From positions 1-64,000 of the forward strand of contig JAKOVH010000003.1 of assembly GCA_029782145.1 (NCBI GenBank): a stretch of DNA of 64,000 nucleotides, read 5' to 3'. This DNA comes from Actinomycetes bacterium. GTDB lineage: Bacteria; Actinomycetota; Acidimicrobiia; Acidimicrobiales; Acidimicrobilacustridaceae. The translations under genes and the position numbers were made by a program. Positions 1 to 64,000 of this stretch are shown piece after piece. The notes beneath the pieces were generated by a model. The model had not been told where the DNA came from. It searched no databases and worked only from the letters and a program-made list of their open reading frames with translations. Numbering within the stretch: position 1 is the first letter of the stretch; every line of letters begins with the position of its first letter.

Positions 1-1
1 C

Positions 2-214
2 GACGCCCTCGCCGTCGAGCGGGCGCGGGAGTCGATGAGCTCGTCGGCCGAGCGGCCGGGCAACGTCTACAAGCGCGCCGGTGAGCCGTGCCCGGTGTGC
101 AGCGACACGGTGCGAGCGGTGGAGTACAACGCCTACACGGTCAACTACTGCCCGACCTGCCAGACCGGCGGCAAGGTCCTGGCCGACAACACGACCTCGA
201 AGTTCCTCAAGTAG
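2..214 (+). CDS. Fpg/Nei-family DNA glycosylase, C-terminal fragment
   Basis: Only the last 70 codons are in the window; the gene begins upstream. The fragment carries a four-cysteine zinc finger (CPVC, then CPTC about 17 residues later) followed by a short tail ending in FLK. This is the C-terminal zinc finger that formamidopyrimidine-DNA glycosylase and endonuclease VIII proteins use to grip DNA during base-excision repair. The catalytic N-terminus is not visible, so Fpg and Nei cannot be told apart. The gene is convergent with mdh, with a hairpin between them. Confidence 0.8.
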   Translation, partial: DALAVERARESMSSSAERPGNVYKRAGEPCPVCSDTVRAVEYNAYTVNYCPTCQTGGKVLADNTTSKFLK

Positions 215-247
215 CGGCCGCTCGCCGCGCCCCGCCGCCACGACGCG

Positions 248-295
248 TTCCTGCGCACGATCCGCACGCCAGGACGTGCAGATCGCGGGCAGGAA
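248..295. terminator. Long hairpin between convergent fpg-like and mdh genes
   Basis: Left arms TTCCTGC (248-254), CGATC (258-262) and GCACG (264-268) pair with CGTGC (75-79 of the same 200s block, i.e. 275-279), GATCG (281-285) and GCAGGAA (289-295). The pairs are separated by symmetric 3x3 and 1x1 internal loops and capped by a 6-nt loop. Its place between two convergent genes suggests a bidirectional terminator. There is no clear T-run. Confidence 0.5.
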
Positions 296-309
296 GCCAG
301 GGAGAGCTG

Positions 310-1296
310 TCAGATCAGCCCGAGCTCGCGGACGGCGTCGCGCTCCTCGCCGAGCTCGGCCACCGAGGCGTCGATGCGGCTCCGGGAGAAGTCGTCGATG
401 TCGAGGCCCTGCACCACGGTGTACTCGCCGCCCGAGCAGGTGACGGGGAACGACGAGATGAGCCCTTCGGGCACGCCGTAGCTGCCGTCGGAGGGGACGG
501 CCATGGAGACCCAGTCGCCGTCGTCGGTGCCGAGCGCCCAGGTGCGCATGTGGTCGAGGGCGGCGTTGGCGGCCGAGGCGGCGCTCGACAGGCCCCGGGC
601 CTCGATCACGGCGGCACCGCGCTGCTGCACGGTGGGGATGAACTCGCCCTCGAGCCAGGCCTGGTCGCCCACCAGCTGCGCGGCGTTCTGGCCCTTCACC
701 TCGGCGTGGAAGAGGTCGGGGTACTGCGTGGCCGAGTGGTTGCCCCAGATGGTCATCTTCGTGATGTCGCGCACGGTGGTGCCCGTCTTGGCCGCCAGCT
801 GGGCGATGGCCCGGTTGTGGTCGAGGCGGGTCATGGCGGTGAAGCGCCCGTTCGGGATGTTCGGCGCGTTGTTCATGGCGATGAGGGCGTTGGTGTTGGC
901 GGGGTTGCCCACCACGAGGATGCGGATGTCGGCGGCGGCGTTGTCGGACAGCGCCTTGCCCTGGACCGTGAAGATGGCGCCGTTGGCCTCGAGCAGGTCC
1001 TTGCGCTCCATGCCCTTCGAGCGAGGGCGGGCCCCTACGAGCAGGGCGAAGTTGACGTCGCCGAAGGCCTCGTTGGGGTCGTCGGTCTGCACCATGCCCT
1101 CGAGCAGCGGGAACGCGCAATCCTCGAGCTCCATGGCGACACCCCGCAGGGCGTCGAGCGCGGGGGTGATGTCGAGCATCTGGAGGATGACGGGCTGGTC
1201 GGGACCGAGCAGCTGGCCGCTGGCGATGCGGAACAGGAGGCTGTAGCCGATCTGGCCGGCGGCACCGGTGACTGCGACGCGAACGGGGGTCTTCAC
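310..1296 (-). CDS. mdh: Malate dehydrogenase
   Basis: 328 residues, normal for NAD-dependent malate dehydrogenases of the cytosolic-like group. It oxidises malate to oxaloacetate in the TCA cycle. The Rossmann loop GAAGQIG is at residues 11-17. Substrate-binding arginines sit in [14 protein letters not shown] (about 89-102). The catalytic Asp/Arg pair lies in TRLDHNRA (D159, R162) and the proton-relay His in IWGNHSATQ (H187). The start is a GTG with a GGAGG ribosome site 5-6 nt upstream. It stands alone as a transcription unit. Confidence 0.95.
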
Positions 1297-1460
1297 GGGG
1301 TCCTCCAGCGGGACGATGGGTCTCGGGCCGCTGCCGACACTAGTCAGGGGCGTCCTCGCGCAAGAAAAGCTCGACCCCCAGCTTCGCGGCCAGGGTCACC
1401 TGACCGGCCCCTGCCGCCCCAGCCGCTCCACCGCCACCGTGGCGAGCGGCCGCGGCGCGC

Positions 1461-2264
1461 TCAGAGGGTGCCGTAGGGGAACTTGGCGTCGACGCCGCCG
1501 TCGACCACGAGCGTGCGCCCGGTGACGTACGACGACAGGTCGCTCGAGAGGAACAGGGCGGCCGAGGCGATGTCGGAGGTGGAGCCCATCCGCTGCAGCG
1601 GTGCGTTCTCGGCGTTGGCTCGGCGCTGCTCGTCGGTGAACACGGCGTCCATGCGGGGGCTCAGGATCGTGCCCGGGGCGATGGCGTTGGCCCGCACGTT
1701 CCGCGGCCCCAGCTCGACGGCCAGCGACTGCACCCACGCCATGAGCCCGGCCTTGGCGGCCCCGTAGGCGGCGTGCATGGGCGCGGCGGTGAGGCCGCTG
1801 ACCGAGGCGATGAACACCATCGTGCCGCCGCCGCTGGCGACCATGCGCCGGCCCAGCTCCTGGGAGAGCAGGAACCCGTGGCGCAGGCAGATGTCGATCT
1901 CCCAGTCGAAGGTCTCGTCGGTCATGTCGAGGATCGACTCCCACCGGGCCATGCCGATGATGTCGACGAGGCCGTCGATGCGCCCGCACGCCTCCTCGGC
2001 CTCGGCGCCCAGGCGTGCCGCGTCGGTGCGGGTGGTGACGTCGCCGGCCCAGGGCACGGCGACGTCGCCGATCTCGGCGGCCACCTCCGCGGCGCGGTCG
2101 GCCTCGACGTCGACGCACACCACGTGGGCCGCACCGGCCTGGGCCAGGGCGTGAGCGGTCTGGCGGCCCATGCCCATGCCGGCGCCGGCCACGACGTAGC
2201 TGCGCCCGTCGAGGCGCAGGCGGGAGAGGAAGTCGGGGATCGGTGACGCGTCGGCGGTGGTCAT
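1461..2264 (-). CDS. SDR-family oxidoreductase
   Basis: 267 residues, a classical short-chain dehydrogenase/reductase. The cofactor loop is GAGMGMG (27-33), slightly unlike TGxxxGxG. The catalytic YGAAK follows a VFIASVSG serine strand. The C-terminus has the usual YVTGRTLVVDGG dimer motif. The start ATG overlaps the stop of the next upstream gene by four bases (ATGA), so the two are translationally coupled. It is the last gene of an LLM-SDR-SDR operon facing an IclR-type regulator. Substrate is unknown; a catabolic alcohol, hydroxyacyl or terpenoid/steroid substrate would fit. Confidence 0.88.
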   Translation of the reverse strand: MTTADASPIPDFLSRLRLDGRSYVVAGAGMGMGRQTAHALAQAGAAHVVCVDVEADRAAEVAAEIGDVAVPWAGDVTTRTDAARLGAEAEEACGRIDGLVDIIGMARWESILDMTDETFDWEIDICLRHGFLLSQELGRRMVASGGGTMVFIASVSGLTAAPMHAAYGAAKAGLMAWVQSLAVELGPRNVRANAIAPGTILSPRMDAVFTDEQRRANAENAPLQRMGSTSDIASAALFLSSDLSSYVTGRTLVVDGGVDAKFPYGTL

Positions 2265-3139
2265 GCCATCACCACCCCGCCGTTGGGCCGCAGCACCTGG
2301 CCGGTCACGAACCGAGAGGCGTCGCTGGCGAGGTAGAGCATCGCCCAGGTCTGGTCCTCGGGCGTGGCCGTGAGGTGCAGCGGCGACTGGGCCGCTCGGA
2401 CCTCGAGCAGGGCGTCGCGGGCGTCCTCGTCGACGGTGCCGTCGGGTCGGGTCCAGTTGCGCTGCACCATCGGCGTGTCGGTGAAGCCCGGGGCGATGGC
2501 GTTCACCCGGATGTTCTTGGGTCCGAGCTCGGTGGCGGCACACCGGGTGAGGTGGTTGATGCCCGCCTTGGTCATGGCGTAGATGGACAGCGTCGGTGCC
2601 GGCATCTCGCCGCCGGCGGACGACACGTTGATGATCGACCCGCCGTTGCGCATGGCCCGGCCCGCGGCGGCGATGCCCCAGTAGGTGCCCCACAGGTTCA
2701 CCCGGGTGACGGCCTCGACGTCCTCCGGCGTGGCGTCGACGATCAGGGAGTTGCGGATGATGCCGGCGACGTTGGCCCACACGTCGAGGCGGCCGTGGGC
2801 CTTCACGGCGGCGACGGCGAGGGCGTTCACCGCGGCCCGGTCGCCGACGTCGGTGGGCACCACCAGGGCGCGCCCACCGGCGGCCTCGACCAGCTTCGCC
2901 GTCTGCTCGAGGCCCTCCTCGCCGACGTCGGCCAGCACGACGTCGGCGCCCGCCTCGGTGAAGGTGAGCGCCGCCTGCCGGCCGATGCCCCCGGCCGCGC
3001 CGGTGACCACCGCGGTGCGGCCCTTGAGCGAGAACTGCCGTTGCAGCTCCTCGGAGAGCAGCGGCCGGTCGTCGGGGCCGGCCGCCCCCTGGCGCTCGCC
3101 GTGGGCCGCCCGGTCGCGGATGCCCGAGATCATGTCCAT
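2261..3139 (-). CDS. SDR-family oxidoreductase
   Basis: 292 residues: about 35 residues of N-terminal extension, then a classical SDR core. Visible motifs are TGAAGGIG (NAD(P)-binding), NVAGI, the SSAGG serine strand, the catalytic YAMTK, and FVTGQVLRPNGG near the end. It is the middle gene of a three-gene operon, 10 bp after the LLM monooxygenase and overlapping the next SDR by ATGA. Two different SDRs beside one flavin-dependent oxygenase suggest successive oxidation steps on one substrate; this is inference. Confidence 0.88.
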   Translation of the reverse strand: MDMISGIRDRAAHGERQGAAGPDDRPLLSEELQRQFSLKGRTAVVTGAAGGIGRQAALTFTEAGADVVLADVGEEGLEQTAKLVEAAGGRALVVPTDVGDRAAVNALAVAAVKAHGRLDVWANVAGIIRNSLIVDATPEDVEAVTRVNLWGTYWGIAAAGRAMRNGGSIINVSSAGGEMPAPTLSIYAMTKAGINHLTRCAATELGPKNIRVNAIAPGFTDTPMVQRNWTRPDGTVDEDARDALLEVRAAQSPLHLTATPEDQTWAMLYLASDASRFVTGQVLRPNGGVVMA

Positions 3140-3149
3140 GGCAACGACC

Positions 3150-4313
3150 TCAGCCGGCGACCGACGCCCGGGCGTCGACGCGGTGGCCGCGCTTCTCGAG
3201 CTCGGGGATGACCCGGGTGCCGAGCAGCTCGAGGCTGCGCATCACCTTCTCGTGGGGGAGCGTGCCGAACTGCACGTAGCACAGCAGCTGGTCGACGCCG
3301 GCCTCGTCGTAGCGGACGATCTTCTCCAGGCACTCCTCGGGGGTGCCCACGATGATCATGTCCTGGTCGATGTAGTTCTGGACGTCGACGGTGCCGTTGA
3401 TGGTGTCCTGCAGCAGCGGGAAGACCTTCTGCTGCTCCTCGGGGGTGAGGTTGGGGGCCTCCCACTGGAGGGTGAACTCGGCCAGGTGGCGGTACCACCA
3501 GCTGATCGAGTCCCACAGGCCGTAGGCGTTGGCCTCGTCCATGTCGTCGGCGCAGTGCACGAGGGTGTAGGCGCCGACGCGGTCGTTGCGGACCTTCGTC
3601 ATCGGCTCGATGCCCTCGATCTCGGCCTCGAGCTGGGCGGCGCGGTACTGGTTGATGGTGTCGGCCATCACCGACACCGGCTGCAGCAGGGCGAACGAGA
3701 GCAGACCGAGGCCCTGGCGGCCGGCGGTGACGGCCGAGGGAGGGCTGGCGGCGGCGAGCCACACCGGCGGATGGGGGTCCTGGTAGGGCTTGGGGATCTG
3801 CTTGCGCTCCGGGAAGTGGAGCAGCTCGGTGTCCCACGAGATGGTCTCGTTGGTCCACGCCTCGACCACGAAGTCGACGGCCTCGCGCCACTGCTCGCGG
3901 CTGCGGTCGTCGGCCGGCACCCCGAACGCGATCTGCTCCATGGGGGTGGAGCGGCCGGTGCCCCACTCGACCCGCCCGTGGGAGAGCACGTCGACGGTGG
4001 CGACCTTCTCGGCGACCCGGGCCGGGTGCTGGAAGCCGGGCGGCATGAGGCTCACGCCGAAGCCGAGGCGGATGTTCTCGGTGATGGTGGACAGCGCGCC
4101 GAGCACGACCTCGTTGCTCGGGCAGGCCGAGCGGCCGTCGCGGAAGTGGTGCTCGACGCACCACACCGTCTCGAAGCCCAGCGTGTCGGCGAAGCGGATC
4201 TCCTCGATGGCCTCGTCGTAGGTGGCCTGCTCGGCCTTCTTCTGACCGTAGGGGAACGGCTCGTCGTAGGGGCCGATCTTGGGCTGGAACTCGTACAGGA
4301 GGTCGAGCTTCAC
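3150..4313 (-). CDS. LLM-class flavin-dependent oxidoreductase
   Basis: 387 residues with the bacterial-luciferase TIM-barrel pattern: TVWCVEHHF near residue 50, the strand LGFGVSLMPPGFQHP, and DVLSHGRVEWGTGRS, a typical luciferase-like signature. Such enzymes use FMNH2 or reduced F420 to oxygenate or reduce substrates. GTG start with a GAGGAG ribosome site. It is the first gene of an operon with two SDRs and is divergent from an IclR-family regulator with a palindromic operator between them. The cofactor choice cannot be read from the sequence. Confidence 0.85.
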   Translation of the reverse strand: MKLDLLYEFQPKIGPYDEPFPYGQKKAEQATYDEAIEEIRFADTLGFETVWCVEHHFRDGRSACPSNEVVLGALSTITENIRLGFGVSLMPPGFQHPARVAEKVATVDVLSHGRVEWGTGRSTPMEQIAFGVPADDRSREQWREAVDFVVEAWTNETISWDTELLHFPERKQIPKPYQDPHPPVWLAAASPPSAVTAGRQGLGLLSFALLQPVSVMADTINQYRAAQLEAEIEGIEPMTKVRNDRVGAYTLVHCADDMDEANAYGLWDSISWWYRHLAEFTLQWEAPNLTPEEQQKVFPLLQDTINGTVDVQNYIDQDMIIVGTPEECLEKIVRYDEAGVDQLLCYVQFGTLPHEKVMRSLELLGTRVIPELEKRGHRVDARASVAG

Positions 4314-4347
4314 GTGGTCTCCTCGGCAGGCGGCCGCTCAGGTGTCT

Positions 4348-4372
4348 TTCGCAGTTGCGAAGTACTCTTCGC
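4348..4372. promoter_or_regulatory. Three-half-site operator in the IclR/LLM divergent region
   Basis: TTCGCA-GT-TGCGAA (4348-4361) is a perfect palindrome. It overlaps a second one, GCGAAG-TACT-CTTCGC (4357-4372). The result is three alternating TTCGC/GCGAA half-sites in 25 bp of the only intergenic space between the regulator and its presumed target operon. Likely the IclR-type repressor or activator site. Confidence 0.6.
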
Positions 4373-4435
4373 TATGGTGATGTGACCGTAGGCACGGCTC
4401 GTGAGGGTCGTCAACCGCCTCCCCGGGGAGCCGCT

Positions 4436-5326
4436 GTGGCCCGACCCGCCCCTGCCGCCGAGCGCGCCGTGCAGATCCTCGACCTGCTCGTCACCCACCC
4501 GACCGAGCGCTTCACCCTCTCGGAGCTGGTGCGGCGCACGGGCATGAGCCTCGGGTCGGCCCACGCCGTGCTCGCCGTGCTCGAGCGCAGCGGCCACGTC
4601 AGCCGCCACCCCACCACGAGGGCCTACTCGCTGGGCCCGGCGCTGGTGGTGGCGGGGGTGGTCGCCCTCGAGCACCACCCCGGCCTCGACGCCGCCCGCC
4701 GGCTCATCGGGCCGCTCGCCGACGAGCTCGGCACCGAGGTCGTGCTCACCGCCCGCACCGTCGACGAGATCGTCTTCGTCGCCCACGCCGGCGAGCCGAC
4801 TCCCAACGGGCCTTCGATCCGGGAGGGCGAGCGGGTGCCGTTGGTGCCGCCGATCGGCGCGGTGTTCATGGCGTGGGCCGCCCCCGGGGAGGTCGATGAG
4901 TGGCTCGCCCGCATGCCCGAGGCGTCGGCCGACACCGTCGCCGGGTGGAAGGCGTCGCTCGACGTGGTGCGCCGCCGGGGCTTCTCGGTCTCGGCCGGCT
5001 CCGACACCCAGCGCACCTTCGGCGAGCGGGTGTTCACCCTCTCCGACGACCCCGGGCGGGCCGACCTGCGCGACGACGTGGCGGAGCTGCTGGGAGCGCT
5101 GGCCCGGGAGGACTACCCCGTCGTCGACCTCGACGACGCCCGCACGTTCGACGTCGGCATGATCGCCGCCCCGGTCTTCGGCCCCGACAGCTCGGTGATC
5201 GCCGCCATCACCGCCACCGGGTTCCCCGAACGGCTGCCGGCCAGCGCCGTGCTCGACGCCGGCCGCAAGGTGCGCGACGGCGCGGCCGTGGCCACCCGCC
5301 ACGCCCGCGGCCGTCCCCCCTCGTGA
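4436..5326 (+). CDS. IclR-family transcriptional regulator
   Basis: 296 residues from the GTG at 4436, preceded by GGGGAG 5 nt upstream. The longer in-frame TTG at 4355 lies inside the operator and has no ribosome site. The N-terminus is a winged helix-turn-helix (FTLSELVRRTGMSLGSAHAV, about 22-41). The C-terminal ligand-sensing domain includes TVDEIVFVAHAGEP and the glycine/proline-rich VPLVPPIGAVFMAW. The family senses small aromatic or carboxylic metabolites and controls neighbouring catabolic genes. Divergence from the LLM-SDR-SDR operon suggests it regulates that operon and itself. Confidence 0.88.
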   Translation: MARPAPAAERAVQILDLLVTHPTERFTLSELVRRTGMSLGSAHAVLAVLERSGHVSRHPTTRAYSLGPALVVAGVVALEHHPGLDAARRLIGPLADELGTEVVLTARTVDEIVFVAHAGEPTPNGPSIREGERVPLVPPIGAVFMAWAAPGEVDEWLARMPEASADTVAGWKASLDVVRRRGFSVSAGSDTQRTFGERVFTLSDDPGRADLRDDVAELLGALAREDYPVVDLDDARTFDVGMIAAPVFGPDSSVIAAITATGFPERLPASAVLDAGRKVRDGAAVATRHARGRPPS

Positions 5327-5342
5327 CCTCCCCACCCCCGAC

Positions 5343-5388
5343 CGCTGGCTCGATACATCCCCTCATGAGACCACCGAGCGAGCCAGCG
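5343..5388. repeat. 46-bp palindromic repeat, copy 1
   Basis: Arms CGCTGGCTCG and CGAGCCAGCG flank a centre containing CTCATGAG. The copy lies between the stops of two convergent genes (5326 and 5402). It is the most divergent of the six copies but keeps the 46-bp length. Confidence 0.8.
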
Positions 5389-5401
5389 GAGGGGAGAAGG
5401 G

Positions 5402-7027
5402 TCAGATGGCGCGGGGCGGTCGGGCGGCGACGTGGCGGCCGGCGAGGTAGCCGAACACGACGCCGTTGCCGAGGGTGCCGCCGCCGCTGGGATAGGCCCA
5501 GCCGAACACGTTGGCCGCGGTGTTGCCCGCGGCGTAGAGGCCCCCGACCACGCCGCCGCCGAGGCGCAGCACCTGCCCATTGCGGTCGAGGCGGGGGCCG
5601 CCGTTGGTGCCCAGCATGCCGGGGTGGATGGGCACCGCGTAGAACGGCGGCTCGACGATGGGCTTCATCGCCCCCGGCGCCATGAGCCCGTGCTGGTGGC
5701 GGCCGAAGTCCTCGTCGACGCCGGCCTCGGCGAAGCCGTTGTAGCGCTCGACGGTGGCCTCGAGGGCGGCGGGATCGAGCCCGACCAGCTCGGCCAGCTC
5801 ACCGATCGTGTCCGCCTTGACGACCCAGTCCGGGTCGGGCTGGCCCGGGAACATCGACAGGATCCGCTGCGAGTCGCGCACCGTGCGGTCGAAGACCTGG
5901 AAGCCGGGGCCGGCGTTGGGGAACTCGACCGCGTCGGGGTCGTACACGCCGAACGCCTTGGGGAAGTCGTTGTACGGCAGGGCCTCGTTGGCGAAGCGCT
6001 GCGCCTTCCGGTTCACCACGATCGACGCCGGCGCGCCGCGGCCCCACTCGAACTGGGGCACCGGCTCGCCGTCGCGGGTGATGTCGGGGTCGAACATCAC
6101 CGGCGTGCCCCAGTAGGAGGTCATGTTGCCGAGCTCGGCCCTGGCCTCCTGGGCCATCACCAGGCCGTCGCCGGTGTTGCCGCCGGGGCTGAGCGGGTAC
6201 ACGTCGTAGCCGAGGTGGGCGCGCACCAGTGCCGGGTTCCACTCGAAGCCGCCACAGGCCAGCACCACGCCCTTGCGGGCGCCGATGCGCAGCGGCCGGC
6301 CGTCGTGCTCGGCCACCACGCCGATCACCTCGCCGGTGTCGTCGGTGAGCACGTGCCGGGCCGGGGTCTCCAGGAGGGTCTCCACCCCCCGCTCCAGCAG
6401 GCCCTTGAACAGCCGGGCGATCAGCGCCGCGCCCTTCGGTCGGATGTCCTGCTCCTCCCGGCGCCGCAGCTCCTCTTGCAGCTCGGGCGTCTGGGGCATG
6501 AGGTCCTCGGTGAGGGTGGTGGCCGTGCCGAGCGACATGAGCGTGCCCCGCTTGACGATGCGGTCCTTCCACTCGGGCAGCTCGTCGCCCACGGGATAGG
6601 GGTCGGCCTCCACCGTTCGGCCGGGCTGGAGCTTGGTGCCGGGGAAGTGCCACGGCCAGTAGTAGTCCGGCAAGGGCTGGATGTGGGTGCTCAGCGGCGT
6701 GTGGTCCTCGAGGTAGCGCAGCACCTCAGGGGCGGTGTCGACGAACACCTCGAGCAGGTCGGGGTCGGGCACCAGCCCGCCGGTCACCCGGTGGATGTAA
6801 GCGAGGGCGTCCTCCCGGCTGTCCTCCACGCCGGCGGCTGCCATCACGTGGTTGCCCGGCAGCCAGACGCCGCCACCAGACACGGCGGTGGTGCCGCCGA
6901 GCATGGGCTCCTTCTCGATGATGAGCACCTCGGCCCCGCCGTCGTGGGCGAGGGTGGCTGCGGTGAGGGCCGCTCCTCCCGTCCCGACGACCACCACATC
7001 GACGACCCGGTCCCACGTCTCGGCCAC
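5402..7027 (-). CDS. FAD-dependent oxidoreductase, 3-ketosteroid-delta1-dehydrogenase-like
   Basis: 541 residues from a GTG at 7027 with AGGGGG just upstream; a longer open frame to 7180 runs through a repeat and is not protein-like. The N-terminal FAD-binding strand VVVVGTGGAA (11-20) is followed by LGGTTAVSGGGVWLPGN and a C-terminal GLYAAGNTAANVFGWAYPSG. These are typical of the fumarate-reductase/KstD flavoprotein superfamily. Members dehydrogenate 3-ketosteroids or related cyclic ketones. Exact substrate is uncertain. The gene is separate from the IclR-controlled operon. Confidence 0.82.
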   Translation of the reverse strand: MAETWDRVVDVVVVGTGGAALTAATLAHDGGAEVLIIEKEPMLGGTTAVSGGGVWLPGNHVMAAAGVEDSREDALAYIHRVTGGLVPDPDLLEVFVDTAPEVLRYLEDHTPLSTHIQPLPDYYWPWHFPGTKLQPGRTVEADPYPVGDELPEWKDRIVKRGTLMSLGTATTLTEDLMPQTPELQEELRRREEQDIRPKGAALIARLFKGLLERGVETLLETPARHVLTDDTGEVIGVVAEHDGRPLRIGARKGVVLACGGFEWNPALVRAHLGYDVYPLSPGGNTGDGLVMAQEARAELGNMTSYWGTPVMFDPDITRDGEPVPQFEWGRGAPASIVVNRKAQRFANEALPYNDFPKAFGVYDPDAVEFPNAGPGFQVFDRTVRDSQRILSMFPGQPDPDWVVKADTIGELAELVGLDPAALEATVERYNGFAEAGVDEDFGRHQHGLMAPGAMKPIVEPPFYAVPIHPGMLGTNGGPRLDRNGQVLRLGGGVVGGLYAAGNTAANVFGWAYPSGGGTLGNGVVFGYLAGRHVAARPPRAI

Positions 7028-7135
7028 TACGTTCCCCCTGCACTTGCGGCGACCGGCCCCTCCGGCACCTGACCGGGCCACGTTCTCACATCCGCCGACC
7101 TCGTTCGTCCGCGCGGCGGTGCAGCCGGCCGCCCC

Positions 7136-7173
7136 GAGGCAGATCCGCCGCTCCGAGCAGCAGATCCGCCTCA
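7136..7173. repeat. 38-bp dyad repeat, copy 1
   Basis: Begins GAGGCAGATC and ends GATCCGCCTCA. The length and ends match two copies near 43.85 kb. It lies in the 230-bp divergent gap between the KstD-like gene and the small membrane protein gene; nothing else was recognised in that gap. Confidence 0.65.
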
Positions 7174-7257
7174 CGAGCACACGAGCACCCGGGAGCCAGG
7201 AGGCCCTCTCGCGGCTGGCTGATCTGCGAAGCTCCCGGCGTGCGGAGGGCGAGGTGG

Positions 7258-7887
7258 ATGCGTTGGGTCAGCGTGGGGCTGCTCGTGGCGACCGGGCTCG
7301 CCGCGGCCGCCACGCTCGTGAGCACCGGATGGCTCTACGGCCAGTACCGGCCGCACGCCCCCGGCGTCGAGCCCTGGCTCCTGACCGCGGCCGACCGCTC
7401 CGCCCTCGAGTGGATCCATCGGGAGGACCGCGCATCCGCCGCGCTGCTGGTGTTGGCGGGCCTCAGTGCGGTGGCCTGCCTCCTGACGGCTCTGGTCGTG
7501 CGTCGCTGGTCGTGGTTCGTCGCCCTGGCTGCGTCGCTCGTCGCGGTCGGCGGTGCGCTGCTCTCGATCGCCACCACGGCGTCCGTGCGCTGGCAGCAGC
7601 TCGCCCTGTGGGCCGTCACGACGGGCACCGATCTGAAGGGCTACGAAGCGGCCACCCGCACGCCGCTCGTGAGGTTCGTCATCGTCGACGGCCGTGAGGT
7701 CTCGACCACCGACTACGAGGTCAACCTGGTCCTCCACGTGCTCGGACCGGTGGTCGCGCTCGTCGCCACGGTGGTGGCCGGGGTCGTGGTCCTCGTGTGG
7801 GGCAGCCGGCGGGGTCAGGAAGTGATTCGGCGAACGAACGCGACGAGCTCGGCGACCGCCTCGACCGCCTCGGGGAAGGCCGGATAG
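7258..7887 (+). CDS. Membrane protein of unknown function
   Basis: 209 residues from ATG 7258, which has GGAGG 9 nt upstream; a GTG at 7240 is possible but lacks a ribosome site. Four hydrophobic helices are visible: around residues 3-24, 60-80, 86-104 and 157-180. An extracytoplasmic loop lies between the first two. The tail is short, polar and Thr/Ser/Ala-rich. The 3' end overlaps the convergent esterase gene by 73 bp. Not recognised as a known family. Confidence 0.6.
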   Translation: MRWVSVGLLVATGLAAAATLVSTGWLYGQYRPHAPGVEPWLLTAADRSALEWIHREDRASAALLVLAGLSAVACLLTALVVRRWSWFVALAASLVAVGGALLSIATTASVRWQQLALWAVTTGTDLKGYEAATRTPLVRFVIVDGREVSTTDYEVNLVLHVLGPVVALVATVVAGVVVLVWGSRRGQEVIRRTNATSSATASTASGKAG

Positions 7888-8708
7888 CTCATCTGCCAGA
7901 TGTGAGGCATGTCGGGGTAGACCCGCAGCGTCACGTCGACCCGGGCGGCGGAGGCGACCTCGGCCAGCCGGCGGGCGTCGTCGAGCAGCACCTCGATGCC
8001 GCCGACCTGCACGAGCAGCGGCGGCGCGCCCTCCCAGGTGCCGAACACCGGTGACACCAGCGGGTCGGTGGGGTCGTGGCCGGCGAGGTACAGCGGCGCC
8101 GCCTCCTCGGCCGAGGTGCGCGAGAACAGCTGGTCGCGCTCGGCGTTGGTTTCGTAGGTGGAGGCGGTGACGGTGAGGTCGACCCACGGCGAGCAGCACA
8201 CCACGGCTGCCGGGGCCGGGCCCTCGGCGAGCGTGCGCAGCGCCAGCGACGCGGCGAGCCCACCGCCGGCGGAGTCACCGGCCACCGCCACCCGCGACGG
8301 CGCGACCCCCGAGGCGACCACCCAGCGGAAGGCGGCAAGCGAGTCGTCGAGGGCCGCCGGGTAGGGGTGCTCGGGCGCCAGGCGGTAGTCGACGAGCAGG
8401 ACCCGGCCGTCGAGGGCCTTGGCCAGGTGCGAGCCGTAGGCCCGATACGCCAGCGCCGACGCGATCCGGAACCCGCCGCCGTGCAGGTACACGAGCACCG
8501 GTGCGTCGTCGGGCAGGTCGACGGGCCGGCACTCGATGGCCGACACCCCGCCGGCGTCGAGGAGCGCGGCCTCGGTGCCGTCGGCCAACGGCAGGGCGCC
8601 CATGGCCTCGTCGATGCGCCTCCGCTGCTCGTCGAGGCTGCTCACCGGTGGTGGCGCGGGACGGGCGGCCATGGCGGCCTGGAAGGCGGTGAACTCCTCG
8701 CTCGGCAT
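7815..8708 (-). CDS. Alpha/beta hydrolase, hormone-sensitive-lipase family esterase
   Basis: 297 residues. It has the oxyanion-hole motif HGGGF, the nucleophile elbow GDSAGGG, a late Asp region (LLVQVGGIEVLLDDA) and the catalytic His in DMPHIWQM. These mark the HSL/bHSL esterase family, which cleaves small acyl esters in the cytoplasm. A -10-like TAGGGT lies 6 nt before the ATG, so the transcript is probably leaderless. Natural substrate is unknown. Confidence 0.87.
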   Translation of the reverse strand: MPSEEFTAFQAAMAARPAPPPVSSLDEQRRRIDEAMGALPLADGTEAALLDAGGVSAIECRPVDLPDDAPVLVYLHGGGFRIASALAYRAYGSHLAKALDGRVLLVDYRLAPEHPYPAALDDSLAAFRWVVASGVAPSRVAVAGDSAGGGLAASLALRTLAEGPAPAAVVCCSPWVDLTVTASTYETNAERDQLFSRTSAEEAAPLYLAGHDPTDPLVSPVFGTWEGAPPLLVQVGGIEVLLDDARRLAEVASAARVDVTLRVYPDMPHIWQMSYPAFPEAVEAVAELVAFVRRITS

Positions 8709-8714
8709 GGCCGC

Positions 8715-8720
8715 ACCCTA
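8715..8720 (-). promoter_or_regulatory. Leaderless -10 hexamer of the esterase gene
   Basis: TAGGGT on the minus strand, 6 nt before the ATG at 8708, with no Shine-Dalgarno sequence. Confidence 0.5.
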
Positions 8721-8728
8721 CGACGGCA

Positions 8729-10735
8729 CTATGCGCGTCGCTCGGCCTCGCCGTCGACGACCACCTGGCCGGTGTTGCCGAGCCAGCTGCGGTACAGCTC
8801 GGCGTAGCGGCCTCCGAGCGCGACCAGCTCGTCGTGGCTGCCCCGCTCGACGAGCCGCCCGCTGTCGAAGACGAGCACCAGGTCGGCCTGCTCGGCGGTC
8901 GAGAGGCGATGGGCGACGCTCACCGTGGTGCGGCCTTCGGCCAGGCGGTGCAGCGCGGTGGTCAGCGAGCGCTCGGTGCGAGGGTCGACCGCGCTGGTGG
9001 CCTCGTCGAGCACGAGCAGCCCGGGGTCGGCGAGCTGGGCCCGGCACAGGGCGACCAGCTGGCGCTCCCCCACGCTCAGGCCCTCGCCGCGCTCGCCGAG
9101 CTCCGTCTCCAGGCCGCGCGGCAGGCTGGCGACCCACTCCCCGAGGCCGAGCTCGTCGATCGAGCGGCGCACGTCGTCGCGGGTGGCGCCGGGTCGGCCC
9201 ATGGCGATGTTGTCGGCGAGCGTGGCGTCGAACACGAAGCCGTCCTGGGGCACCATGCGGATCCGCTCCGCCCGTGACGCCGGCGCCACCTCGGCGAGGC
9301 CCACCCCGCCCACCGCGATCGAGCCCTCGGAGGGGTCGGCCAGGCGCACGAGGAGCTTGGCGAAGGTCGTCTTGCCCGAGCCGGTCTCGCCCACGATGGC
9401 CACCGAGGCACCGGCCGGCATGTCGACGTCGACGTCGACCAGGACCGGGCCCCCGGTCCGGTACGTGAACCCCACGTGGCGCACGGCGACGGCCAGCGGA
9501 CCCGTCGGCAGCTCCACGCCGGGCTCGGGCTCCCCCAGGGTGATCGGGGTGTCGAGCAGGTCGAGGACCTTGGCCCAGCCGGCGATGGCGGTCTGGGTCT
9601 GGTCGAGGATCTCGCCGAGCTCGCCGATGGGCCCCAGGATCAGCTGCACGAGGAACAGGCACGCCACCAGCCCGCCGGCGTTGAGCCCCCACTCCGGGCC
9701 CCACCAGACTCCCACCATCGTCACCGCCGCCAGCGCCATGCCGCCGAACGCGTCGCCGAGCGGGAACATGAGCGCGAACCACCGGGCCGCCCCCATCTCG
9801 GCCCGGAGCTGCCGCTCGATGGCTGCGTCGAGGCGACGGCCGGCACGGCGCTGCATGCCGTAGGCGCGGATGGGCGCCGCCCCCTGCACGGCCTCCGAGA
9901 CCTCGGCCAGGGTCTCGCCCACCCTCGTGCGGACCGTCTCGTAGGCCACCAGCTGGCGGCGCTGCATCATGCGGAACAGCGGCAGGATCGGCGCCGCCAG
10001 CACGATCGTGACCAGGGCCAGCTGCCAGGCGTAGACGGCCATCAGGGCCAACGTGCCCGTGATCATCACCGTGTCGACGATCCAGGCCACCCCGCCGTAC
10101 TGGGCGAAGCGGGCGATGGTCTCGATGTCGCTCGTCACCCGGGACGTGAGCTCGCCCCGCCGGGTGGCGTCGTGGTCGGCCATGGGAAGGCGGTGCACGT
10201 GGGCGAACGCCCGCACGCGCAGGCCCCGCAGCATGGACTCGGCCGCCTTCACCAACCGGATGTAGGTGACCCGGCTCAGCAGGGCGACCCCGACGACGAT
10301 CAGCGCCGCCCCGCCGCACGCCGCCAGGGTGAACCCGGGCCGGAACCCCTCATCGGCCAGCAGGCCCTTGTCGATGACCTGCTGCACGAGCACCGGGATG
10401 GTGAGCCGGCCGACCGCGCCGATCAGGGCGAACAGCACGGTCAGCCGCAGGCCCTGGCGCAGCTCGGGGCTGTCGGCCAGACCCCGGCGCAGCACGGCCA
10501 TCGCCCGGCGCCGCTCCTGACCGCCGCCGGCAGCCTCGGGGGCCGTGGCTGCCTCGGCGTCGCCGCCACCGACCGCACCGACCGCACCCGGGGCACCCGC
10601 CGCACGGTCGTCGTCGGCGGCGACCGCGGCGTCTCGTCGTGACCGCCGCCCGAGGCCGGCCGGGTCGTCGAAGGCCGACCCGTGCTCGAGGGCGACGAGC
10701 TCGTCGTGGCCGTCGTCGAGGACCCGATCGCTCAT
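8729..10735 (-). CDS. ABC exporter half-transporter, consensus Walker B subunit
   Basis: 668 residues: an Ala/Gly-rich hydrophilic N-terminus (about 1-80), a six-helix exporter membrane domain, then the ATPase domain. Walker A GETGSGKT is near 449, the signature LSVGE near 553, Walker B LLVLDE near 573 and the H-loop His near 609. The signature departs from LSGGQ while Walker B keeps its catalytic Glu. The partner gene shows the opposite pattern, as in heterodimeric exporters of the BmrCD/TM287-288 type. The start overlaps the partner's stop by ATGA. Substrate is unknown; drugs or lipids are typical for the class. Confidence 0.88.
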   Translation of the reverse strand: MSDRVLDDGHDELVALEHGSAFDDPAGLGRRSRRDAAVAADDDRAAGAPGAVGAVGGGDAEAATAPEAAGGGQERRRAMAVLRRGLADSPELRQGLRLTVLFALIGAVGRLTIPVLVQQVIDKGLLADEGFRPGFTLAACGGAALIVVGVALLSRVTYIRLVKAAESMLRGLRVRAFAHVHRLPMADHDATRRGELTSRVTSDIETIARFAQYGGVAWIVDTVMITGTLALMAVYAWQLALVTIVLAAPILPLFRMMQRRQLVAYETVRTRVGETLAEVSEAVQGAAPIRAYGMQRRAGRRLDAAIERQLRAEMGAARWFALMFPLGDAFGGMALAAVTMVGVWWGPEWGLNAGGLVACLFLVQLILGPIGELGEILDQTQTAIAGWAKVLDLLDTPITLGEPEPGVELPTGPLAVAVRHVGFTYRTGGPVLVDVDVDMPAGASVAIVGETGSGKTTFAKLLVRLADPSEGSIAVGGVGLAEVAPASRAERIRMVPQDGFVFDATLADNIAMGRPGATRDDVRRSIDELGLGEWVASLPRGLETELGERGEGLSVGERQLVALCRAQLADPGLLVLDEATSAVDPRTERSLTTALHRLAEGRTTVSVAHRLSTAEQADLVLVFDSGRLVERGSHDELVALGGRYAELYRSWLGNTGQVVVDGEAERRA

Positions 10736-12513
10736 GCCTCGGCCGCCTCGGCGTAGGCCCGGACGAGCCGGGCGTAGTCGGCGTTCGTCCTGAGCAGCTC
10801 GGCGTGGGTGCCCTCGGCCACCACCCGCCCGCCGTCGAGGAACGCCACCCGGTCGGCCAGCTCGATGGTCGAGATGCGGTGGGCCACCACGAGCGTCGAC
10901 GTGGCCAGCGAGGCGCGGAGGTCGGCGAGGATGGCCGCCTCGATGACGGGGTCGACCGCGCTGGTGGCGTCGTCGAGCACGAGCACCCGGGGCCGGCGCA
11001 GCAGGGCGCGGGTGAGGGCGAGCCGCTGGCGCTGCCCACCGGAGAGGGTGACCCCCCGCTCCCCCACGACCGTGTCCCAGCCTTCCGGTAGCCGGCTCAC
11101 GAACCCGTCGGCGTGGGCGACGGCCGCGGCGGTGCGCAACGCCTCGTCGTCGACGTTGTCGCCCAGGGTGACGTTCTCCCGCACGCTGTCGGCGAACAGG
11201 AAGGTCTCCTGGAACACCAGCGCCACCGCGGTCCGCACGTCCTCCGCGTCGAGGTCGCGCAGGTCGACCCCGCCGAGCTCGACCGCGCCCGACTCGGGAT
11301 CGACCAGCCGGGGCAGCAGCTCGCACAACGACGACTTGCCGGACCCCGTCGCGCCGACCAGCGCCACCACCGCGCCCGCCGGCACCTCGAGGTCGAGGTG
11401 CTCGAGCACGGGCGGGTCGTCACCGTGGCGGTAGGTGACGTCGTGGAACCGCACCGGGAGCGGCCCCTCGGGCAGGGCGGGCCGCACGGCCGGGGAGCCG
11501 GCGGCCTCGCGCTCGGCCGCCACCACGCCGTCGAGGCGGCCCGAGGCCACCACCGCTCGCGGCAGCTCCTGGAGGAAGAAGCCGAAGACGCGCATCGGGA
11601 AGGCGAGGAGGCTGAACAGCGCGGCCGCCTGCACCACCTGGCCGGTGTCGAGGCGGCCGGTGGACACCTGCCACGAGCCGATCACCAGCAACACGATGAT
11701 GCCGAGGTTCGGGATGGCGTCGATGAGCGGCTCGAAGGTGCCTCGGATGCGACCCACCCCCACGCGGGCGTCGCGCAGGCGGGTGGCGGCGCCGTCGAGG
11801 CGAGCGATCTCCTCCGGCGCCCGGCCCAGCGTCTTGACCACCAGCGCGCCGTCGAAGCTCTCGTGGGCGATGCGGCTCACCTCACCGACGCGGTGCTGCA
11901 CCTCGCCCACCGGGCCCTCGACCCGCCCGGTGTAGAGCCGGTTCACCAGCGCCAACGTGGGGAACAGCAGCACCGCCACCACCATCAGCATCCAGTCGAC
12001 GGTGGCCAGGCTGATCACCGCGAACACCACCAGGGTGACCACGCCCAGGCTGAACGGCAGCGGGTTGAGCACCTCCGTGGCGGCCACGATGTCGTTGTCG
12101 GCGTGGGCCAGCAGCTGACCGGTGGGCGTGCGGCGGTGGTAGCCGAGCGGGACCTCGAGGTAGGTGTCGGCGAGACGGCGCCGCCACGCGGCCTGCGTGC
12201 GGTAGGTGAGCATCGCCGCGAAGTACCGGCGCAGCACGATGGTCGACGCGCGGACCAGCCCGACGGCCAGCAGGGCGAGGCCCGCGCCCACGACGGTGCG
12301 GCCCGAGACCCGGCCCGACTCGAACGACGGCACGATCACCTCGTTGGTGACCCGCCCCAGCACGATCGTCATGCCGACCGCCGCGCCCGCGTAGATCGTG
12401 GCCCCGATGATCGACACCACGAACGGGCCTCGGCAGGCGCGCACGTACCGCCACAGCAGTCGGGCGCCGCGGCGGGCGATGGCGCCCGTCACGACGGTTC
12501 GGTTCTCCTCCAC
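10732..12513 (-). CDS. ABC exporter half-transporter, degenerate Walker B subunit
   Basis: 593 residues from GTG 12513 with GAGGAG upstream; GTG 12492 is an alternative. It has six predicted membrane helices followed by an ATPase domain. Walker A GATGSGKS is near 387, the canonical signature LSGGQRQ near 490, and Walker B VLVLDD near 510, with Asp where the catalytic Glu is expected. The H-loop is VVAHRIST. This subunit would supply the good signature and the degenerate Walker B of an asymmetric heterodimer with the downstream gene. The two are translationally coupled. Confidence 0.87.
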   Translation of the reverse strand: MEENRTVVTGAIARRGARLLWRYVRACRGPFVVSIIGATIYAGAAVGMTIVLGRVTNEVIVPSFESGRVSGRTVVGAGLALLAVGLVRASTIVLRRYFAAMLTYRTQAAWRRRLADTYLEVPLGYHRRTPTGQLLAHADNDIVAATEVLNPLPFSLGVVTLVVFAVISLATVDWMLMVVAVLLFPTLALVNRLYTGRVEGPVGEVQHRVGEVSRIAHESFDGALVVKTLGRAPEEIARLDGAATRLRDARVGVGRIRGTFEPLIDAIPNLGIIVLLVIGSWQVSTGRLDTGQVVQAAALFSLLAFPMRVFGFFLQELPRAVVASGRLDGVVAAEREAAGSPAVRPALPEGPLPVRFHDVTYRHGDDPPVLEHLDLEVPAGAVVALVGATGSGKSSLCELLPRLVDPESGAVELGGVDLRDLDAEDVRTAVALVFQETFLFADSVRENVTLGDNVDDEALRTAAAVAHADGFVSRLPEGWDTVVGERGVTLSGGQRQRLALTRALLRRPRVLVLDDATSAVDPVIEAAILADLRASLATSTLVVAHRISTIELADRVAFLDGGRVVAEGTHAELLRTNADYARLVRAYAEAAEA

Positions 12514-12545
12514 GATGCTCCTCGGCCGGCCGGGCCGGCGACGGG

Positions 12546-13964
12546 TCAGGCGGGCAGCTGCAGCGACTTGATCTCGAGGAACTCGTCGAGACCGAACTTG
12601 CCGAGCTCCCGCCCGTTGCCCGACTGCTTGTACCCGCCGAACGGCGCCAGCAGGTTGAAGCTCCCGCCGCACACGTCGACCTGCCCGGTGCGCATGCGAC
12701 GGGCGATCGCCATCGCCCGCTCCTGGTCGGCCGACTGCACCGCGCCGGCCAGGCCGTAGATGGTGGCGTTGGCGATGCGCACGGCGTCGTCGTCGTCGTC
12801 GTAGGGCATGATCACCAGCACCGGCCCGAAGATCTCCTCCTGGGCGATGGTCATGTCGGGGGTGACGTCGGCGAACACGGTGGGCTGCACGAAGTACCCG
12901 GTGTCGAGCCCATCGGGAGCCTCCACGCCACCGGTGACGAGCGTGGCGCCCTCGTCGATGCCCTTCTGGATGTAGCCGCGCACCCGGTCGCGCTGGGTGG
13001 CCGACACGAGCGGCCCGAGGGTGGCGTCGCTGTCGGCGGGGCCCACCTTGACGTTCTCCGCCATCGCCCGGGCCAGCTCCACGACCTCGTCGTGGCGCGA
13101 GCGGGGCACGAGCATGCGGGTGAGCGCCGAGCACGTCTGGCCCGAGTTGAGGTAGCAACCGAACACCCCGCCGGGGACGACGGCGGCGAGGTCGGCGTCG
13201 TCGAGCACGACGTTGGCCGACTTCCCGCCGAGCTCGAGGTGCACTCGCTTGACGGTCTGGGCGGCGAGCTCGCTCACCCGCCGGCCGGCCCGGGTCGACC
13301 CGGTGAGGCTCACCATGTCGACGTCGGGGTGCGACGCCATGGCCTCGCCGACGACCGTGCCGGCCCCGGTGACGAGGTTGAACACGCCCGGCGGCAGGCC
13401 GGCGTCGTGGACGACCTCGGCGAAGAGGAAGGCGTTGAGCGGTGCCACCTCGCTGGGCTTGAGCACGACCGTGCACCCGGCGGCGAGCGCAGGGGCGACC
13501 TTGGCCGCGATCTGGTGCAGCGGGTAGTTCCACGGGGTGATGGCGGCCACGACACCGACCGGCTCGCGCACCACCAGCGAGTTGCCGACCCGCTCCTCCC
13601 ACGGGAACTCCGCCATGATCTGGGGCATCGCCGCGAACGTGCCGGCGGGCAGCCCGGCCTGGATGGCGACGGCCAGGCCCTTGGGCATGCCCATCTCGCG
13701 GGAGATCTGCGAGCCGATCTCCTCGCTGCGGGCGGCGAGGCCCTCGGCGATGGCCTGGACGTACTTCGAGCGCTCGTCGACCGAGGTGGCGCCCCAGGTC
13801 TCGAACGCCCGCTTGGCGGCGGCCACGGCGGCGTCGACGTCGTCGGGCGTGCCCTCCGGGACGGTGGCGATGACCTGCTCGGTGGACGGGTCGACCACCT
13901 CGTGGGTGCTGGTGCCCTTCGAGGGCACCCAGGCCCCGTCGATGTACAGCCGGTCGTTGTTCAC
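12546..13964 (-). CDS. Aldehyde dehydrogenase family protein
   Basis: 472 residues, NAD(P)-dependent aldehyde dehydrogenase. The catalytic Glu lies in [11 protein letters not shown], the nucleophile Cys in [11 protein letters not shown], and the cofactor loop in SLTGSTRAG. The C-terminus contains the usual [17 protein letters not shown] start with an AGAGGAGG ribosome site. It sits 30 bp downstream of the ABC exporter genes on the same strand side, but a functional link is not evident. Substrate is unknown. Confidence 0.92.
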
Positions 13965-14068
13965 GTCTGCCTCCTCTGCGCCGCTCGGCGGCGTTCCCCT
14001 GGCCCGGAAGGTTACCGGCGTGGCGGCGGCGGCCCGCCCGTCGCCTCGTCGCGCGCACCTCAGCCGCC

Positions 14069-14074
14069 TAAGGT
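14069..14074 (+). promoter_or_regulatory. Leaderless -10 hexamer of the META lipoprotein gene
   Basis: TAAGGT, 7 nt before the ATG at 14082; no ribosome site is present. Confidence 0.5.
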
Positions 14075-14081
14075 TTCCGGC

Positions 14082-14906
14082 ATGACCCCCCGTCGATCGT
14101 CCCTCCGGTTCCTCCTCGCCTTCGCCGCCGGCGTGGTGCTCCTGGGCGGGGTGGCGGCGTGCGGCAGCGAAGAGGGCGGCACCGCCGGGCCGGTGCCCAC
14201 CGCCAGGGGTGGCGCCACCCTCACCGGCCCCTGGACCCTCGTCTCCTACGCACGGGACGGCGAGACGGTCGAGGCCGCGGCCCGACCGGCGACGCTCGAC
14301 GTGAAGGACGACGGCAAGCTCTCCGGCACGACCGGGTGCAACAGCTTCGCCGGCACGTGGACCAGCTCCGGGGGCGACGCCGTGTCGATCGTCGTGGGGC
14401 CCATGACCCGCATGGCCTGCACCGACGAGGCGACGAACGCCCAGGAGCAGGCGATGATCACCGGGCTGGCGGCGGTGTCGGTGGCCACCCTGGAGCGCGG
14501 CTCGCTCGTGCTGAGCGGTGAGGGCGTGCGCCTCAACTTCGAGCGCGGCCCGCAGGGCGTCGAGGGCAGCTACCAGGTCACCGGCGTGAACAACGGCCGG
14601 GACGCCGTGGTGGGCTCGGCCGCCAACGAGGCGCAGTCGATCGAGTTCTCCTCTGACGGGACGGTGAGCGGCAACAGCGGCTGCAACTCGTTCTCCGGCA
14701 CCTACGCCACCTCGGGAGACCAGCTCTCGATCGCGCAGCTCGCCGTGACCCAGCGGGCCTGCGCCGATCCCGAGGTCGACGCCGCCGAGCAGCAGTTCCT
14801 GGCCGCCCTGCCGCGGGTCGCCACCTGGGACCGCAGCGGCCAGACCCTCACCCTGCGCGACGCCGACGGCGCCGCCCAGCTCGTGCTCGTCCCCGCCTCG
14901 AGCTGA
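14082..14906 (+). CDS. Secreted lipoprotein with two META domains
   Basis: 274 residues. The signal peptide ends in a lipobox (VAAC, Cys about residue 27), so the mature protein should be anchored on the outer face of the membrane. Two META/HslJ-like domains follow. Each has a GCNSF motif ([11 protein letters not shown] and [10 protein letters not shown]) and an M/QRAC segment. META proteins are small beta-sandwich envelope proteins; HslJ relatives are linked to antibiotic or heat stress. No operon partner. Confidence 0.85.
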
Positions 14907-14984
14907 GCACCGCTCGACCGCTCGACCGCCCGGCCGCCCGGCCGTCCGGCCGCTCGGCCGGCTCGGGTTCGGGTCAGGTTCGGG

Positions 14985-15848
14985 TCAGCCGTCGAGGCCG
15001 AGGTTGGCGGCGATCTCTCGGGTCGCGGTCGAGCGGTTCAGCGTGTAGAAGTGCAGGCCCGGCACACCCTCGGCCAACAAGCGCTCGCACAGCTGGGTGG
15101 CCAGCTCCACCCCCAGGGCCCGCACCGCGTCGGCGTCGTCGGCCACCTCGGCGAAGCGCGCCGCCAGGTGGGGCGGGAACTCGGCGCCGGCCAGCTGGGC
15201 GAAGCGGGCGACCTGGCCGGCGTTGGTGACCGGCATGATGCCGGGGAGCACCGGCTTGGTGCACCCGAGCGCGGCGAGGTCCTCCACCATCGAGAGGTAG
15301 GGCCCGGGCTCGAAGAAGAACTGGGTGATGGCGAAGTCGGCCGCCTCCAGCTTGGCGGCGAGGTGGCGACGGTCGGAGTCGAGGTCGGGCGAGCGGGGGT
15401 GGCCCTCGGGGTGGGCGGCGACCCCGATCGAGAAGCCGTCGTGGGCCCGGATGAGCTCGACCAGCTCAAGCGCGTGGGTGAAGTCGCCGGTGTCGAGCTC
15501 GTCGGGCGCGTCGGCCGGCGGGTCGCCGGCCAGGGCCAAGATGTTGGAGATGCCGGCGTCGCGGTACTCGTCGAGCAGGGCGGTGAGCTGGTCGGCGGTG
15601 TGGCCGACGCAGGTGAGGTGGGCCATGGCGGTGATGCCGGTGTCGCGCTCGATGTGGATGACGATGTCGCGGGTGCGCTCGCGGGTGGACCCGCCGGCGC
15701 CGTAGGTCACCGACACGAACGACGGGTGGAGCACCTCGAGCTCGGCGATCGTCTTCTCGAGCGCCCGCGCCGCGTCGTCGGTCTTGGGTGGGAAGAACTC
15801 GAACGAGCAGGTGCGGCCCGCGGCGAGGAGATCGGCGATCCGGGTCAT
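14985..15848 (-). CDS. metF: 5,10-methylenetetrahydrofolate reductase
   Basis: 287 residues, the usual size of bacterial MetF, an FAD TIM-barrel enzyme that reduces methylene-THF to methyl-THF for methionine synthesis. Visible features are the N-terminal SFEFFPPKTDD, VTYGAGGSTRERT, HLTCVGHT and the FEPGPYLSMV region. A TACCCT hexamer 7 nt before the ATG suggests a leaderless mRNA. The next gene on this strand is folD, which makes and uses the same folate pool, 94 bp upstream; each has its own promoter. Confidence 0.94.
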   Translation of the reverse strand: MTRIADLLAAGRTCSFEFFPPKTDDAARALEKTIAELEVLHPSFVSVTYGAGGSTRERTRDIVIHIERDTGITAMAHLTCVGHTADQLTALLDEYRDAGISNILALAGDPPADAPDELDTGDFTHALELVELIRAHDGFSIGVAAHPEGHPRSPDLDSDRRHLAAKLEAADFAITQFFFEPGPYLSMVEDLAALGCTKPVLPGIMPVTNAGQVARFAQLAGAEFPPHLAARFAEVADDADAVRALGVELATQLCERLLAEGVPGLHFYTLNRSTATREIAANLGLDG

Positions 15849-15855
15849 CGGCGTG

Positions 15856-15861
15856 AGGGTA
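15856..15861 (-). promoter_or_regulatory. Leaderless -10 hexamer of metF
   Basis: TACCCT on the minus strand, 7 nt before the metF ATG; no ribosome site. Confidence 0.5.
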
Positions 15862-15942
15862 CCGGAGAGGTGGTCGTCGACTCCGCTGATCGCGGACCGG
15901 GGAGGGCGGGCGCGACGAGCCGCGGGCCGGGCCGACCTGGGA

Positions 15943-16806
15943 TCAGAAGCCGAACGCCCGGCGCTCGGCGGCCTCGACGGTGTTGACCAGCAGCATGGCT
16001 CTGGTCATGGGGCCGACACCGCCGATGCGGGGCGACAGCCACCCGGCCACGTCCGCCACGTCGTCGGCCACGTCGGAGAGCAGCTTCTTGCCCTGGAACG
16101 ACACGCCGGCGGCGACCACGGCGGCGCCGGGCTTGACCATGTCGGGGGTGATGAGGCCGGGGGCCCCGGCGGCGGCCACGAGGATGTCGGCCTGTCGTGT
16201 GTGGGCGCCCAGGTCGGCCACGCCGGTGTGCACGACCGTGACGGCGGCGTTGGCGTTGGGCCGCTTGAGGGTGAGCAGGTTGGCCAACGGCCGGCCGATG
16301 GTGAGGCCCCGTCCCACGATGACCACGTGGCGGCCCTCGATCGGGACGCCGAAGTGCACGAGCAGGGCCTGGATGCCGGCCGGGGTGCACGGCAGCGGGC
16401 CGTCGACCCCCTGCACCAGGTGCCCGAGGTTGACCGGGTGCAGGCCGTCGACGTCCTTCGCCGGGTCGACGGCGAGCAGCGCCGCCTCGAAGTCGAGGTG
16501 GGCGGGGAAGGGGTACTGCATGAGGTAGGCGTCGACCTGCGGGTCGGCGTTGAAGCGCTCGACCACCTCGAGCACGTCGTGCTGGGTGGCGTCGGCCGGC
16601 AGGTGGGCGTGGTGCGACGTGATGCCGAGCGCCTCGCAGTCACGGTGCTTCATGGCGACGTAGTTGGCCGAGGGCCCGTCGTCGCCCACCAGCACCGTGC
16701 CCAGCCCGGGCGTGACGCCGCGCGCCCGCAGCGCCTCGACCCTCTCGGCGAGGTCGGCCTTGATGCCGGCGGCCACCTGTTCCCCGTCCAACACCTGCGC
16801 GGTCAT
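15943..16806 (-). CDS. folD: Bifunctional methylenetetrahydrofolate dehydrogenase/cyclohydrolase
   Basis: 287 residues, standard FolD. It interconverts methylene-THF, methenyl-THF and 10-formyl-THF with NADP. Seen: the catalytic-Lys region [17 protein letters not shown], the substrate motif [10 protein letters not shown], and the cofactor stretch [18 protein letters not shown]. Formyl-THF made here feeds PurN and PurH, encoded 4 kb away. A TAGGGT hexamer 7 nt before the start indicates leaderless transcription. Divergent from dus with only 38 bp between start codons. Confidence 0.95.
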
Positions 16807-16813
16807 GGTCGTG

Positions 16814-16819
16814 ACCCTA
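16814..16819 (-). promoter_or_regulatory. Leaderless -10 hexamer of folD
   Basis: TAGGGT, 7 nt before the folD ATG. It lies back to back with the dus hexamer at 16831 inside a 38-bp divergent spacer. Confidence 0.55.
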
Positions 16820-16830
16820 CCGGCCGTCGG

Positions 16831-16836
16831 TAGCGT
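16831..16836 (+). promoter_or_regulatory. Leaderless -10 hexamer of dus
   Basis: TAGCGT, 8 nt before the GTG at 16845. No room exists for an untranslated leader or ribosome site. Confidence 0.5.
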
Positions 16837-16844
16837 GGTCGGCC

Positions 16845-17969
16845 GTGACCGTCGCCCCTCTCACCGTCGGACCGATCACGGTCGACCCGCCCGTGGTGCT
16901 GGCGCCGATGGCGGGGGTCACCAACGCCGCGTTCCGCCAGCTGTGCCGCCGCTACGGCGCCGGGCTGTACGTGAGCGAGATGGTGAACGCCCGAGGGCTC
17001 ATGGAGGACGGCGAGAAGAGCTGGCAGCTGGCGTCGTTCGCGCCCGGCGAGTCGCCCCGCTCGCTCCAGCTCTACGGCACCGATCCGGCGGTGGTGGGCG
17101 AGGCCGTGCGACGACTCGTCGGCGAGGGGCACGTCGACCACGTCGATCTCAACTTCGGCTGCCCCGCCCCCAAGGTCACCCGCCACGGGGGCGGCGCCGC
17201 CGTGCCCGCCCGGCCGCGGCTCTTCGCCGCCGTGGTCGAGGCGGCGGTGCGCGCCGCTGGCCCCGTGCCGGTCACGGTGAAGATGCGCATGGGCCTCGAC
17301 GACGCGCGCCTCACCTTCCTCGAGGCCGGCCGGCTGGCCGCCTCCGCCGGCGTGGCCGCGGTGGCGTTGCACGCCCGCACCGCCGAGCAGCGCTACTCGG
17401 GCCGGGCCCGCTGGAGCGCCGTCGAGGAGCTCGTCGAGGCGCTCCCGGGCACTCCGGTGCTCGGCAACGGCGACATCTGGACCGCCGACGACGCGGTGGC
17501 GATGGTGGAGCGCACCGGCTGTGCGGGGGTCGTCGTCGGTCGGGCCTGCCTCGGGCGGCCGTGGTTCTTCGGCCAGCTCGCCGACGCCTTCGCCGGGCGA
17601 CCGGTGCGCGGCGAGCCTCCGCTCGGCACGGTGGCGGCGATCGCCGCGGAGCACGCCCGGCTGCTGGTCGAGGCCATCGACGAGGACCGCGGCCTGCGCA
17701 TGATGCGCAAGCACCTCGCCTGGTACCTCACCGGGTTCCCGGTCGGGCCGGCGGCACGCAAGCGGCTCACGTCGGTGTCGACGCTGGCCGAGCTCGACGA
17801 CGCGCTGGCCGCGCTGGACCCGCGGCTCACGGTCTCCCCCGAGGCCGCCTGCCTGCCGCGTGGCACCCAGGCGGGGCCGCACCCGGTCGTGGTGCCCGAC
17901 GGGTGGCTCGACCCCGAGGCCAGCGCGCCACCCGAGGCCCTCGCCGACGCGTCGGTCAGCGGCGGATGA
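16845..17969 (+). CDS. tRNA-dihydrouridine synthase
   Basis: 374 residues. An FMN TIM barrel that reduces specific uridines in tRNA to dihydrouridine. Motifs: [13 protein letters not shown] at the start of the barrel, the catalytic Cys in [36 protein letters not shown] and [12 protein letters not shown]. The last 50 residues are a Pro/Ala-rich tail beyond the usual Dus end. The stop overlaps the maf start (ATGA). DusB is the likely subtype, but the tRNA position cannot be read from the sequence. Confidence 0.92.
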
Positions 17970-18679
17970 GCCCAGTCCTCGGCGGCGGCGGCGGCGGGCC
18001 GGACCCCGGCGGAGGTGCCGGTGCCGGCAGAGGATCCGACGCCGGCAGAGGTGCCGGCGCCGGCGGAGGTTCCGGCGCCGCGGCTGGCGAGCGGCTCGTC
18101 CTGGCTTCGGCGTCGCCCCGGCGCTTCGAGCTGCTGGCGGGGCTGGGCCTGCGGTTCGAGCTGCGCCCGGCCCACCTCGACGAGTCGGTGCTGGCGGGCG
18201 AGGGCGGCCGGGCCTACGTGGAGCGCCTCGCCCGCGAGAAGGCGGAGGCCGTGTCGGCGCCCGGCGAGCTGGTGGTGGCGGCCGACACCACCGTCGACCT
18301 CGACGGGGAGCTGCTCGGCAAGCCCGCCGACGACGCCGAGGCCCGCCGGCTGCTGGCCCACTTGTCGGGGCGCACCCACCACGTCCACACCGGCGTGTGC
18401 GTCCACCGGCGACCTCTCGACGGGCCGGCGGCCGTGTGCTCCACGGTCGTCACCACTGCGGTCACCTTCGCCGACCTGCCCGAAGCCTGGATCGACTGGT
18501 ACGTCGGCACCGGCGAGCCGCTCGACAAGGCCGGCGGCTATGGCATGCAGGGCTCAGCGGCGCTGTTCGTGGCCCGCATCGAGGGCAGCCCCACCAACGT
18601 CATCGGCCTGCCCCTCGACACCCTGGCCACCCTCGTGCAGCGGGCCGGCACCGACCTCTTCGCCTTCCACCACCCCTGA
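17966..18679 (+). CDS. Maf-family nucleotide pyrophosphatase with low-complexity N-terminus
   Basis: 237 residues from an ATG overlapping the dus stop. The Maf core starts near residue 46 with the signature SASPRR, then the catalytic-Asp region [12 protein letters not shown] and GKPADDAEA, and ends with [13 protein letters not shown]. Maf enzymes hydrolyse non-canonical or pyrimidine dNTPs to monophosphates, or affect septum formation. The first 45 residues are a Gly/Ala/Asp repeat encoded by imperfect GCCGG-rich direct repeats, absent from usual Maf proteins (about 190-200 residues). An internal start closer to SASPRR cannot be excluded. Confidence 0.88.
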
Positions 18680-18683
18680 CCAC

Positions 18684-18729
18684 CGCTGGCTCGATCGGTG
18701 ATCTCATGAGGTGATGGATCGAGCCGGCG
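18684..18729. repeat. 46-bp palindromic repeat, copy 2
   Basis: Arms CGCTGGCTCGAT and ATCGAGCCGGCG around a centre with CTCATGAG. It starts 5 bp after the maf stop, between convergent maf and VOC genes. Its centre is in reverse orientation relative to copies 1 and 4-6. Confidence 0.85.
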
Positions 18730-18742
18730 GTCGGGGGGATGG

Positions 18743-19141
18743 TCAGCCTTCGGCGGGGGCGACCAGCTCGATGGCGTTGCCGTCCGGATCCCGCAGCTGG
18801 AGCGACGGCTTGCCCAGCTCGTCGACGACGCCGGGATGGCGGATTCCCTCGGCGGTGAGGTGGTCGGCCCAGCCCCGGAGCGCCTCGCCATCGCGGACGG
18901 CGAAGGCGAGGTGGTCGACCGGCGAGGCGGTGACGTCGAGCCGATCGGCCGGCCCGATCACGACGACGAGGCGGGCGGCACGGTTCTGCAGGGCGGTGAC
19001 CTCGGGACGCTCGAGCATCACCTCCATCCCGAGCACCGTGCGGTACCAGGCCACGGACCGGGCCACGTCGGCCACGTTCAGCTGCAAGTGGCTGAACCCG
19101 GTGAGCGGCGCGACGGGCACCGGCGTTGCTGGCTCCCCCAT
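18743..19141 (-). CDS. VOC-family (glyoxalase-like) protein
   Basis: 132 residues from ATG 19141 with GGAGGGAG upstream. Two beta-alpha-beta-beta-beta halves of the vicinal-oxygen-chelate fold are seen: FSHLQLNVADVARSVAWY, then VDHLAFAVRDGEAL and LQLRDPDGNAIELV. His and Glu at the expected metal positions (SHLQL, DHLAF, AIELV) suggest a metal-dependent lyase, dioxygenase or resistance protein. Substrate is unknown. Copies of the 46-bp repeat lie on both sides of the gene. Confidence 0.85.
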   Translation of the reverse strand: MGEPATPVPVAPLTGFSHLQLNVADVARSVAWYRTVLGMEVMLERPEVTALQNRAARLVVVIGPADRLDVTASPVDHLAFAVRDGEALRGWADHLTAEGIRHPGVVDELGKPSLQLRDPDGNAIELVAPAEG

Positions 19142-19206
19142 GGCTCCCTCCGTGTCGGTCGCCACCAGTCTGCCCCGACGGGGCGGCACCTGAGCCCCTT
19201 CCCAAC

Positions 19207-19252
19207 CGCTGGCTCGATCGGTGACCTCATGAGGTGATGGATCGAGCCAGCG
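19207..19252. repeat. 46-bp palindromic repeat, copy 3
   Basis: Perfect 12-bp arms CGCTGGCTCGAT and ATCGAGCCAGCG around a centre with CTCATGAG. It lies just past the purH stop (19266, minus strand) and upstream of the VOC gene. Same orientation as copy 2. Confidence 0.87.
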
Positions 19253-19265
19253 GTCGGGGGTGAGG

Positions 19266-20804
19266 TCAGTGGCGGAAGTGGCGCTCGCCGGTGAAGACCA
19301 TGGCGAGGCCGTTGGCGTTGGCGGCGGCGATCACCTCGTCGTCGCGGATGGAGCCGCCCGGCTGCACCACGCACGTGGCGCCGGCCTCAATGGCGCCGTC
19401 GAGGCCGTCGGGGAACGGGAAGAAGGCGTCGGAGGCGTACACACCACCAGCGGCCCGGCCGGCGGCCTTCTCCCCCGCCAGCCGCCCGGCGTCGCGCCGG
19501 TTCTGCTGGCCACAGCCGATGCCGAAGGCGGTGCCGTCCTTCACCAGCACGATGGAGTTCGACGTGACCTTGGCGACGACCCGCCACGCCACCTCGACGT
19601 CGGCCCACTCCGCCTCGGTCGGCTGGCGCTCGGTGACCACCTGCCACGTGGACCGGTCGACGGTGACGTGGTCGGCGCTCTGCACGAGGTAGCCGCCGTC
19701 GATCGAGCGCAGGGTGAGCTCGGGCACCGCCGGCGCGGCCGCCTCGAGGATGCGCAGGTTCTTCTTCTTCTCCTGCAGGAAGGCGAGGGCGTCGGGCTCG
19801 TAGCCGGGGGCCACGAGCACCTCGGTGAACACCGGCTGGATCGCCTCGGCGACCGCCAGGGTGACGGGTCGGTTGACGGCCACGATGCCGCCGAAGGCCG
19901 ACACGGGGTCGCACTCGTGGGCGCGGGTGTAGGCGGTGAGGACGTCGTCGGCCACCGCCGCCCCACACGGGTTGGCGTGCTTGATGACCACCGCGGCCGG
20001 ACCGTCACCGAGGGAGTGGGCGAGCTGCCAGGCCGCCTCGGTGTCGTAGACGTTGAGGTAGCTCATCTCCTTGCCGCCGTGCTGCGTGGCGGTCGCCCAC
20101 CAGCCCCGCTCGCCCCGGGTCGTGTAGCGGGCGCCGACCTGGTGGGGGTTCTCGCCGTAGCGCAGCACCTGGGCGCGGTCGAGGGTCAGCGAGATGGTGG
20201 CGGGCAGCTCGGCCGGCGCGCTCGCGACGGCCGGTGCGGCCTCTCCGGGTCCGGGCATTCCGGCGTCGAACCAGGCCAGGATCTCGGCGTCGTAGGCCGC
20301 GGTGTGGGCGAAGGCGTCGCGGGCCAGCCGCCGGCGGGTCTCCAGCGACAGGGACGCCGCTGATCGCAGCTCGCCCAGCACCTCGTCGTAGCGCGACGGG
20401 TCGGTGACGATGCCGACGTGGGCGTGGTTCTTGGCCGCCGCCCGCACCATGGCCGGCCCGCCGATGTCGATGAGCTCGATCGACGGCTCGGCCGAGAACG
20501 GGTAGAGGTTGGCGACCACCAGGTCGATGGCCTCGATGCCGTAGGTGTCCATGTCGGCGCGGTGCTCGGGGTTCGTCGGGTCGGCGAGGATGCCGCCGTG
20601 CACCTTGGGGTGCAGCGTCACGACCCGGTGCCCGAGGATGGCGGGGAAGCCGGTGAGGTCGGCGACGTCGGTGACCGGCACGCCCGCCTCGGCGATGGCG
20701 CGGGCGGTGCCGCCGCTCGACACCAGGTCCCAGCCCAGCTCGTGCAGGCCACGGGCGAGGTCGACCACGCCGGTCTTGTCGTAGACGGAGAGAAGGGCCC
20801 TCAC
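19266..20804 (-). CDS. purH: Bifunctional AICAR formyltransferase/IMP cyclohydrolase
   Basis: 512 residues; catalyses the last two steps of purine synthesis, from AICAR to IMP, with 10-formyl-THF. The N-terminal MGS-like cyclohydrolase domain begins RALLSVYDKTGVVDLARGL and has SGGTARAI and HPKVHGGILA. The C-terminal transformylase has LRYGENPHQVGA, VIKHANPCGAAV, SAFGGIVAVN and a terminal FTGERHFRH. GTG start overlaps the purN stop (GTGA), so translation is coupled to purN. Confidence 0.96.
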   Translation of the reverse strand: MRALLSVYDKTGVVDLARGLHELGWDLVSSGGTARAIAEAGVPVTDVADLTGFPAILGHRVVTLHPKVHGGILADPTNPEHRADMDTYGIEAIDLVVANLYPFSAEPSIELIDIGGPAMVRAAAKNHAHVGIVTDPSRYDEVLGELRSAASLSLETRRRLARDAFAHTAAYDAEILAWFDAGMPGPGEAAPAVASAPAELPATISLTLDRAQVLRYGENPHQVGARYTTRGERGWWATATQHGGKEMSYLNVYDTEAAWQLAHSLGDGPAAVVIKHANPCGAAVADDVLTAYTRAHECDPVSAFGGIVAVNRPVTLAVAEAIQPVFTEVLVAPGYEPDALAFLQEKKKNLRILEAAAPAVPELTLRSIDGGYLVQSADHVTVDRSTWQVVTERQPTEAEWADVEVAWRVVAKVTSNSIVLVKDGTAFGIGCGQQNRRDAGRLAGEKAAGRAAGGVYASDAFFPFPDGLDGAIEAGATCVVQPGGSIRDDEVIAAANANGLAMVFTGERHFRH

Positions 20805-21364
20805 TGGACGCTGCCCCTTTCGAGGATCTCGGAGATCGTGCGGATGTAGATGCGGCGCTCGACGGCCTTGATGCGCTCGTGGAGCGACTCGACGGTGTCG
20901 TCGGGCTCCACCGTGACGGCCTCCTGGGCCAGGATCGGCCCGGCGTCGACCTCCTCGGTGGCGACGTGCACCGTGCAGCCGGTGACCTTCACGCCGTAGG
21001 CGAGGGCGTCCTCGACCCCGTGCCAGCCGGGGAAGGCGGGGAGCAGCGCGGGATGGGTGTTGAGGATGTGGCCGGGGAAGGCGTCGAACATGGCCTTGCC
21101 GAGGATGGTGCCGAACCCCGCCATGGCGACGAGGTCGACGTCCCACCCGGTGAGCACGCCCACCAGCTCGGCGGTGTAGCCGTCGCGGTCGAAGTCCTTG
21201 CCGAAGCTGCGCCGTTCGAGCAGCTCGCAGGGCACCCCGTGACGGGCGGCGACCTCCTGGGCGCCGCACGGCCGGTCGACGACCACGACCACGACCGGGA
21301 TGCCGGCGGTGCAGATGGCGTCGAGGATGGTTCCGCTTCCCGAAGCCAGCACTGCCAGACGCAT
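20801..21364 (-). CDS. purN: Phosphoribosylglycinamide formyltransferase
   Basis: 187 residues, folate-dependent GAR transformylase. Seen: N-terminal LAVLASGSGT, the catalytic Asn/His region NTHPALLPAFPGWHG, VTGCTVHVATEEVDAGPI and the catalytic Asp within it. First gene of a purN-purH operon. A TAGGTT hexamer 8 nt before the ATG suggests a leaderless transcript. Confidence 0.95.
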   Translation of the reverse strand: MRLAVLASGSGTILDAICTAGIPVVVVVVDRPCGAQEVAARHGVPCELLERRSFGKDFDRDGYTAELVGVLTGWDVDLVAMAGFGTILGKAMFDAFPGHILNTHPALLPAFPGWHGVEDALAYGVKVTGCTVHVATEEVDAGPILAQEAVTVEPDDTVESLHERIKAVERRIYIRTISEILERGSVQ

Positions 21365-21372
21365 AGGGGGCG

Positions 21373-21378
21373 AACCTA
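21373..21378 (-). promoter_or_regulatory. Leaderless -10 hexamer of purN-purH
   Basis: TAGGTT on the minus strand, 8 nt before the purN ATG; no ribosome site. Confidence 0.5.
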
Positions 21379-21452
21379 CCAGCCGAGCGCAGCGGGGCAG
21401 CCAGCCCCCTCATCGCACGTGCGATGCGGTCCCGGCACTGGAGGTGGGCAGG

Positions 21453-22679
21453 TCAACCCGGCGGCGGAGCCCGGCCGTCGTCGCCGCTCGGGCCGCCAGC
21501 GGGTGGCGGCTGGTCGGGGTGGGTGGTGCGCCAGCGGTTGTGGTGGGCGCAGCCCCAGCGGCCGTTGTCCTGGGTGGTGGGCCCGCCGTGGGCGGCGGGG
21601 TGGATGTGGTCGGCTTCGGGTCGTTGGGGGACCTCGTCGCAGCTGGGGTGGAAGCACACCCGGTCGCGCACCTCGATCGCCCGGCGCAGCGCGCCGCGGA
21701 AGAACCGGCGTCGTTCGCCGACGTCGAGGACCCGCGAGGGCGGGTCGAACACGATGCGTTCCACGTCGGCGTGGGTGAGGTGGCGTGCGGCGGTGCCGGG
21801 GGTGAGGGCGGTGCGGTTGAACAGCTCCAGCACCGGGCCCTTGAGCGTCTCCAGGCCGACGACGACGGTGAACAGCGGGGCGGGACGGCGGCCGTCGGCG
21901 GGGGCGGTGCGGGCCCGGGTGGCCATCTCCACCAGCGCATCAGCCCGCCGCTGCGCCGGCGTGCGCGCCAAGTCAGCCGGGGTGGGGGTACGCCCGAGGC
22001 GGTGGCGGGCGGCGGCCCAGTCGGCGTCGAACAGCTCCTGGTCGATCTCCCGGAGCGTCTCGTCGACGATCGCACCCGACACGCGATCCAGGGTGAGACG
22101 CCCGAACCACATCCCGGCGAACGACTGGTCCAGGTGCACCTCCCGCGCCGCGTGCTCGGCCTCGGCGTCCTGTTCGGCGCCGTCGGGATCGACGATCTGC
22201 TCCCACCGGTCGCACACGCTGGTGAAGTCCTTGAACCCCAGCCGCAGCGCGGCGTCGAGCAGCACCCGATGGTCGGCGTCGAACACGGCCCGGGTCCGCG
22301 GCGTCCGCTTCGCGAGCAACGCCACCACATGCGAGCGATCGAGCAGCCCGTCGGACCACGCCGCTTCCACCGAGGGGAGGGCTCGCATCGCCCGAGCGTG
22401 GCGCAGCCGCTGGCGGGCCACCCCGATCGGCAGCCGCTGGGTCCACGCCACCCACGCCGCCGCGGTCTTGGCGCCCGACGGCTCCCACGCCCGCTGCGCG
22501 TCGAACCGGGACAACACCCTCGCCTCGGCCACGTCGAGCCGGCCCCGCAACCGCTGCAGGCCACCCAACGCGTCGCCCAACACCTGACCGTCGATGCCGT
22601 CGAGGTCGACCGAGCCCAGCTCGGCCAGCACCGCACCCGCCCGCTCCAACAGCTCGTCGAGCGTTGAGGCTGATGCCAT
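21453..22679 (-). CDS. DUF222 and HNH-endonuclease domain protein
   Basis: 408 residues from ATG 22679, which has AGGGGG 6 nt upstream; ATG 22685 is an alternative. The N-terminal two thirds match the DUF222/13E12-type pattern (LRGRLDVAEARVLSRFD, AWVAWTQRLP, RRADALVEMATRA). The C-terminus is an HNH nuclease finger: VCFHPSCDEVPQRPEADHI, then HGGPTTQDNG and CAHHNRWR. Such proteins are multicopy in actinobacteria and may be mobile or defence-related; their role is unproven. A promoter with a 110-nt leader is predicted upstream. Confidence 0.85.
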   Translation of the reverse strand: MASASTLDELLERAGAVLAELGSVDLDGIDGQVLGDALGGLQRLRGRLDVAEARVLSRFDAQRAWEPSGAKTAAAWVAWTQRLPIGVARQRLRHARAMRALPSVEAAWSDGLLDRSHVVALLAKRTPRTRAVFDADHRVLLDAALRLGFKDFTSVCDRWEQIVDPDGAEQDAEAEHAAREVHLDQSFAGMWFGRLTLDRVSGAIVDETLREIDQELFDADWAAARHRLGRTPTPADLARTPAQRRADALVEMATRARTAPADGRRPAPLFTVVVGLETLKGPVLELFNRTALTPGTAARHLTHADVERIVFDPPSRVLDVGERRRFFRGALRRAIEVRDRVCFHPSCDEVPQRPEADHIHPAAHGGPTTQDNGRWGCAHHNRWRTTHPDQPPPAGGPSGDDGRAPPPG

Positions 22680-22794
22680 GGTCATCCCCCTCTCTCTCCG
22701 GGCCAGGACGCTCACCGAGGTGACGTCGCGTCGCAGACGGCGGGGACCGTGCCGGTCAAGCAACCAAGGCCGGTCCCGAAAGGGGAAGACCCAC

Positions 22795-22823
22795 AGCATA
22801 TCGAACTGATGTACACGACGCAA
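22795..22823 (-). promoter_or_regulatory. Predicted promoter of the DUF222/HNH gene
   Basis: On the minus strand TTGCGT (22823-22818) is followed by 17 nt and TATGCT (22800-22795). This sigma70-like pair lies about 110 bp upstream of the start codon, in a locally less GC-rich stretch. Confidence 0.5.
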
Positions 22824-22836
22824 CCCCGAACCGTGA

Positions 22837-23019
22837 AGAAGTTCCTCGGATCGGGCCCTGTGGGGCCGTCCAGCGCCGGCGCACCCCCTCGTCCACCAAC
22901 CCCGCTTCGGCGTCCCCCGGGGCGCCCCGCCCGTCGCCGCCGTGATGCTGGCGACCTTCGCCGCGGTCCTCCTGGCGGGCGCCACCGTGGTGCTACGCCG
23001 CCACCTGGCCCAGGGCTGA
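22837..23019 (+). pseudogene. Possible remnant or mini-ORF with one membrane helix
   Basis: This occupies most of a 413-bp gene-free stretch (22680-23092). An open frame with coding-like third positions runs from a TGA at 22834 to a TGA ending at 23019. It has no good start before GTG 22942/ATG 22945. Its last 24 codons read as one helix followed by a basic tail (VVLRRHLAQG). It may be the 3' remnant of a membrane-protein gene or a tiny membrane peptide. Confidence 0.25.
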
Positions 23020-23092
23020 CGCGCCGGCCCAGCCCCGCGCGCCCGGCCCGATCCGCCCACGCGCGCCGCCGACCACCGGGCACACTGAGGCC

Positions 23093-23485
23093 ATGGCCCA
23101 GCCGCCCGCCGGACATCCCTCTGCTCCGGAGCTGCGATCCCGCGGGGCGCTCTGGTGCGGCTTGACCGGACTCGGCCTCACGATGGCGGCGTCCGTCTTG
23201 GGCCGGGTCGTCGAGCTGCCCTTCCCCGTGCTCGTCCTGCCGTTGCTCGCCGCGATCGTGGGCCTTGTCGTCGCTCGCTCGGTGCAGGTCTCGCCGCGCA
23301 CGGCCGGCGTGAGCTTCCTCGCCGGCGCACTCGTCTGGGTGCTGTTCGCCAGCAGTGGGATCTTGCTGCTCTTCCTGCCGCGGCTGTTGTTCGGCGGCGC
23401 CATGGCAGTGCTGTCGGCTGGACTCTTCGCCACAGCCATCGCGTGGCGCAGGCCGAGGTCTGCGCCGGCGCTCCCCCGCAGCTGA
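23093..23485 (+). CDS. Small membrane protein of unknown function
   Basis: 130 residues with a Pro-rich N-terminus and four closely packed hydrophobic segments (about residues 19-36, 42-62, 69-84 and 87-113) with short loops, ending in a basic tail. No catalytic motif is seen. A CACACT hexamer 6 nt upstream is in the leaderless position but departs from TANNNT. Convergent with the amidohydrolase gene, 16 bp apart. Confidence 0.55.
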   Translation: MAQPPAGHPSAPELRSRGALWCGLTGLGLTMAASVLGRVVELPFPVLVLPLLAAIVGLVVARSVQVSPRTAGVSFLAGALVWVLFASSGILLLFLPRLLFGGAMAVLSAGLFATAIAWRRPRSAPALPRS

Positions 23486-23501
23486 GTGCTGATCCGACCG
23501 G

Positions 23502-25193
23502 CTACGTGCTGCGGAGCAGCTGGCCGGGCAGGGCGCCGGTGTGCTCGCCGTCGGCCATGAGCACCTCGCCGTTCACGACCGTCCAGGCGTAGCCCTCGGC
23601 CCGCTGCACGAAGCGGCCGGCGCCGCCGGGGAAGTCGTGGACGTAGCGCGGCAGCGGTAGGAACAGCCCGTCGGGGTCGACCACGTTGAGGTCGGCCTTG
23701 CGGCCCTCGGCCACCACCCCGCGCTCGGCCAGGCCCATGAAGGCCGCCGGCTCGGAGGTGAGCCTGCGCACGCCTTCCTCGATCGGCACCAGGCCGCGCT
23801 CGAGCACCCAGTAGGAGAGGAAGAAGGTGGGCTGGCTGGCGTCGAGGATCTGCCCGACGTGGGCGCCGGCGTCGGCCAGGCCCATCATCACCAGCGGCTC
23901 CTGGAGCATCTCGGCGATCACGGCGAAGTCCTGGTTGAGCACCGGCCAGTTGAGGACCACCGCGCCCCCGGTGGCCAGGCACAGCTCGACGTAGGCCTCC
24001 ACCGCCGACGTGCCGGCCCGCTCGGCGTGGGCGGCGAGGCTGTCGGCCGGGTCGCAGTCGTAGCGAGCCCCTCGCTCGGGCGTGAGCACGAAGAACTCCC
24101 GCCAGCCGTCGAGGCCGCCCGGCCCGTCGCCGCCCTCCACCAGCCGGGTGCGCACGGTCGGGTCGGCCATGAGCGCGACCCGCTCGGCGCCCGTCCGCCC
24201 GGCGAGGACCTCCCAGCCCGGGCGGTGGTCGAAGGGAGTGGCGTGGTCGAGCGAGAAGATCACCCCGATGCCACGCGACGTGGTCTGAGGTCGCAGCTGC
24301 GCCCCGGCGGCGTTGGCCTCGGCCACGAAGCCCAGCGTCTGCCGCCACAGCTCGGGGTCGGCGAAGGTGTTGGTGAGGTTGAAGGTGAACGGCCGCCCCG
24401 AGGCGCGGCTCATGGCCGCCATGAGGGCGACCTCGCTGCGGGCCCGCTCGCGGCCCGGTCCGTCGCCGTCGAAGCGGGGCGCGCAGCCGAACACGCCGCG
24501 CCCGTGGCGCCCCAGCACCTCGGCTAGGGCCACCAGCTCGCCCTCGTCGGCCCACGTACCGGGCACGTTGCGCCCATCGGGGGCGACGTGGCGCCGGGTG
24601 CGCGACGTGGAGAAGCCCAGCGCACCCGCCGCCATCGCCTCGTCGACGAGCGCCACCATGGCGGCCAGCTCGTCGTCGGTCGGGGCCGCCTCGGGGTCGA
24701 GCGAACGGTCGCCCATCACGTGGTGGCGCACCGCCCCGTGGCCGACGAACCCGCCCGTGTTGAGGCCCTTGGGCTCCGACACCAGCCACCGCAGGTAGTC
24801 GCCGTAGGTCTCCCAGCTCCACGGCAGGCCCTCGAGGATCGAGCTCGCCGGGATGTCCTCGACCGACTCCATCACCCGAGCGAGGAAGGCCTCCTCGCCG
24901 GGCCGGACGGGCGCGAAGGTCATGCCGCAGTTGCCGAGCACCACCGAGGTCACGCCGTGCCAGCACGACGACGTGCCGAGGGCGTCCCAGCCGAGCTGGG
25001 CGTCGAGGTGGGTGTGGACGTCGACGAAGCCCGGCGTGACGAGGCGCCCGTCGGCCTCGAGGGTCCGCCGGGCGGTGCCCACGTCGGGGCCGACGGCCAC
25101 GATGGTGTCGCCGTCGACGGCCACGTCGGCCGGGCGCGGCGCCCCGCCGGTGCCGTCGACGACCACCCCTCCCCTGATCACGAGGTCGTGCAC
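23502..25193 (-). CDS. Amidohydrolase, N-acyl-D-amino-acid deacylase type
   Basis: 563 residues from GTG 25193. It has the N-terminal beta-sandwich VIRGGVVVDGTGG, the metal ligands HTHLD in GFVDVHTHLDAQLGWD, GVTSVVLGNCGMTFAP with a Cys that bridges or binds metal in D-aminoacylases, and a C-terminal DLNVVDPDGL. The family hydrolyses N-acyl-D-amino acids or related amides; relatives act on dihydropyrimidines. Exact substrate is unknown. A TACCCT hexamer 7 nt upstream marks a leaderless start, supporting the GTG over the longer frame to 25262. Confidence 0.86.
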   Translation of the reverse strand: MHDLVIRGGVVVDGTGGAPRPADVAVDGDTIVAVGPDVGTARRTLEADGRLVTPGFVDVHTHLDAQLGWDALGTSSCWHGVTSVVLGNCGMTFAPVRPGEEAFLARVMESVEDIPASSILEGLPWSWETYGDYLRWLVSEPKGLNTGGFVGHGAVRHHVMGDRSLDPEAAPTDDELAAMVALVDEAMAAGALGFSTSRTRRHVAPDGRNVPGTWADEGELVALAEVLGRHGRGVFGCAPRFDGDGPGRERARSEVALMAAMSRASGRPFTFNLTNTFADPELWRQTLGFVAEANAAGAQLRPQTTSRGIGVIFSLDHATPFDHRPGWEVLAGRTGAERVALMADPTVRTRLVEGGDGPGGLDGWREFFVLTPERGARYDCDPADSLAAHAERAGTSAVEAYVELCLATGGAVVLNWPVLNQDFAVIAEMLQEPLVMMGLADAGAHVGQILDASQPTFFLSYWVLERGLVPIEEGVRRLTSEPAAFMGLAERGVVAEGRKADLNVVDPDGLFLPLPRYVHDFPGGAGRFVQRAEGYAWTVVNGEVLMADGEHTGALPGQLLRST

Positions 25194-25200
25194 GGCCGCG

Positions 25201-25206
25201 AGGGTA
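25201..25206 (-). promoter_or_regulatory. Leaderless -10 hexamer of the amidohydrolase gene
   Basis: TACCCT on the minus strand, 7 nt before GTG 25193. Confidence 0.5.
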
Positions 25207-25304
25207 CCGGCCCGGCGACGATAGAGGTCGGGGGACGACAGAGGCCGGTGGCGACGCGCCACCGGCCTCCGGTCCGACCAGTCAGAGCAGAGGGAGGGTG
25301 GGGC

Positions 25305-26198
25305 TCAGGCCCAGCCGTGCTCCCGCACGACCTCGACCATGAGCTCGCCGGCCTCGGTGGGGTTCTTGCCCACCCGCACGCCGGCAGCCTCGAGGGCCTC
25401 CATCTTGGCCGCCGCGGTGCCCTTGCCTCCCGACACGATGGCGCCGGCGTGGCCCATCTTCTTGCCGGGAGGGGCGGTGACGCCGGCGACGTAGGACACG
25501 ACGGGCTTGGTCATCTTGTCCTTGATGAACTCGGCGGCCTCCTCCTCGGCCGAGCCGCCGATCTCGCCGATCATCATCACGGCCTTGGTCTCGGGGTCGG
25601 CCTCGAAGGCCTCGAGGCAGTCGATGAACGACGTGCCGGGCACGGGGTCGCCGCCGATGCCGACGCAGGTGGTGACGCCGATGTCCTGCAGCTTCAGCTC
25701 GTAGAGGGCCTGGTAGGTGAGCGTGCCGGAGCGGCTCACGATGCCGACCGGGCCGCCGGGCTTGGCGATCTCACCAGCGGTGATGCCGATGTTGCACTTG
25801 CCGGGGCTGATGATGCCGGGGCAGTTGGGGCCCAGCAGGCGCACGTTCGGGAAGTCGCGCCTGAGCTTGTTGAAGAACCACGCCTCGTCGTGGGCGGGCA
25901 CGCCCTCGGTGATGCACACGATGAACTCCACCCCGCCCTCGGCGGCGTCGAGGACCGCGTCCTTCACGCCCGGGGCGGGGATGAAGATGCACGCGGCGTT
26001 GGCGCCGGCCTGGGCCACCGCCTCGCCCACGTTGGCGAAGATCGGGATGCCGTCGACGTCCGTGCCGGCCTTCTTGGGGTTGGTGCCAGCGACGACGTTG
26101 GTGCCGTAGTCGCGGTTGCGCAGGCCGTAGAAGCGGCCCTGGGAGCCGGTGAGGCCCTGGTAGACGACCTTGGTGGTCTCGTCGACGAAGATGCTCAT
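25305..26198 (-). CDS. sucD: Succinyl-CoA synthetase alpha subunit
   Basis: 297 residues. Binds CoA and carries the phosphohistidine of the succinate-CoA ligase reaction. Seen: QGLTGSQGRFYGLRNRDYG near the N-terminus, LLGPNCPGIISPGKCNIG, and the active-site His in KKMGHAGAIVSGGKGT. It lies 11 bp downstream of sucC and forms the alpha-beta complex with its product. TCA-cycle enzyme like Mdh, encoded 24 kb away. Confidence 0.96.
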   Translation of the reverse strand: MSIFVDETTKVVYQGLTGSQGRFYGLRNRDYGTNVVAGTNPKKAGTDVDGIPIFANVGEAVAQAGANAACIFIPAPGVKDAVLDAAEGGVEFIVCITEGVPAHDEAWFFNKLRRDFPNVRLLGPNCPGIISPGKCNIGITAGEIAKPGGPVGIVSRSGTLTYQALYELKLQDIGVTTCVGIGGDPVPGTSFIDCLEAFEADPETKAVMMIGEIGGSAEEEAAEFIKDKMTKPVVSYVAGVTAPPGKKMGHAGAIVSGGKGTAAAKMEALEAAGVRVGKNPTEAGELMVEVVREHGWA

Positions 26199-26209
26199 CG
26201 GGGGGCCTC

Positions 26210-27352
<1,143 letters not shown>

Positions 27353-27360
27353 GGCGGGAC

Positions 27361-27366
27361 AAGCTA
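27361..27366 (-). promoter_or_regulatory. Leaderless -10 hexamer of sucCD
   Basis: TAGCTT on the minus strand, 8 nt before GTG 27352; no ribosome site. Confidence 0.5.
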
Positions 27367-27445
27367 GCCAAGCACCCGACGACCGACCCAACCGGCGGCG
27401 GCGCCGACTCGCCCCCGCCGCGGGCGGAGGGGATACTGGGCGCCC

Positions 27446-27964
27446 ATGAGCCCGGTGCAGCAGAGCAAGGCCCGCAGCCCGCGGTCGATGGTGCTCGCCG
27501 TGGCCGGCATCGTGATCGGCATCGCCCTGGTGCTGGTGCTGTTCGTCGTCGCCATCCCGTCGCTGACCGAGTCCGGGAAGGTCGAGGTGAAGCTGGGCAG
27601 CGACACCTACAGCCCGGGCTCGGCCACGTCGAAGGCGGCGACCATCGCCCGGGACGGCCCGATCCTGCTGCCCGACGTGTCGGGCCGCAACGAGCGAGAC
27701 GTCTACCTCCAGCACCTCGGCGACGACCCGACCACGCGGTGGTACGCCTTCGACGCCCGCCGGCCGGGCCAGCCCCGCGACTGCTCGCTGCAGTGGGACG
27801 CATCCGCCCAGCAGTTCCGTGATCCCTGCGACGGCACGATCGTGGCCGCCGACGGCGCCGGCCTGATCGCCTACCAGGTCACCGTCACCGACGACGGTCA
27901 GCTCGTGGTCGACCTCAACGCCGGCGACGGCCCGGCCGGCCCCGACGGCACCACCGCACCCTGA
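27446..27964 (+). CDS. Membrane-anchored protein with a degenerate Rieske-like domain
   Basis: 172 residues: a cytoplasmic stub, one helix (about 16-38), and an exported domain. The stretch CSLQWDASAQQFRDPCDG (113-130) aligns by eye with the disulfide-cysteine part of Rieske proteins (GCPLxWD...CPCHG). The two loop cysteines (C113, C128) remain, while the cluster-ligating Cys and His positions are changed (D126, D129, and no CTH). It is probably a Rieske fold without an iron-sulfur cluster. GATACT lies 8 nt before the ATG. Divergent from sucC. The assignment is tentative. Confidence 0.6.
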   Translation: MSPVQQSKARSPRSMVLAVAGIVIGIALVLVLFVVAIPSLTESGKVEVKLGSDTYSPGSATSKAATIARDGPILLPDVSGRNERDVYLQHLGDDPTTRWYAFDARRPGQPRDCSLQWDASAQQFRDPCDGTIVAADGAGLIAYQVTVTDDGQLVVDLNAGDGPAGPDGTTAP

Positions 27965-28001
27965 CCCACGGGCGGTGGGCGCCGAGGCGGACGGCGTGGC
28001 G

Positions 28002-28688
28002 TCAGGCGGAGGTGACCGTGAACTCGCCCTTCATGCCCATGGCCTCGTGGTCGGAGATGCCGCACACGAAGGTGTAGGTGCCGGGCTGGTCGAAGGTCAC
28101 CACCACGGTGCCGGTCTTGCCGGGATCGGTGGGTCCGATCTCGCCGAGGGCGGTGCCGTCGGGCTCGAGGACCTCGAACTCGTGCTGCTCGCCGGTGGCG
28201 GTGTTGGTCATGGCGAACTGGATGGTCTCGCCCGCCTTCGCCGTGAGCCCGTCGAGGCCGGTGTAGCCGTGGTCGAACGCCTCGAAGCTCACCGTGCGGT
28301 CGGGGGACGCCATGGTGGTGGCGGTGCCCGACACGGTGATGGCGGTGCGGATGCCGTCGCCGGTCTGGCCCGGCTTGCACGCCACCTCGTAGGTGCCGCC
28401 GCCGAGGTCGACGGTGAAGGTCCGGCTGGTGCCCGGCCCGATGTTCTCGACCTCGCCCATGATGCGGTCGCCTTCGGCGTAGACGTAGACCTCGGTGACG
28501 TCGCCGCCCTTGTTGGTCACCTCGAAGGTGGTCGAGCCGCTCGACAGGTCGGTGGTGGCCACGTCGCAGGAGGTGTCGGTGGCGGTGATGGCGACGGCGT
28601 CGCTGCCACCGTCTTTCGACGTGCAGCCGGCCAACACGGCGAGCAGGGCGGTGCCGCCGAGGGCGGCCTTGGTGAGCGAAGTGATCAT
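28002..28688 (-). CDS. Cupredoxin-domain lipoprotein, EfeO-like
   Basis: 228 residues. A lipoprotein signal peptide ends LAVLAGC (Cys 22). Domain one (about 30-125) matches the EfeO-type cupredoxin found in iron-uptake systems. Domain two (about 130-228) is a complete cupredoxin with type-1 copper ligands: a His in GEQHEFEV and the Cys, His and Met of FVCGISDHEAMGM. It probably binds copper or iron outside the membrane and helps oxidise or deliver iron to the EfeU permease encoded just upstream. The M75 peptidase-like domain of full EfeO is missing. Confidence 0.78.
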   Translation of the reverse strand: MITSLTKAALGGTALLAVLAGCTSKDGGSDAVAITATDTSCDVATTDLSSGSTTFEVTNKGGDVTEVYVYAEGDRIMGEVENIGPGTSRTFTVDLGGGTYEVACKPGQTGDGIRTAITVSGTATTMASPDRTVSFEAFDHGYTGLDGLTAKAGETIQFAMTNTATGEQHEFEVLEPDGTALGEIGPTDPGKTGTVVVTFDQPGTYTFVCGISDHEAMGMKGEFTVTSA

Positions 28689-28756
28689 GGTGTGGTGGTG
28701 GTGGGTGCGGGTGGTGGGACGGGGCGGCGACGCGGGTGCACGAGTCACCCGGCCGA

Positions 28757-29632
28757 TCAGGACGCGGCGGCGGTCTGCGGCTCGGGAGCCGGGGACGCCG
28801 CCGGAGCCGGGACCTGCGACGGCCGGGTGACCGCAGCGCGCGACCCCCTGAAGAACAAGAACATGGTGGGCACGAGGTAGGCGAACCACACCACGACCTC
28901 GAGCACCGTCGGGTTCGGGGAGAAGTTGAAGATGCCCTTGAGGAGGGTGCCGTACCAGCTCGAGGCGGAGTACCACGACGTGATGTCGTAGGCCGAGTTG
29001 TTGATCCCGGGCAGGATGCCGGCCTCCTGTAGGTCGTGGAAGCCGTAGGCCAGCACGCCGGCGGCCACCACGATGAGGAGAGCGCCGGTGACCGTGAAGA
29101 ACTTCGCCAGGTTGATGGCGACGGCCTGGCGGTAGATCAGGTAGCCGAGCACCACGGCAGTGGCCAGACCCAGCACGGCGCCGGTGATGGGCTGGGTGCT
29201 GCTGCCGGTGGCCTGGATGTTGGTCCACAGGAACAGGGCGGTCTCGAGGCCCTCGCGGCCGACGGCGATGGCGGCGGTGACGGCCAGGGCGATGGGCCCG
29301 AGGGCGAGGGCGGCGTCGAGCTTGCCGTGCAGCTCGCTCTTCATCGAGCGGGCCGCCTTGCGCATCCAGAACACCATCCAGGTGACGAAGCCCACGGCGA
29401 GGATCGACATGAACCCGCCGAAGGCCTCCTGGGCCTCGAAGCTGAGCGTCGAGGAGCCGTAGGTGAGGATGGCGCCGAAGGCGAGCGACACGGCCACGGC
29501 CGCGCCCACGCCGATCCACAGCGGCGTGAGCTTGTCCTTGCGGTCGGTCTTCACCAGGTAGGCGACCAGGATGCCGACCACCAGGGCGGCTTCGAGGCCT
29601 TCGCGGAGCCCGATCAGGAAGTTCGAGAACAC
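28757..29632 (-). CDS. efeU: FTR1-family iron permease (EfeU)
   Basis: 291 residues from GTG 29632. About seven hydrophobic helices and two REGLE motifs (LREGLEAALV near the start and GREGLETALF in the middle), the iron-binding signatures of Ftr1/EfeU high-affinity iron channels. The tail is Pro/Ala-rich. It forms an operon with the cupredoxin lipoprotein; no EfeB peroxidase gene is present. An IdeR/DtxR-like palindrome lies about 30 bp upstream, suggesting repression by iron. Confidence 0.9.
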   Translation of the reverse strand: MFSNFLIGLREGLEAALVVGILVAYLVKTDRKDKLTPLWIGVGAAVAVSLAFGAILTYGSSTLSFEAQEAFGGFMSILAVGFVTWMVFWMRKAARSMKSELHGKLDAALALGPIALAVTAAIAVGREGLETALFLWTNIQATGSSTQPITGAVLGLATAVVLGYLIYRQAVAINLAKFFTVTGALLIVVAAGVLAYGFHDLQEAGILPGINNSAYDITSWYSASSWYGTLLKGIFNFSPNPTVLEVVVWFAYLVPTMFLFFRGSRAAVTRPSQVPAPAASPAPEPQTAAAS

Positions 29633-29660
29633 GGTTGGACGACCCCCGTGGGAAGCAGGA

Positions 29661-29674
29661 TTAGGAATACCTAA
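29661..29674. promoter_or_regulatory. IdeR/DtxR-like iron box upstream of efeU
   Basis: TTAGG-AATA-CCTAA is a perfect dyad 29 bp before the efeU start, resembling the TTAGGTTAG/CTAACCTAA core of actinobacterial iron-regulator boxes. The rest of the 196-bp gap (29633-29828) holds only a duplicated TGGCGCCGTTC. Confidence 0.5.
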
Positions 29675-29828
29675 CACACTGCGAGGAGATTGCCAACCTA
29701 GGGCGGGAAGCCATGCCATCGCCAGGGGCAAAGGTCCCATGCGATGCTCGCGCAGTGGTGGCGCCGTTCCTGCGCGATGAGAAGGGCGTTTCCGGCCCGT
29801 GACCAGGCGCGATGGCGCCGTTCGCAGG

Positions 29829-32800
29829 TCAGCGCTTCTGCAGCGGGGCCCACGCCAGCAGGAGCCGCTTGTCGCCGATGCCGGCGAAGTGCACGACCGC
29901 CTCGGCCTTGTCGCCCGCACCCTCGAGGGCGGTGATGACGCCGTCGCCGAACTTGGCGTGGTGCACGTCGTCGCCCACCTTCAGCCCGAGGGCGTCGGCG
30001 CCGCTCGGCGCCGGGCGGGTGGGCTTCAGCGCTGCCTCGATGACCTCGTCGCGGTGCGTCCGGCCGCCCGAGCCGATCACTGCGCCCGACCAGTCGTCGT
30101 CGTCGGAGCGTCGCCGGGTGGTGCCCCAGCCCTCTCCCCCGCCGTAGCTGCCCGGCGTGCGGCCCCGGCCCGCGCCGTAGCCACCCGAGCCGCCGCCGGA
30201 CCCTGAGCCGTAGGCCGACGAGCGCCGCGACGCACGGCGGTTGCCCTCGACGGAGCGCACCAGGGCGTCGGGGATCTCGTCGAGGAAGCGGCTCGGCGGG
30301 TTGTACTGCGTGCCGCCGTAGAGGGTGCGGGCCCAGGCGTGGGTGAGGTACAGCCGCTCGCGGGCGCGGGTGATGCCGACGTAGGCCAGCCGCCGCTCCT
30401 CCTCGAGCTCGTCGGGCTCGCCGATGGCGCGCAGGTGCGGGAACACGCCGTCCTCCAGACCGATGAGGAAGACCACGGGGAACTCCAGGCCCTTGGCCGA
30501 GTGGAGGGTCATGAGCACGACCGACGAGTCGTCGTCGTCGAGCTCGTCGGTGTCGGCCACCAGGCTGATCTGCTCGAGGAACTCGTCGACCGACCCGAAG
30601 TCGCGGGCGGCACCCACCAGCTCGGCGAGGTTCTCGATGCGCCCCTCGGCCTCGATGGAGTGCTCGGCCTCCAGCTCGGCCACGTAGCCCGAGCGCTGCA
30701 TGGCCGCCTCGAGCACCGCGGCGGGGCCGTCGCCCACGAACAGCGCCAGCTCGTCGACGAGCTTCAAGAAGTCGTCGATGCCCTTCACCGCCCGGCCGGT
30801 CACACCGGCGGCCGGAGCCTCGCGCAGGGCGTCGAGGAAGGTGATGCCGTGGCTGCGGGCGTAGGCGTCGAGGCGCCCGACCGAGGAGTCGCCCACGCCC
30901 CGCTTGGGCACGTTCAGCACCCGCTTGACGCTCACCTCGTCGGCCGGGTTCACCGTGGCCTTCAGGTAGGCCAGCGCGTCCTTGACCTCGCGCCTGTCGT
31001 AGAAGCGGGTGCCGCCCACGACCTTGTAGGGGATGCCCACCCGCATGAGGTACTCCTCGACCACACGGCTCTGGGCGTTGGTGCGGTAGAAGATGGCGCA
31101 GTCGCCCCAGGTGTGGCCCGCGTCGTGCAGGTGCATGACCTGGTGGGCGATCCACTGGGCCTCGTCGGCCTCGTCGTCGGCGTGGTAGCGGATGATCGCC
31201 TCGCCCGGACCGGACTCGGTCCACAGCTCCTTGGGCTTGCGGCTGAGGTTGTTGGCGATCACCGCGTTGGCGGCGTCGAGGATGGTCTGGGTCGACCGGT
31301 AGTTCTGCTCGAGCAGCACCACGGTGACGTCGGGGAACGCCTCCTCGAACTCGAGGATGTTCCGCATGTCCGCTCCTCGGAAGCGGTAGATCGAGTTCTT
31401 CACCAGGAAACTATCCGCCAGGAAGGTGTGTGTGCCCTCGACTTCCAGGTCGTACACATCACCTCGATGATGATCGAAGACGACGTCTTCGACGACCGCC
31501 TCCTCCAGACCGCCCTGACCCTCGACGAGGACCGACATTCCGACCCGGAGGTGCGAGAGCGGCGTGAACTCGTAGAGGTTCTTGTCGACGGCGATCCGGC
31601 GGCGGACCTGGAGGCCGCCGGCATCAGCGACGGCCCGAGCGATCTTGACCGCTTCGGTGTAATCGGTGCGGAAGAGCTCCAAGAGGTAGCGCCCCGCGCT
31701 CCTTCCCTCGCGGACCGGCAGCCCGCGTTCGCGCAGGAGCGTCGCGACCTCTTCCCGGTTCGACGACCACTGGATTCGATGACCGGGGGTCGCGCCGCTC
31801 GTGTCGGCGAACATCGTGAGGTTCAGCGTCGACCGGCGGCGACCGTTCTGCGGTCGGTAGTGCGGGAACTCCGGGTGGAGATGCAACTCCTCCATCAGGA
31901 GCTTCGCCCGCGGTTCGGTGTCGACTGTGGCGAAGAGCCGCTCGAGCCACTCCTCGTCCATCGCGAGAGACCGTCCGACCCCGTGGAAGCAGGCCGTGGG
32001 GAGTCCGTAGTCGGCGGCGAGACGGGACTCCCAGAAGCTTGCTTCAGCTCGGGAGTCGCAAACCCGGAGTACCCAGATGGCGTCGGCATGCTCCTGGTTG
32101 GCCCGTACCCGGTAGCCGACGTCCAAGTGGCCGTGGTTGTCGGGTCTCATCGACTTCGTCTGCCCGATGCGCCACCCTCGGTCGGCCCGGTACATCAGGT
32201 AGACCAGCCACTGGTCCGCGTTGAGGGTCATCCGTGCCGGGACGATGTGGTGGGGTGTACCGGTGACCGCCCGGCCACCGGCCCGCACGGTGACGACAGG
32301 ACCGGACCAGCGGCCAGGCATGACGGCACTGACCCGGCCGGGCACCAACTCCTTGCCGCCGGCGGTGCCGAGGACCTCGTCGCCGACCCGGATCTGCTCG
32401 ATCGGCACCTCGCCGTCGGGGGTGCGGACCATCGTGCCGGGGGGCAGGCACTGGTCGGCGTCGCCGACGACGCAGACGTCGCCGCTGTGGGCGCTGAGCA
32501 TGAGCACCAGCTCGTTCTGGACGCGGTTGGTGTCCTGGTACTCGTCGACGAGCACGTGGCGGAACCGGCGCTGGTAGTGCTCGAGCACCTCGGGGAAGCG
32601 GCGGAACAGCTCGACGGTGTTGGTGAGCAGGTCGTCGAAGTCCATGGCCCCGGCCTTGAGCAGCCGGGCCTGGTACTCGACGAACACGTCGGCGATCTTG
32701 CGCTCGAAGATCGTGCGGGCCCGCTCCTTGTACTCCTCGGGACCGACGCCGTCGTTCTTGGCGGCGGAGATGGTGCCGTGCACCGAGCGGGGCGGGAACT

Positions 32801-33203
32801 TCTTCGAGTCGAGGCCGAGGTCGCGCACGACGTAGCCGGTGAGGCGCTGGGCGTCGGCCTGGTCGTAGATCGTGAACGACGACGGGAACCCCAGGCGACC
32901 GGCGTCGCGGCGCAGGATCCGCACGCACGCCGAGTGGAACGTGGACACCCACATCTTGTCGGCCACCGGGCCGACCAGCTCCTTCACCCGCTGCTTCATC
33001 TCGTCGGCGGCCTTGTTGGTGAAGGTGATGGCCAGGATCTCGAACGGCGAGACGCCCTGGTCCTTGATGAGGTGGGCGATGCGGTGGGTGAGCACGCGCG
33101 TCTTGCCCGACCCGGCGCCGGCCACGATGAGCAGGGGCCCGGTGGTGTGGGTGACCGCCTCGTGCTGGACGGGGTTGAGGCCTTCGAGCAGGTCGTCCGA
33201 CAT
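29829..33203 (-). CDS. UvrD/PcrA ATP-dependent DNA helicase precursor containing an intein
   Basis: 1124 codons. Removing the intein (residues 252-603) leaves a 772-residue SF1A helicase, normal for actinobacterial UvrD/PcrA. It unwinds DNA in nucleotide-excision and mismatch-linked repair and clears replication blocks. Seen: Walker A GAGSGKT (29-35), motif II DEYQDT (about 220-225), motif III split as GDADQ / SIYRFRGAD by the intein, motif VI VGITRARERLYLTHA, and a C-terminal Tudor-like LKVGDDVHHAKFGDG that binds RNA polymerase in PcrA. Uninterrupted motif III is needed for activity, so the host protein should be inactive until splicing. Confidence 0.93.
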   Translation of the reverse strand: MSDDLLEGLNPVQHEAVTHTTGPLLIVAGAGSGKTRVLTHRIAHLIKDQGVSPFEILAITFTNKAADEMKQRVKELVGPVADKMWVSTFHSACVRILRRDAGRLGFPSSFTIYDQADAQRLTGYVVRDLGLDSKKFPPRSVHGTISAAKNDGVGPEEYKERARTIFERKIADVFVEYQARLLKAGAMDFDDLLTNTVELFRRFPEVLEHYQRRFRHVLVDEYQDTNRVQNELVLMLSAHSGDVCVVGDADQCLPPGTMVRTPDGEVPIEQIRVGDEVLGTAGGKELVPGRVSAVMPGRWSGPVVTVRAGGRAVTGTPHHIVPARMTLNADQWLVYLMYRADRGWRIGQTKSMRPDNHGHLDVGYRVRANQEHADAIWVLRVCDSRAEASFWESRLAADYGLPTACFHGVGRSLAMDEEWLERLFATVDTEPRAKLLMEELHLHPEFPHYRPQNGRRRSTLNLTMFADTSGATPGHRIQWSSNREEVATLLRERGLPVREGRSAGRYLLELFRTDYTEAVKIARAVADAGGLQVRRRIAVDKNLYEFTPLSHLRVGMSVLVEGQGGLEEAVVEDVVFDHHRGDVYDLEVEGTHTFLADSFLVKNSIYRFRGADMRNILEFEEAFPDVTVVLLEQNYRSTQTILDAANAVIANNLSRKPKELWTESGPGEAIIRYHADDEADEAQWIAHQVMHLHDAGHTWGDCAIFYRTNAQSRVVEEYLMRVGIPYKVVGGTRFYDRREVKDALAYLKATVNPADEVSVKRVLNVPKRGVGDSSVGRLDAYARSHGITFLDALREAPAAGVTGRAVKGIDDFLKLVDELALFVGDGPAAVLEAAMQRSGYVAELEAEHSIEAEGRIENLAELVGAARDFGSVDEFLEQISLVADTDELDDDDSSVVLMTLHSAKGLEFPVVFLIGLEDGVFPHLRAIGEPDELEEERRLAYVGITRARERLYLTHAWARTLYGGTQYNPPSRFLDEIPDALVRSVEGNRRASRRSSAYGSGSGGGSGGYGAGRGRTPGSYGGGEGWGTTRRRSDDDDWSGAVIGSGGRTHRDEVIEAALKPTRPAPSGADALGLKVGDDVHHAKFGDGVITALEGAGDKAEAVVHFAGIGDKRLLLAWAPLQKR
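31395..32450 (-). mobile_element. In-frame intein in uvrD/pcrA motif III
   Basis: 352 codons, from Cys1 (CLPPGTMVRTPDGEVPI) to terminal Asn (HTFLADSFLVKN), followed by Ser+1 of the host. Block B is VTGTPHHIV. The penultimate residue is Lys instead of the usual His. There is no LAGLIDADG. The middle has WLVYLMYRADRGWRIGQTKS and a later EASFWESRLAADYGLPT, reminiscent of a GIY-YIG nuclease. Homing into a conserved helicase motif is typical of inteins. Confidence 0.9.
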
Positions 33204-33212
33204 GGCCTCCCA

Positions 33213-33218
33213 ACCCTA
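33213..33218 (-). promoter_or_regulatory. Possible -10 of the helicase gene
   Basis: TAGGGT, 9 nt before the ATG. A GGGAGG stretch lies between, so leadered and leaderless starts are both possible. Confidence 0.35.
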
Positions 33219-33326
33219 CCGGTGGGCTGTGACGGCGCTGCCGGCCGCGGACCGTGCGGGCGCGACCGGTAGGGTCGCCGCCGGCCACGCCGACGACGGG
33301 CGCCCGAGCGCCCAGGGGGTACGACG

Positions 33327-34115
33327 ATGATCCTCGACTTGTTCCGCCTCGACGGGAAGGTGGCGGTGGTGACCGCCGCGGGACGCGGCATCGGGGCGCG
33401 CATCGCCACCGCCTTCGCCGAGGTCGGCGCCGACGTGGTGATCGGCGCTCGCACCCCCGAGCAGCTGGCCGAGGTCGCCGCCCAGGTCGAGGCGCTCGGG
33501 CGTCGGGCGGTGGTGGTGCCGGGCGACCTCAGCACGCGCGAGGCCATGGGCACCCTCGTCGAGGCCGCGGTGCGCGAGCTCGGCGGCGTCGACATCGTCG
33601 TCAACAACGCCGGCGGCACCATGCCCCAGGCGTTCATGGACACCACCGAGAAGGCGTTCGACCAGGCGCTGCGGTGGAACGTCACCACCGCCTTCAACCT
33701 CACCCAGCTGGCGGTCCCGCACATGCTCGAGCGCGGCGGCGGGTCGGTCATCAACATCACGTCGGTGGCGGGCAGTTTCGCCGACCGGGGCTTCGCCGCC
33801 TACGGCACCGCCAAGGGGGCGCTGCTGAAGCTGTCGCGCCACATGGCCCAGGACCTGGCGCCCAAGATCCGGGTGAACTCCATCTCGCCCGGCTCCATCG
33901 CCACCTCGGCCCTCGACCTGGTGCTGCAGATGCCCGAGCTCGAGCAGGCCATGGTCGACGCCACGCCGCTCAAGCGGCTGGGCGCGGTCGACGACATCGC
34001 CGCGGCCGCCGTGTACCTCGCCTCCGACGCCGCTTCCTACGTCACCGGCCGCGACCTGCGCGTCGACGGCGGCATCGAGGGCAGCAACCTCGAGATGGGC
34101 ATCGCCGACCTCTGA
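33327..34115 (+). CDS. SDR-family oxidoreductase
   Basis: 262 residues. Classical SDR: TAAGRGIGARIATAFAEVG (cofactor loop), NNAGGTM, the serine in NITSVAGSF, the catalytic YGTAKGALL, and YVTGRDLRVDGG near the end. Close to 3-oxoacyl-ACP reductase/glucose-dehydrogenase-type SDRs. GGGGG ribosome site before the ATG. Divergent from the helicase gene with 123 bp between starts; a second TAGGGT (33270-33275) may be its -10. Substrate is unknown. Confidence 0.87.
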   Translation: MILDLFRLDGKVAVVTAAGRGIGARIATAFAEVGADVVIGARTPEQLAEVAAQVEALGRRAVVVPGDLSTREAMGTLVEAAVRELGGVDIVVNNAGGTMPQAFMDTTEKAFDQALRWNVTTAFNLTQLAVPHMLERGGGSVINITSVAGSFADRGFAAYGTAKGALLKLSRHMAQDLAPKIRVNSISPGSIATSALDLVLQMPELEQAMVDATPLKRLGAVDDIAAAAVYLASDAASYVTGRDLRVDGGIEGSNLEMGIADL

Positions 34116-34198
34116 GCCCCGATCCACCGGCGAGCGCGACCCGGCCAGGACCTGCGGCGGGAGGCGCCGGGGGGCCGCCGCTCGACCTCCCGGCCCGC

Positions 34199-34621
34199 TC
34201 AGCCCGAGTCGGGGTAGCCGGCGTAGCCGTCGCCGTCGAGGTCGCCGCACAACGACCCGCCGATGGGGCTGGCCATGCACTCGCCGCCGCCGATCAGGTA
34301 GACGTACTGGCCGTCGCCGAACGGGTCGATGCAGTCGGGGCTGGAGCCCGGGGTGCACGGCTGGCCCGGCACCAGGCCGGGCGCGGTGCTGGTGGAGCTC
34401 GACGAAGGGGCGGCGGTCGACCCCGGCGCAGGGGACGTGGTGGAGCTGGTGGCCGACGTGGAGCCGCTGGCGGGACCCGTCGTGACCACGGTGGTCGACG
34501 GCGGAGCCGTCGAGGTGGTGGTGGGCTGCTCGCCGGCGCCGTCGGAGGAGCTGCCGCAGGCGGTGAGCAGGGCCAGGCCGGTGACGGCGACCATCCCGCA
34601 GACGACCCGTGCGCTCCTCAT
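34199..34621 (-). CDS. Lipoprotein with Ser/Thr-rich linker and calcium-loop motif
   Basis: 140 residues. The signal peptide ends in a lipobox LTAC (Cys 22). A long Thr/Ser/Pro/Ala linker (about 25-82) of a type often glycosylated in actinobacteria follows, then a small four-Cys domain. The end DLDGDGYAGYPDSG fits an EF-hand-like calcium loop (DxDxDG), as in excalibur or dockerin proteins. Probably surface-anchored. The function cannot be named. The leaderless hexamer TAACGT precedes it. Confidence 0.7.
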   Translation of the reverse strand: MRSARVVCGMVAVTGLALLTACGSSSDGAGEQPTTTSTAPPSTTVVTTGPASGSTSATSSTTSPAPGSTAAPSSSSTSTAPGLVPGQPCTPGSSPDCIDPFGDGQYVYLIGGGECMASPIGGSLCGDLDGDGYAGYPDSG

Positions 34622-34627
34622 GGTCCG

Positions 34628-34633
34628 ACGTTA
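34628..34633 (-). promoter_or_regulatory. Leaderless -10 hexamer of the calcium-loop lipoprotein gene
   Basis: TAACGT on the minus strand, 6 nt before the ATG at 34621. Confidence 0.5.
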
Positions 34634-34643
34634 GCCACGCCCG

Positions 34644-35441
34644 CTACGCCGCCGGCTCCACCAACCGGGTGCGGAAGAACTCGAGGACCTGCTCGAGCGC
34701 CTCTCGCGTCGGGTGGCCGGGCTCGTCGACGAGGTGCTCGGTGAGCACCGAGTGGGCCCGCTTCGGGATGCCCCACGGGTTGCCCGGCGACGAGTCGATC
34801 TCGACCGCGATGAAGCCGTCACCGAGCTCTCGCCGCAGCGTGGCGAAGCGCTCGTCGGGCACCGCCATGTCGTTGGTGAAGCGCAGGCCCATCACGCACA
34901 CGCCGTCGGCGACCCGGTCCTTCACCCGGGCCAGGTCCTCGTCGGAGAGCTGCACGCTCGCCTTGCCCTTCTTGGTGAGCCCGAACGGCAGCGACGGCTG
35001 GCTGAGCACGGGGGCGATGAGCTCGGTGTCGGCCATCATCCCGAGGGCGAAGCCGCCGGTGAAGCACATGCCGACCGCGCCGACGCCGGGGCCGCCGAAG
35101 GACGAGTGGGCGTAGCGGGCCAGCGCCCGCAGCCACTCGGCGATCGGGGCGGTGCGCCGGGTGGCGAAGGCGGCGAACTCCCTCGACACGCAGGCCCCGG
35201 CGATGCTGCGAGCCGCATAGCCCGCCGACATGTCACGGCCCGGCTCACCGAACAGCACGGGCAGCAGCACGGTGCAGCCGAGGGCGCGCACCCGTCGGGC
35301 GAAGTCGGCGACCTTGGGGGTGATGCCGGGGATCTCGGCCATGACGATGACCGCCGGCCCCTCGCCGCTGCGGAGCACGTCGTGGGTGACGCCGTGGTGG
35401 GAGAACGAGCCGCGCGTGAAGTCCTCGAGCGAGTCCGTCAT
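34644..35441 (-). CDS. Dienelactone hydrolase family protein
   Basis: 265 residues, alpha/beta hydrolase. The nucleophile elbow is GMCFTGGFALGM with Cys in place of Ser, as in dienelactone hydrolase (CxGG). Early AVIVMAEIPGI holds the oxyanion loop. The family opens lactone rings in aromatic degradation or acts as broad esterases. No other ortho-cleavage genes are nearby, so the substrate is uncertain. TAGCGT lies 6 nt before the ATG. Confidence 0.84.
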   Translation of the reverse strand: MTDSLEDFTRGSFSHHGVTHDVLRSGEGPAVIVMAEIPGITPKVADFARRVRALGCTVLLPVLFGEPGRDMSAGYAARSIAGACVSREFAAFATRRTAPIAEWLRALARYAHSSFGGPGVGAVGMCFTGGFALGMMADTELIAPVLSQPSLPFGLTKKGKASVQLSDEDLARVKDRVADGVCVMGLRFTNDMAVPDERFATLRRELGDGFIAVEIDSSPGNPWGIPKRAHSVLTEHLVDEPGHPTREALEQVLEFFRTRLVEPAA

Positions 35442-35447
35442 GGCGCC

Positions 35448-35453
35448 ACGCTA
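35448..35453 (-). promoter_or_regulatory. Leaderless -10 hexamer of the dienelactone hydrolase gene
   Basis: TAGCGT on the minus strand, 6 nt before the ATG at 35441. Confidence 0.5.
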
Positions 35454-35520
35454 GGCGCCGACCGCCACCGGCGCCCGGTAATAGGAAGGTGACGTCGTCG
35501 CACACGAAGGGAGCCCGCCG

Positions 35521-36333
35521 ATGGGGCGCTTCGAGGGGAAGGTCGTGTTCGTCACCGGGGCGGCCCGGGGGCAGGGCCGCGCCCACGCCCGGCGGTTCGC
35601 GGCCGAGGGGGCCGACGTGATCGCCGTCGACGTCTGCGGCCCGGTGCTGCCCGACGCGCCGTACGAGCCGACCACGGTCGACGACCTCGAGCAGACCGCC
35701 CGCCTCGTCGAGGCCGAGGGCCGTCGCTGCGTCGCCCGAGTCGCCGACGTGCGCGACCAGGCCGCCCTCGACGCCGCCGTGGCCGAGGGGATCGAGCGCT
35801 TCGGGCGCCTCGACGCGGTGGTCGCCAACGCCGGTGCGGCCAGCTACCACCTCACCTGCGACATCCCCGAGGAGCACTGGGCGATCGTCCTCGACGTGAA
35901 CCTCACCGGCGCGTGGCGGACGGTGAAGGCGGCGGTGCCGGCGATGGTGGAGGCGGGCAACGGCGGCGCCGTCACGCTGATCAGCTCGGCCGCCGGGCTG
36001 CGGGGCTACGCCTACCTCGGGCACTACGCCGCCGCCAAGCACGGCCTGGTGGGGCTCATGCGCACGCTGGCCATCGAGCTCGGCCCCGAGCGGATCCGCG
36101 TCAACAGCATCCACCCCGGCGCGGTCGACACCGCCATGGGCCACGACCCGGCGGTGCCTCGCGTGATGGAGGAGTCGCCCCGGATCACGGGTGCGTATCG
36201 AGGCCGGATGCCCATCGAGGGGTTGATCGAGCCCGACGACGTCGCCGACGCGCTCCTGTGGGTGAGCAGCGACGAGGCCCGCTTCGTCACCGGTGTGGCC
36301 CTGCCCGTCGACGCCGGGCAGCTCGTGCGATGA
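35521..36333 (+). CDS. Mycofactocin-type SDR oxidoreductase
   Basis: 270 residues. N-terminus VTGAARGQGRAHARRFAAEG followed by DVIAVDVCGP is the hallmark of the SDR subfamily whose NAD stays bound and is reoxidised by mycofactocin. Other motifs: NAGAASYH, LISSAAGLRGY, the catalytic YAAAKHGLVG, and FVTGVALPVDAG. GAAGGGAG ribosome site. Its stop overlaps the next gene's ATG (ATGA), coupling it to an F420-type LLM enzyme. Mycofactocin synthesis genes are not in the window. Confidence 0.85.
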   Translation: MGRFEGKVVFVTGAARGQGRAHARRFAAEGADVIAVDVCGPVLPDAPYEPTTVDDLEQTARLVEAEGRRCVARVADVRDQAALDAAVAEGIERFGRLDAVVANAGAASYHLTCDIPEEHWAIVLDVNLTGAWRTVKAAVPAMVEAGNGGAVTLISSAAGLRGYAYLGHYAAAKHGLVGLMRTLAIELGPERIRVNSIHPGAVDTAMGHDPAVPRVMEESPRITGAYRGRMPIEGLIEPDDVADALLWVSSDEARFVTGVALPVDAGQLVR

Positions 36334-37304
36334 CCGTCCCGCTCCCCCGCCGCAAGCCCTTCCGGTTCGGCCTGCAGGCGAGCAACCCGCCGGGTGGCTT
36401 CACCGGCACCTCGGCCGACGGCGACCGCTGGCGGGAGCTGGCCCGGCGCGCCGAGGACCTCGGCTACTCGACCCTCACGATCGCCGACCACCTCGACGAG
36501 CAGTGGGCGCCCGTGCCGGCGCTGGTGGCCGCCGCCGAGGCCACCGCGACCTTGCGGATCGGCGCCCTGGTGCTCTGCAACGACTACCGCCACCCGGTCG
36601 TGACCGCCAAGGAGGCGGCCAGCATCGACGTGCTCAGCGGTGGGCGCCTCGAGCTGGGCCTGGGCGCGGGGTGGATGCGCTCCGACTACGAGCAGGCCGG
36701 CATCGCCTACGACCCGCCCGGCACGCGCATCGACCGCCTCGCCGAGGCGATCACCGTCGTCAAGGGCCTCTTCGCCGACGGGCCGGTGGACTTCGCCGGC
36801 GAGCACTACCGCGTGGCCGGGTTGGAGGGCACCCCCAAGCCGGTGCAGCGCCCGGGGCCGCCGCTGCTGCTCGGCGGGGGCGCTCGGCGCATGCTGAGCC
36901 TGGCGGGCCGAGAGGCCGACATCGTGGGCCTCAACCCCTCCCTCGGCGCCGGCGTGATCGGCGCCGACGCCGGGCCGAGCGCCACCGCCGACGCCACCGA
37001 CGACAAGCTGCGGTGGATCGCCGAGGCGGCCGGCGACCGCTACGCCGACATCGAGCTGCAGACCCGGGTGCACCTGGCCGTCATCACCGACGACCGCAGG
37101 GCCCTGGCCGACGCCGTCGCCCCCGCCATGGGGCTGACGCCCGAGCAGGCCATGTCGTCACCCCACGCCCTCGCCGGGACGGTCGAGGAGGTCGTCGAGC
37201 AGTGCCTCGAGCGCAGGGAGCGCTTCGGCCTCTCCTACGTCTGCCTCGGCCTCGACGCCCTCGACGCCTTCGCTCCGGTCGTCGCCCGCCTGGCCGGCAC
37301 CTGA
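36330..37304 (+). CDS. LLM-class (probably F420-dependent) oxidoreductase
   Basis: 324 residues. Luciferase-like TIM barrel starting FRFGLQASNPPGG, with LTIADHLDEQWAP, DVLSGGRLELGLGAGWMRSDY and LLLGGGARRMLSLA. The pattern recalls the MSMEG_2516-like F420-dependent subgroup. ATGA overlap with the preceding mycofactocin-type SDR suggests the two act on one substrate, perhaps an alcohol/ketone pair. F420 use is inference. Confidence 0.83.
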   Translation: MTVPLPRRKPFRFGLQASNPPGGFTGTSADGDRWRELARRAEDLGYSTLTIADHLDEQWAPVPALVAAAEATATLRIGALVLCNDYRHPVVTAKEAASIDVLSGGRLELGLGAGWMRSDYEQAGIAYDPPGTRIDRLAEAITVVKGLFADGPVDFAGEHYRVAGLEGTPKPVQRPGPPLLLGGGARRMLSLAGREADIVGLNPSLGAGVIGADAGPSATADATDDKLRWIAEAAGDRYADIELQTRVHLAVITDDRRALADAVAPAMGLTPEQAMSSPHALAGTVEEVVEQCLERRERFGLSYVCLGLDALDAFAPVVARLAGT

Positions 37305-37353
37305 CGCGGCGGAGCCGGCCCACGGTCCGTGAGCCGGCTCAGCTTCGGGCGGG

Positions 37354-38961
37354 TCAGAACGCCCAGACCGTCTCCGGGGAGTCGGCGCCGCTGGCGAGCG
37401 ACCCGCTCTGACCGGTGGCGTACTGCTCGCCCACGTAGACCGCGAGGTCGAAGTCGCAGGCGGTGCTGGTGTAGCCGCCGAGGTTGCGCACGAAGGCCCG
37501 GTAGGCACCGCCGGGTGCGCCCCCGGTGGGCCAGAACACGTTCTCGATGTGGCTGCCGGTGTCGCCCGAGCCGGGGATGGCGTCCACGTCGAGCTGGCCG
37601 CCCGTCGGGGAGGACGGGTTGCCGTAGTAGATCTCGACGCCGCTCGGGTCGGTGACGTGCAGGTCGAGGTCGCAGTCACCCGTCCAGGTCAGCGTGGCCC
37701 GCACGTCGCCCGTGCCGAAGCCGGGCGTCGGCGTCTCGGGGGCCGGGGCCGGTGCAGGGGCCGGAGCCGGCTGCGGGGTCGGGGCGGGCGCCGGAGCCGT
37801 CGTGGTCGTGGTGGTGGTGCTGCTGGTCGGGGTCGTGTCGCTCCCGCTGGCACCCGGCGACCGCTCGATGACCCCTCCGCCGTTGAGGTTGACGAGCACG
37901 AAGGTCTCGATCACCACGGTGGTCTGGTTCACCACGACGACGTTCGTCGGGCTGAACCCCGGCCACGGCGGCCCGGTGTAGGTGGGCGTGGCGCGCACCG
38001 CCTGGGGCTGGGTCAGCGGGTTGCCGCAGTTGCACTTGATCCGGGGCACGCCGTAGCGGTCGACCATCACCGCGGTGCCCGCCTGCAGGACCGCCTGGCG
38101 AGGCGTGGCCCGGCCGTTGCGGTAGCCGTAGTTGGTCACCCGGGTGTCGCTCACGAGCGTGACCGAGGTGAGCTCACGGATGTAGGTCGGCAGCTGCGCC
38201 ACGGTGAGCTGGTTGCCGCCGCTCCACCGCAGCGTCGGGTCGCGGTTGAGGGCCGACACGAAGGCGCCGGCCATCGCCGGGTTGGCGGCGAGGAAGCTGA
38301 TCTGCCCCTCGGGGTCGCAGCGGCCGCTGTTCAACGTGCCGCCGTACAGGCCGCGCTGGCCGCCGCTCACGGTCCGCACCGCAGTGGTCGCGCCCTGGGC
38401 GGGCGGTGCGGTGCTCGACGTGGAGCTCGTCGTCACCGGAATGGCCGGACCGGGCAGGGTCCCGAACGGGTCGGTGCCGGTGCTCGAGGCGCCCTCGAGG
38501 AAGATCTCCCCGGCGGCGGCCTGGTGGTCGTCGTCGCGCACCACCACGAAGGTGATCACCGCACCAGCGATCAGCACCATGGCGGCCACGATGGCGATGA
38601 CCAGCACCAGCGGACTCCTGCGCTTCGCCGGCGGCTGCCCGTTCGGGCCGTAGGGGCCACCGGGTCCTCCGGGACCTCCGGGGCCTCCGGGGCCGGTGGG
38701 GCCGGTCGGGCCGGTCGGGCCGGTCGGGCCCTGGCCCCAACCGCCAGCGGCCGGCGGGTACTGACCGGTGGCCGGCGGGTACTGACCGGTGGCCGGCGGG
38801 TACTGACCGGGGGGCGGTGGCGGCGGTCCCTGCGGCGGCGGCCCCTGCGGCGGAGGTGCCCACCCCGGACCGGGTGGGGGCGGAGGTGGGGCACCCTGGC
38901 CCGGCCACGCCGGCGCTCCGGGTCCCTGCGGCGGTTGGGATGGTGGCGGGACGGAGGTCAT
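37354..38961 (-). CDS. Proline-rich membrane-anchored protein, DUF6777-like with C-terminal beta domain
   Basis: 535 residues. Residues 1-110 are a cytoplasmic low-complexity region: poly-Pro, three QYPPATG repeats and a collagen-like run of GPT/GPG triplets. One membrane helix follows (about 118-140). The exported part has EIFLEGASSTGTDPFG and GLYGGTLNSGRCDPEG, which recall the actinobacterial DUF6777 domain. A Thr/Ser/Pro linker leads to a DUF2135/YfaP-like domain (ATLTWTGDCDLDLHVTDPSG). AAGGAGG ribosome site. Role unknown, perhaps cell-envelope sensing or adhesion. Confidence 0.7.
   Translation of the reverse strand: MTSVPPPSQPPQGPGAPAWPGQGAPPPPPPGPGWAPPPQGPPPQGPPPPPPGQYPPATGQYPPATGQYPPAAGGWGQGPTGPTGPTGPTGPGGPGGPGGPGGPYGPNGQPPAKRRSPLVLVIAIVAAMVLIAGAVITFVVVRDDDHQAAAGEIFLEGASSTGTDPFGTLPGPAIPVTTSSTSSTAPPAQGATTAVRTVSGGQRGLYGGTLNSGRCDPEGQISFLAANPAMAGAFVSALNRDPTLRWSGGNQLTVAQLPTYIRELTSVTLVSDTRVTNYGYRNGRATPRQAVLQAGTAVMVDRYGVPRIKCNCGNPLTQPQAVRATPTYTGPPWPGFSPTNVVVVNQTTVVIETFVLVNLNGGGVIERSPGASGSDTTPTSSTTTTTTTAPAPAPTPQPAPAPAPAPAPETPTPGFGTGDVRATLTWTGDCDLDLHVTDPSGVEIYYGNPSSPTGGQLDVDAIPGSGDTGSHIENVFWPTGGAPGGAYRAFVRNLGGYTSTACDFDLAVYVGEQYATGQSGSLASGADSPETVWAF
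38749..38811. repeat. Three 21-bp tandem repeats in a coding region
   Basis: Units begin GGCCGGCGGGTACTGACC and encode QYPPATG three times in the cytoplasmic Pro-rich part of the preceding protein. The period is a multiple of three, so copy number can change without frameshift. Confidence 0.8.
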
Positions 38962-39032
38962 CGCGCCCTCCTTCGTTCGCGCCCTTGCGGACGCCCACCT
39001 CGATCCTCCGCCGCACCCGCCGTGGGCCGGAA

Positions 39033-39046
39033 GGGACTTCGGTCCC
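39033..39046 (-). terminator. Short hairpin downstream of the SRPBCC gene
   Basis: GGGAC-TTCG-GTCCC on the plus strand; the minus-strand RNA has a CGAA loop. It lies about 70 bp past the SRPBCC stop and before the Pro-rich protein gene. No T-run. Confidence 0.3.
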
Positions 39047-39118
39047 CTCGGTGGTCGTCTCTCACCCTCAGCGCGCGGGCCGCCGACGGCGGCACCACGG
39101 CAGGGGGGCGTCGCCCGG

Positions 39119-39577
39119 TCAGCTGCCGGCGAGCACCTGCTCGATGCGCTCCAGCGTGGCGGCCATGTTGCGCCGGGTGTGATCGGCGCTGCGCCGCACC
39201 AACGGCCGGCTGAGGGCCGACTCCTGGCGGATGTCCCAGCTCTCCCGCACGAGGGTTCCGCCGTCGACCGGCTCGAGCTCGTAGCGCCACACCCGCCCAG
39301 CGACGTGGCGACCGATGGCGCCCGGGCCGCGGGTCTGCCAGGCGATGCGCCGGTCGGGCTCGAACTCCACGACCTCGGACACCATCGAGTACGGGATGCC
39401 GAGCTTCATCGACATCCCGAAGCGGCTGCCCAGCTGCAGGCGCTGCGATCCCTCCTTGGCCGCCACGACGGTGCCCGAGCCGTCGATGTCGTGGTGGCGG
39501 GCCGGGTCGGCCAGCAGGTCGAAGATCGCGCTGGCGGGCGCGGGGATCACCCGCTCCACAGTGACCACGTCGTCCAT
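39119..39577 (-). CDS. SRPBCC/START-like family protein
   Basis: 152 residues: a single helix-grip domain with VERVIPAPASAIFDLLADPARH at its start, FEPDRRIAWQTRGPG in the middle and YELEPVDGGTLVRESWD near the end. Such polyketide cyclase/lipid-transfer folds bind a hydrophobic ligand in a central cavity. No catalytic residues can be assigned. GGAGCG ribosome site. It is 45 bp downstream of guaA and may be co-transcribed. Confidence 0.82.
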   Translation of the reverse strand: MDDVVTVERVIPAPASAIFDLLADPARHHDIDGSGTVVAAKEGSQRLQLGSRFGMSMKLGIPYSMVSEVVEFEPDRRIAWQTRGPGAIGRHVAGRVWRYELEPVDGGTLVRESWDIRQESALSRPLVRRSADHTRRNMAATLERIEQVLAGS

Positions 39578-39622
39578 CTCGGCGCTCCTCTCAGGCCCGG
39601 CGGCGCCCAGGGCGCGCCGGGG

Positions 39623-41167
39623 CTACTCCCACTCGATGGTGCCGGGCGGCTTCGACGTGACGTCGTAGGCCACCCGGTTCACGCCCCCGACCTCGTTGAT
39701 GATGCGGCTCGACATGCGTTCGAGCAGGTCGTAGGGCAGCCGTGCCCAGTCGGCGGTCATGGCGTCTTCGGACGTGACGGCCCGGATGATGACCGGGTGG
39801 CCGTAGGTGCGCTCGTCGCCCATGACGCCCACCGAGCGGATGTCGGGGAGCACGGCGAAGGCCTGCCAGATCTCGCGCTCGAGGCCGGCCGCCTTGACCT
39901 CCTCGCGCACGATGGCGTCGGCCGCCTGCAACATGGCGACCTTCTCCGGGGTGACCTCGCCGATGATCCGCACGCCGAGCCCGGGCCCGGGGAAGGGCTG
40001 GCGCCACACGATCTCGTCGGGCAGGCCCAGCTCGGTGCCGACCTTGCGGACCTCGTCCTTGAACAGCAGCCGCAGCGGCTCGACCAGCTCGAAGTCCATG
40101 TCGTCGGGCAGCCCGCCGACGTTGTGGTGGCTCTTGATCTTGGCCGCGTCCTTGGTGCCCGACTCGATGACGTCCGGGTAGAGCGTGCCCTGCACGAGGA
40201 AGCGGGCGTCCTCGATGCCGCCGGACGCGTCCTCGAACACCCGGATGAACAGCTCGCCGATGGTCTTGCGCTTGTCCTCGGGGTCGGTGACGCCGGCCAG
40301 CCGCTCGAAGAAGCGGTCGCCGGCCCGCACGTGCACCAGCTCGATGCCCTGGTGGCGCCGGAAGGTCTCGACGACCTGCTCGCCCTCTCCCTGGCGCATC
40401 AAGCCCGTGTCGACGAACACGCAGGTGAGCTGGTGGCCGATCGCCTTGTGCACCAGGGCGGCGGCCACCGCCGAGTCGACGCCACCGGAGAGCCCGCAGA
40501 TCGCCCGGCCGGTGCCGACCTGGGCCCGCACGGCCTCGACCTGCGAGTCGATGATCGACGACATCGTCCAGCCCGGAGCGAGCCCGCAGGCGTCGTAGAG
40601 GAAGTGCTCGAGCACCTCCTGCCCGTGGGGCGTGTGCACGACCTCGGGGTGGAACTGGACGCCGAAGCGGCCCCGCGCCCTGTCCTCGAAGGCGGCCGCC
40701 GGGGTGTCGCGGGTGGACGCGGTGACCTCGGCGCCGGAGGGCGCCACGGTGATGGTGTCGAAGTGGCTCATCCACACCGGCTGGTGGCGAGGCTGGGCGG
40801 CGCTGAACAGCACACCCTCGGCGACGACGTCGAGGTCGGTGCGGCCGTACTCGCCGCGGCCGGTGCGGGCGACGGTGCCGCCGAGGTCACGGGCGAGGAG
40901 CTGGGCGCCGTAGCAGATGCCCAGGATCGGGACGTCGAGGTCGTAGACCTGCGGGTCGATCGTCGGCGCCCCCTCGACGTGGACCGACGCCGGGCCACCG
41001 GAGAGCACGATGCCCGATGGCTCGCGCGCCGCGACCTCGGCCGCGGTGATGGTGTGCGGGACGATCTCGGAGTAGACGTGCGCCTCACGCACCCGGCGGG
41101 CGATGAGCTGGGCGTACTGGGCGCCGAAGTCGACGACCAGGACGGTGTCGACGTCAGGGTCGGACAT
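39623..41167 (-). CDS. guaA: GMP synthase (glutamine-hydrolysing)
   Basis: 514 residues. The N-terminal class-I amidotransferase has the nucleophile Cys in [12 protein letters not shown] and the His/Glu in FHPEVVHT. The ATP pyrophosphatase domain has the P-loop [12 protein letters not shown]. The C-terminal dimerisation domain ends [17 protein letters not shown]. Converts XMP to GMP. It follows guaB3 by 3 bp in an operon for guanine nucleotide synthesis. The canonical IMP dehydrogenase guaB2 is not in the window. Confidence 0.96.
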
Positions 41168-41170
41168 GGG

Positions 41171-42334
41171 TCAGTGACCCATCCCCACGCCCTGGGCCTT
41201 CTGCAGGACCTTGCCCTCGGTCTGCAGCGCCGGGGCGACCATGACCTCGGCCTTCTGGAACTCCTTGACCGTCTCGTAGCCGCACGTGGCCATCGAGGTG
41301 CGCAGCGCGCCGAAGAGGTTCATGCGGCCGTCGTTCTCGTGGGCCGGGCCGACGAGGATCTCCTCGAGGGTGCCGCGCACGGTGGTCTTCACCCGGGCGC
41401 CTCGGGGCAGCGTCGGGTGGAAGGTGGCCATGCCCCAGTGGTAGCCCCGGCCGGGCGCCTCGGCCGCGGCGGCCAGGGGCGAGCCGATCATCACCGCGTC
41501 GGCGCCGCACACGATGGCCTTGGCGATGTCGCCACCGGTGCCCATGCCGCCGTCGGCGATGACCTGGCAGTAGACGCCGGTCTCGTCGAGGTGGCGCATG
41601 CGGGCCGAGCGGGCGTCGGCGATGGCGGTGGCCTGGGGCACCCCGATGCCGAGCACGCCGCGGGTGGTGCAGGCGTGGCCGGGGCCGACGCCCACCAGCA
41701 CGCCGGCGGCGCCGGTGCGCATGAGGTGCAGGGCGGCCTGGTAGCTGGCGCACCCACCGACGATCACCGGGATGTCGATCTCACGGACGAAGCGCTTGAG
41801 GTTCAGCGGCTCGACCGTCTTGGAGACGTGCTCGGCGGAGACCACGGTGCCCTGGATGACGAGCAGGTCGAGCTCGGCGTCGATGATCTCCTTGGCGAGC
41901 GCCTCGGTGCGCTGAGGGGTGACCGAGCAGCAGCTGACGACCCCGGCCTCCTTGATCTGGCGGATGCGGTGCCCCACCAGCTCGGGCTTGATCGGCTCCT
42001 GGTAGATGTCCTGCATCCGGGCCGTGGCCTTGTCGTTGTCGAGCTCGGCGATCTCGGCGAAGAGCGGCTCGGGGTCCTCGTAGCGGGTCCAGAGGCCCTC
42101 GAGGTTCAGCACGCCCACGCCGCCGAGGCGGCCGATCTCGATGGCCGTCGCCGGGCTGACCACGCCGTCCATGGCCGAGGCCATGAGGGGCAGCTCGAAG
42201 CGGAAGGCGTCGATCTCCCAGGAGATGTCGACGTCCTCGGGGTCGCGGGTGCGGCGGCTCGGCACGATGGCGATGTCGTCGAAGCCGTAGGCCCGGCGCC
42301 CCGACTTGCCCATTCCGATCTCGACCTCGGCCAT
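41171..42334 (-). CDS. guaB3: GuaB3-family IMP dehydrogenase-like protein
   Basis: 387 residues without CBS domains, the length of actinobacterial GuaB3. Seen: YGFDDIAIVPSRRTRDPEDV, MASAMDGVVSP, the catalytic-loop Cys in GPGHACTTRGVLG, and DGGMGTGGDIAKAIVCGAD. Mycobacterial GuaB3 lacks IMP dehydrogenase activity; relatives elsewhere act as GMP reductase. The true reaction is therefore open. Operon with guaA. Confidence 0.9.
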   Translation of the reverse strand: MAEVEIGMGKSGRRAYGFDDIAIVPSRRTRDPEDVDISWEIDAFRFELPLMASAMDGVVSPATAIEIGRLGGVGVLNLEGLWTRYEDPEPLFAEIAELDNDKATARMQDIYQEPIKPELVGHRIRQIKEAGVVSCCSVTPQRTEALAKEIIDAELDLLVIQGTVVSAEHVSKTVEPLNLKRFVREIDIPVIVGGCASYQAALHLMRTGAAGVLVGVGPGHACTTRGVLGIGVPQATAIADARSARMRHLDETGVYCQVIADGGMGTGGDIAKAIVCGADAVMIGSPLAAAAEAPGRGYHWGMATFHPTLPRGARVKTTVRGTLEEILVGPAHENDGRMNLFGALRTSMATCGYETVKEFQKAEVMVAPALQTEGKVLQKAQGVGMGH

Positions 42335-42373
42335 TGCTCGTCCCTTCCGCTGCGCGACCAGAGAAACGGCGAA

Positions 42374-42418
42374 GGAGAGCCTCGAGGGCCCCTCTCCGCT
42401 GAGAAAGACGCGAGTCTA
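42374..42418 (-). promoter_or_regulatory. Promoter and leader hairpin of guaB3-guaA
   Basis: A -10-like TAGACT (42418-42413, minus) lies about 80 bp before the guaB3 start. The leader holds the inverted pair GGAGAG/CTCTCC (42374-42397) around an inner CCTCGAGG. Possible attenuation structure. Confidence 0.3.
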
Positions 42419-42480
42419 CCTCCGGGGCCCGCGTCGTCGGTCCACGGGTGAGGGCCGCCGGTCGGTGGGGCGGCCGAGGA

Positions 42481-42873
42481 TCAGCCGCCGGCCAGGGAGC
42501 GCAGCACCTGCTTGGCGACCTTGGTGTTCATCGACCAGAACGTGGCCGCGCCCCGCTCGGTGATCTGCTGCACGACGCTGCCCCCGGTGAGCGCCTCGAC
42601 GCTGCCGAGCCCGTCGACGATGGCCTTCGAGGTGGCGTCGGTGGCCTTGTAGCCCATCTCGGTGAGCGACTTCACCACGTCGTTCTGGGCCACCGGTGCC
42701 GGGGCGGCGGCGGCGACGATGCGCAGCGCGTCCTTGGTGAGCTGCGCGCCCTGGGTGACGGCGTCGGCCGGCGACAGGTGACCGTCGGGGTGGCTCTCGC
42801 TCGACGCGAGCCATCGGCGCACCTGCGCGACCAGTTCGCCGTGGGTCTCGGCCTCGAAGATCAGCTGCGGCAT
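42481..42873 (-). CDS. Conserved-looking hypothetical protein
   Basis: 130 residues, soluble and mostly helical, with no signal peptide or cysteine. The N-terminus PQLIFEAETHGELVAQVRRW resembles short domains found in other small actinobacterial proteins. The middle AAAAPAPVAQNDVVKSLTEM and KATDATSKAIVDGL suggest a winged-helix-like second half. TACCGT lies 6 nt before the ATG, so expression appears leaderless. Function unknown. Confidence 0.65.
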   Translation of the reverse strand: MPQLIFEAETHGELVAQVRRWLASSESHPDGHLSPADAVTQGAQLTKDALRIVAAAAPAPVAQNDVVKSLTEMGYKATDATSKAIVDGLGSVEALTGGSVVQQITERGAATFWSMNTKVAKQVLRSLAGG

Positions 42874-42879
42874 GTGTGC

Positions 42880-42885
42880 ACGGTA
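42880..42885 (-). promoter_or_regulatory. Leaderless -10 hexamer of the 130-residue gene
   Basis: TACCGT on the minus strand, 6 nt before the ATG at 42873. Confidence 0.5.
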
Positions 42886-42892
42886 CCGCCGG

Positions 42893-43585
42893 TCAGGTGC
42901 TGCCGCCCGGACGGAGCTGACCGCTGGGCACGCTCCACGGCAGCGGCCGGTCGTCGGGGTCGTAGGTGCCCGTGATCAGCGCGAGGAGGTTGCGGAGCAT
43001 CGCTCCCGTGGCACCCCAGATCGTGTCACCCACCACCTCGAAGAAGAAGATGGGCCGATCCTGGGGCGGGACGCCCCAGCGCTCCTCCCGGTACACGCCG
43101 TCGGCGAGCAGCTCCGACAACGGCACGTGCAGCACGAGCTCCACCTCGCCCGGAGCGGCGGTGAGCCGAGGAGGCCCGGGGAGGGTGGCCACGTAGGGCA
43201 CGATGAACGACCGGCTGGTGATCGTGCGTAGGTGGTCGAGCTCACCGATGCGGGTGACGCTGGTCGGGTCGAGCCCGACCTCCTCGTGGGCCTCGCGCAG
43301 GGCGGTGGCCCAGAGGTCCTCACCGGGCTCCTGGCCCCCGCCGGGGAAGCTCACCTCGCCGCGGTGGCTGCGCAGGTGCTGGGCCCGGCGGGTGAGCACC
43401 ACGTGGGCCTCGTCGTCGGCGTCGTAGAGCGCGGCCAGCACGGCCGAGGCCCGCACGTGCTCGTGCTCGCGGTCGGTGGGGTGGGGGGGCGGTGCCGTGG
43501 CCATCGCTGCCCGCACGTCGTCGAGGGTCGGGTGGCGGCGCTCCGGCGGCAGCTCGGCCCACGGCGCGGGCCGACCCGGCCGCAT
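42893..43585 (-). CDS. NUDIX hydrolase, CoA-pyrophosphatase type
   Basis: 230 residues from ATG 43585; a GTG at 43630 would add 15 residues and neither has a ribosome site. The NUDIX box is GGGQEPGEDLWATALREAHE followed by EVGL. It is preceded by LTRRAQHLRSHRGEVSFPGG, the extra motif of NudL-type CoA pyrophosphatases. It would hydrolyse CoA or acyl-CoA to phosphopantetheine and 3',5'-ADP. A 52-residue protein gene lies just upstream and is probably co-transcribed. Confidence 0.87.
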   Translation of the reverse strand: MRPGRPAPWAELPPERRHPTLDDVRAAMATAPPPHPTDREHEHVRASAVLAALYDADDEAHVVLTRRAQHLRSHRGEVSFPGGGQEPGEDLWATALREAHEEVGLDPTSVTRIGELDHLRTITSRSFIVPYVATLPGPPRLTAAPGEVELVLHVPLSELLADGVYREERWGVPPQDRPIFFFEVVGDTIWGATGAMLRNLLALITGTYDPDDRPLPWSVPSGQLRPGGST

Positions 43586-43639
43586 CGACGACGGCCGGGG
43601 GATCTGCTGTCGCCCGCCTCGTGCCGGCACCCGCGGCCG

Positions 43640-43798
43640 CTACGACGCGGGGGCGGAGCGCTCGACGAGGGCCCGCAGCAGCTCGGGCAGGCCGCCCGTC
43701 TTGAGGTTCGCCATGACCCGGCCCGGCGTGGTCTCGCCGCGCTCCCACTCCATCCACGCGGCCAGCAGCTTCTCGGGGTCAGGGGGCGGCATCTCCAT
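43640..43798 (-). CDS. 52-residue soluble protein beside NUDIX gene
   Basis: 52 codons from ATG 43798 to a TAG. The centre WMEWERGETTPGRVMANLKT followed by GGLPELL has the look of a conserved actinobacterial small protein; no signal or membrane segment. A TAGCCT hexamer sits 7 nt before the ATG, exactly where neighbouring leaderless genes have theirs, which supports the start. It precedes the NUDIX gene by 54 bp. Function unknown. Confidence 0.7.
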   Translation of the reverse strand: MEMPPPDPEKLLAAWMEWERGETTPGRVMANLKTGGLPELLRALVERSAPAS

Positions 43799-43805
43799 GC
43801 CGGGA

Positions 43806-43811
43806 AGGCTA
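43806..43811 (-). promoter_or_regulatory. Leaderless -10 hexamer of the 52-residue gene
   Basis: TAGCCT on the minus strand, 7 nt before ATG 43798. Confidence 0.5.
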
Positions 43812-43829
43812 GCGACGCGCCCGCTTCCC

Positions 43830-43867
43830 GAGGCAGATCGGCCGCCACCAACAGCACATCTGCCTCA
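43830..43867. repeat. 38-bp dyad repeat, copy 2
   Basis: GAGGCAGAT and ATCTGCCTC form a perfect 9-bp stem around a 20-nt interior starting CGGCCGCC. Copy 3 starts 63 bp later. Confidence 0.8.
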
Positions 43868-43892
43868 CCGAACCCGGTCGCGCCCGCTTATC

Positions 43893-43930
43893 GAGGCAGA
43901 TCGGCCGCCACCGGCGGCACATGTGCCTCA
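43893..43930. repeat. 38-bp dyad repeat, copy 3
   Basis: Same ends as copy 2 with one stem mismatch (ATGTGCCTC) and an extra inner stem GCCGCC-ACC-GGCGGC. Both copies are preceded by a shared GCGCCCGCTT, so the duplicated unit is at least 50 bp. Confidence 0.8.
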
Positions 43931-43955
43931 GCACGCGGGTCGCCGGGCGCGCAGA

Positions 43956-43977
43956 GGGCCGGCCCGAAGGCCGGCCC
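43956..43977 (-). terminator. groESL terminator with UUCG loop
   Basis: A perfect 9-bp stem GGGCCGGCC/GGCCGGCCC. On the minus strand the loop is TTCG, the stable UUCG tetraloop. It lies 37-58 bp past the groEL stop. No long T-run. Confidence 0.7.
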
Positions 43978-44013
43978 CCTGTCGCACAGGCGTGGTTCAG
44001 GCGTGAGCCTGGG

Positions 44014-45956
<1,943 letters not shown>

Positions 45957-45991
45957 ATCGGCGCCTCCGTTGGCGGTTCTGGGCTGATGGT

Positions 45992-46018
45992 CCAGCACTC
46001 TCGGTGCGAGAGTGCTTA
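45992..46018. promoter_or_regulatory. CIRCE operator, groES-proximal, imperfect
   Basis: CCAGCACTC-N9-GAGTGCTTA: 7-bp core half-sites with the consensus 9-nt spacer. It shares its last bases with the perfect copy upstream. HrcA site. Confidence 0.75.
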
Positions 46019-46042
46019 GCACTCTCATGGAACGAGTGCTAA
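46016..46042. promoter_or_regulatory. CIRCE operator, perfect
   Basis: TTAGCACTC-N9-GAGTGCTAA, an exact match to the CIRCE consensus bound by the HrcA heat-shock repressor, 60 bp before groES. Confidence 0.93.
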
Positions 46043-46139
46043 CGATAGGCGCGCGGCGACGCCGGTACAACCCCGCCCGGGCCGAACTGCGGGATCGGCG
46101 CCGGTCGGGGCCCGAGCGGCTCCCACCGGCGCGGGCCGC

Positions 46140-47144
46140 TCAGGTCGACACCAGGCGGAGGTTGGGGCTGGCTCCCGTGTCGAGCGGCGAGGGCCCGTCG
46201 GCCTGGAGCCGGTACCACCCGGCGGCGGCGACCATGGCCGCGTTGTCGGTGCACATCGACCGACTGGGCAGGAACGCCCGCAGGCCGTCGGCCACGCAGG
46301 CGTCGAGCAGGCGTTCGCGCAGCTGGGAGTTCGCCGCCACGCCGCCGGCCAGGCACAGGGCACGCGCGCCGTGCTCCTGGGCCGCCCGGCGGGCCTTGGT
46401 GACGAGCACGTCGACCACGGCCTCCTGGAACGACGCGGCGACGTCCTCGGTGGCGACGTCGGGGTGCTTGCGCACGTGGTTCACGACCGCCGTCTTGAGC
46501 CCCGAGAAGGAGAAGTCGTAGCTCTCGTCGAGGATGGCGCGGGGGAAGGCGATGGCATGGGGGTCGCCCGCCATGGCGATGGCGTCGATGGCGGGCCCAC
46601 CCGGGTAGCCGAGACCGAGGTAGCGGGCCACCTTGTCGAACGCCTCACCGGCGGCGTCGTCGATGGTCGAGCCCAGGATGCGGTAGCGCCCATGGCCCTC
46701 CATGAGCACGAGCAGCGTGTGGCCGCCCGACACCAGCAGCACCACCACCGGCAGCTCGAGGTCGGGGTCCTCGAGCAGGGCGGCGTAGAGGTGGGCCTCG
46801 AGGTGGTTGACGGCCACGAACGGCACGCCCCAGACCAGCGCCAGGGTCTTGGCCGCGCTGACCCCGACGAGCAGAGCGCCGATCAGGCCGGGCCCCACGG
46901 TGGCGGCCACCGCGTCGACGTGGTCGTCGTCGATGCCGGCCTCGACGAGGGCACGGGCGACCACCGGTGTGAGCAGCTCGACGTGGGCCCGGCTGGCGAT
47001 CTCGGGGACGACGCCACCGAAGCGGGCGTGCAGGTCGACCTGGCTCGACACCACCGACGAGAGCACCTCGTGGCCGTCGACCACGACCGCCGCCGCGGTC
47101 TCGTCGCAGCTGGTCTCGATGCCGAGGATCCGGGTGCGGTTCAC
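46140..47144 (-). CDS. tsaD: tRNA t6A synthase subunit TsaD
   Basis: 334 residues from GTG 47144. Kae1/Qri7-family ATPase fold. Transfers threonylcarbamoyl to A37 of ANN-decoding tRNAs, with TsaB and TsaE encoded upstream. Seen: ILGIETSCDETAAAVV, the metal-binding HLEAH in AVNHLEAHLYA, VSGGHTLLV and AGGVAANSQLRERL. Its GTG overlaps the rimI stop (GTGA). Confidence 0.96.
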   Translation of the reverse strand: MNRTRILGIETSCDETAAAVVVDGHEVLSSVVSSQVDLHARFGGVVPEIASRAHVELLTPVVARALVEAGIDDDHVDAVAATVGPGLIGALLVGVSAAKTLALVWGVPFVAVNHLEAHLYAALLEDPDLELPVVVLLVSGGHTLLVLMEGHGRYRILGSTIDDAAGEAFDKVARYLGLGYPGGPAIDAIAMAGDPHAIAFPRAILDESYDFSFSGLKTAVVNHVRKHPDVATEDVAASFQEAVVDVLVTKARRAAQEHGARALCLAGGVAANSQLRERLLDACVADGLRAFLPSRSMCTDNAAMVAAAGWYRLQADGPSPLDTGASPNLRLVST

Positions 47145-47752
47145 AGGTAGAGGCCCTCCTCGGGCGGTTCGGGGCGCAGAGGCATCGGCGCCAGCCCCTC
47201 GGCGACGAGGGGGCTGGGAAGGTCGGCCTCGATGGCGGCGAGGCGCTCGGCGTAGGCGGGCCGGTGGACGTCGTGGGCCCACAGCACGAGGGCGTCCTCG
47301 GTGGGGTTGCGGTAGTAGCCGCGGCGCACGCCCGACGGGGCGAAGCCGAACCGCCGGTACAGCGCCTGGGCCGGCTCGTTCGACGCCCGCACCTCCAACG
47401 TGACCGCCTCGGCCCCGCGCTCGACCGCCCGGCGGACCAGCACCAGCAGCAGGCGGGTGCCGATGCGCCCGCCCTGGCGGTCGGGGTCGACGGCGATGGT
47501 CGTGACATGCCCGTCGGTGAGGGTGAAGAGCATCCCGGCGAAGCCGACCACCCGGTGCCCGACCCGGGCCACGAGGTACACGCGCTCGTCGCGGCGCGCC
47601 TCGGCGAGGAACAGTCCCAGCGACCACGGCGTCGAGCTGGTGCGCTCCTCGATGGACAGCACGGCGCGCAGGTGCCGCCGCCGCATCGGCGAGATCACGA
47701 TCGGCGTGCCCGTGGCCGCCGCGTCGTGACCGGTGGCCGGCACGGCTCTCAC
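47141..47752 (-). CDS. rimI: Ribosomal-protein alanine N-acetyltransferase RimI-like
   Basis: 203 residues from GTG 47752, which overlaps the tsaB stop (GTGA). GNAT fold: MRRRHLRAVLSIEE at the start, the acetyl-CoA loop VDPDRQGGRIGTRLL, EVRASNEPAQALYRRFGF and a substrate-side GYYRNPTEDALVLW. A 45-residue tail is longer than in E. coli RimI. Its place between tsaB and tsaD is conserved in actinobacteria. It acetylates N-terminal residues of proteins; S18 is the classical target. Confidence 0.92.
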   Translation of the reverse strand: MRAVPATGHDAAATGTPIVISPMRRRHLRAVLSIEERTSSTPWSLGLFLAEARRDERVYLVARVGHRVVGFAGMLFTLTDGHVTTIAVDPDRQGGRIGTRLLLVLVRRAVERGAEAVTLEVRASNEPAQALYRRFGFAPSGVRRGYYRNPTEDALVLWAHDVHRPAYAERLAAIEADLPSPLVAEGLAPMPLRPEPPEEGLYL

Positions 47753-48447
47753 ACGGACGGGCGCGTGGCCCAGTTGATCTCGGCGTCGGGCTTGCGCAGG
47801 TAGAGCGGCTGGAGGTCCCAGGGCTTCACCCACTCCTCGCGCAGCGCCTTGGCGTGGGCCAGCATGACGAGCGACGAGGCGGACGGGTAGGCGAGGCCCT
47901 CCTCCACGATCTCGATGCGCTTGAGGCCCTCGAAGACCTCCCGGTAGCGCAGGGCGCCGTCGCCCACCAGCAGGCAGTCCTCACCGGCGGCCAGCAGCTC
48001 GGAGGCCAGGTCGTCGGGCGAGCCGACCTGGTGGTCGCTGAGGCGCTGGATGCCGCCGGGGACCTGCCGGTAGAAGGCGTAGAACAGCTCGCCGCGCCGG
48101 GCGTCGATGGCCGCCACGATGAGGCGGGGCGTGAAGCGCACGGGGAACGCCAGCAGGTCGAGGCTCGGCACACCGATCATGGGCACGTTCAACGCGTGGG
48201 CCATGGCCTTGGCCGCGGCGACCCCGACGCGCAGCCCGGTGAACAGCCCAGGACCGAGGTCGACGGCCACCACCGAGATCTCCGACAGCTCGATGCGGGC
48301 CTGGCGGCAGGTGAACTCGATGGCGGGCGTGAGGATCTCGGCGTGCTGGCGCCCGCGCGACGACTGGGTGGAGGCGAGCACCCCCTCGTGACCTCCCACC
48401 GCCACGCTCACCTGGACGGTGGCGGTGTCGATGCCGGCGATCAGCAC
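47749..48447 (-). CDS. tsaB: tRNA t6A synthase subunit TsaB
   Basis: 232 residues from GTG 48447, overlapping the tsaE stop by 7 bp. ASKHA fold related to TsaD: LIAGIDTATVQVSVAV, VAVDLGPGLFTGLRVG, VPSLDLLAFP and AAIDARRGELFYAFY. Dimerises with TsaD and lacks the metal motif, as expected. Part of the tsaE-tsaB-rimI-tsaD operon. Confidence 0.94.
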   Translation of the reverse strand: MLIAGIDTATVQVSVAVGGHEGVLASTQSSRGRQHAEILTPAIEFTCRQARIELSEISVVAVDLGPGLFTGLRVGVAAAKAMAHALNVPMIGVPSLDLLAFPVRFTPRLIVAAIDARRGELFYAFYRQVPGGIQRLSDHQVGSPDDLASELLAAGEDCLLVGDGALRYREVFEGLKRIEIVEEGLAYPSASSLVMLAHAKALREEWVKPWDLQPLYLRKPDAEINWATRPSV

Positions 48448-48968
48448 GAGCGCTCCTCCTGCGGGCCGGCCGACGGCTGCTCGGGCTCGTGGATCCACGG
48501 CGCCACCGCGGTGGCGATGGCCCGGGTGCGCGCCGTCCAGCGGGGCCCGACGGGCACCAGCTCGAGGACCCGCTCGTCGTCGTCGCCGTCGGTGAACGTG
48601 AAGCGGATCTCGAGGTAGTCGGCCGGCAGCGCCGGTGCGACGGCGTCGCCCCACTCGATGACGGTCACCCCGCCCTCGTCGAGCATCTCGGGCACGCCGA
48701 GGTCGGCCACCTCGGCCAGCGCCTCGAGCCGGTAGACGTCGAGGTGGTTGAGCTCGAGGCGTCCCTCGTAGCTGTTCACCAGCGTGAAGGTCGGGCTGGT
48801 GATGAGGTCGTCGATGCCGAGGGCGGCGCCGTAGCCCTGGGTGAACGCGGTCTTGCCCGCGCCGAGGTCGCCGGCGAGCAGGATCAGGTCGCCCGGTCGG
48901 GCCAGCTCGGCGAGCGCGGCGGCCAGCGCCCTGGTCTGCTCGACCGAGGTCGTGCGGGCGAAGATCAT
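48441..48968 (-). CDS. tsaE: tRNA t6A synthase ATPase TsaE
   Basis: 175 residues. P-loop ATPase that resets the TsaBD complex. Walker A is LLAGDLGAGKTAF. SPTFTLVNSYEG and LNHLDVYRLE are the conserved switch and Walker B-like segments, and VIEWGD follows. First gene of the t6A operon. No leaderless hexamer or clear promoter is seen in the 40-bp gap to the UDG gene, so the operon may start further upstream. Confidence 0.94.
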   Translation of the reverse strand: MIFARTTSVEQTRALAAALAELARPGDLILLAGDLGAGKTAFTQGYGAALGIDDLITSPTFTLVNSYEGRLELNHLDVYRLEALAEVADLGVPEMLDEGGVTVIEWGDAVAPALPADYLEIRFTFTDGDDDERVLELVPVGPRWTARTRAIATAVAPWIHEPEQPSAGPQEERSC

Positions 48969-49008
48969 CGGGCGCGGCCCGCCCGGGTGCGGCGCGCCGA
49001 GATGGGGC

Positions 49009-49608
49009 TCATGAGCCGGCCCCGGACGGCGTGGCGACGAGCTTCGAGCCCGCCTCGGCGAGGGCCCGCTTGGCCCGCACCAGGTCGGCGCGCATCTGGG
49101 CCATCGGCTCCCCGCCGCCGCGCAGCACGTAGGCCGGGTGCACGGTCGGCACCAGCACCGCTCCGGCGAAGGGGTAGGTGCGGCCCCTCAGGCGGGTGAT
49201 GCCCTCCTTGCTGGCAAGCAGCAGTTGGCCGGCGAACTTCCCGAGCGTCACCACGACCTTAGGGGCGATGAGCTCGATCTGGGAGTCGAGGAAGGGCCGG
49301 CACGCGGCGATCTCGTCGGGCAGCGGGTCGCGGTTGTTCGGCGGTCGGCACTTCACGACGTTGGCGATGTAGACCCGGTCGCGGGTCAGGCCCATCTCCT
49401 CGAGCACGAGCTGGTCGAGCAGCTTCCCGGAGCGCCCGACGAAGGGCAGGCCCTGCTTGTCCTCCTCGGCTCCCGGCCCTTCGCCGACGAACATCAGGTC
49501 GGAGGTGGGGTCACCCATGCCGAAGACCACGTGCGTGCGCCCCGCGGCCAACGAGCAACGGGTGCAGGCGGCGGCGTCGGCGGCCACGGCAGCGAGCGAG
49601 GCGGGCAC
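49009..49608 (-). CDS. Family 4 uracil-DNA glycosylase
   Basis: 199 residues. Removes uracil from DNA. Active-site motif [20 protein letters not shown] and the late HPAYVLR (motif 2) mark the family 4 type. Four cysteines for a [4Fe-4S] cluster are visible: CTRC (15 and 18), KCRPP and ACRPFL. TAGCCT 6 nt before the GTG supports the start. The last 30 residues are a basic extension. Confidence 0.93.
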
Positions 49609-49614
49609 CGGCCA

Positions 49615-49620
49615 AGGCTA
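49615..49620 (-). promoter_or_regulatory. Leaderless -10 hexamer of the UDG gene
   Basis: TAGCCT on the minus strand, 6 nt before the GTG at 49608. Confidence 0.5.
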
Positions 49621-49722
49621 CCGCCGGCTCCGCGGCCGCCCCGCCACGGCTGACGAGCAGGACGCGGGAGAAGGGGGCGGCGCCGGCGAGGGCCCGGCCG
49701 CGCCCGGTCACCGCGACGCTGG

Positions 49723-50880
49723 TCATCCCTCGTGGGGCAGCGGACCGAGCGAGGGGTGGGGTCGGCGAGGTGCCGGGTGGTAGAAGCGGGGCACGCGCGG
49801 CCCTATGCCGCACACCACCTCGTAGGCGATGGTGTCGAGCAGCGCCGCCCACTCCTCGGCGGTGACCTCCTCGTCGCCCTGGCAGCCGATGAGCACCACC
49901 TCGTCGCCCACCGCCACGTGGTCGTCGCCGCAGTCGACCATCAGCTGGTCCATGGTGACCACACCGAGGATCGGCCGGCGACGGCCGCCGACGAGCACGC
50001 AGCCGCCGGCCAGCCCCAGCCGGCGAGGCACCCCGTCGGCGTAGCCGATGGGCACGGTGGCCACCGTGGTGTCCCGCTCGGTGCGGTGCCGCAGGCCGTA
50101 GGAGATGCCCTCACCGGCCGGGACGCGCTTCACCATCGAGACCTCGGCCCGCAGCGAGAGCGCGGGGCGCAGCCCGAGCTCGGCGGCGAGCCCCGGCGCC
50201 GGCGGGATCCCGTAGACGGAGATGCCGGCACGCACGAGGTCGTAGCGCCCGCGAGGGTGCACGATGGCCGTGGCCGAGTTGGCCGCGTGGCGCAACCCGG
50301 GTGAGATGCCGGCCTCGGCGAGCTGGTCGAGCACCGCCTCGAAGCGGTCGAGCTGCTCGTCGGTGAACGGGTTGTCGGGCTCGTCGGCCACCGCGCAATG
50401 GGTGAACACACCCTCGAGCTCGAGCTCGGGCCGGCGCTCCACCTCACGCGCCACCCCGAGGGCGTCGGCCGGAGCCACCCCGACCCGGTTCATGCCGGTG
50501 TCGACCTTGAGGTGCACTCGAGCCAGCTTCCCCTGCTCGCGGGCCGCCGCCGCCAGCAGCTCGGCGGCCATGGCCGAGTGCACGCAGACCCTCAGGTCGT
50601 AGCGCACGGCGGCCGGCAGGTCGGCGAGCCGCGGCTGGGACAACAGGAGGATCGGCGCCTGGATGCCCGCCTTGCGCAGCACGGCGCCCTCCTCGACGAG
50701 AGCGACCGCGAGCCAGTCGGCGCCGGCGGCCACGGCCGCCTCGCTCACGGCGATGGCGCCGTGGCCGTAGCCGTCGGCCTTGACCACCGCGCACAGGACC
50801 GAGGGGGCCACCGCTCGGCGCAGGACCTCGACGTTGTGGGCGACCGCCTCCAAGTCGACGTCAGCCCGGGCGGCCCTCAC
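49723..50880 (-). CDS. alr: Alanine racemase
   Basis: 385 residues, PLP fold-type III. Makes D-alanine for peptidoglycan. The PLP-lysine is K34 in [13 protein letters not shown]. Also [18 protein letters not shown] and the catalytic-Tyr region [17 protein letters not shown] start 3 bp after the CBS-protein stop. The position among glmM/glmS, acpS-nnr and the tsa operon matches mycobacterial gene order. Confidence 0.95.
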
Positions 50881-50883
50881 CGG

Positions 50884-51423
50884 TCAGCCCTGCTCGACGC
50901 CCTCGGCCTCGGCCGCGGCCTCGTCGGCCTCGGTCTCGACCGGGGAGTCGAGGTCGCGCACGATGGCCCGCACGATGTCACCCCGGCCCACGATGCCGAC
51001 GAGGCGCCCGTCGTCGTCGACCACCGGCACCCGCTCGAGGTCCTCGTCGTGCATCAGCGTGGCCGCCGTCTCGAGGGTGTCCTCGGGGCCCAAGGTGGAC
51101 GGCACGGTGTCCTGCATGACCTCGCCGACGGTGGCGCCGAGGGCCTTGCTGAGGTCGTGCTCGTACTTCTTGCGCGACCTCGGCAGCTCCATGACGGCGC
51201 CGAGCAGGGTGATCACCGCCGGCAGCGGGATGCGGGCCTCCTCGACGATGAGGTCAGCGGTGGAGAGCAGGCCCACGACTCGACCCTCGGCGTCGAGCAC
51301 GGGGGCCCCGTCGATGTCGCGCAGCACCAGGGCGCGCATGGCGTCCTGGACGTTGTCGTCGGGTCGGAACGAGAGGACCTCGGTGGCCATCAGGTCGCGA
51401 ACGGGCGTGTCTCGCAGCAGCAT
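50884..51423 (-). CDS. CBS-domain pair protein
   Basis: 179 residues with two CBS motifs: TPVRDLMATEVLSFRPDDN (about 5-23) with APVLDAEGRVVGLLSTADL, and VMQDTVPSTLGPEDT with VPVVDDDGRLVGIVGRGD. The first ends in an extended helical linker. A Bateman module of this kind binds adenine nucleotides and acts as an energy sensor. GGAGG ribosome site. Between nnr and alr; partner unknown. Confidence 0.9.
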   Translation of the reverse strand: MLLRDTPVRDLMATEVLSFRPDDNVQDAMRALVLRDIDGAPVLDAEGRVVGLLSTADLIVEEARIPLPAVITLLGAVMELPRSRKKYEHDLSKALGATVGEVMQDTVPSTLGPEDTLETAATLMHDEDLERVPVVDDDGRLVGIVGRGDIVRAIVRDLDSPVETEADEAAAEAEGVEQG

Positions 51424-51447
51424 CGGTCCTCCGGGTTGGGTCCGCCG

Positions 51448-52824
51448 TCACGGCCGCATGGCGGCGACCTCGGCCAGGGCGGCGGGCAGGGCAGGCGGCA
51501 GGTCGCCGGCCACCAGGCCGCGGGGCCAGCCTAGGGCGCCGGCCCGACCGTGGAGGAACGCTCCGGCGGCCGCCGCCCGAGCCGGGTCGAGGCCCTGGGC
51601 GAGCAAGCCGCCGATCACCCCGGCCAGCACGTCGCCGGTGCCGGCGGTGGCCAGGCGCTCGTCGCCGGTCGTGGTGACCAGCACCTCGCCCGAGGGGGCG
51701 GCGATCACGGTGGTGCGACCCTTGAGCAGCACGACGGCACCCGTGTCGGCGGCGAGGCGGCGGGTCGCGGCCAGGCGGTCCGCGTCCGGTGCCGCTCCGG
51801 CCAGGCGGGCGAACTCACCGTCGTGGGGGGTGAGCACCGTGGTCGGCCCCACCACCTTCCGGGCCTGGCGGCCGAGGGCGGTGAGCCCGTCGGCGTCGAC
51901 CACCGTCGGCAGCCCTCGGGCGGCGGCTGCGGCCACCACGTCCCTGATGGCCGCCGCCGTCGCCGGCGCCGTGCCCAGGCCGTTGCCGATCACCAGGGCG
52001 GAGAAGCGGTCGAACCCGTCGATCACCGCTTCCGCCCACCCCTCGGGGGGCAGGTCGGCCCGGACGACCTCGACGGGCACGTCGTGGGCGGGGCCGCCCG
52101 GGGTGGAGAGCCGCACGTAGCCGGCACCGGTGCGGGCCGCTCCCGAGGCGCACAGGGCGGCGGCGCCGCCCATGCCGGGGCTCCCAGCGACCACCCACAC
52201 CGCGGTCTGCCACTTGTGGGCGAGGGGCGGTCGCTCGCGCAGCCAGCCGGCCACCGCCGCGGCGCCGACGAGGTGGGCCGACGCGGTGCGCACGTCGAGG
52301 CCGATGTCGGCCACCTCCGTGGCGCCCGCCAGCTGAAGTCCCGGCGCCAGCACCAGCCCGGGCTTCAGGGCGGCGAAGCTGACGGTGGCGTCAGCGGCCA
52401 TCACTCGCTCCGACGGTCGGCCGGTGAGGCCGTCGACCCCGGAGGGGATGTCGACGGCGAGCACCAGGGCGCCCGGTGGGGGTTCCGGGGCGGTGTAGGC
52501 ACCGCGGAACCCCGTGCCGTAGGCGGCGTCGATCACCAGGTCGGCGTCGGGCAGGCGGGCGGGCGCCTCGCCCGCGTCGAGCACCGTGACGACCACCCCT
52601 CCTGCTCGCAGGCGGCGAGCGGCCTCCCGGCCGTCGTTGCCGTTGTTCCCCTTGCCGGCCACCACGACCACCCGCCGGCCGTAGGTGCCACCGAGGAGCC
52701 GGATGGCGGCCCGGGCCACCGCGCCGCCCGCGCGACCGATGAGGATCTCGACCGGCTCGGGCGCCGCCCGGTCGATGGCGCCCATCTCCTCGGGCGTCAC
52801 GATCGGCACCAGCCCCCCGCCCAT
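51448..52824 (-). CDS. nnr: Possible internal start: stand-alone Nnr
   Basis: ATG 52824, preceded by a G-rich GGTGGGGGGG stretch, would give a 458-residue Nnr starting GGGLVPIVTPEEMGAID, close to the usual length for the bifunctional enzyme. Nnr repairs damaged (hydrated) NADH and NADPH. Whether cells make this form, the AcpS fusion, or both cannot be decided from sequence. Confidence 0.55.
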   Translation of the reverse strand: MGGGLVPIVTPEEMGAIDRAAPEPVEILIGRAGGAVARAAIRLLGGTYGRRVVVVAGKGNNGNDGREAARRLRAGGVVVTVLDAGEAPARLPDADLVIDAAYGTGFRGAYTAPEPPPGALVLAVDIPSGVDGLTGRPSERVMAADATVSFAALKPGLVLAPGLQLAGATEVADIGLDVRTASAHLVGAAAVAGWLRERPPLAHKWQTAVWVVAGSPGMGGAAALCASGAARTGAGYVRLSTPGGPAHDVPVEVVRADLPPEGWAEAVIDGFDRFSALVIGNGLGTAPATAAAIRDVVAAAAARGLPTVVDADGLTALGRQARKVVGPTTVLTPHDGEFARLAGAAPDADRLAATRRLAADTGAVVLLKGRTTVIAAPSGEVLVTTTGDERLATAGTGDVLAGVIGGLLAQGLDPARAAAAGAFLHGRAGALGWPRGLVAGDLPPALPAALAEVAAMRP

Positions 52825-53409
52825 CAGCCCCCCCACCGACCGCTGGCTCGATCCATCACCTGATGAGATCACCGATCGAGCCACGGGAGCCGTCCCCACC
52901 GACCGCTGGCTCGATCCATCACCTGATGAGACCACCGATCGAGCCACCGGAGCCGTCCCCACCGACCGCTGGCTCGATCCATCACCTGATGAGATCACCG
53001 ATCGAGCCAGCGATGGTGGGGTGAGGGCCAGGGCGAGGGCGATGGCGTGGGCCGCGGTGGCGCCGTGGGTGAGGGTCAGCTTCCACTCCCCCACCCCGGC
53101 GGCGGTCGCCAGCGCCGCCGCCCGCCCCGTGAGCACCAGCGAGGGCCGGCCGTCGTCGTCGCGCACGACCTCGATGTCGTGCCAGTCGGCCGCCCCGAGG
53201 CCCACCCCGAGTGCCTTCAGCACCGACTCCTTGGCGGCGAAGCGGGCCGCGTAGCGCTCGACGGGATCGCCGCGGCGCTCCGCGTAGGCGCGCTCGCCCG
53301 GAGTGAACAGGCGCGTGACCAGCGACGGCCGGCGCCCCAGCACCTGACGGAACCGCTCGAGGTCGACGACGTCCGTGCCGATCCCGACGACCCCGCCAGT
53401 GGGTGTCAC
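51448..53409 (-). CDS. AcpS-Nnr fusion: holo-ACP synthase plus NAD(P)H-hydrate epimerase/dehydratase
   Basis: One uninterrupted 653-codon frame. Residues 1-130 are AcpS (GIGTDVVDLERF with D13, ARFAAKESVLKALG with E61, KLTLTHG), which loads phosphopantetheine on acyl carrier protein. Residues about 133-190 are a 21-residue Ser/Gly-rich peptide encoded by three tandem 63-bp repeats with the core SVISSGDGSSQRSVG. From 196 on is Nnr: epimerase part (VVVAGKGNNGNDG) and ADP-dependent dehydratase part (TAGTGDVLAGVIGGLLAQG). No stop codon separates the two, so ribosomes starting at GTG 53409 must make a fusion. Elsewhere these are separate neighbouring genes. The GTG overlaps the GlmS-like stop (GTGA). 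Confidence 0.8.
   Translation of the reverse strand: MTPTGGVVGIGTDVVDLERFRQVLGRRPSLVTRLFTPGERAYAERRGDPVERYAARFAAKESVLKALGVGLGAADWHDIEVVRDDDGRPSLVLTGRAAALATAAGVGEWKLTLTHGATAAHAIALALALTPPSLARSVISSGDGSSQRSVGTAPVARSVVSSGDGSSQRSVGTAPVARSVISSGDGSSQRSVGGLMGGGLVPIVTPEEMGAIDRAAPEPVEILIGRAGGAVARAAIRLLGGTYGRRVVVVAGKGNNGNDGREAARRLRAGGVVVTVLDAGEAPARLPDADLVIDAAYGTGFRGAYTAPEPPPGALVLAVDIPSGVDGLTGRPSERVMAADATVSFAALKPGLVLAPGLQLAGATEVADIGLDVRTASAHLVGAAAVAGWLRERPPLAHKWQTAVWVVAGSPGMGGAAALCASGAARTGAGYVRLSTPGGPAHDVPVEVVRADLPPEGWAEAVIDGFDRFSALVIGNGLGTAPATAAAIRDVVAAAAARGLPTVVDADGLTALGRQARKVVGPTTVLTPHDGEFARLAGAAPDADRLAATRRLAADTGAVVLLKGRTTVIAAPSGEVLVTTTGDERLATAGTGDVLAGVIGGLLAQGLDPARAAAAGAFLHGRAGALGWPRGLVAGDLPPALPAALAEVAAMRP
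52841..53012. repeat. 46-bp palindromic repeat, tandem copies 4-6
   Basis: Copies start at 52841, 52904 and 52967, an exact 63-bp period: the 46-bp palindrome plus a 17-bp spacer (GAGCCGTCCCCACCGAC-like). Copy 6 has perfect 12-bp arms CGCTGGCTCGAT/ATCGAGCCAGCG; copies 4 and 5 have decayed right arms. Centres carry CTGATGAG instead of CTCATGAG. The array is inside an open reading frame and preserves it. Confidence 0.9.
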
Positions 53410-56400
53410 GACCGCCAGCGCTCCGCCAGGTCGTTGACCGGTTCGGTCATGAGGTCGACCACCGGCACGTCGACGAGCAGGTCGTCGCGGAACACCGGCT
53501 CGGTCTCGGTCACTGCGTGCTTGATGGCGCCGTAGCGGTTCCGGTAGCCCTGCAGGACCGCCCTCAGCGCGGGCAGCGACAGATCGTCGTTCAGCCGCAC
53601 GTGCAGCAGCGCCAGGCCCGTGGGCTGGCCGTCCTTCACCTCGGGCACGATGATCACGGTGCGACCGTCGCTGCGTCCCTTGGCGACGAGGACGGTGCGC
53701 TCGACGGCCACCCACCGCTTGGTGCCTCGCAGCTGCGGGTCGTCGACGGTGCGGCTGCGCAGCTCGCGCCCGAGCCCGCCGCGGTCGACCACGATCACCT
53801 TGGCCTCGTCGTTGCCGGCGGGGTCGACGTGGCCCTCGATGGCGTAGCGGGTGTAGCCCATCACCTCGCCGACCAGAGGCTCGAGGGCGGCGAGGGTGCG
53901 CAGGGTGTTGTAGCTCAGCCGGTCGCGGGCGGCGCCGGTGGCCAGCACCTCCTTGACGAGAGGCACCTGCAGGAGCGTCTCGTCGCTGCGGGAGATGCCG
54001 ACCGTGACGGTCTTGGCCTGGTGCTTGATGGCGTCGACCGGGCGGGTGAGCTCGTCGATGGCCCGGCTCAGCGCCCCGGCGAGGTCCTCGAGCACGACAC
54101 CGGGCGTGCCGACCTTGCCGTGCTCGAGCTGGTAGGCGTCGAGGGCCGAGACGCCCAGGGCGTAGCGCCACAGCGAGGCGAGCCGCACCGCCGTGCTGGC
54201 CTCCAGGTGACCGTCGTAGTCGCCGCCGCGCAGCCCGTCGAAGAACCGGGAGGCGAGCGGGCGCAGCGTCGGGCGCAGCCGGGCCAGCAGCGCCTCGCCG
54301 TCGCCGTGGACGCCGCTGGCCACCGCGTCGTCGATGGCGGCGCGGGCCTCCCGGAGCGGCCGGGCCTGCGCGTCGATCGCCAGGGCCGCCTCGTAGCCGA
54401 ACAGGTGCCCGACCATCGCCGAGAGCACGAAGGCCAGCCGGGGATCGACGGCCGGCACCGAGATCACGTGCAGCGCGGCGCTGAAGCGCTCCTCGCCCTC
54501 GCTGGCGATCACGACGGGTGCCGCCTTGTGCGCCCGGTAGATCGCCACCTCCTTGGCCACGTCGTCGGCCGTCGAGCCCTGCAGACCGGCCGCGCACACG
54601 AGGATGAGCGGCTCCGACGACAGGTCGATGTGCTTCTTGTCCTCGGTGCCGTCGCAGGCGATCGCCTTGTAGCAGAGCTCCGACAGCTTGATCCGGACCT
54701 CTTCGGCGGCGATCCGGTTGGCACCGTTGCCGACGATCGCCCAGTAGCGCCGCGACGGGGCCAGGTGCTGGGCCGCCGCCGCGATCTCGGGCCGGAGGGC
54801 GACGGTGCGCTCCATCGCCCCCGGCAGGGCCCGCAGCCCCTCGAGCAGCTCGGCGCGGTCCGGCGCCGCGCCCACGGCGTCGGCGATGGCGGCGGCCAGG
54901 AGGAAGCAGGCGGCGATCTGCGCGTAGAACGCCTTGGTGGAGGCGACGCTCATCTCCACGTCGCGACCGTCGGAGGTGTAGAGCACGCCGTCGGCCCGGT
55001 CGGTGAGGTCGCTGTTGCGCCGGTTGACGATGGCCACGACGTGGCCCCCGCGGGCCCGCACCAGGTCGACGGTGCGGTTGGTGTCGGTCGTGGTGCCCGA
55101 CTGGCTGACGGCCACGACGAGGGTGTCGGCCATCGAGTCCGCCAGCTGGAAGCCGGAGAGCTCGGTGGCGAGGGCCGACTCGACCCGCAGCGACGACCCC
55201 GGAGCGAAGGCGGCCAGGCCCTCGGCCAGCGCCCGTGCCGCGACGGCCGCCGTGCCCTGCCCGATGGCCACCACCCGGGCGATGGTGCCGTCGGCCAGCC
55301 CGGCGCGGACCTCCGGCGACAGGACGTCGTCGCCCAGCCGGACGTCGAGCCCGCCGGGGCCGTCGACGAGCTTGCCCCGCAGCGTCTTGCGGAACGACGC
55401 CGGCGCCTCACCGATCTCCTTGACCAGGAAGTGCGGCGAGTCGCCCCGGTCGATGTCGCGGGTGGTGATCTGGGCGGTGGCCAGCTCGTCACGGCTCACG
55501 GGGAGCGGCGTGCCGTCGTAGGCCCACCGCTCGAGCCCCTCGACGGTGCCGGCGGCCCGGCCGTGCAGGACCACGACCTGGCCCCGGCTGGCCGGGTTGG
55601 CCGGGTCGGCCGGCACCTCGCCGTCGAGGCGGAGGTAGGTCTCGGTCTCCTCCACCACGCCGTAGGGCTCGCTGGCCACGACGAAGCAGTCCTCGGCCAG
55701 CCCGACGTAGAGCGCCTGCCCGCTGCCCCGCAGGGCCAGCAGCAGGTCCTCGGCCTGGGCGGCCGAGCTGGCCGCGATGGCGACCGACCCCTCCAGTTGG
55801 TTGACCGTGCCCCGGAACGCCTCGACCAGCGAGGTGCCGTCGGCCATGGCCCGAGAGGTGAGGGTGGGGATGACCTTGGCGTCGGTGGTGATCTCGTCCG
55901 CGATCCGCAGCGCCTCGGCCACCTTGAGGTCGGCGAAGTTGTCGACGTCGCCGTTGAGCACGGCGGTGACGTAGGGCCCGCCGGCGCCACCGAGCTCCTC
56001 GGAGTTGAGCGGGTGGGCGTTGGGCTGGGAGATGATGCCGACGCTCGCCCAGCGGGTGTGGCCCAGCACCACCGCCTCGACCGTCTCGGAGGCCAGGGCC
56101 TGGCGCAACAGCGGGTCGCTGCTGATGGCCTCCCGCAGGGCGCGCGTGTTGTCGCCCAGCTCGCCGATCTCGGCCGCCGCCTTGTAGACGAGGCTGAGGT
56201 GGCCCTCGGGCGTGCGCACCGCCATCGAGCCGAACAGCGGGTCGCCGGCGCGGGCCTCGATCACCGCCTGAAGGGCCGGCGAGGCGAGATCGAGGCCGTG
56301 GCCCCGGACGAGGAGGTGCAACCCGGCGCTGTCGCGGCCGCGCACCTCGAGGCGATCGAGCGCCGAGAGCGCCTGGTGGATCGACAGGCCCACGGCCACG

Positions 56401-56852
56401 CCCGCCGGACCGACGGGCCCGACGAGGCCGTCCACCGCAGTGGCGGCCCGGAGCCGGTCGCGGCGCACCGCCCACACGGCGTCCTTGAGGGTGATGAGGG
56501 CGGCGTTCACCTCCTCGAGCAGGGCGCCGGACAGCGTGGTGTCGGCGTCGAGGCGGCGCTCCACCTCGGCGGCCTGCCGGTCGAGCCCGGCGACGAGGTT
56601 GGTCACCGCCGGGCCGAGCACCGGCGCCTCGATCAGGGCGCGCACCCCGGCCACGCCGCGCAGCAGCGCGTCGGCCGCCGCCACCTCGGCCGCGGCGTCG
56701 GCGAGCACCGTCGCCAGGTCGGCGGGGAAGGGCCCCGCTCCGGCCAGGCCGTCGAGGCGACGGGCCGCCGCCTCCAGGCGGTCGGTGACCTCCCACGGGG
56801 AGGGCGGCATCCGGTGCGACGGCCGGCGGACGACAGCGATGATCCCGCACAT
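53406..56852 (-). CDS. Oversized GlmS-like glutamine amidotransferase/SIS protein
   Basis: 1148 residues against about 610 for GlmS. It starts MCGIIAVV with Cys2 as the Ntn nucleophile. About 160 extra, mostly helical residues come before RGRDSAG (171-177). Then GHTRWAS (264-270), NAHP (278-281) and NGDVDNF complete the glutaminase. FLVKEIGEAPASFRKTLRGK leads to SIS domain one (VSQSGTTTDT, EMSVASTKAF) and SIS domain two (about 700-830, with KKHIDLSSEP). Some 300 further residues to the end are unlike GlmS. It lies at the normal glmS position beside glmM. It probably makes glucosamine-6-phosphate, but the added regions leave room for another role. Confidence 0.8.
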   Translation of the reverse strand: MCGIIAVVRRPSHRMPPSPWEVTDRLEAAARRLDGLAGAGPFPADLATVLADAAAEVAAADALLRGVAGVRALIEAPVLGPAVTNLVAGLDRQAAEVERRLDADTTLSGALLEEVNAALITLKDAVWAVRRDRLRAATAVDGLVGPVGPAGVAVGLSIHQALSALDRLEVRGRDSAGLHLLVRGHGLDLASPALQAVIEARAGDPLFGSMAVRTPEGHLSLVYKAAAEIGELGDNTRALREAISSDPLLRQALASETVEAVVLGHTRWASVGIISQPNAHPLNSEELGGAGGPYVTAVLNGDVDNFADLKVAEALRIADEITTDAKVIPTLTSRAMADGTSLVEAFRGTVNQLEGSVAIAASSAAQAEDLLLALRGSGQALYVGLAEDCFVVASEPYGVVEETETYLRLDGEVPADPANPASRGQVVVLHGRAAGTVEGLERWAYDGTPLPVSRDELATAQITTRDIDRGDSPHFLVKEIGEAPASFRKTLRGKLVDGPGGLDVRLGDDVLSPEVRAGLADGTIARVVAIGQGTAAVAARALAEGLAAFAPGSSLRVESALATELSGFQLADSMADTLVVAVSQSGTTTDTNRTVDLVRARGGHVVAIVNRRNSDLTDRADGVLYTSDGRDVEMSVASTKAFYAQIAACFLLAAAIADAVGAAPDRAELLEGLRALPGAMERTVALRPEIAAAAQHLAPSRRYWAIVGNGANRIAAEEVRIKLSELCYKAIACDGTEDKKHIDLSSEPLILVCAAGLQGSTADDVAKEVAIYRAHKAAPVVIASEGEERFSAALHVISVPAVDPRLAFVLSAMVGHLFGYEAALAIDAQARPLREARAAIDDAVASGVHGDGEALLARLRPTLRPLASRFFDGLRGGDYDGHLEASTAVRLASLWRYALGVSALDAYQLEHGKVGTPGVVLEDLAGALSRAIDELTRPVDAIKHQAKTVTVGISRSDETLLQVPLVKEVLATGAARDRLSYNTLRTLAALEPLVGEVMGYTRYAIEGHVDPAGNDEAKVIVVDRGGLGRELRSRTVDDPQLRGTKRWVAVERTVLVAKGRSDGRTVIIVPEVKDGQPTGLALLHVRLNDDLSLPALRAVLQGYRNRYGAIKHAVTETEPVFRDDLLVDVPVVDLMTEPVNDLAERWRS

Positions 56853-56976
56853 GCGACGGCAAGGCTCCCTGGCAGTGGGCCGGGCGAGCGCCGATGCTCA
56901 CCACCCGGACGGTCGAACCCCCGTGAGTCTAGGACCCCGGCCGCCCTCGACCACCGGTATCGCCGCGGAGCGTGCT

Positions 56977-58308
56977 TCAGCCGCCGCAGAGCGCGCGGGC
57001 AACCGCGGCGAGCCGCTCGGCCACTGCGTGAGCCACGCCGTGGCTCTCGGCCTCGACCATCACCCGCACCAGCGGCTCGGTGCCGCTCGGGCGGATGAGC
57101 ACCCGGCCCCGCCCACCCAGCGCCGCCTCCTCGGCGGCGATGTCGTCCGCCATGGCCTCGGCGATGTCGGCACGACGCTCGGCCACCGGCACGTTGACGA
57201 GCACCTGGGGCAGCTGGGTCATGGCGCCGGCCGCCAGCTGCGACAGCGGCCGCTGCGACCGCACCACCAGGTCGAGCAGCTGCACGCCCGACAGCAGGCC
57301 GTCGCCGGTGGTGGCGAGGTCGGCGAAGACGATGTGGCCGGACTGCTCGCCGCCGAGGCCGCCTCCCGTGCGCTCCAGCGCCTCGAGCACGTAGCGGTCG
57401 CCGACCGCGGTCTCCACCACCTCGATCCCCGCCTCGCGCATGGCGAGCCGGAAGCCGAGGTTGGCCATGACCGTCACCACCACCAGGTCACCGGGCAGGC
57501 AGCCCCGGCGGCGCCGGTCGACGGCGAACAGGGCGATGAGGTGGTCGCCGTCGACGAGGCGACCGGTCTCGTCGACGGCGAGGACCCGGTCGGCGTCGCC
57601 GTCGAAGGCCAGCCCCACGTGGGCTCCGGTGTCGACGACCAGGCGGGACACGTCGTCGGGATGGGTCGAGCCGCAGCCGGCGTTGATGTTGCGGCCGTCG
57701 GGCGCGGCGTGCAGGACCTCGACGTGCGCGCCCAGGCGGCGCAACGCCTCCGGCGCCAGCGCCGACGACGCCCCGTTGGCGCAGTCGACCACGACCCGCA
57801 GCCCGTCGAGGCGGCGGCCCTCGGTGGAGGCCACGACAGCATCGAGCCATGCCGCCGCCCCGGGGGCCGGCGCCAGGGGCACCTCGTCGAGGGCGCCCAC
57901 GGCCTGCGCCGGGTCGGCGAGCAGCGCGTCGAGCACCGCCTCGAGCTCCTCTTCGACCTCGTCGGCCAGCTTGCGGCCCCCGGCGGCGAAGAACTTGATG
58001 CCGTTGTCGGCCCACGGGTTGTGCGACGCCGAGATGACGGCGCCCGGGACGCTGCGCTGGGCGCACGCCCAGGCCAGCGTCGGGGTCGGCACCACGCCCA
58101 GGGTCTGGGGGCTGGCACCGCCCGCGGCCAGGCCGCCGGCCAGCGCCGCCTCCAGCCGGGGGCCCGACGCTCGGGTGTCACGGCCGATGAGGAAGCCCGA
58201 GGCGCCGCCGAGGACCTTCGCCGCGGCGGCGCCGAGCGCGCCCACCAGCTCGTCGGTCAGCTCCTCGGCCGGGCCCCGCACGCCGTCGGTGCCGAAGCGC
58301 AGCGTCAT
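56977..58308 (-). CDS. glmM: Phosphoglucosamine mutase
   Basis: 443 residues from ATG 58308. Interconverts glucosamine-6-P and -1-P for UDP-GlcNAc. Seen: LRFGTDGVRG at the N-terminus, phosphoserine S95 in ISASHNPWADNGIKFF, the metal loop AFDGDADRV, GGEQSGHI and the phosphate-binding RPSGTEPLVRVM. It follows rpsI, separated by a strong hairpin. GlmM takes the product of GlmS, whose unusual homologue is encoded next. Confidence 0.96.
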   Translation of the reverse strand: MTLRFGTDGVRGPAEELTDELVGALGAAAAKVLGGASGFLIGRDTRASGPRLEAALAGGLAAGGASPQTLGVVPTPTLAWACAQRSVPGAVISASHNPWADNGIKFFAAGGRKLADEVEEELEAVLDALLADPAQAVGALDEVPLAPAPGAAAWLDAVVASTEGRRLDGLRVVVDCANGASSALAPEALRRLGAHVEVLHAAPDGRNINAGCGSTHPDDVSRLVVDTGAHVGLAFDGDADRVLAVDETGRLVDGDHLIALFAVDRRRRGCLPGDLVVVTVMANLGFRLAMREAGIEVVETAVGDRYVLEALERTGGGLGGEQSGHIVFADLATTGDGLLSGVQLLDLVVRSQRPLSQLAAGAMTQLPQVLVNVPVAERRADIAEAMADDIAAEEAALGGRGRVLIRPSGTEPLVRVMVEAESHGVAHAVAERLAAVARALCGG

Positions 58309-58325
58309 CGGGCCAAAACGTCGAC

Positions 58326-58353
58326 GTGCGCCGACCCCACGGGGGCGGCGCAC
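58326..58353 (-). terminator. Hairpin terminator or attenuator between rpsI and glmM
   Basis: GTGCGCCG pairs with CGGCGCAC (8 bp), enclosing CCCC-AC-GGGG (4 bp). On the minus strand a TTTT follows about 7 nt later, close before glmM. Probably separates the ribosomal operon from cell-wall genes, at least partly. Confidence 0.6.
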
Positions 58354-58395
58354 ATCGGGTGGAGCGGGAACACGGCCACCGGAGGCGGGACCGGC

Positions 58396-58788
58396 TCAGC
58401 GCTTGGAGTACTGCGGAGCCTTGCGGGCCTTCTTGAGGCCGTACTTCTTCGACTCCTTCTCGCGGGCGTCGCGGGTGAGGAAGCCGGCCCGCTTGAGCTC
58501 GGGCCGCATCTCGGGGTCGAGGTCGGCCAGCGCCCGGGCGATGCCGTGGCGCAGGGCGCCCGCCTGGCCCGACACGCCGCCGCCGCCGATGCGGCAGTCG
58601 ACGTCGTAGACCTCGCTGGTGCTGGTGACCCGCAGCGGCTCGGTGAGGATCATGCGGTGCGTCTCGGACGGGAAGTAGTCGGCCACCGGGCGGCCGTTCA
58701 CGGTGATGACGCCGGTGCCGGGGCGCAGGTTCACGCGGGCCACGGCGCGCTTGCGGCGACCGGTCGACTGGATCAGGGGGTTCGGCAT
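58396..58788 (-). CDS. rpsI: 30S ribosomal protein S9
   Basis: 130 residues. Seen: [16 protein letters not shown] at the start, [19 protein letters not shown], and the invariant C-terminal tail PQYSKR that reaches the ribosomal P site. Follows rplM by 23 bp in the usual rplM-rpsI operon. Confidence 0.97.
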
Positions 58789-58811
58789 GTCGTGTCCTCG
58801 GGAGCGGCCGC

Positions 58812-59258
58812 TCAGCGGGCCTTGGCGTGGGTGAGCTCGAGGGCCTCGGGCTGCTGGGCGGCGTGGGGGTGCACCGGCCCGGCGTAGACCTTCAGCTTCT
58901 TGATCTGCTGGCGACCGAGGCGGTTCTTCGGGAGCATGCCCCGCACCGCCCGCCGGACGGCCTCGGTGGGCTTGGTGGCGATGAGCTCGCCGTAGCTCTG
59001 GGTGCGCAGGCCGCCGGGGTAGCCCGAGTGGCGGTGCACGAAGAGCTTCTCGCCCTTGTTGGACGTGAGCACCACCTTGTCGGCGTTGATCACGATCACG
59101 TGGTCGCCGGTGTCGAGGTGGGGCGTGTAGGTGGGCTTGTGCTTGCCGCGCAGGATGCGGGCGACCTCGGTGGCGACGCGACCGAGGACCATGCCCTCGG
59201 CGTCGACCACGTACCAGGATCGCTGGATCTCGCTGGCCTTCGGGGAGTAGGTGCGCAC
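58812..59258 (-). CDS. rplM: 50S ribosomal protein L13
   Basis: 148 residues from GTG 59258, giving the typical beginning [20 protein letters not shown]. Also [48 protein letters not shown] and [10 protein letters not shown]. First gene of rplM-rpsI. The 144-bp gap to the encapsulin gene presumably holds its promoter; none was recognised. Confidence 0.96.
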
Positions 59259-59402
59259 GCGCGAGCCTTCGCTGTCGGAGAACTGTGGGACCACACCCCG
59301 CGCATGCGCGTGGGAACGCGCGCCAGGGCGACGGACAAAGATACGGCCCGCGCTGCCCGGGAGCAACTCGCGCCCCGGTCGCCCGGTGGGGCGGCCAGCG
59401 GC

Positions 59403-60221
59403 TCAGGCGCCGTCGGGGTAGGCCAGGTGCACGGCCGCCTCGGGTGCGCAGATGCGTGCCGCGATCGTCTCCTCCAGGTACAGCTGCACGTGCTCGGCGT
59501 CGTGGGCGAGGTAGCCGACGGCGAAGTCCTGCCCGCAGACGAGCTCGAAGTCACCACCGCGCTGGCTCACCACGACCGCGCCGTCGATCGAGGGGGCGAA
59601 CACCACCGGGCCACCCTCGAGGATGAGCTGCAGGTGCTTCAGCACGGGGTAGCCGCCGCCCTCGCCCTGGCGCATCACCCCGGCGTAGCAGCGGGGGCCG
59701 AGAGCGATCGCCCACGGTCCCTCGACGCCCGCCTCTCGCATCATGGCGATGGCCTGGGCGGCATGGCCCGGGTAGGCGGCGTAGTCGCTCGAGATCATCA
59801 CCTTCTCGTGCGGGGTGGCCTCGGTGAGCCCCACGATGCCGGCGCTGGCCAGCCCGTGGAACACCGTGCGGTCCTCGGCCTGCGCGGCCTGGCGGGCGGC
59901 CTCGATCACGCTGCCGAGGTCGGCGTCGCACGCACCCCGGTTGATGGCGTCGAGCTCCTCGCGCTGGACCGTGAACGGCGTGCGGACCTCGACGAGCGGT
60001 CGCACCAGGCGGGGACGCACCCGCACCGCGCCGCCCTGGAGCACCTCGGCGGGGCCGAGGCGCCCGGTGGCCACGGCGGAGTGGTCCCAGCCGTGCGGGC
60101 CCGAGAAGTCGATCAGCCGGCGGGCGGCCAGGTAGGCGCTCAGGCTGCGGCGAGCCTCGCCGTCGATCTCGGCCCACGCCTCGGCGGTGATGGGCGCCTT
60201 CTGGCGCATCAGGTGGTCCAC
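59403..60221 (-). CDS. Family 1 encapsulin shell protein
   Basis: 272 residues, HK97-fold shell of a protein nanocompartment. Begins with the cargo-facing [20 protein letters not shown]. Also [55 protein letters not shown] and the C-terminal [21 protein letters not shown] start, one base after the stop of the encapsulated ferritin, with GGGAG upstream. It would assemble round the ferritin-like cargo to store iron. Confidence 0.95.
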
Positions 60222-60222
60222 G

Positions 60223-60606
60223 TCACGCTCCCTTCAGGCTGCCGACGCCGAGGCCGGTGGCGTCGCTCCCCGGTTCGGGCGCCGCCGCGCCCTCGCCGCC
60301 GTCGTGCTCGGCCTCCTGCTCGATGGCGACGATCGGCCCCTCGGTGAACAGGTAGGTGCGCAGGTGCCGGTCGAGCTCGGGGTCGTGACGTCGCAGCCAC
60401 TCGATGGTCATGGCGGCGTGCTCCTTCTCCTCGTCACGGTTGTGGCCGAGCACGGCCGCCAGGTCGGGGTCGTCGGTGGCATCGACCCGCTGGTCGTACC
60501 AGTCGACCGCCTCGAGCTCCTCCATGATCGACTGGATCGCCCGGTGGCGGTCGATGGTGGCGGGCTGCAGGCGGTCGAAGGGCTCGTGGTAGGCCTCGCT
60601 CGACAT
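60223..60606 (-). CDS. Encapsulated ferritin-like protein (EncFtn)
   Basis: 127 residues from ATG 60606 with AGGAG 5 nt upstream. A short two-helix ferroxidase: MEELEAVDWYDQR (about 28-40) and HNRDEEKEHAAMTIEWLRR (55-73), whose Glu and ExxH residues form the iron centre in an annular decamer. After a Gly/Ala/Glu linker the C-terminus TGLGVGSLKGA is the targeting peptide that docks in encapsulin (consensus LxVGSLxG). Oxidises Fe(II) for storage in the shell. Confidence 0.94.
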   Translation of the reverse strand: MSSEAYHEPFDRLQPATIDRHRAIQSIMEELEAVDWYDQRVDATDDPDLAAVLGHNRDEEKEHAAMTIEWLRRHDPELDRHLRTYLFTEGPIVAIEQEAEHDGGEGAAAPEPGSDATGLGVGSLKGA

Positions 60607-60691
60607 CACGTCTCCTGCCGGATGGGCGGCTGGTGGGTCGGGTGGTCCGGTGATCGGTGTCCGGTGGTCGGGTGGCCTCTGGACACGTGGC

Positions 60692-60714
60692 GGTCGGGCC
60701 GCGCTGGCCCGACC
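60692..60714 (-). terminator. Palindromic terminator between truA and the encapsulin operon
   Basis: GGTCGGGCC-GCGCT-GGCCCGACC: a perfect 9-bp stem about 70 bp past the truA stop. It separates the ribosomal operon from EncFtn. The 85 bp between it and EncFtn contain direct GGTGG/TCGGGTGG repeats but no clear -10. Confidence 0.6.
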
Positions 60715-60783
60715 TCCTCACCACCAGCACCTATCCAGCGCGCCGCCTCGCCATGCCGCCCGCCGCCACGGTGCTTTCCCGGC

Positions 60784-61623
60784 TCAGTAGGTGACCGCCC
60801 ACAGGCACAGGCCCTCGGGTGGCGCGATGGTGCCCGCCGCGTGGCGGTCGCGGGCGCGCAGGATGCCGGCCATCTCGCCCGCCCGCCGGCGCCCCCGACC
60901 CATGTCGACCAGGGTGCCGGTGATGCTGCGGACCATCTGGTGGCAGAACGCGGTGGCCGAGATGTCGAAGCGCAGCAGCCCCTCGCCCAGGTCGTGCCAC
61001 CGGGCGTCGAGCACCCGTCGCACCAGCGACACCTCCCCCGCCGTCTTGGGCCGCCGGCAGAAGCTCGAGAAGTCGTGGCTGCCGATCAGGGCGTCGCAGC
61101 CCAGGCGCAGCGCGTTGAGGTCGAGGGGGTGGGCCACCCACCAGCTCGTGGCCGCCAGGAACGGGTCGGGCACCGGACGGCTCAGCACCGTGTAGCGGTA
61201 GTGGCGGGACCGCGCCGAGAAGCGGGCGTCGAAGTCCGGCTCCGCCCGCCCCGCCTCGCGCACCACCAGGGCGGGCGCGCACTGGCGGTTCACCGCCTGG
61301 GCCAAGCGCTCGGGGTCGCCGCGCCGCTCGTCGGCGTCGAAGCTGACGACCTGTCCCCACGCGTGCACGCCGGCGTCGGTGCGCCCGGCGACGGCCAGCG
61401 TGACCTCGTGGCCCAGGCAGCGCTCGAGCACATCGCGCAGGGTGCCTGCCACCGTGGCCACCCCGGCGTTCTCGGCCATGCCCCGGAAGCGCCCGCCGTC
61501 GTAGGCGACCACCATGCGGATCCGGACCCGTCCCCCCGGCGGGGGCGCCACGGCCACCGGCGCGCGCCCAGGGCCCGGACGCGCGTCGGCCGACCCCGGG
61601 AGGTCGGCCGACGGATGGGTCAT
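60784..61623 (-). CDS. truA: tRNA pseudouridine synthase TruA
   Basis: 279 residues, modifies U38-40 in tRNA anticodon stems. The catalytic Asp is D83 in AVAGRTDAGVHAWGQ. Also RMVVAYDGGRFRGMAEN (with GMA where many have GWQ), RHYRYTVLSRP and FCHQMVRSITGTLVDMGRG. The first 33 residues are a Pro/Ala-rich extension. It follows rplQ by 16 bp, as in many actinobacteria. Confidence 0.93.
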   Translation of the reverse strand: MTHPSADLPGSADARPGPGRAPVAVAPPPGGRVRIRMVVAYDGGRFRGMAENAGVATVAGTLRDVLERCLGHEVTLAVAGRTDAGVHAWGQVVSFDADERRGDPERLAQAVNRQCAPALVVREAGRAEPDFDARFSARSRHYRYTVLSRPVPDPFLAATSWWVAHPLDLNALRLGCDALIGSHDFSSFCRRPKTAGEVSLVRRVLDARWHDLGEGLLRFDISATAFCHQMVRSITGTLVDMGRGRRRAGEMAGILRARDRHAAGTIAPPEGLCLWAVTY

Positions 61624-61639
61624 GTGGGCGAGTGGTCGG

Positions 61640-61993
61640 TCAGACCAGCTCGATGCGCGCCATCGGGGCGTTGTCGCCCTGGCGCGGGCCCAGCTTCAGG
61701 ATGCGGGTGTAGCCGCCGGGCCGGGTCTCGTAGCGAGGGCCGATGTCGTCGAACAGCTTCGACGCCATCTCCTTGTCACCGAGGTAGGCGACGACCTGGC
61801 GGTGGCGGTGCACCCCGCCCTTCTTGGCCTTGGTGATGAGCTTCTCGGCCACCGGGCGCAGGGCCTTCGCCTTGGCCTCGGTGGTGACGATGCCCTCGGC
61901 GGCGAAGAGCGAGGCGGCCAGGTTGGCCATCATCAGCCGCTGGTGGGCGGCGTCGCCGCCGAAGCGGCGCGACTTGCGGGGGGTTGCAGGCAT
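61640..61993 (-). CDS. rplQ: 50S ribosomal protein L17
   Basis: 117 residues. Begins [20 protein letters not shown], with LIKHGRITTT-type segment here as [19 protein letters not shown] and [20 protein letters not shown] near the end. Between rpoA (6 bp) and truA in the alpha operon. Confidence 0.97.
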
Positions 61994-61999
61994 CTTCGA

Positions 62000-62938
62000 T
62001 CAGTCCCGGTGCTTGAGCGACAGGCCGCGCTCGTCGAGCTTCTGGATGACCTCGTCGAGGGACTTCTGGCCGAAGTTGGTGATGGCCAGCAGGTCGTCCT
62101 CGGTCTTGAGCAGCAGCTCGCCGACCGTGTTGACCTGCGCCCGCTTGAGGCAGTTGCGGGGACGCTCGGACAGGTCGAGGTCCTCGATGGGCAGGTCGAG
62201 GTCCGGGGACCCCGTGGCGGTGACGGCCACCTCGCCGAGCTCGAGGCCCTGGGGCTCGTCGCTCATCTCGGCGACGAGCTGCACCAGCGACTGGAGGGTC
62301 GCGCCCGCCGAGGCCAGCGCCTCACGGGCCGAGATGGAGCCGTCGGTCTCGATGTCGAGCACCAGCCGGTCGAACTCGGTGGACTGCTCCACACGGGTGG
62401 GCTCCACCGAGAAGGTGACGCGCCGCACCGGCGAGAAGATCGAGTCGACCGGGATCACGCCGATGGTGTTCGAGGTCTTGTTGCGCTCGGCCGAGACGTA
62501 GCCCCGGCCCTTCTCCACCGTGAGGTCGAGGGCCAGGCGGCCCTGGGCGTTCACCGTGGCGAGGTGCAGCTCGGGGTTGAGGATCTCGACGTCGGCGTTG
62601 AGCGTGATGTCGGCGGCGGTGACCTCGGTGGGCCCCCGCACGTCGAGGCGCAGGGTCACCGGCTCGTCGCTGTAGACCCGCAGGACGAGGTCCTTGAGGT
62701 TCAAGATGATGTCGGTGACGTCCTCGGTGACGCCCTTGATGGTGTCGAACTCGTGCAGGGCGTCGTCGAAGCGCACCTGGGTGACCGCTGCGCCGGGGAT
62801 CGACGACAGGAGGGTCCGCCGCAGCGAGTTGCCCAGAGTGTGGCCGAAGCCGGGCTCGAGCGGGCCGATCGCAAAGAGCTGACGGTCGCCGTCGGCGTCG
62901 CCGAGCGCTTCGACCTTCGGGCGCTGCATGACCAGCAT
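62000..62938 (-). CDS. rpoA: RNA polymerase alpha subunit
   Basis: 312 residues. The N-terminal assembly domain has PLEPGFGHTLGNSLRRTLLS and the usual D-loop. The C-terminal domain (about 235-300) has LDLSERPRNCLKRAQVNTVG and NFGQKSLDEV, for UP-element and activator contacts. Lies between rpsD and rplQ, the standard alpha-operon order. Confidence 0.98.
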   Translation of the reverse strand: MLVMQRPKVEALGDADGDRQLFAIGPLEPGFGHTLGNSLRRTLLSSIPGAAVTQVRFDDALHEFDTIKGVTEDVTDIILNLKDLVLRVYSDEPVTLRLDVRGPTEVTAADITLNADVEILNPELHLATVNAQGRLALDLTVEKGRGYVSAERNKTSNTIGVIPVDSIFSPVRRVTFSVEPTRVEQSTEFDRLVLDIETDGSISAREALASAGATLQSLVQLVAEMSDEPQGLELGEVAVTATGSPDLDLPIEDLDLSERPRNCLKRAQVNTVGELLLKTEDDLLAITNFGQKSLDEVIQKLDERGLSLKHRD

Positions 62939-63008
62939 GTGTGTCTACCTCGGTTCCGTTCGTTCGGGAACGGCGCAGGCGGCGGGGACGACCCCCGCCG
63001 ACGGGCGC

Positions 63009-63626
63009 CTACTTCGAATAGAGCTCGACGATGAGCTGCTCGCGCACCGGCACGTCGATCTGGTCGCGCAGGGGTGGCTGCAGCACGTTGACGCTGAAGC
63101 CGTTGTCGCCCGACTCGAGCCACGCCGGCGGCGTGCGGTCGAGCACGTCTTTGTTCCACTGGACGACGACCATCTCCCGGGCCTTGTCGCGCAGGGTGAC
63201 CACGTCGCCCTTGCGGACCCGGTAGCTGGGGATGTCGACCCGGCGGCCGTTCACGTTGACGTGGCCGTGGCCCACGAACTGCCGGGCCTGCGGGCGGGTG
63301 GCCGCCCAGCCGGCGCGGTAGACCACGTTGTCGAGCCGCATCTCGAGGAACCGCAGCATGTTCTCGCCGGTGACGCCTTCCTTGCGGTTGGCTTCCTCGT
63401 AGAGGTTCCGGAACTGCTTCTCCGAGAGGCCGTAGGTGAAGCGGGCCTTCTGCTTCTCCTGCATCTGCAGGAGGTACTCGCTCGGGTTGCCCCGGCGACG
63501 GGTGCGGCCGTGCTCGCCGGGCGGGTACGGGCGCTTCTCGAGGGCGATGGTCTCGCCCTTGGTGCCGAAGATGTTGGTGCCCAGGCGGCGCGAGACGCGC
63601 GCCTTGGGGCCGGTGTAGCGAGCCAT
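63009..63626 (-). CDS. rpsD: 30S ribosomal protein S4
   Basis: 205 residues. Begins ARYTGPKARVSRRLGTNIFG. The S4 RNA-binding domain (MRLDNVVYRAGWAATRPQAR, GHGHVNVNGRRVDIPSYRV) is intact. It contains no cysteine, so it is the zinc-free form. Early 16S-rRNA assembly protein. Just downstream of rpsK (3 bp). Confidence 0.97.
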   Translation of the reverse strand: MARYTGPKARVSRRLGTNIFGTKGETIALEKRPYPPGEHGRTRRRGNPSEYLLQMQEKQKARFTYGLSEKQFRNLYEEANRKEGVTGENMLRFLEMRLDNVVYRAGWAATRPQARQFVGHGHVNVNGRRVDIPSYRVRKGDVVTLRDKAREMVVVQWNKDVLDRTPPAWLESGDNGFSVNVLQPPLRDQIDVPVREQLIVELYSK

Positions 63627-63629
63627 CGG

Positions 63630-64000
63630 TCAGACCCTCCGACGCTTGGGCGGGCGGCAGCCGTTGTGGGGCACCGGGGTGACGTCCTTGATGCCGGTGA
63701 CCTCGATGCCGGCGTTCTGGATGCTGCGGATCGCCGTCTCACGGCCCGATCCGGGGCCCTTCACCAGCACGTCGACCTTGCGCACGCCGTGCTCCATGGC
63801 CCGCCGGGCGCACTGCTCGGCGGCCATCTGGGCCGCGAACGGGGTGCTCTTGCGGGAGCCCTTGAAGCCGACGTTGCCGGCCGACGCCCAGGCGAGGACG
63901 TTGCCCTCCTGGTCGGTGATGCTGACGATGGTGTTGTTGAAGGAGCTCTTGATGTGCGCCACCCCGTAGGTGACGTTCTTGCGTTCCTTCTTGCGGGGGC
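63630..64000 (-). CDS. rpsK: 30S ribosomal protein S11, 5' end outside the window
   Basis: The visible 122 codons begin inside a Lys/Arg-rich N-terminus ([20 protein letters not shown]) and end with the universal [46 protein letters not shown] and VKGPGSGRE are typical S11. The missing start lies beyond position 64000, probably preceded by rpsM. Confidence 0.97.

Follow-up and report, generated by a model that had tools for sequence, protein, structure and literature searches.

A tandem palindromic repeat in the linker of an older AcpS-Nnr fusion protein in an actinobacterial draft genome

In the genome studied here, the holo-ACP synthase AcpS and the NAD(P)H-hydrate epimerase/dehydratase Nnr form a single chain whose linker is encoded by three tandem copies of a palindrome, and comparison with related sequences indicates that the repeat is younger than the fusion it occupies. 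Very probably, the fusion is old, one palindrome entered its linker in frame in an ancestor, and that copy was later triplicated as a tolerated passenger. According to this proposal, neighbouring acpS and nnr genes would have fused long ago to give one protein with three activities and a loose, length-tolerant linker. A member of a dispersed, REP/RPE-like family of 40-bp palindromes would then have arrived, in frame, in the linker DNA of the genus ancestor, most likely with no greater effect on the protein than that of a passenger. In the present species, a unit consisting of the palindrome and 23 bp would have been triplicated in tandem with the frame kept open, lengthening the disordered, Ser/Gly-rich linker by about 42 residues. 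All positions refer to the window, the whole stretch of 64,000 nucleotides that was analysed (Table 1).

The fused gene is a stop-free frame of 653 codons on the minus strand, running from a GTG at 53409 to a stop at 51448, just as a preliminary description of this DNA had read it. Pfam domains follow one another along the product in the order ACPS (aa 9-110), YjeF_N (aa 286-351) and Carb_kinase (aa 404-626), that is, AcpS and then a bifunctional Nnr in one chain. Both parts pass their family cutoffs, the AcpS part with 108.9 bits against 107 for NF000832 and 66.6 against 25 for PF01648, and the Nnr part with 75.1 against 24.9 for PF03853 (YjeF_N) and 174.7 against 27 for PF01256 (Carb_kinase). 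Each has the domain content and order of the known single-domain AcpS or bifunctional Nnr; the known enzymes are separate, whereas here they are joined. A search of PDB structures never matched the two parts with one and the same chain, and we found no paper on an AcpS-Nnr fusion in the open-access literature, which is not proof that none exists. Any coupling of ACP activation to NAD(P)H repair would follow from this older gene fusion. At its 5' end, the GTG start overlaps the 3' end of an upstream GlmS-like frame by 4 bases (53406-53409), an arrangement that suggests coupled translation.

Table 1. Coordinates of the fused gene, its repeat array and other copies of the palindrome. Numerical ranges are window positions; the last four rows give locus and contig position elsewhere in this genome (G000).
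Feature	Position	Strand	Basis
acpS-nnr fusion gene: holo-ACP synthase + NAD(P)H-hydrate epimerase/dehydratase	51448..53409	-	stop-free translation, Pfam/NCBIfam domains, fused orthologs
AcpS domain, aa 7-126	53032..53391	-	structure matches 2wdy/2jbz over aa 6-126; NCBIfam NF000832 above cutoff
Nnr part, aa 195-653, epimerase domain then dehydratase	51451..52827	-	Pfam domains, fused orthologs, structure matches
63-bp x 3 tandem array, codes aa 131-193 (linker)	52831..53019	-	repeat detection, frame, AlphaFold2 pLDDT < 50
Palindrome copy 1, 40 bp	52844..52883	.	
Palindrome copy 2, 40 bp, single interior substitution	52907..52946	.	
Palindrome copy 3, 40 bp	52970..53009	.	
Single intergenic palindrome copy between convergent genes	18687..18726	.	
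Single intergenic palindrome copy, just 3' of minus-strand gene ending near 19266	19210..19249	.	
Degenerate palindrome copy	5346..5385	.	
HldE-like kinase/nucleotidyltransferase, palindrome in interdomain linker	L033, G000 C21:311014		
DnaE2-like polymerase, palindrome in loop of variable length among relatives	L119, C22:600521		
Kinase-like protein, palindrome in linker	L121, C26:104490		
TetR-like regulator, palindrome in C-terminal tail	L032, C22:4457		

The 189-bp array begins right after the end of the AcpS domain and is in phase with the acpS-nnr frame, encoding exactly aa 131-193, which bears out the earlier view of the linker as built from the amplified palindrome. The 63-bp period proposed for the three palindromes is recovered by Tandem Repeats Finder (52831-53009, 2.8 copies, 97% matches), and a repeat search places three copies with starts at 52831, 52894 and 52957, the number three being that of the assembly, a draft in 34 contigs. 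Their length had been given as 46 bp; the core found throughout the family is 40 bp. An extension to 46 bp needs an outer CGC/GCG pair, and only the third copy has this pair on both of its sides. The palindromes are imperfect in their interiors, and shuffles predict zero chance matches to the 40-bp core in the window. On the coding strand, the 53 bp common to the three copies (the palindrome plus 13 bp) vary at one position, as do the two 10-bp spacers. Since 63 is a multiple of three, triplication would have kept the reading frame open. In an AlphaFold2 model based on an alignment of 14 fused orthologs, the mean pLDDT is 82.5 and values fall below 50 only at residues 1-4 and 131-193, so that a disordered joint, flanked by intact domains, is the prediction for the segment that the repeat encodes.

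The preliminary description had proposed that an intergenic palindrome, when it amplified, removed the acpS stop codon or led to its bypass, and that the fused enzyme of this species was created in this way. The array does lie exactly at the junction and codes for the linker, and the commonest variants of the palindrome would place a TGA in the acpS-nnr frame, where all three array copies have TCA and are read through. Nevertheless, this origin is exceedingly unlikely in light of the relatives. We searched the fused protein against 37 genomes of the same family, obtained matches in 35 and read the junction at each fetched locus. AcpS and Nnr share one stop-free frame at 20 loci in as many genomes, all from genera g1, g7 and g12; 18 of these genomes belong to the two other genera, g7 and g12, and have short linkers that contain no such palindrome, while a sister species within the genus has a fused gene with one palindrome. 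The remaining readable loci of the family include no fusion, and neither do the 25 readable loci among 27 fetched from the rest of the order. In a maximum-likelihood tree of Nnr, a single branch (SH-aLRT 93) separates the fused sequences from the others, with one change. Moreover, the linkers of four fused orthologs (L054, L057, L058 and L066) lack ATG, GTG and TTG ahead of the Nnr start motif, so the fusion there is not a mere overlap of two genes. Taken together, the fused but repeat-free relatives and the single fused branch indicate that the fusion predates the palindromic repeat and was not created by it. The fused linkers without the repeat refute the proposed origin, and they are the outcome that the preliminary description had itself named beforehand as decisive against it. 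In another family, a match table places AcpS and Nnr matches within one 671-aa open frame (G083:C178:3400-5211), which may be an independent AcpS-Nnr fusion.

The sister species, G001, allows the later steps to be reconstructed. Its AcpS and Nnr are fused, and its linker contains one palindrome at the same place and in the same frame: the linker reads ...STPMARSAPLEGPRSSHRLEGLLGGGLVPIV, the palindrome is TGGCTCGATC-N20-GATCGAGCCA, and the flanks of the site are 81-82% identical between the two genomes. Thus, a single palindrome probably entered the linker in the common ancestor and was then triplicated here by 63-bp steps. The order that we infer, with fusion followed by acquisition of one palindrome before the species split and then by triplication, is the parsimonious one. 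Alternatively, palindromes may have inserted independently at the same spot of the linker in the two species, as the complete difference between their interiors would allow. Insertion was likely not simply free, with some selection for an open frame, because, of 98 readings of intergenic copies, no more than 18 are free of stops in the acpS-nnr frame. A few intergenic sites also have the stop-free variant, so the linker may have received it ready-made instead of having been repaired after insertion. Four further in-frame genic copies occur in this genome, in HldE-like, DnaE2-like, kinase-like and TetR-like genes (Table 1), with the same reading frame of the palindrome used in the first three; a search of eight relatives for HldE-like orthologs, as a source of an empty site for comparison, found none.

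An open frame need not mean that the two enzymes are made as one, and the palindromes could instead serve as RNA hairpins between cistrons, with Nnr translated from an internal ATG or GTG after the array. In-frame starts of this kind do exist: counted from the Nnr motif, an ATG lies at codon -5 and a GTG at codon 0, preceded by a stretch rich in G. Strong folding of the array RNA (-132.1 kcal/mol, z = -7.9) points the same way, as does the location of most members of the palindrome family between genes. A search of known RNA families returned only sub-threshold matches of the microRNA hairpin type, which we take as chance. We nonetheless regard separate production as unlikely, since the four orthologs named above have no possible linker start codon, and since many fused orthologs conserve, as protein, the GGGLVPIV motif that precedes the normal Nnr start, several of them with valine codons there that are non-start codons. 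Given the ATG and GTG near the junction and the G-rich stretch ahead of them, it is possible that some separate Nnr is made from an internal start in this particular gene. The repeated linker might also be adaptive, its length or Ser/Gly content tuning the distance between AcpS and Nnr. A period of 63 bp preserves the frame, and linker lengths do vary among the fused orthologs, but linker sequence is unconserved and predicted to be disordered, and the same 53/63-bp tandem pattern is found between genes, where no protein is made; an adaptive role is thus quite improbable. We therefore favour the account in which an old fusion acquired the palindrome, and then its triplication, as a tolerated passenger.

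The palindrome belongs to a dispersed family. In a census that is complete for exact ends only and is based on pattern searches and fetched stretches of draft genomes, the 40-bp pattern TGGCTCG-N26-CGAGCCA occurs 56 times in this genome (4.24 Mb), 42 times in G001, 16 times in G019 and twice in G020, with no occurrence in 33 other genomes of the taxonomic family; the reversed pattern, used as a control, was absent from the four genomes with copies and occurred once in a single other genome. Within the family-level group, a looser end pattern recovers the palindrome family in four genomes, and the core sequence was found in this genome only among the genomes of the order (1/298). When the search used arms of 10 bp and let the gap vary over 8-36, every listed copy in this genome and G001 had a 20-bp interior, and the length of the element is thus fixed. 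Against the GTDB genome collection, the same arms matched the sister genome (five contigs) and isolated single sites in unrelated bacteria, where the spacing nearly always differs, and returned no Rickettsia record. The copies in G019 and G020, from another genus (L146, L147, L149 and L150), have the same TGGCTCG ends and 40-bp length, yet a different interior (TTTCTGGTTGCC...). Elsewhere in the window, the preliminary description had recognised only single intergenic copies; two such copies, both well matched, are indeed there, one of them next to a gene that by eye we take to be purH, and a degenerate copy has to be added to them (Table 1). The window also contains a cluster of several GC-rich short tandem arrays with periods of 9, 15, 18 and 21 bp (38653-38857).

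With each array counted as one, and with gene context taken from a simple codon-score gene call (small codon model), 36 sites comprise 14 co-directional, 12 convergent and 5 divergent intergenic positions and 5 genic ones, acpS-nnr included. Covariation between paired positions in 54 distinct copies from three genomes reaches 0.322, compared with 0.150 in shuffles (0 of 500 attain the observed value) and at most 0.130 in slid pairings. This supports the view that the symmetry is kept by paired changes, as support and not proof because the copies are related. Since the sites lie mostly just beyond gene ends and the hairpin symmetry appears to be maintained in this way, we infer that any role of the palindrome itself would lie at the DNA or RNA level.

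Judged by their flanks (~80-91% identical), this genome and G001 share four orthologous element sites, namely acpS-nnr, the copy at 19210 and the pairs L028/L080 and L091/L115; the G001 counterpart of the 18687 copy (L082:41) lies at a contig end, aligns poorly and was not counted. Across element sites L003-L044 in this genome and L078-L115 in G001, mean interior identity is 84% within this genome and 74% within G001, as against 35% between them. At the four orthologous sites it is 30, 35, 35 and 60% (about 40%) with the ends unchanged, and the 19210-19249 copy is among those whose G001 ortholog has a different interior. Identical ends combined with species-wide differences of the interior at shared sites are the pattern of concerted evolution, the alternative being that elements re-inserted independently at sites they favour. 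Across the genome, copies often stand in tandem pairs and triplets, and the tandem state is therefore not special to acpS-nnr. Spacings in this genome are 63 bp (11 cases), 53 bp (8) and 62 bp (1), and those in G001 take the same two values, plus or minus one; the two preferred distances are near 5 and 6 helical turns. Because the spacers of tandem arrays are locus-specific, the arrays arise locally (examples are C22:386984-387149, C12:534292-534437 and C2:430302-430447). One tentative possibility is that these elements make up a new untagged family with fixed 7-10 bp ends, a fixed 40-bp length and tandem copies about 5 or 6 helical turns apart, in which each species rewrites the interior throughout its genome.

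REPs of the GTAG and CGTC superfamilies are palindromes of 20-40 bp found mostly downstream of genes in convergent and co-directional spaces, singly and in groups and sometimes inside genes, DnaE2 included, and their clusters can encode 43-82 residues (PMC3733652). The present family resembles them as a 40-bp palindrome of high copy number at mostly convergent or co-directional intergenic sites, occurring as singles and groups with occasional genic copies, a DnaE2-like gene among them, but its groups are arranged head-to-tail at 53 or 63 bp. Within 8 nt of the palindrome, the GTAG tag was found at 0 of 55 copies on either side and CGTC at 2 of 55 on the left and 0 of 55 on the right. Our search for an autonomous partner covered the Y1 family: the Y1 transposase (RAYT, PF01797) that accompanies GTAG REPs was not detected in G000, G001, G007 or G014, drafts in which absence is not final, and the control genomes were positive. 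A REP/RAYT system was rejected on the tag and transposase results. Rickettsia palindromic elements (RPEs) are about 150 bp long and mostly genic, and protein-coding palindromes are also known from Wolbachia and Methanocaldococcus; such elements are dispersed and lie in frame in unrelated genes, within unstructured parts of proteins (PMC10969869, PMC2996958). The family described here likewise lies in frame in unrelated genes (acpS-nnr and the DnaE2-, HldE-, kinase- and TetR-like genes), which by analogy makes RPEs the closest parallel for genic insertion, but it is 40 bp long, mostly intergenic, bounded by TGGCTCG/CGAGCCA and carried by an actinobacterial draft genome. Like MITEs, it is short, dispersed, built on inverted repeats and apparently non-autonomous; an assignment to MITEs with target-site duplication was rejected, as no direct repeat of 3-9 bp flanks the palindrome in 55 copies. 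With REP-like behaviour in the absence of a tag or Y1 transposase, and RPE-like insertion with a different size and sequence, the family works like REPs and RPEs, and we assign it to neither class.

These observations correct the tempting story in which a repeat makes a new fused enzyme, and suggest that a palindrome of selfish appearance can take hold in the flexible joint of an enzyme that is already fused, and increase in number there, while leaving the enzyme intact. The family of repeats, for its part, provides a natural test of concerted evolution, in which shared sites have the same ends and species-wide different interiors. If the interior is indeed rewritten in each species, this would imply either recombination or copying by a dedicated process, or a DNA-binding protein that recognises the interior and co-evolves with it.
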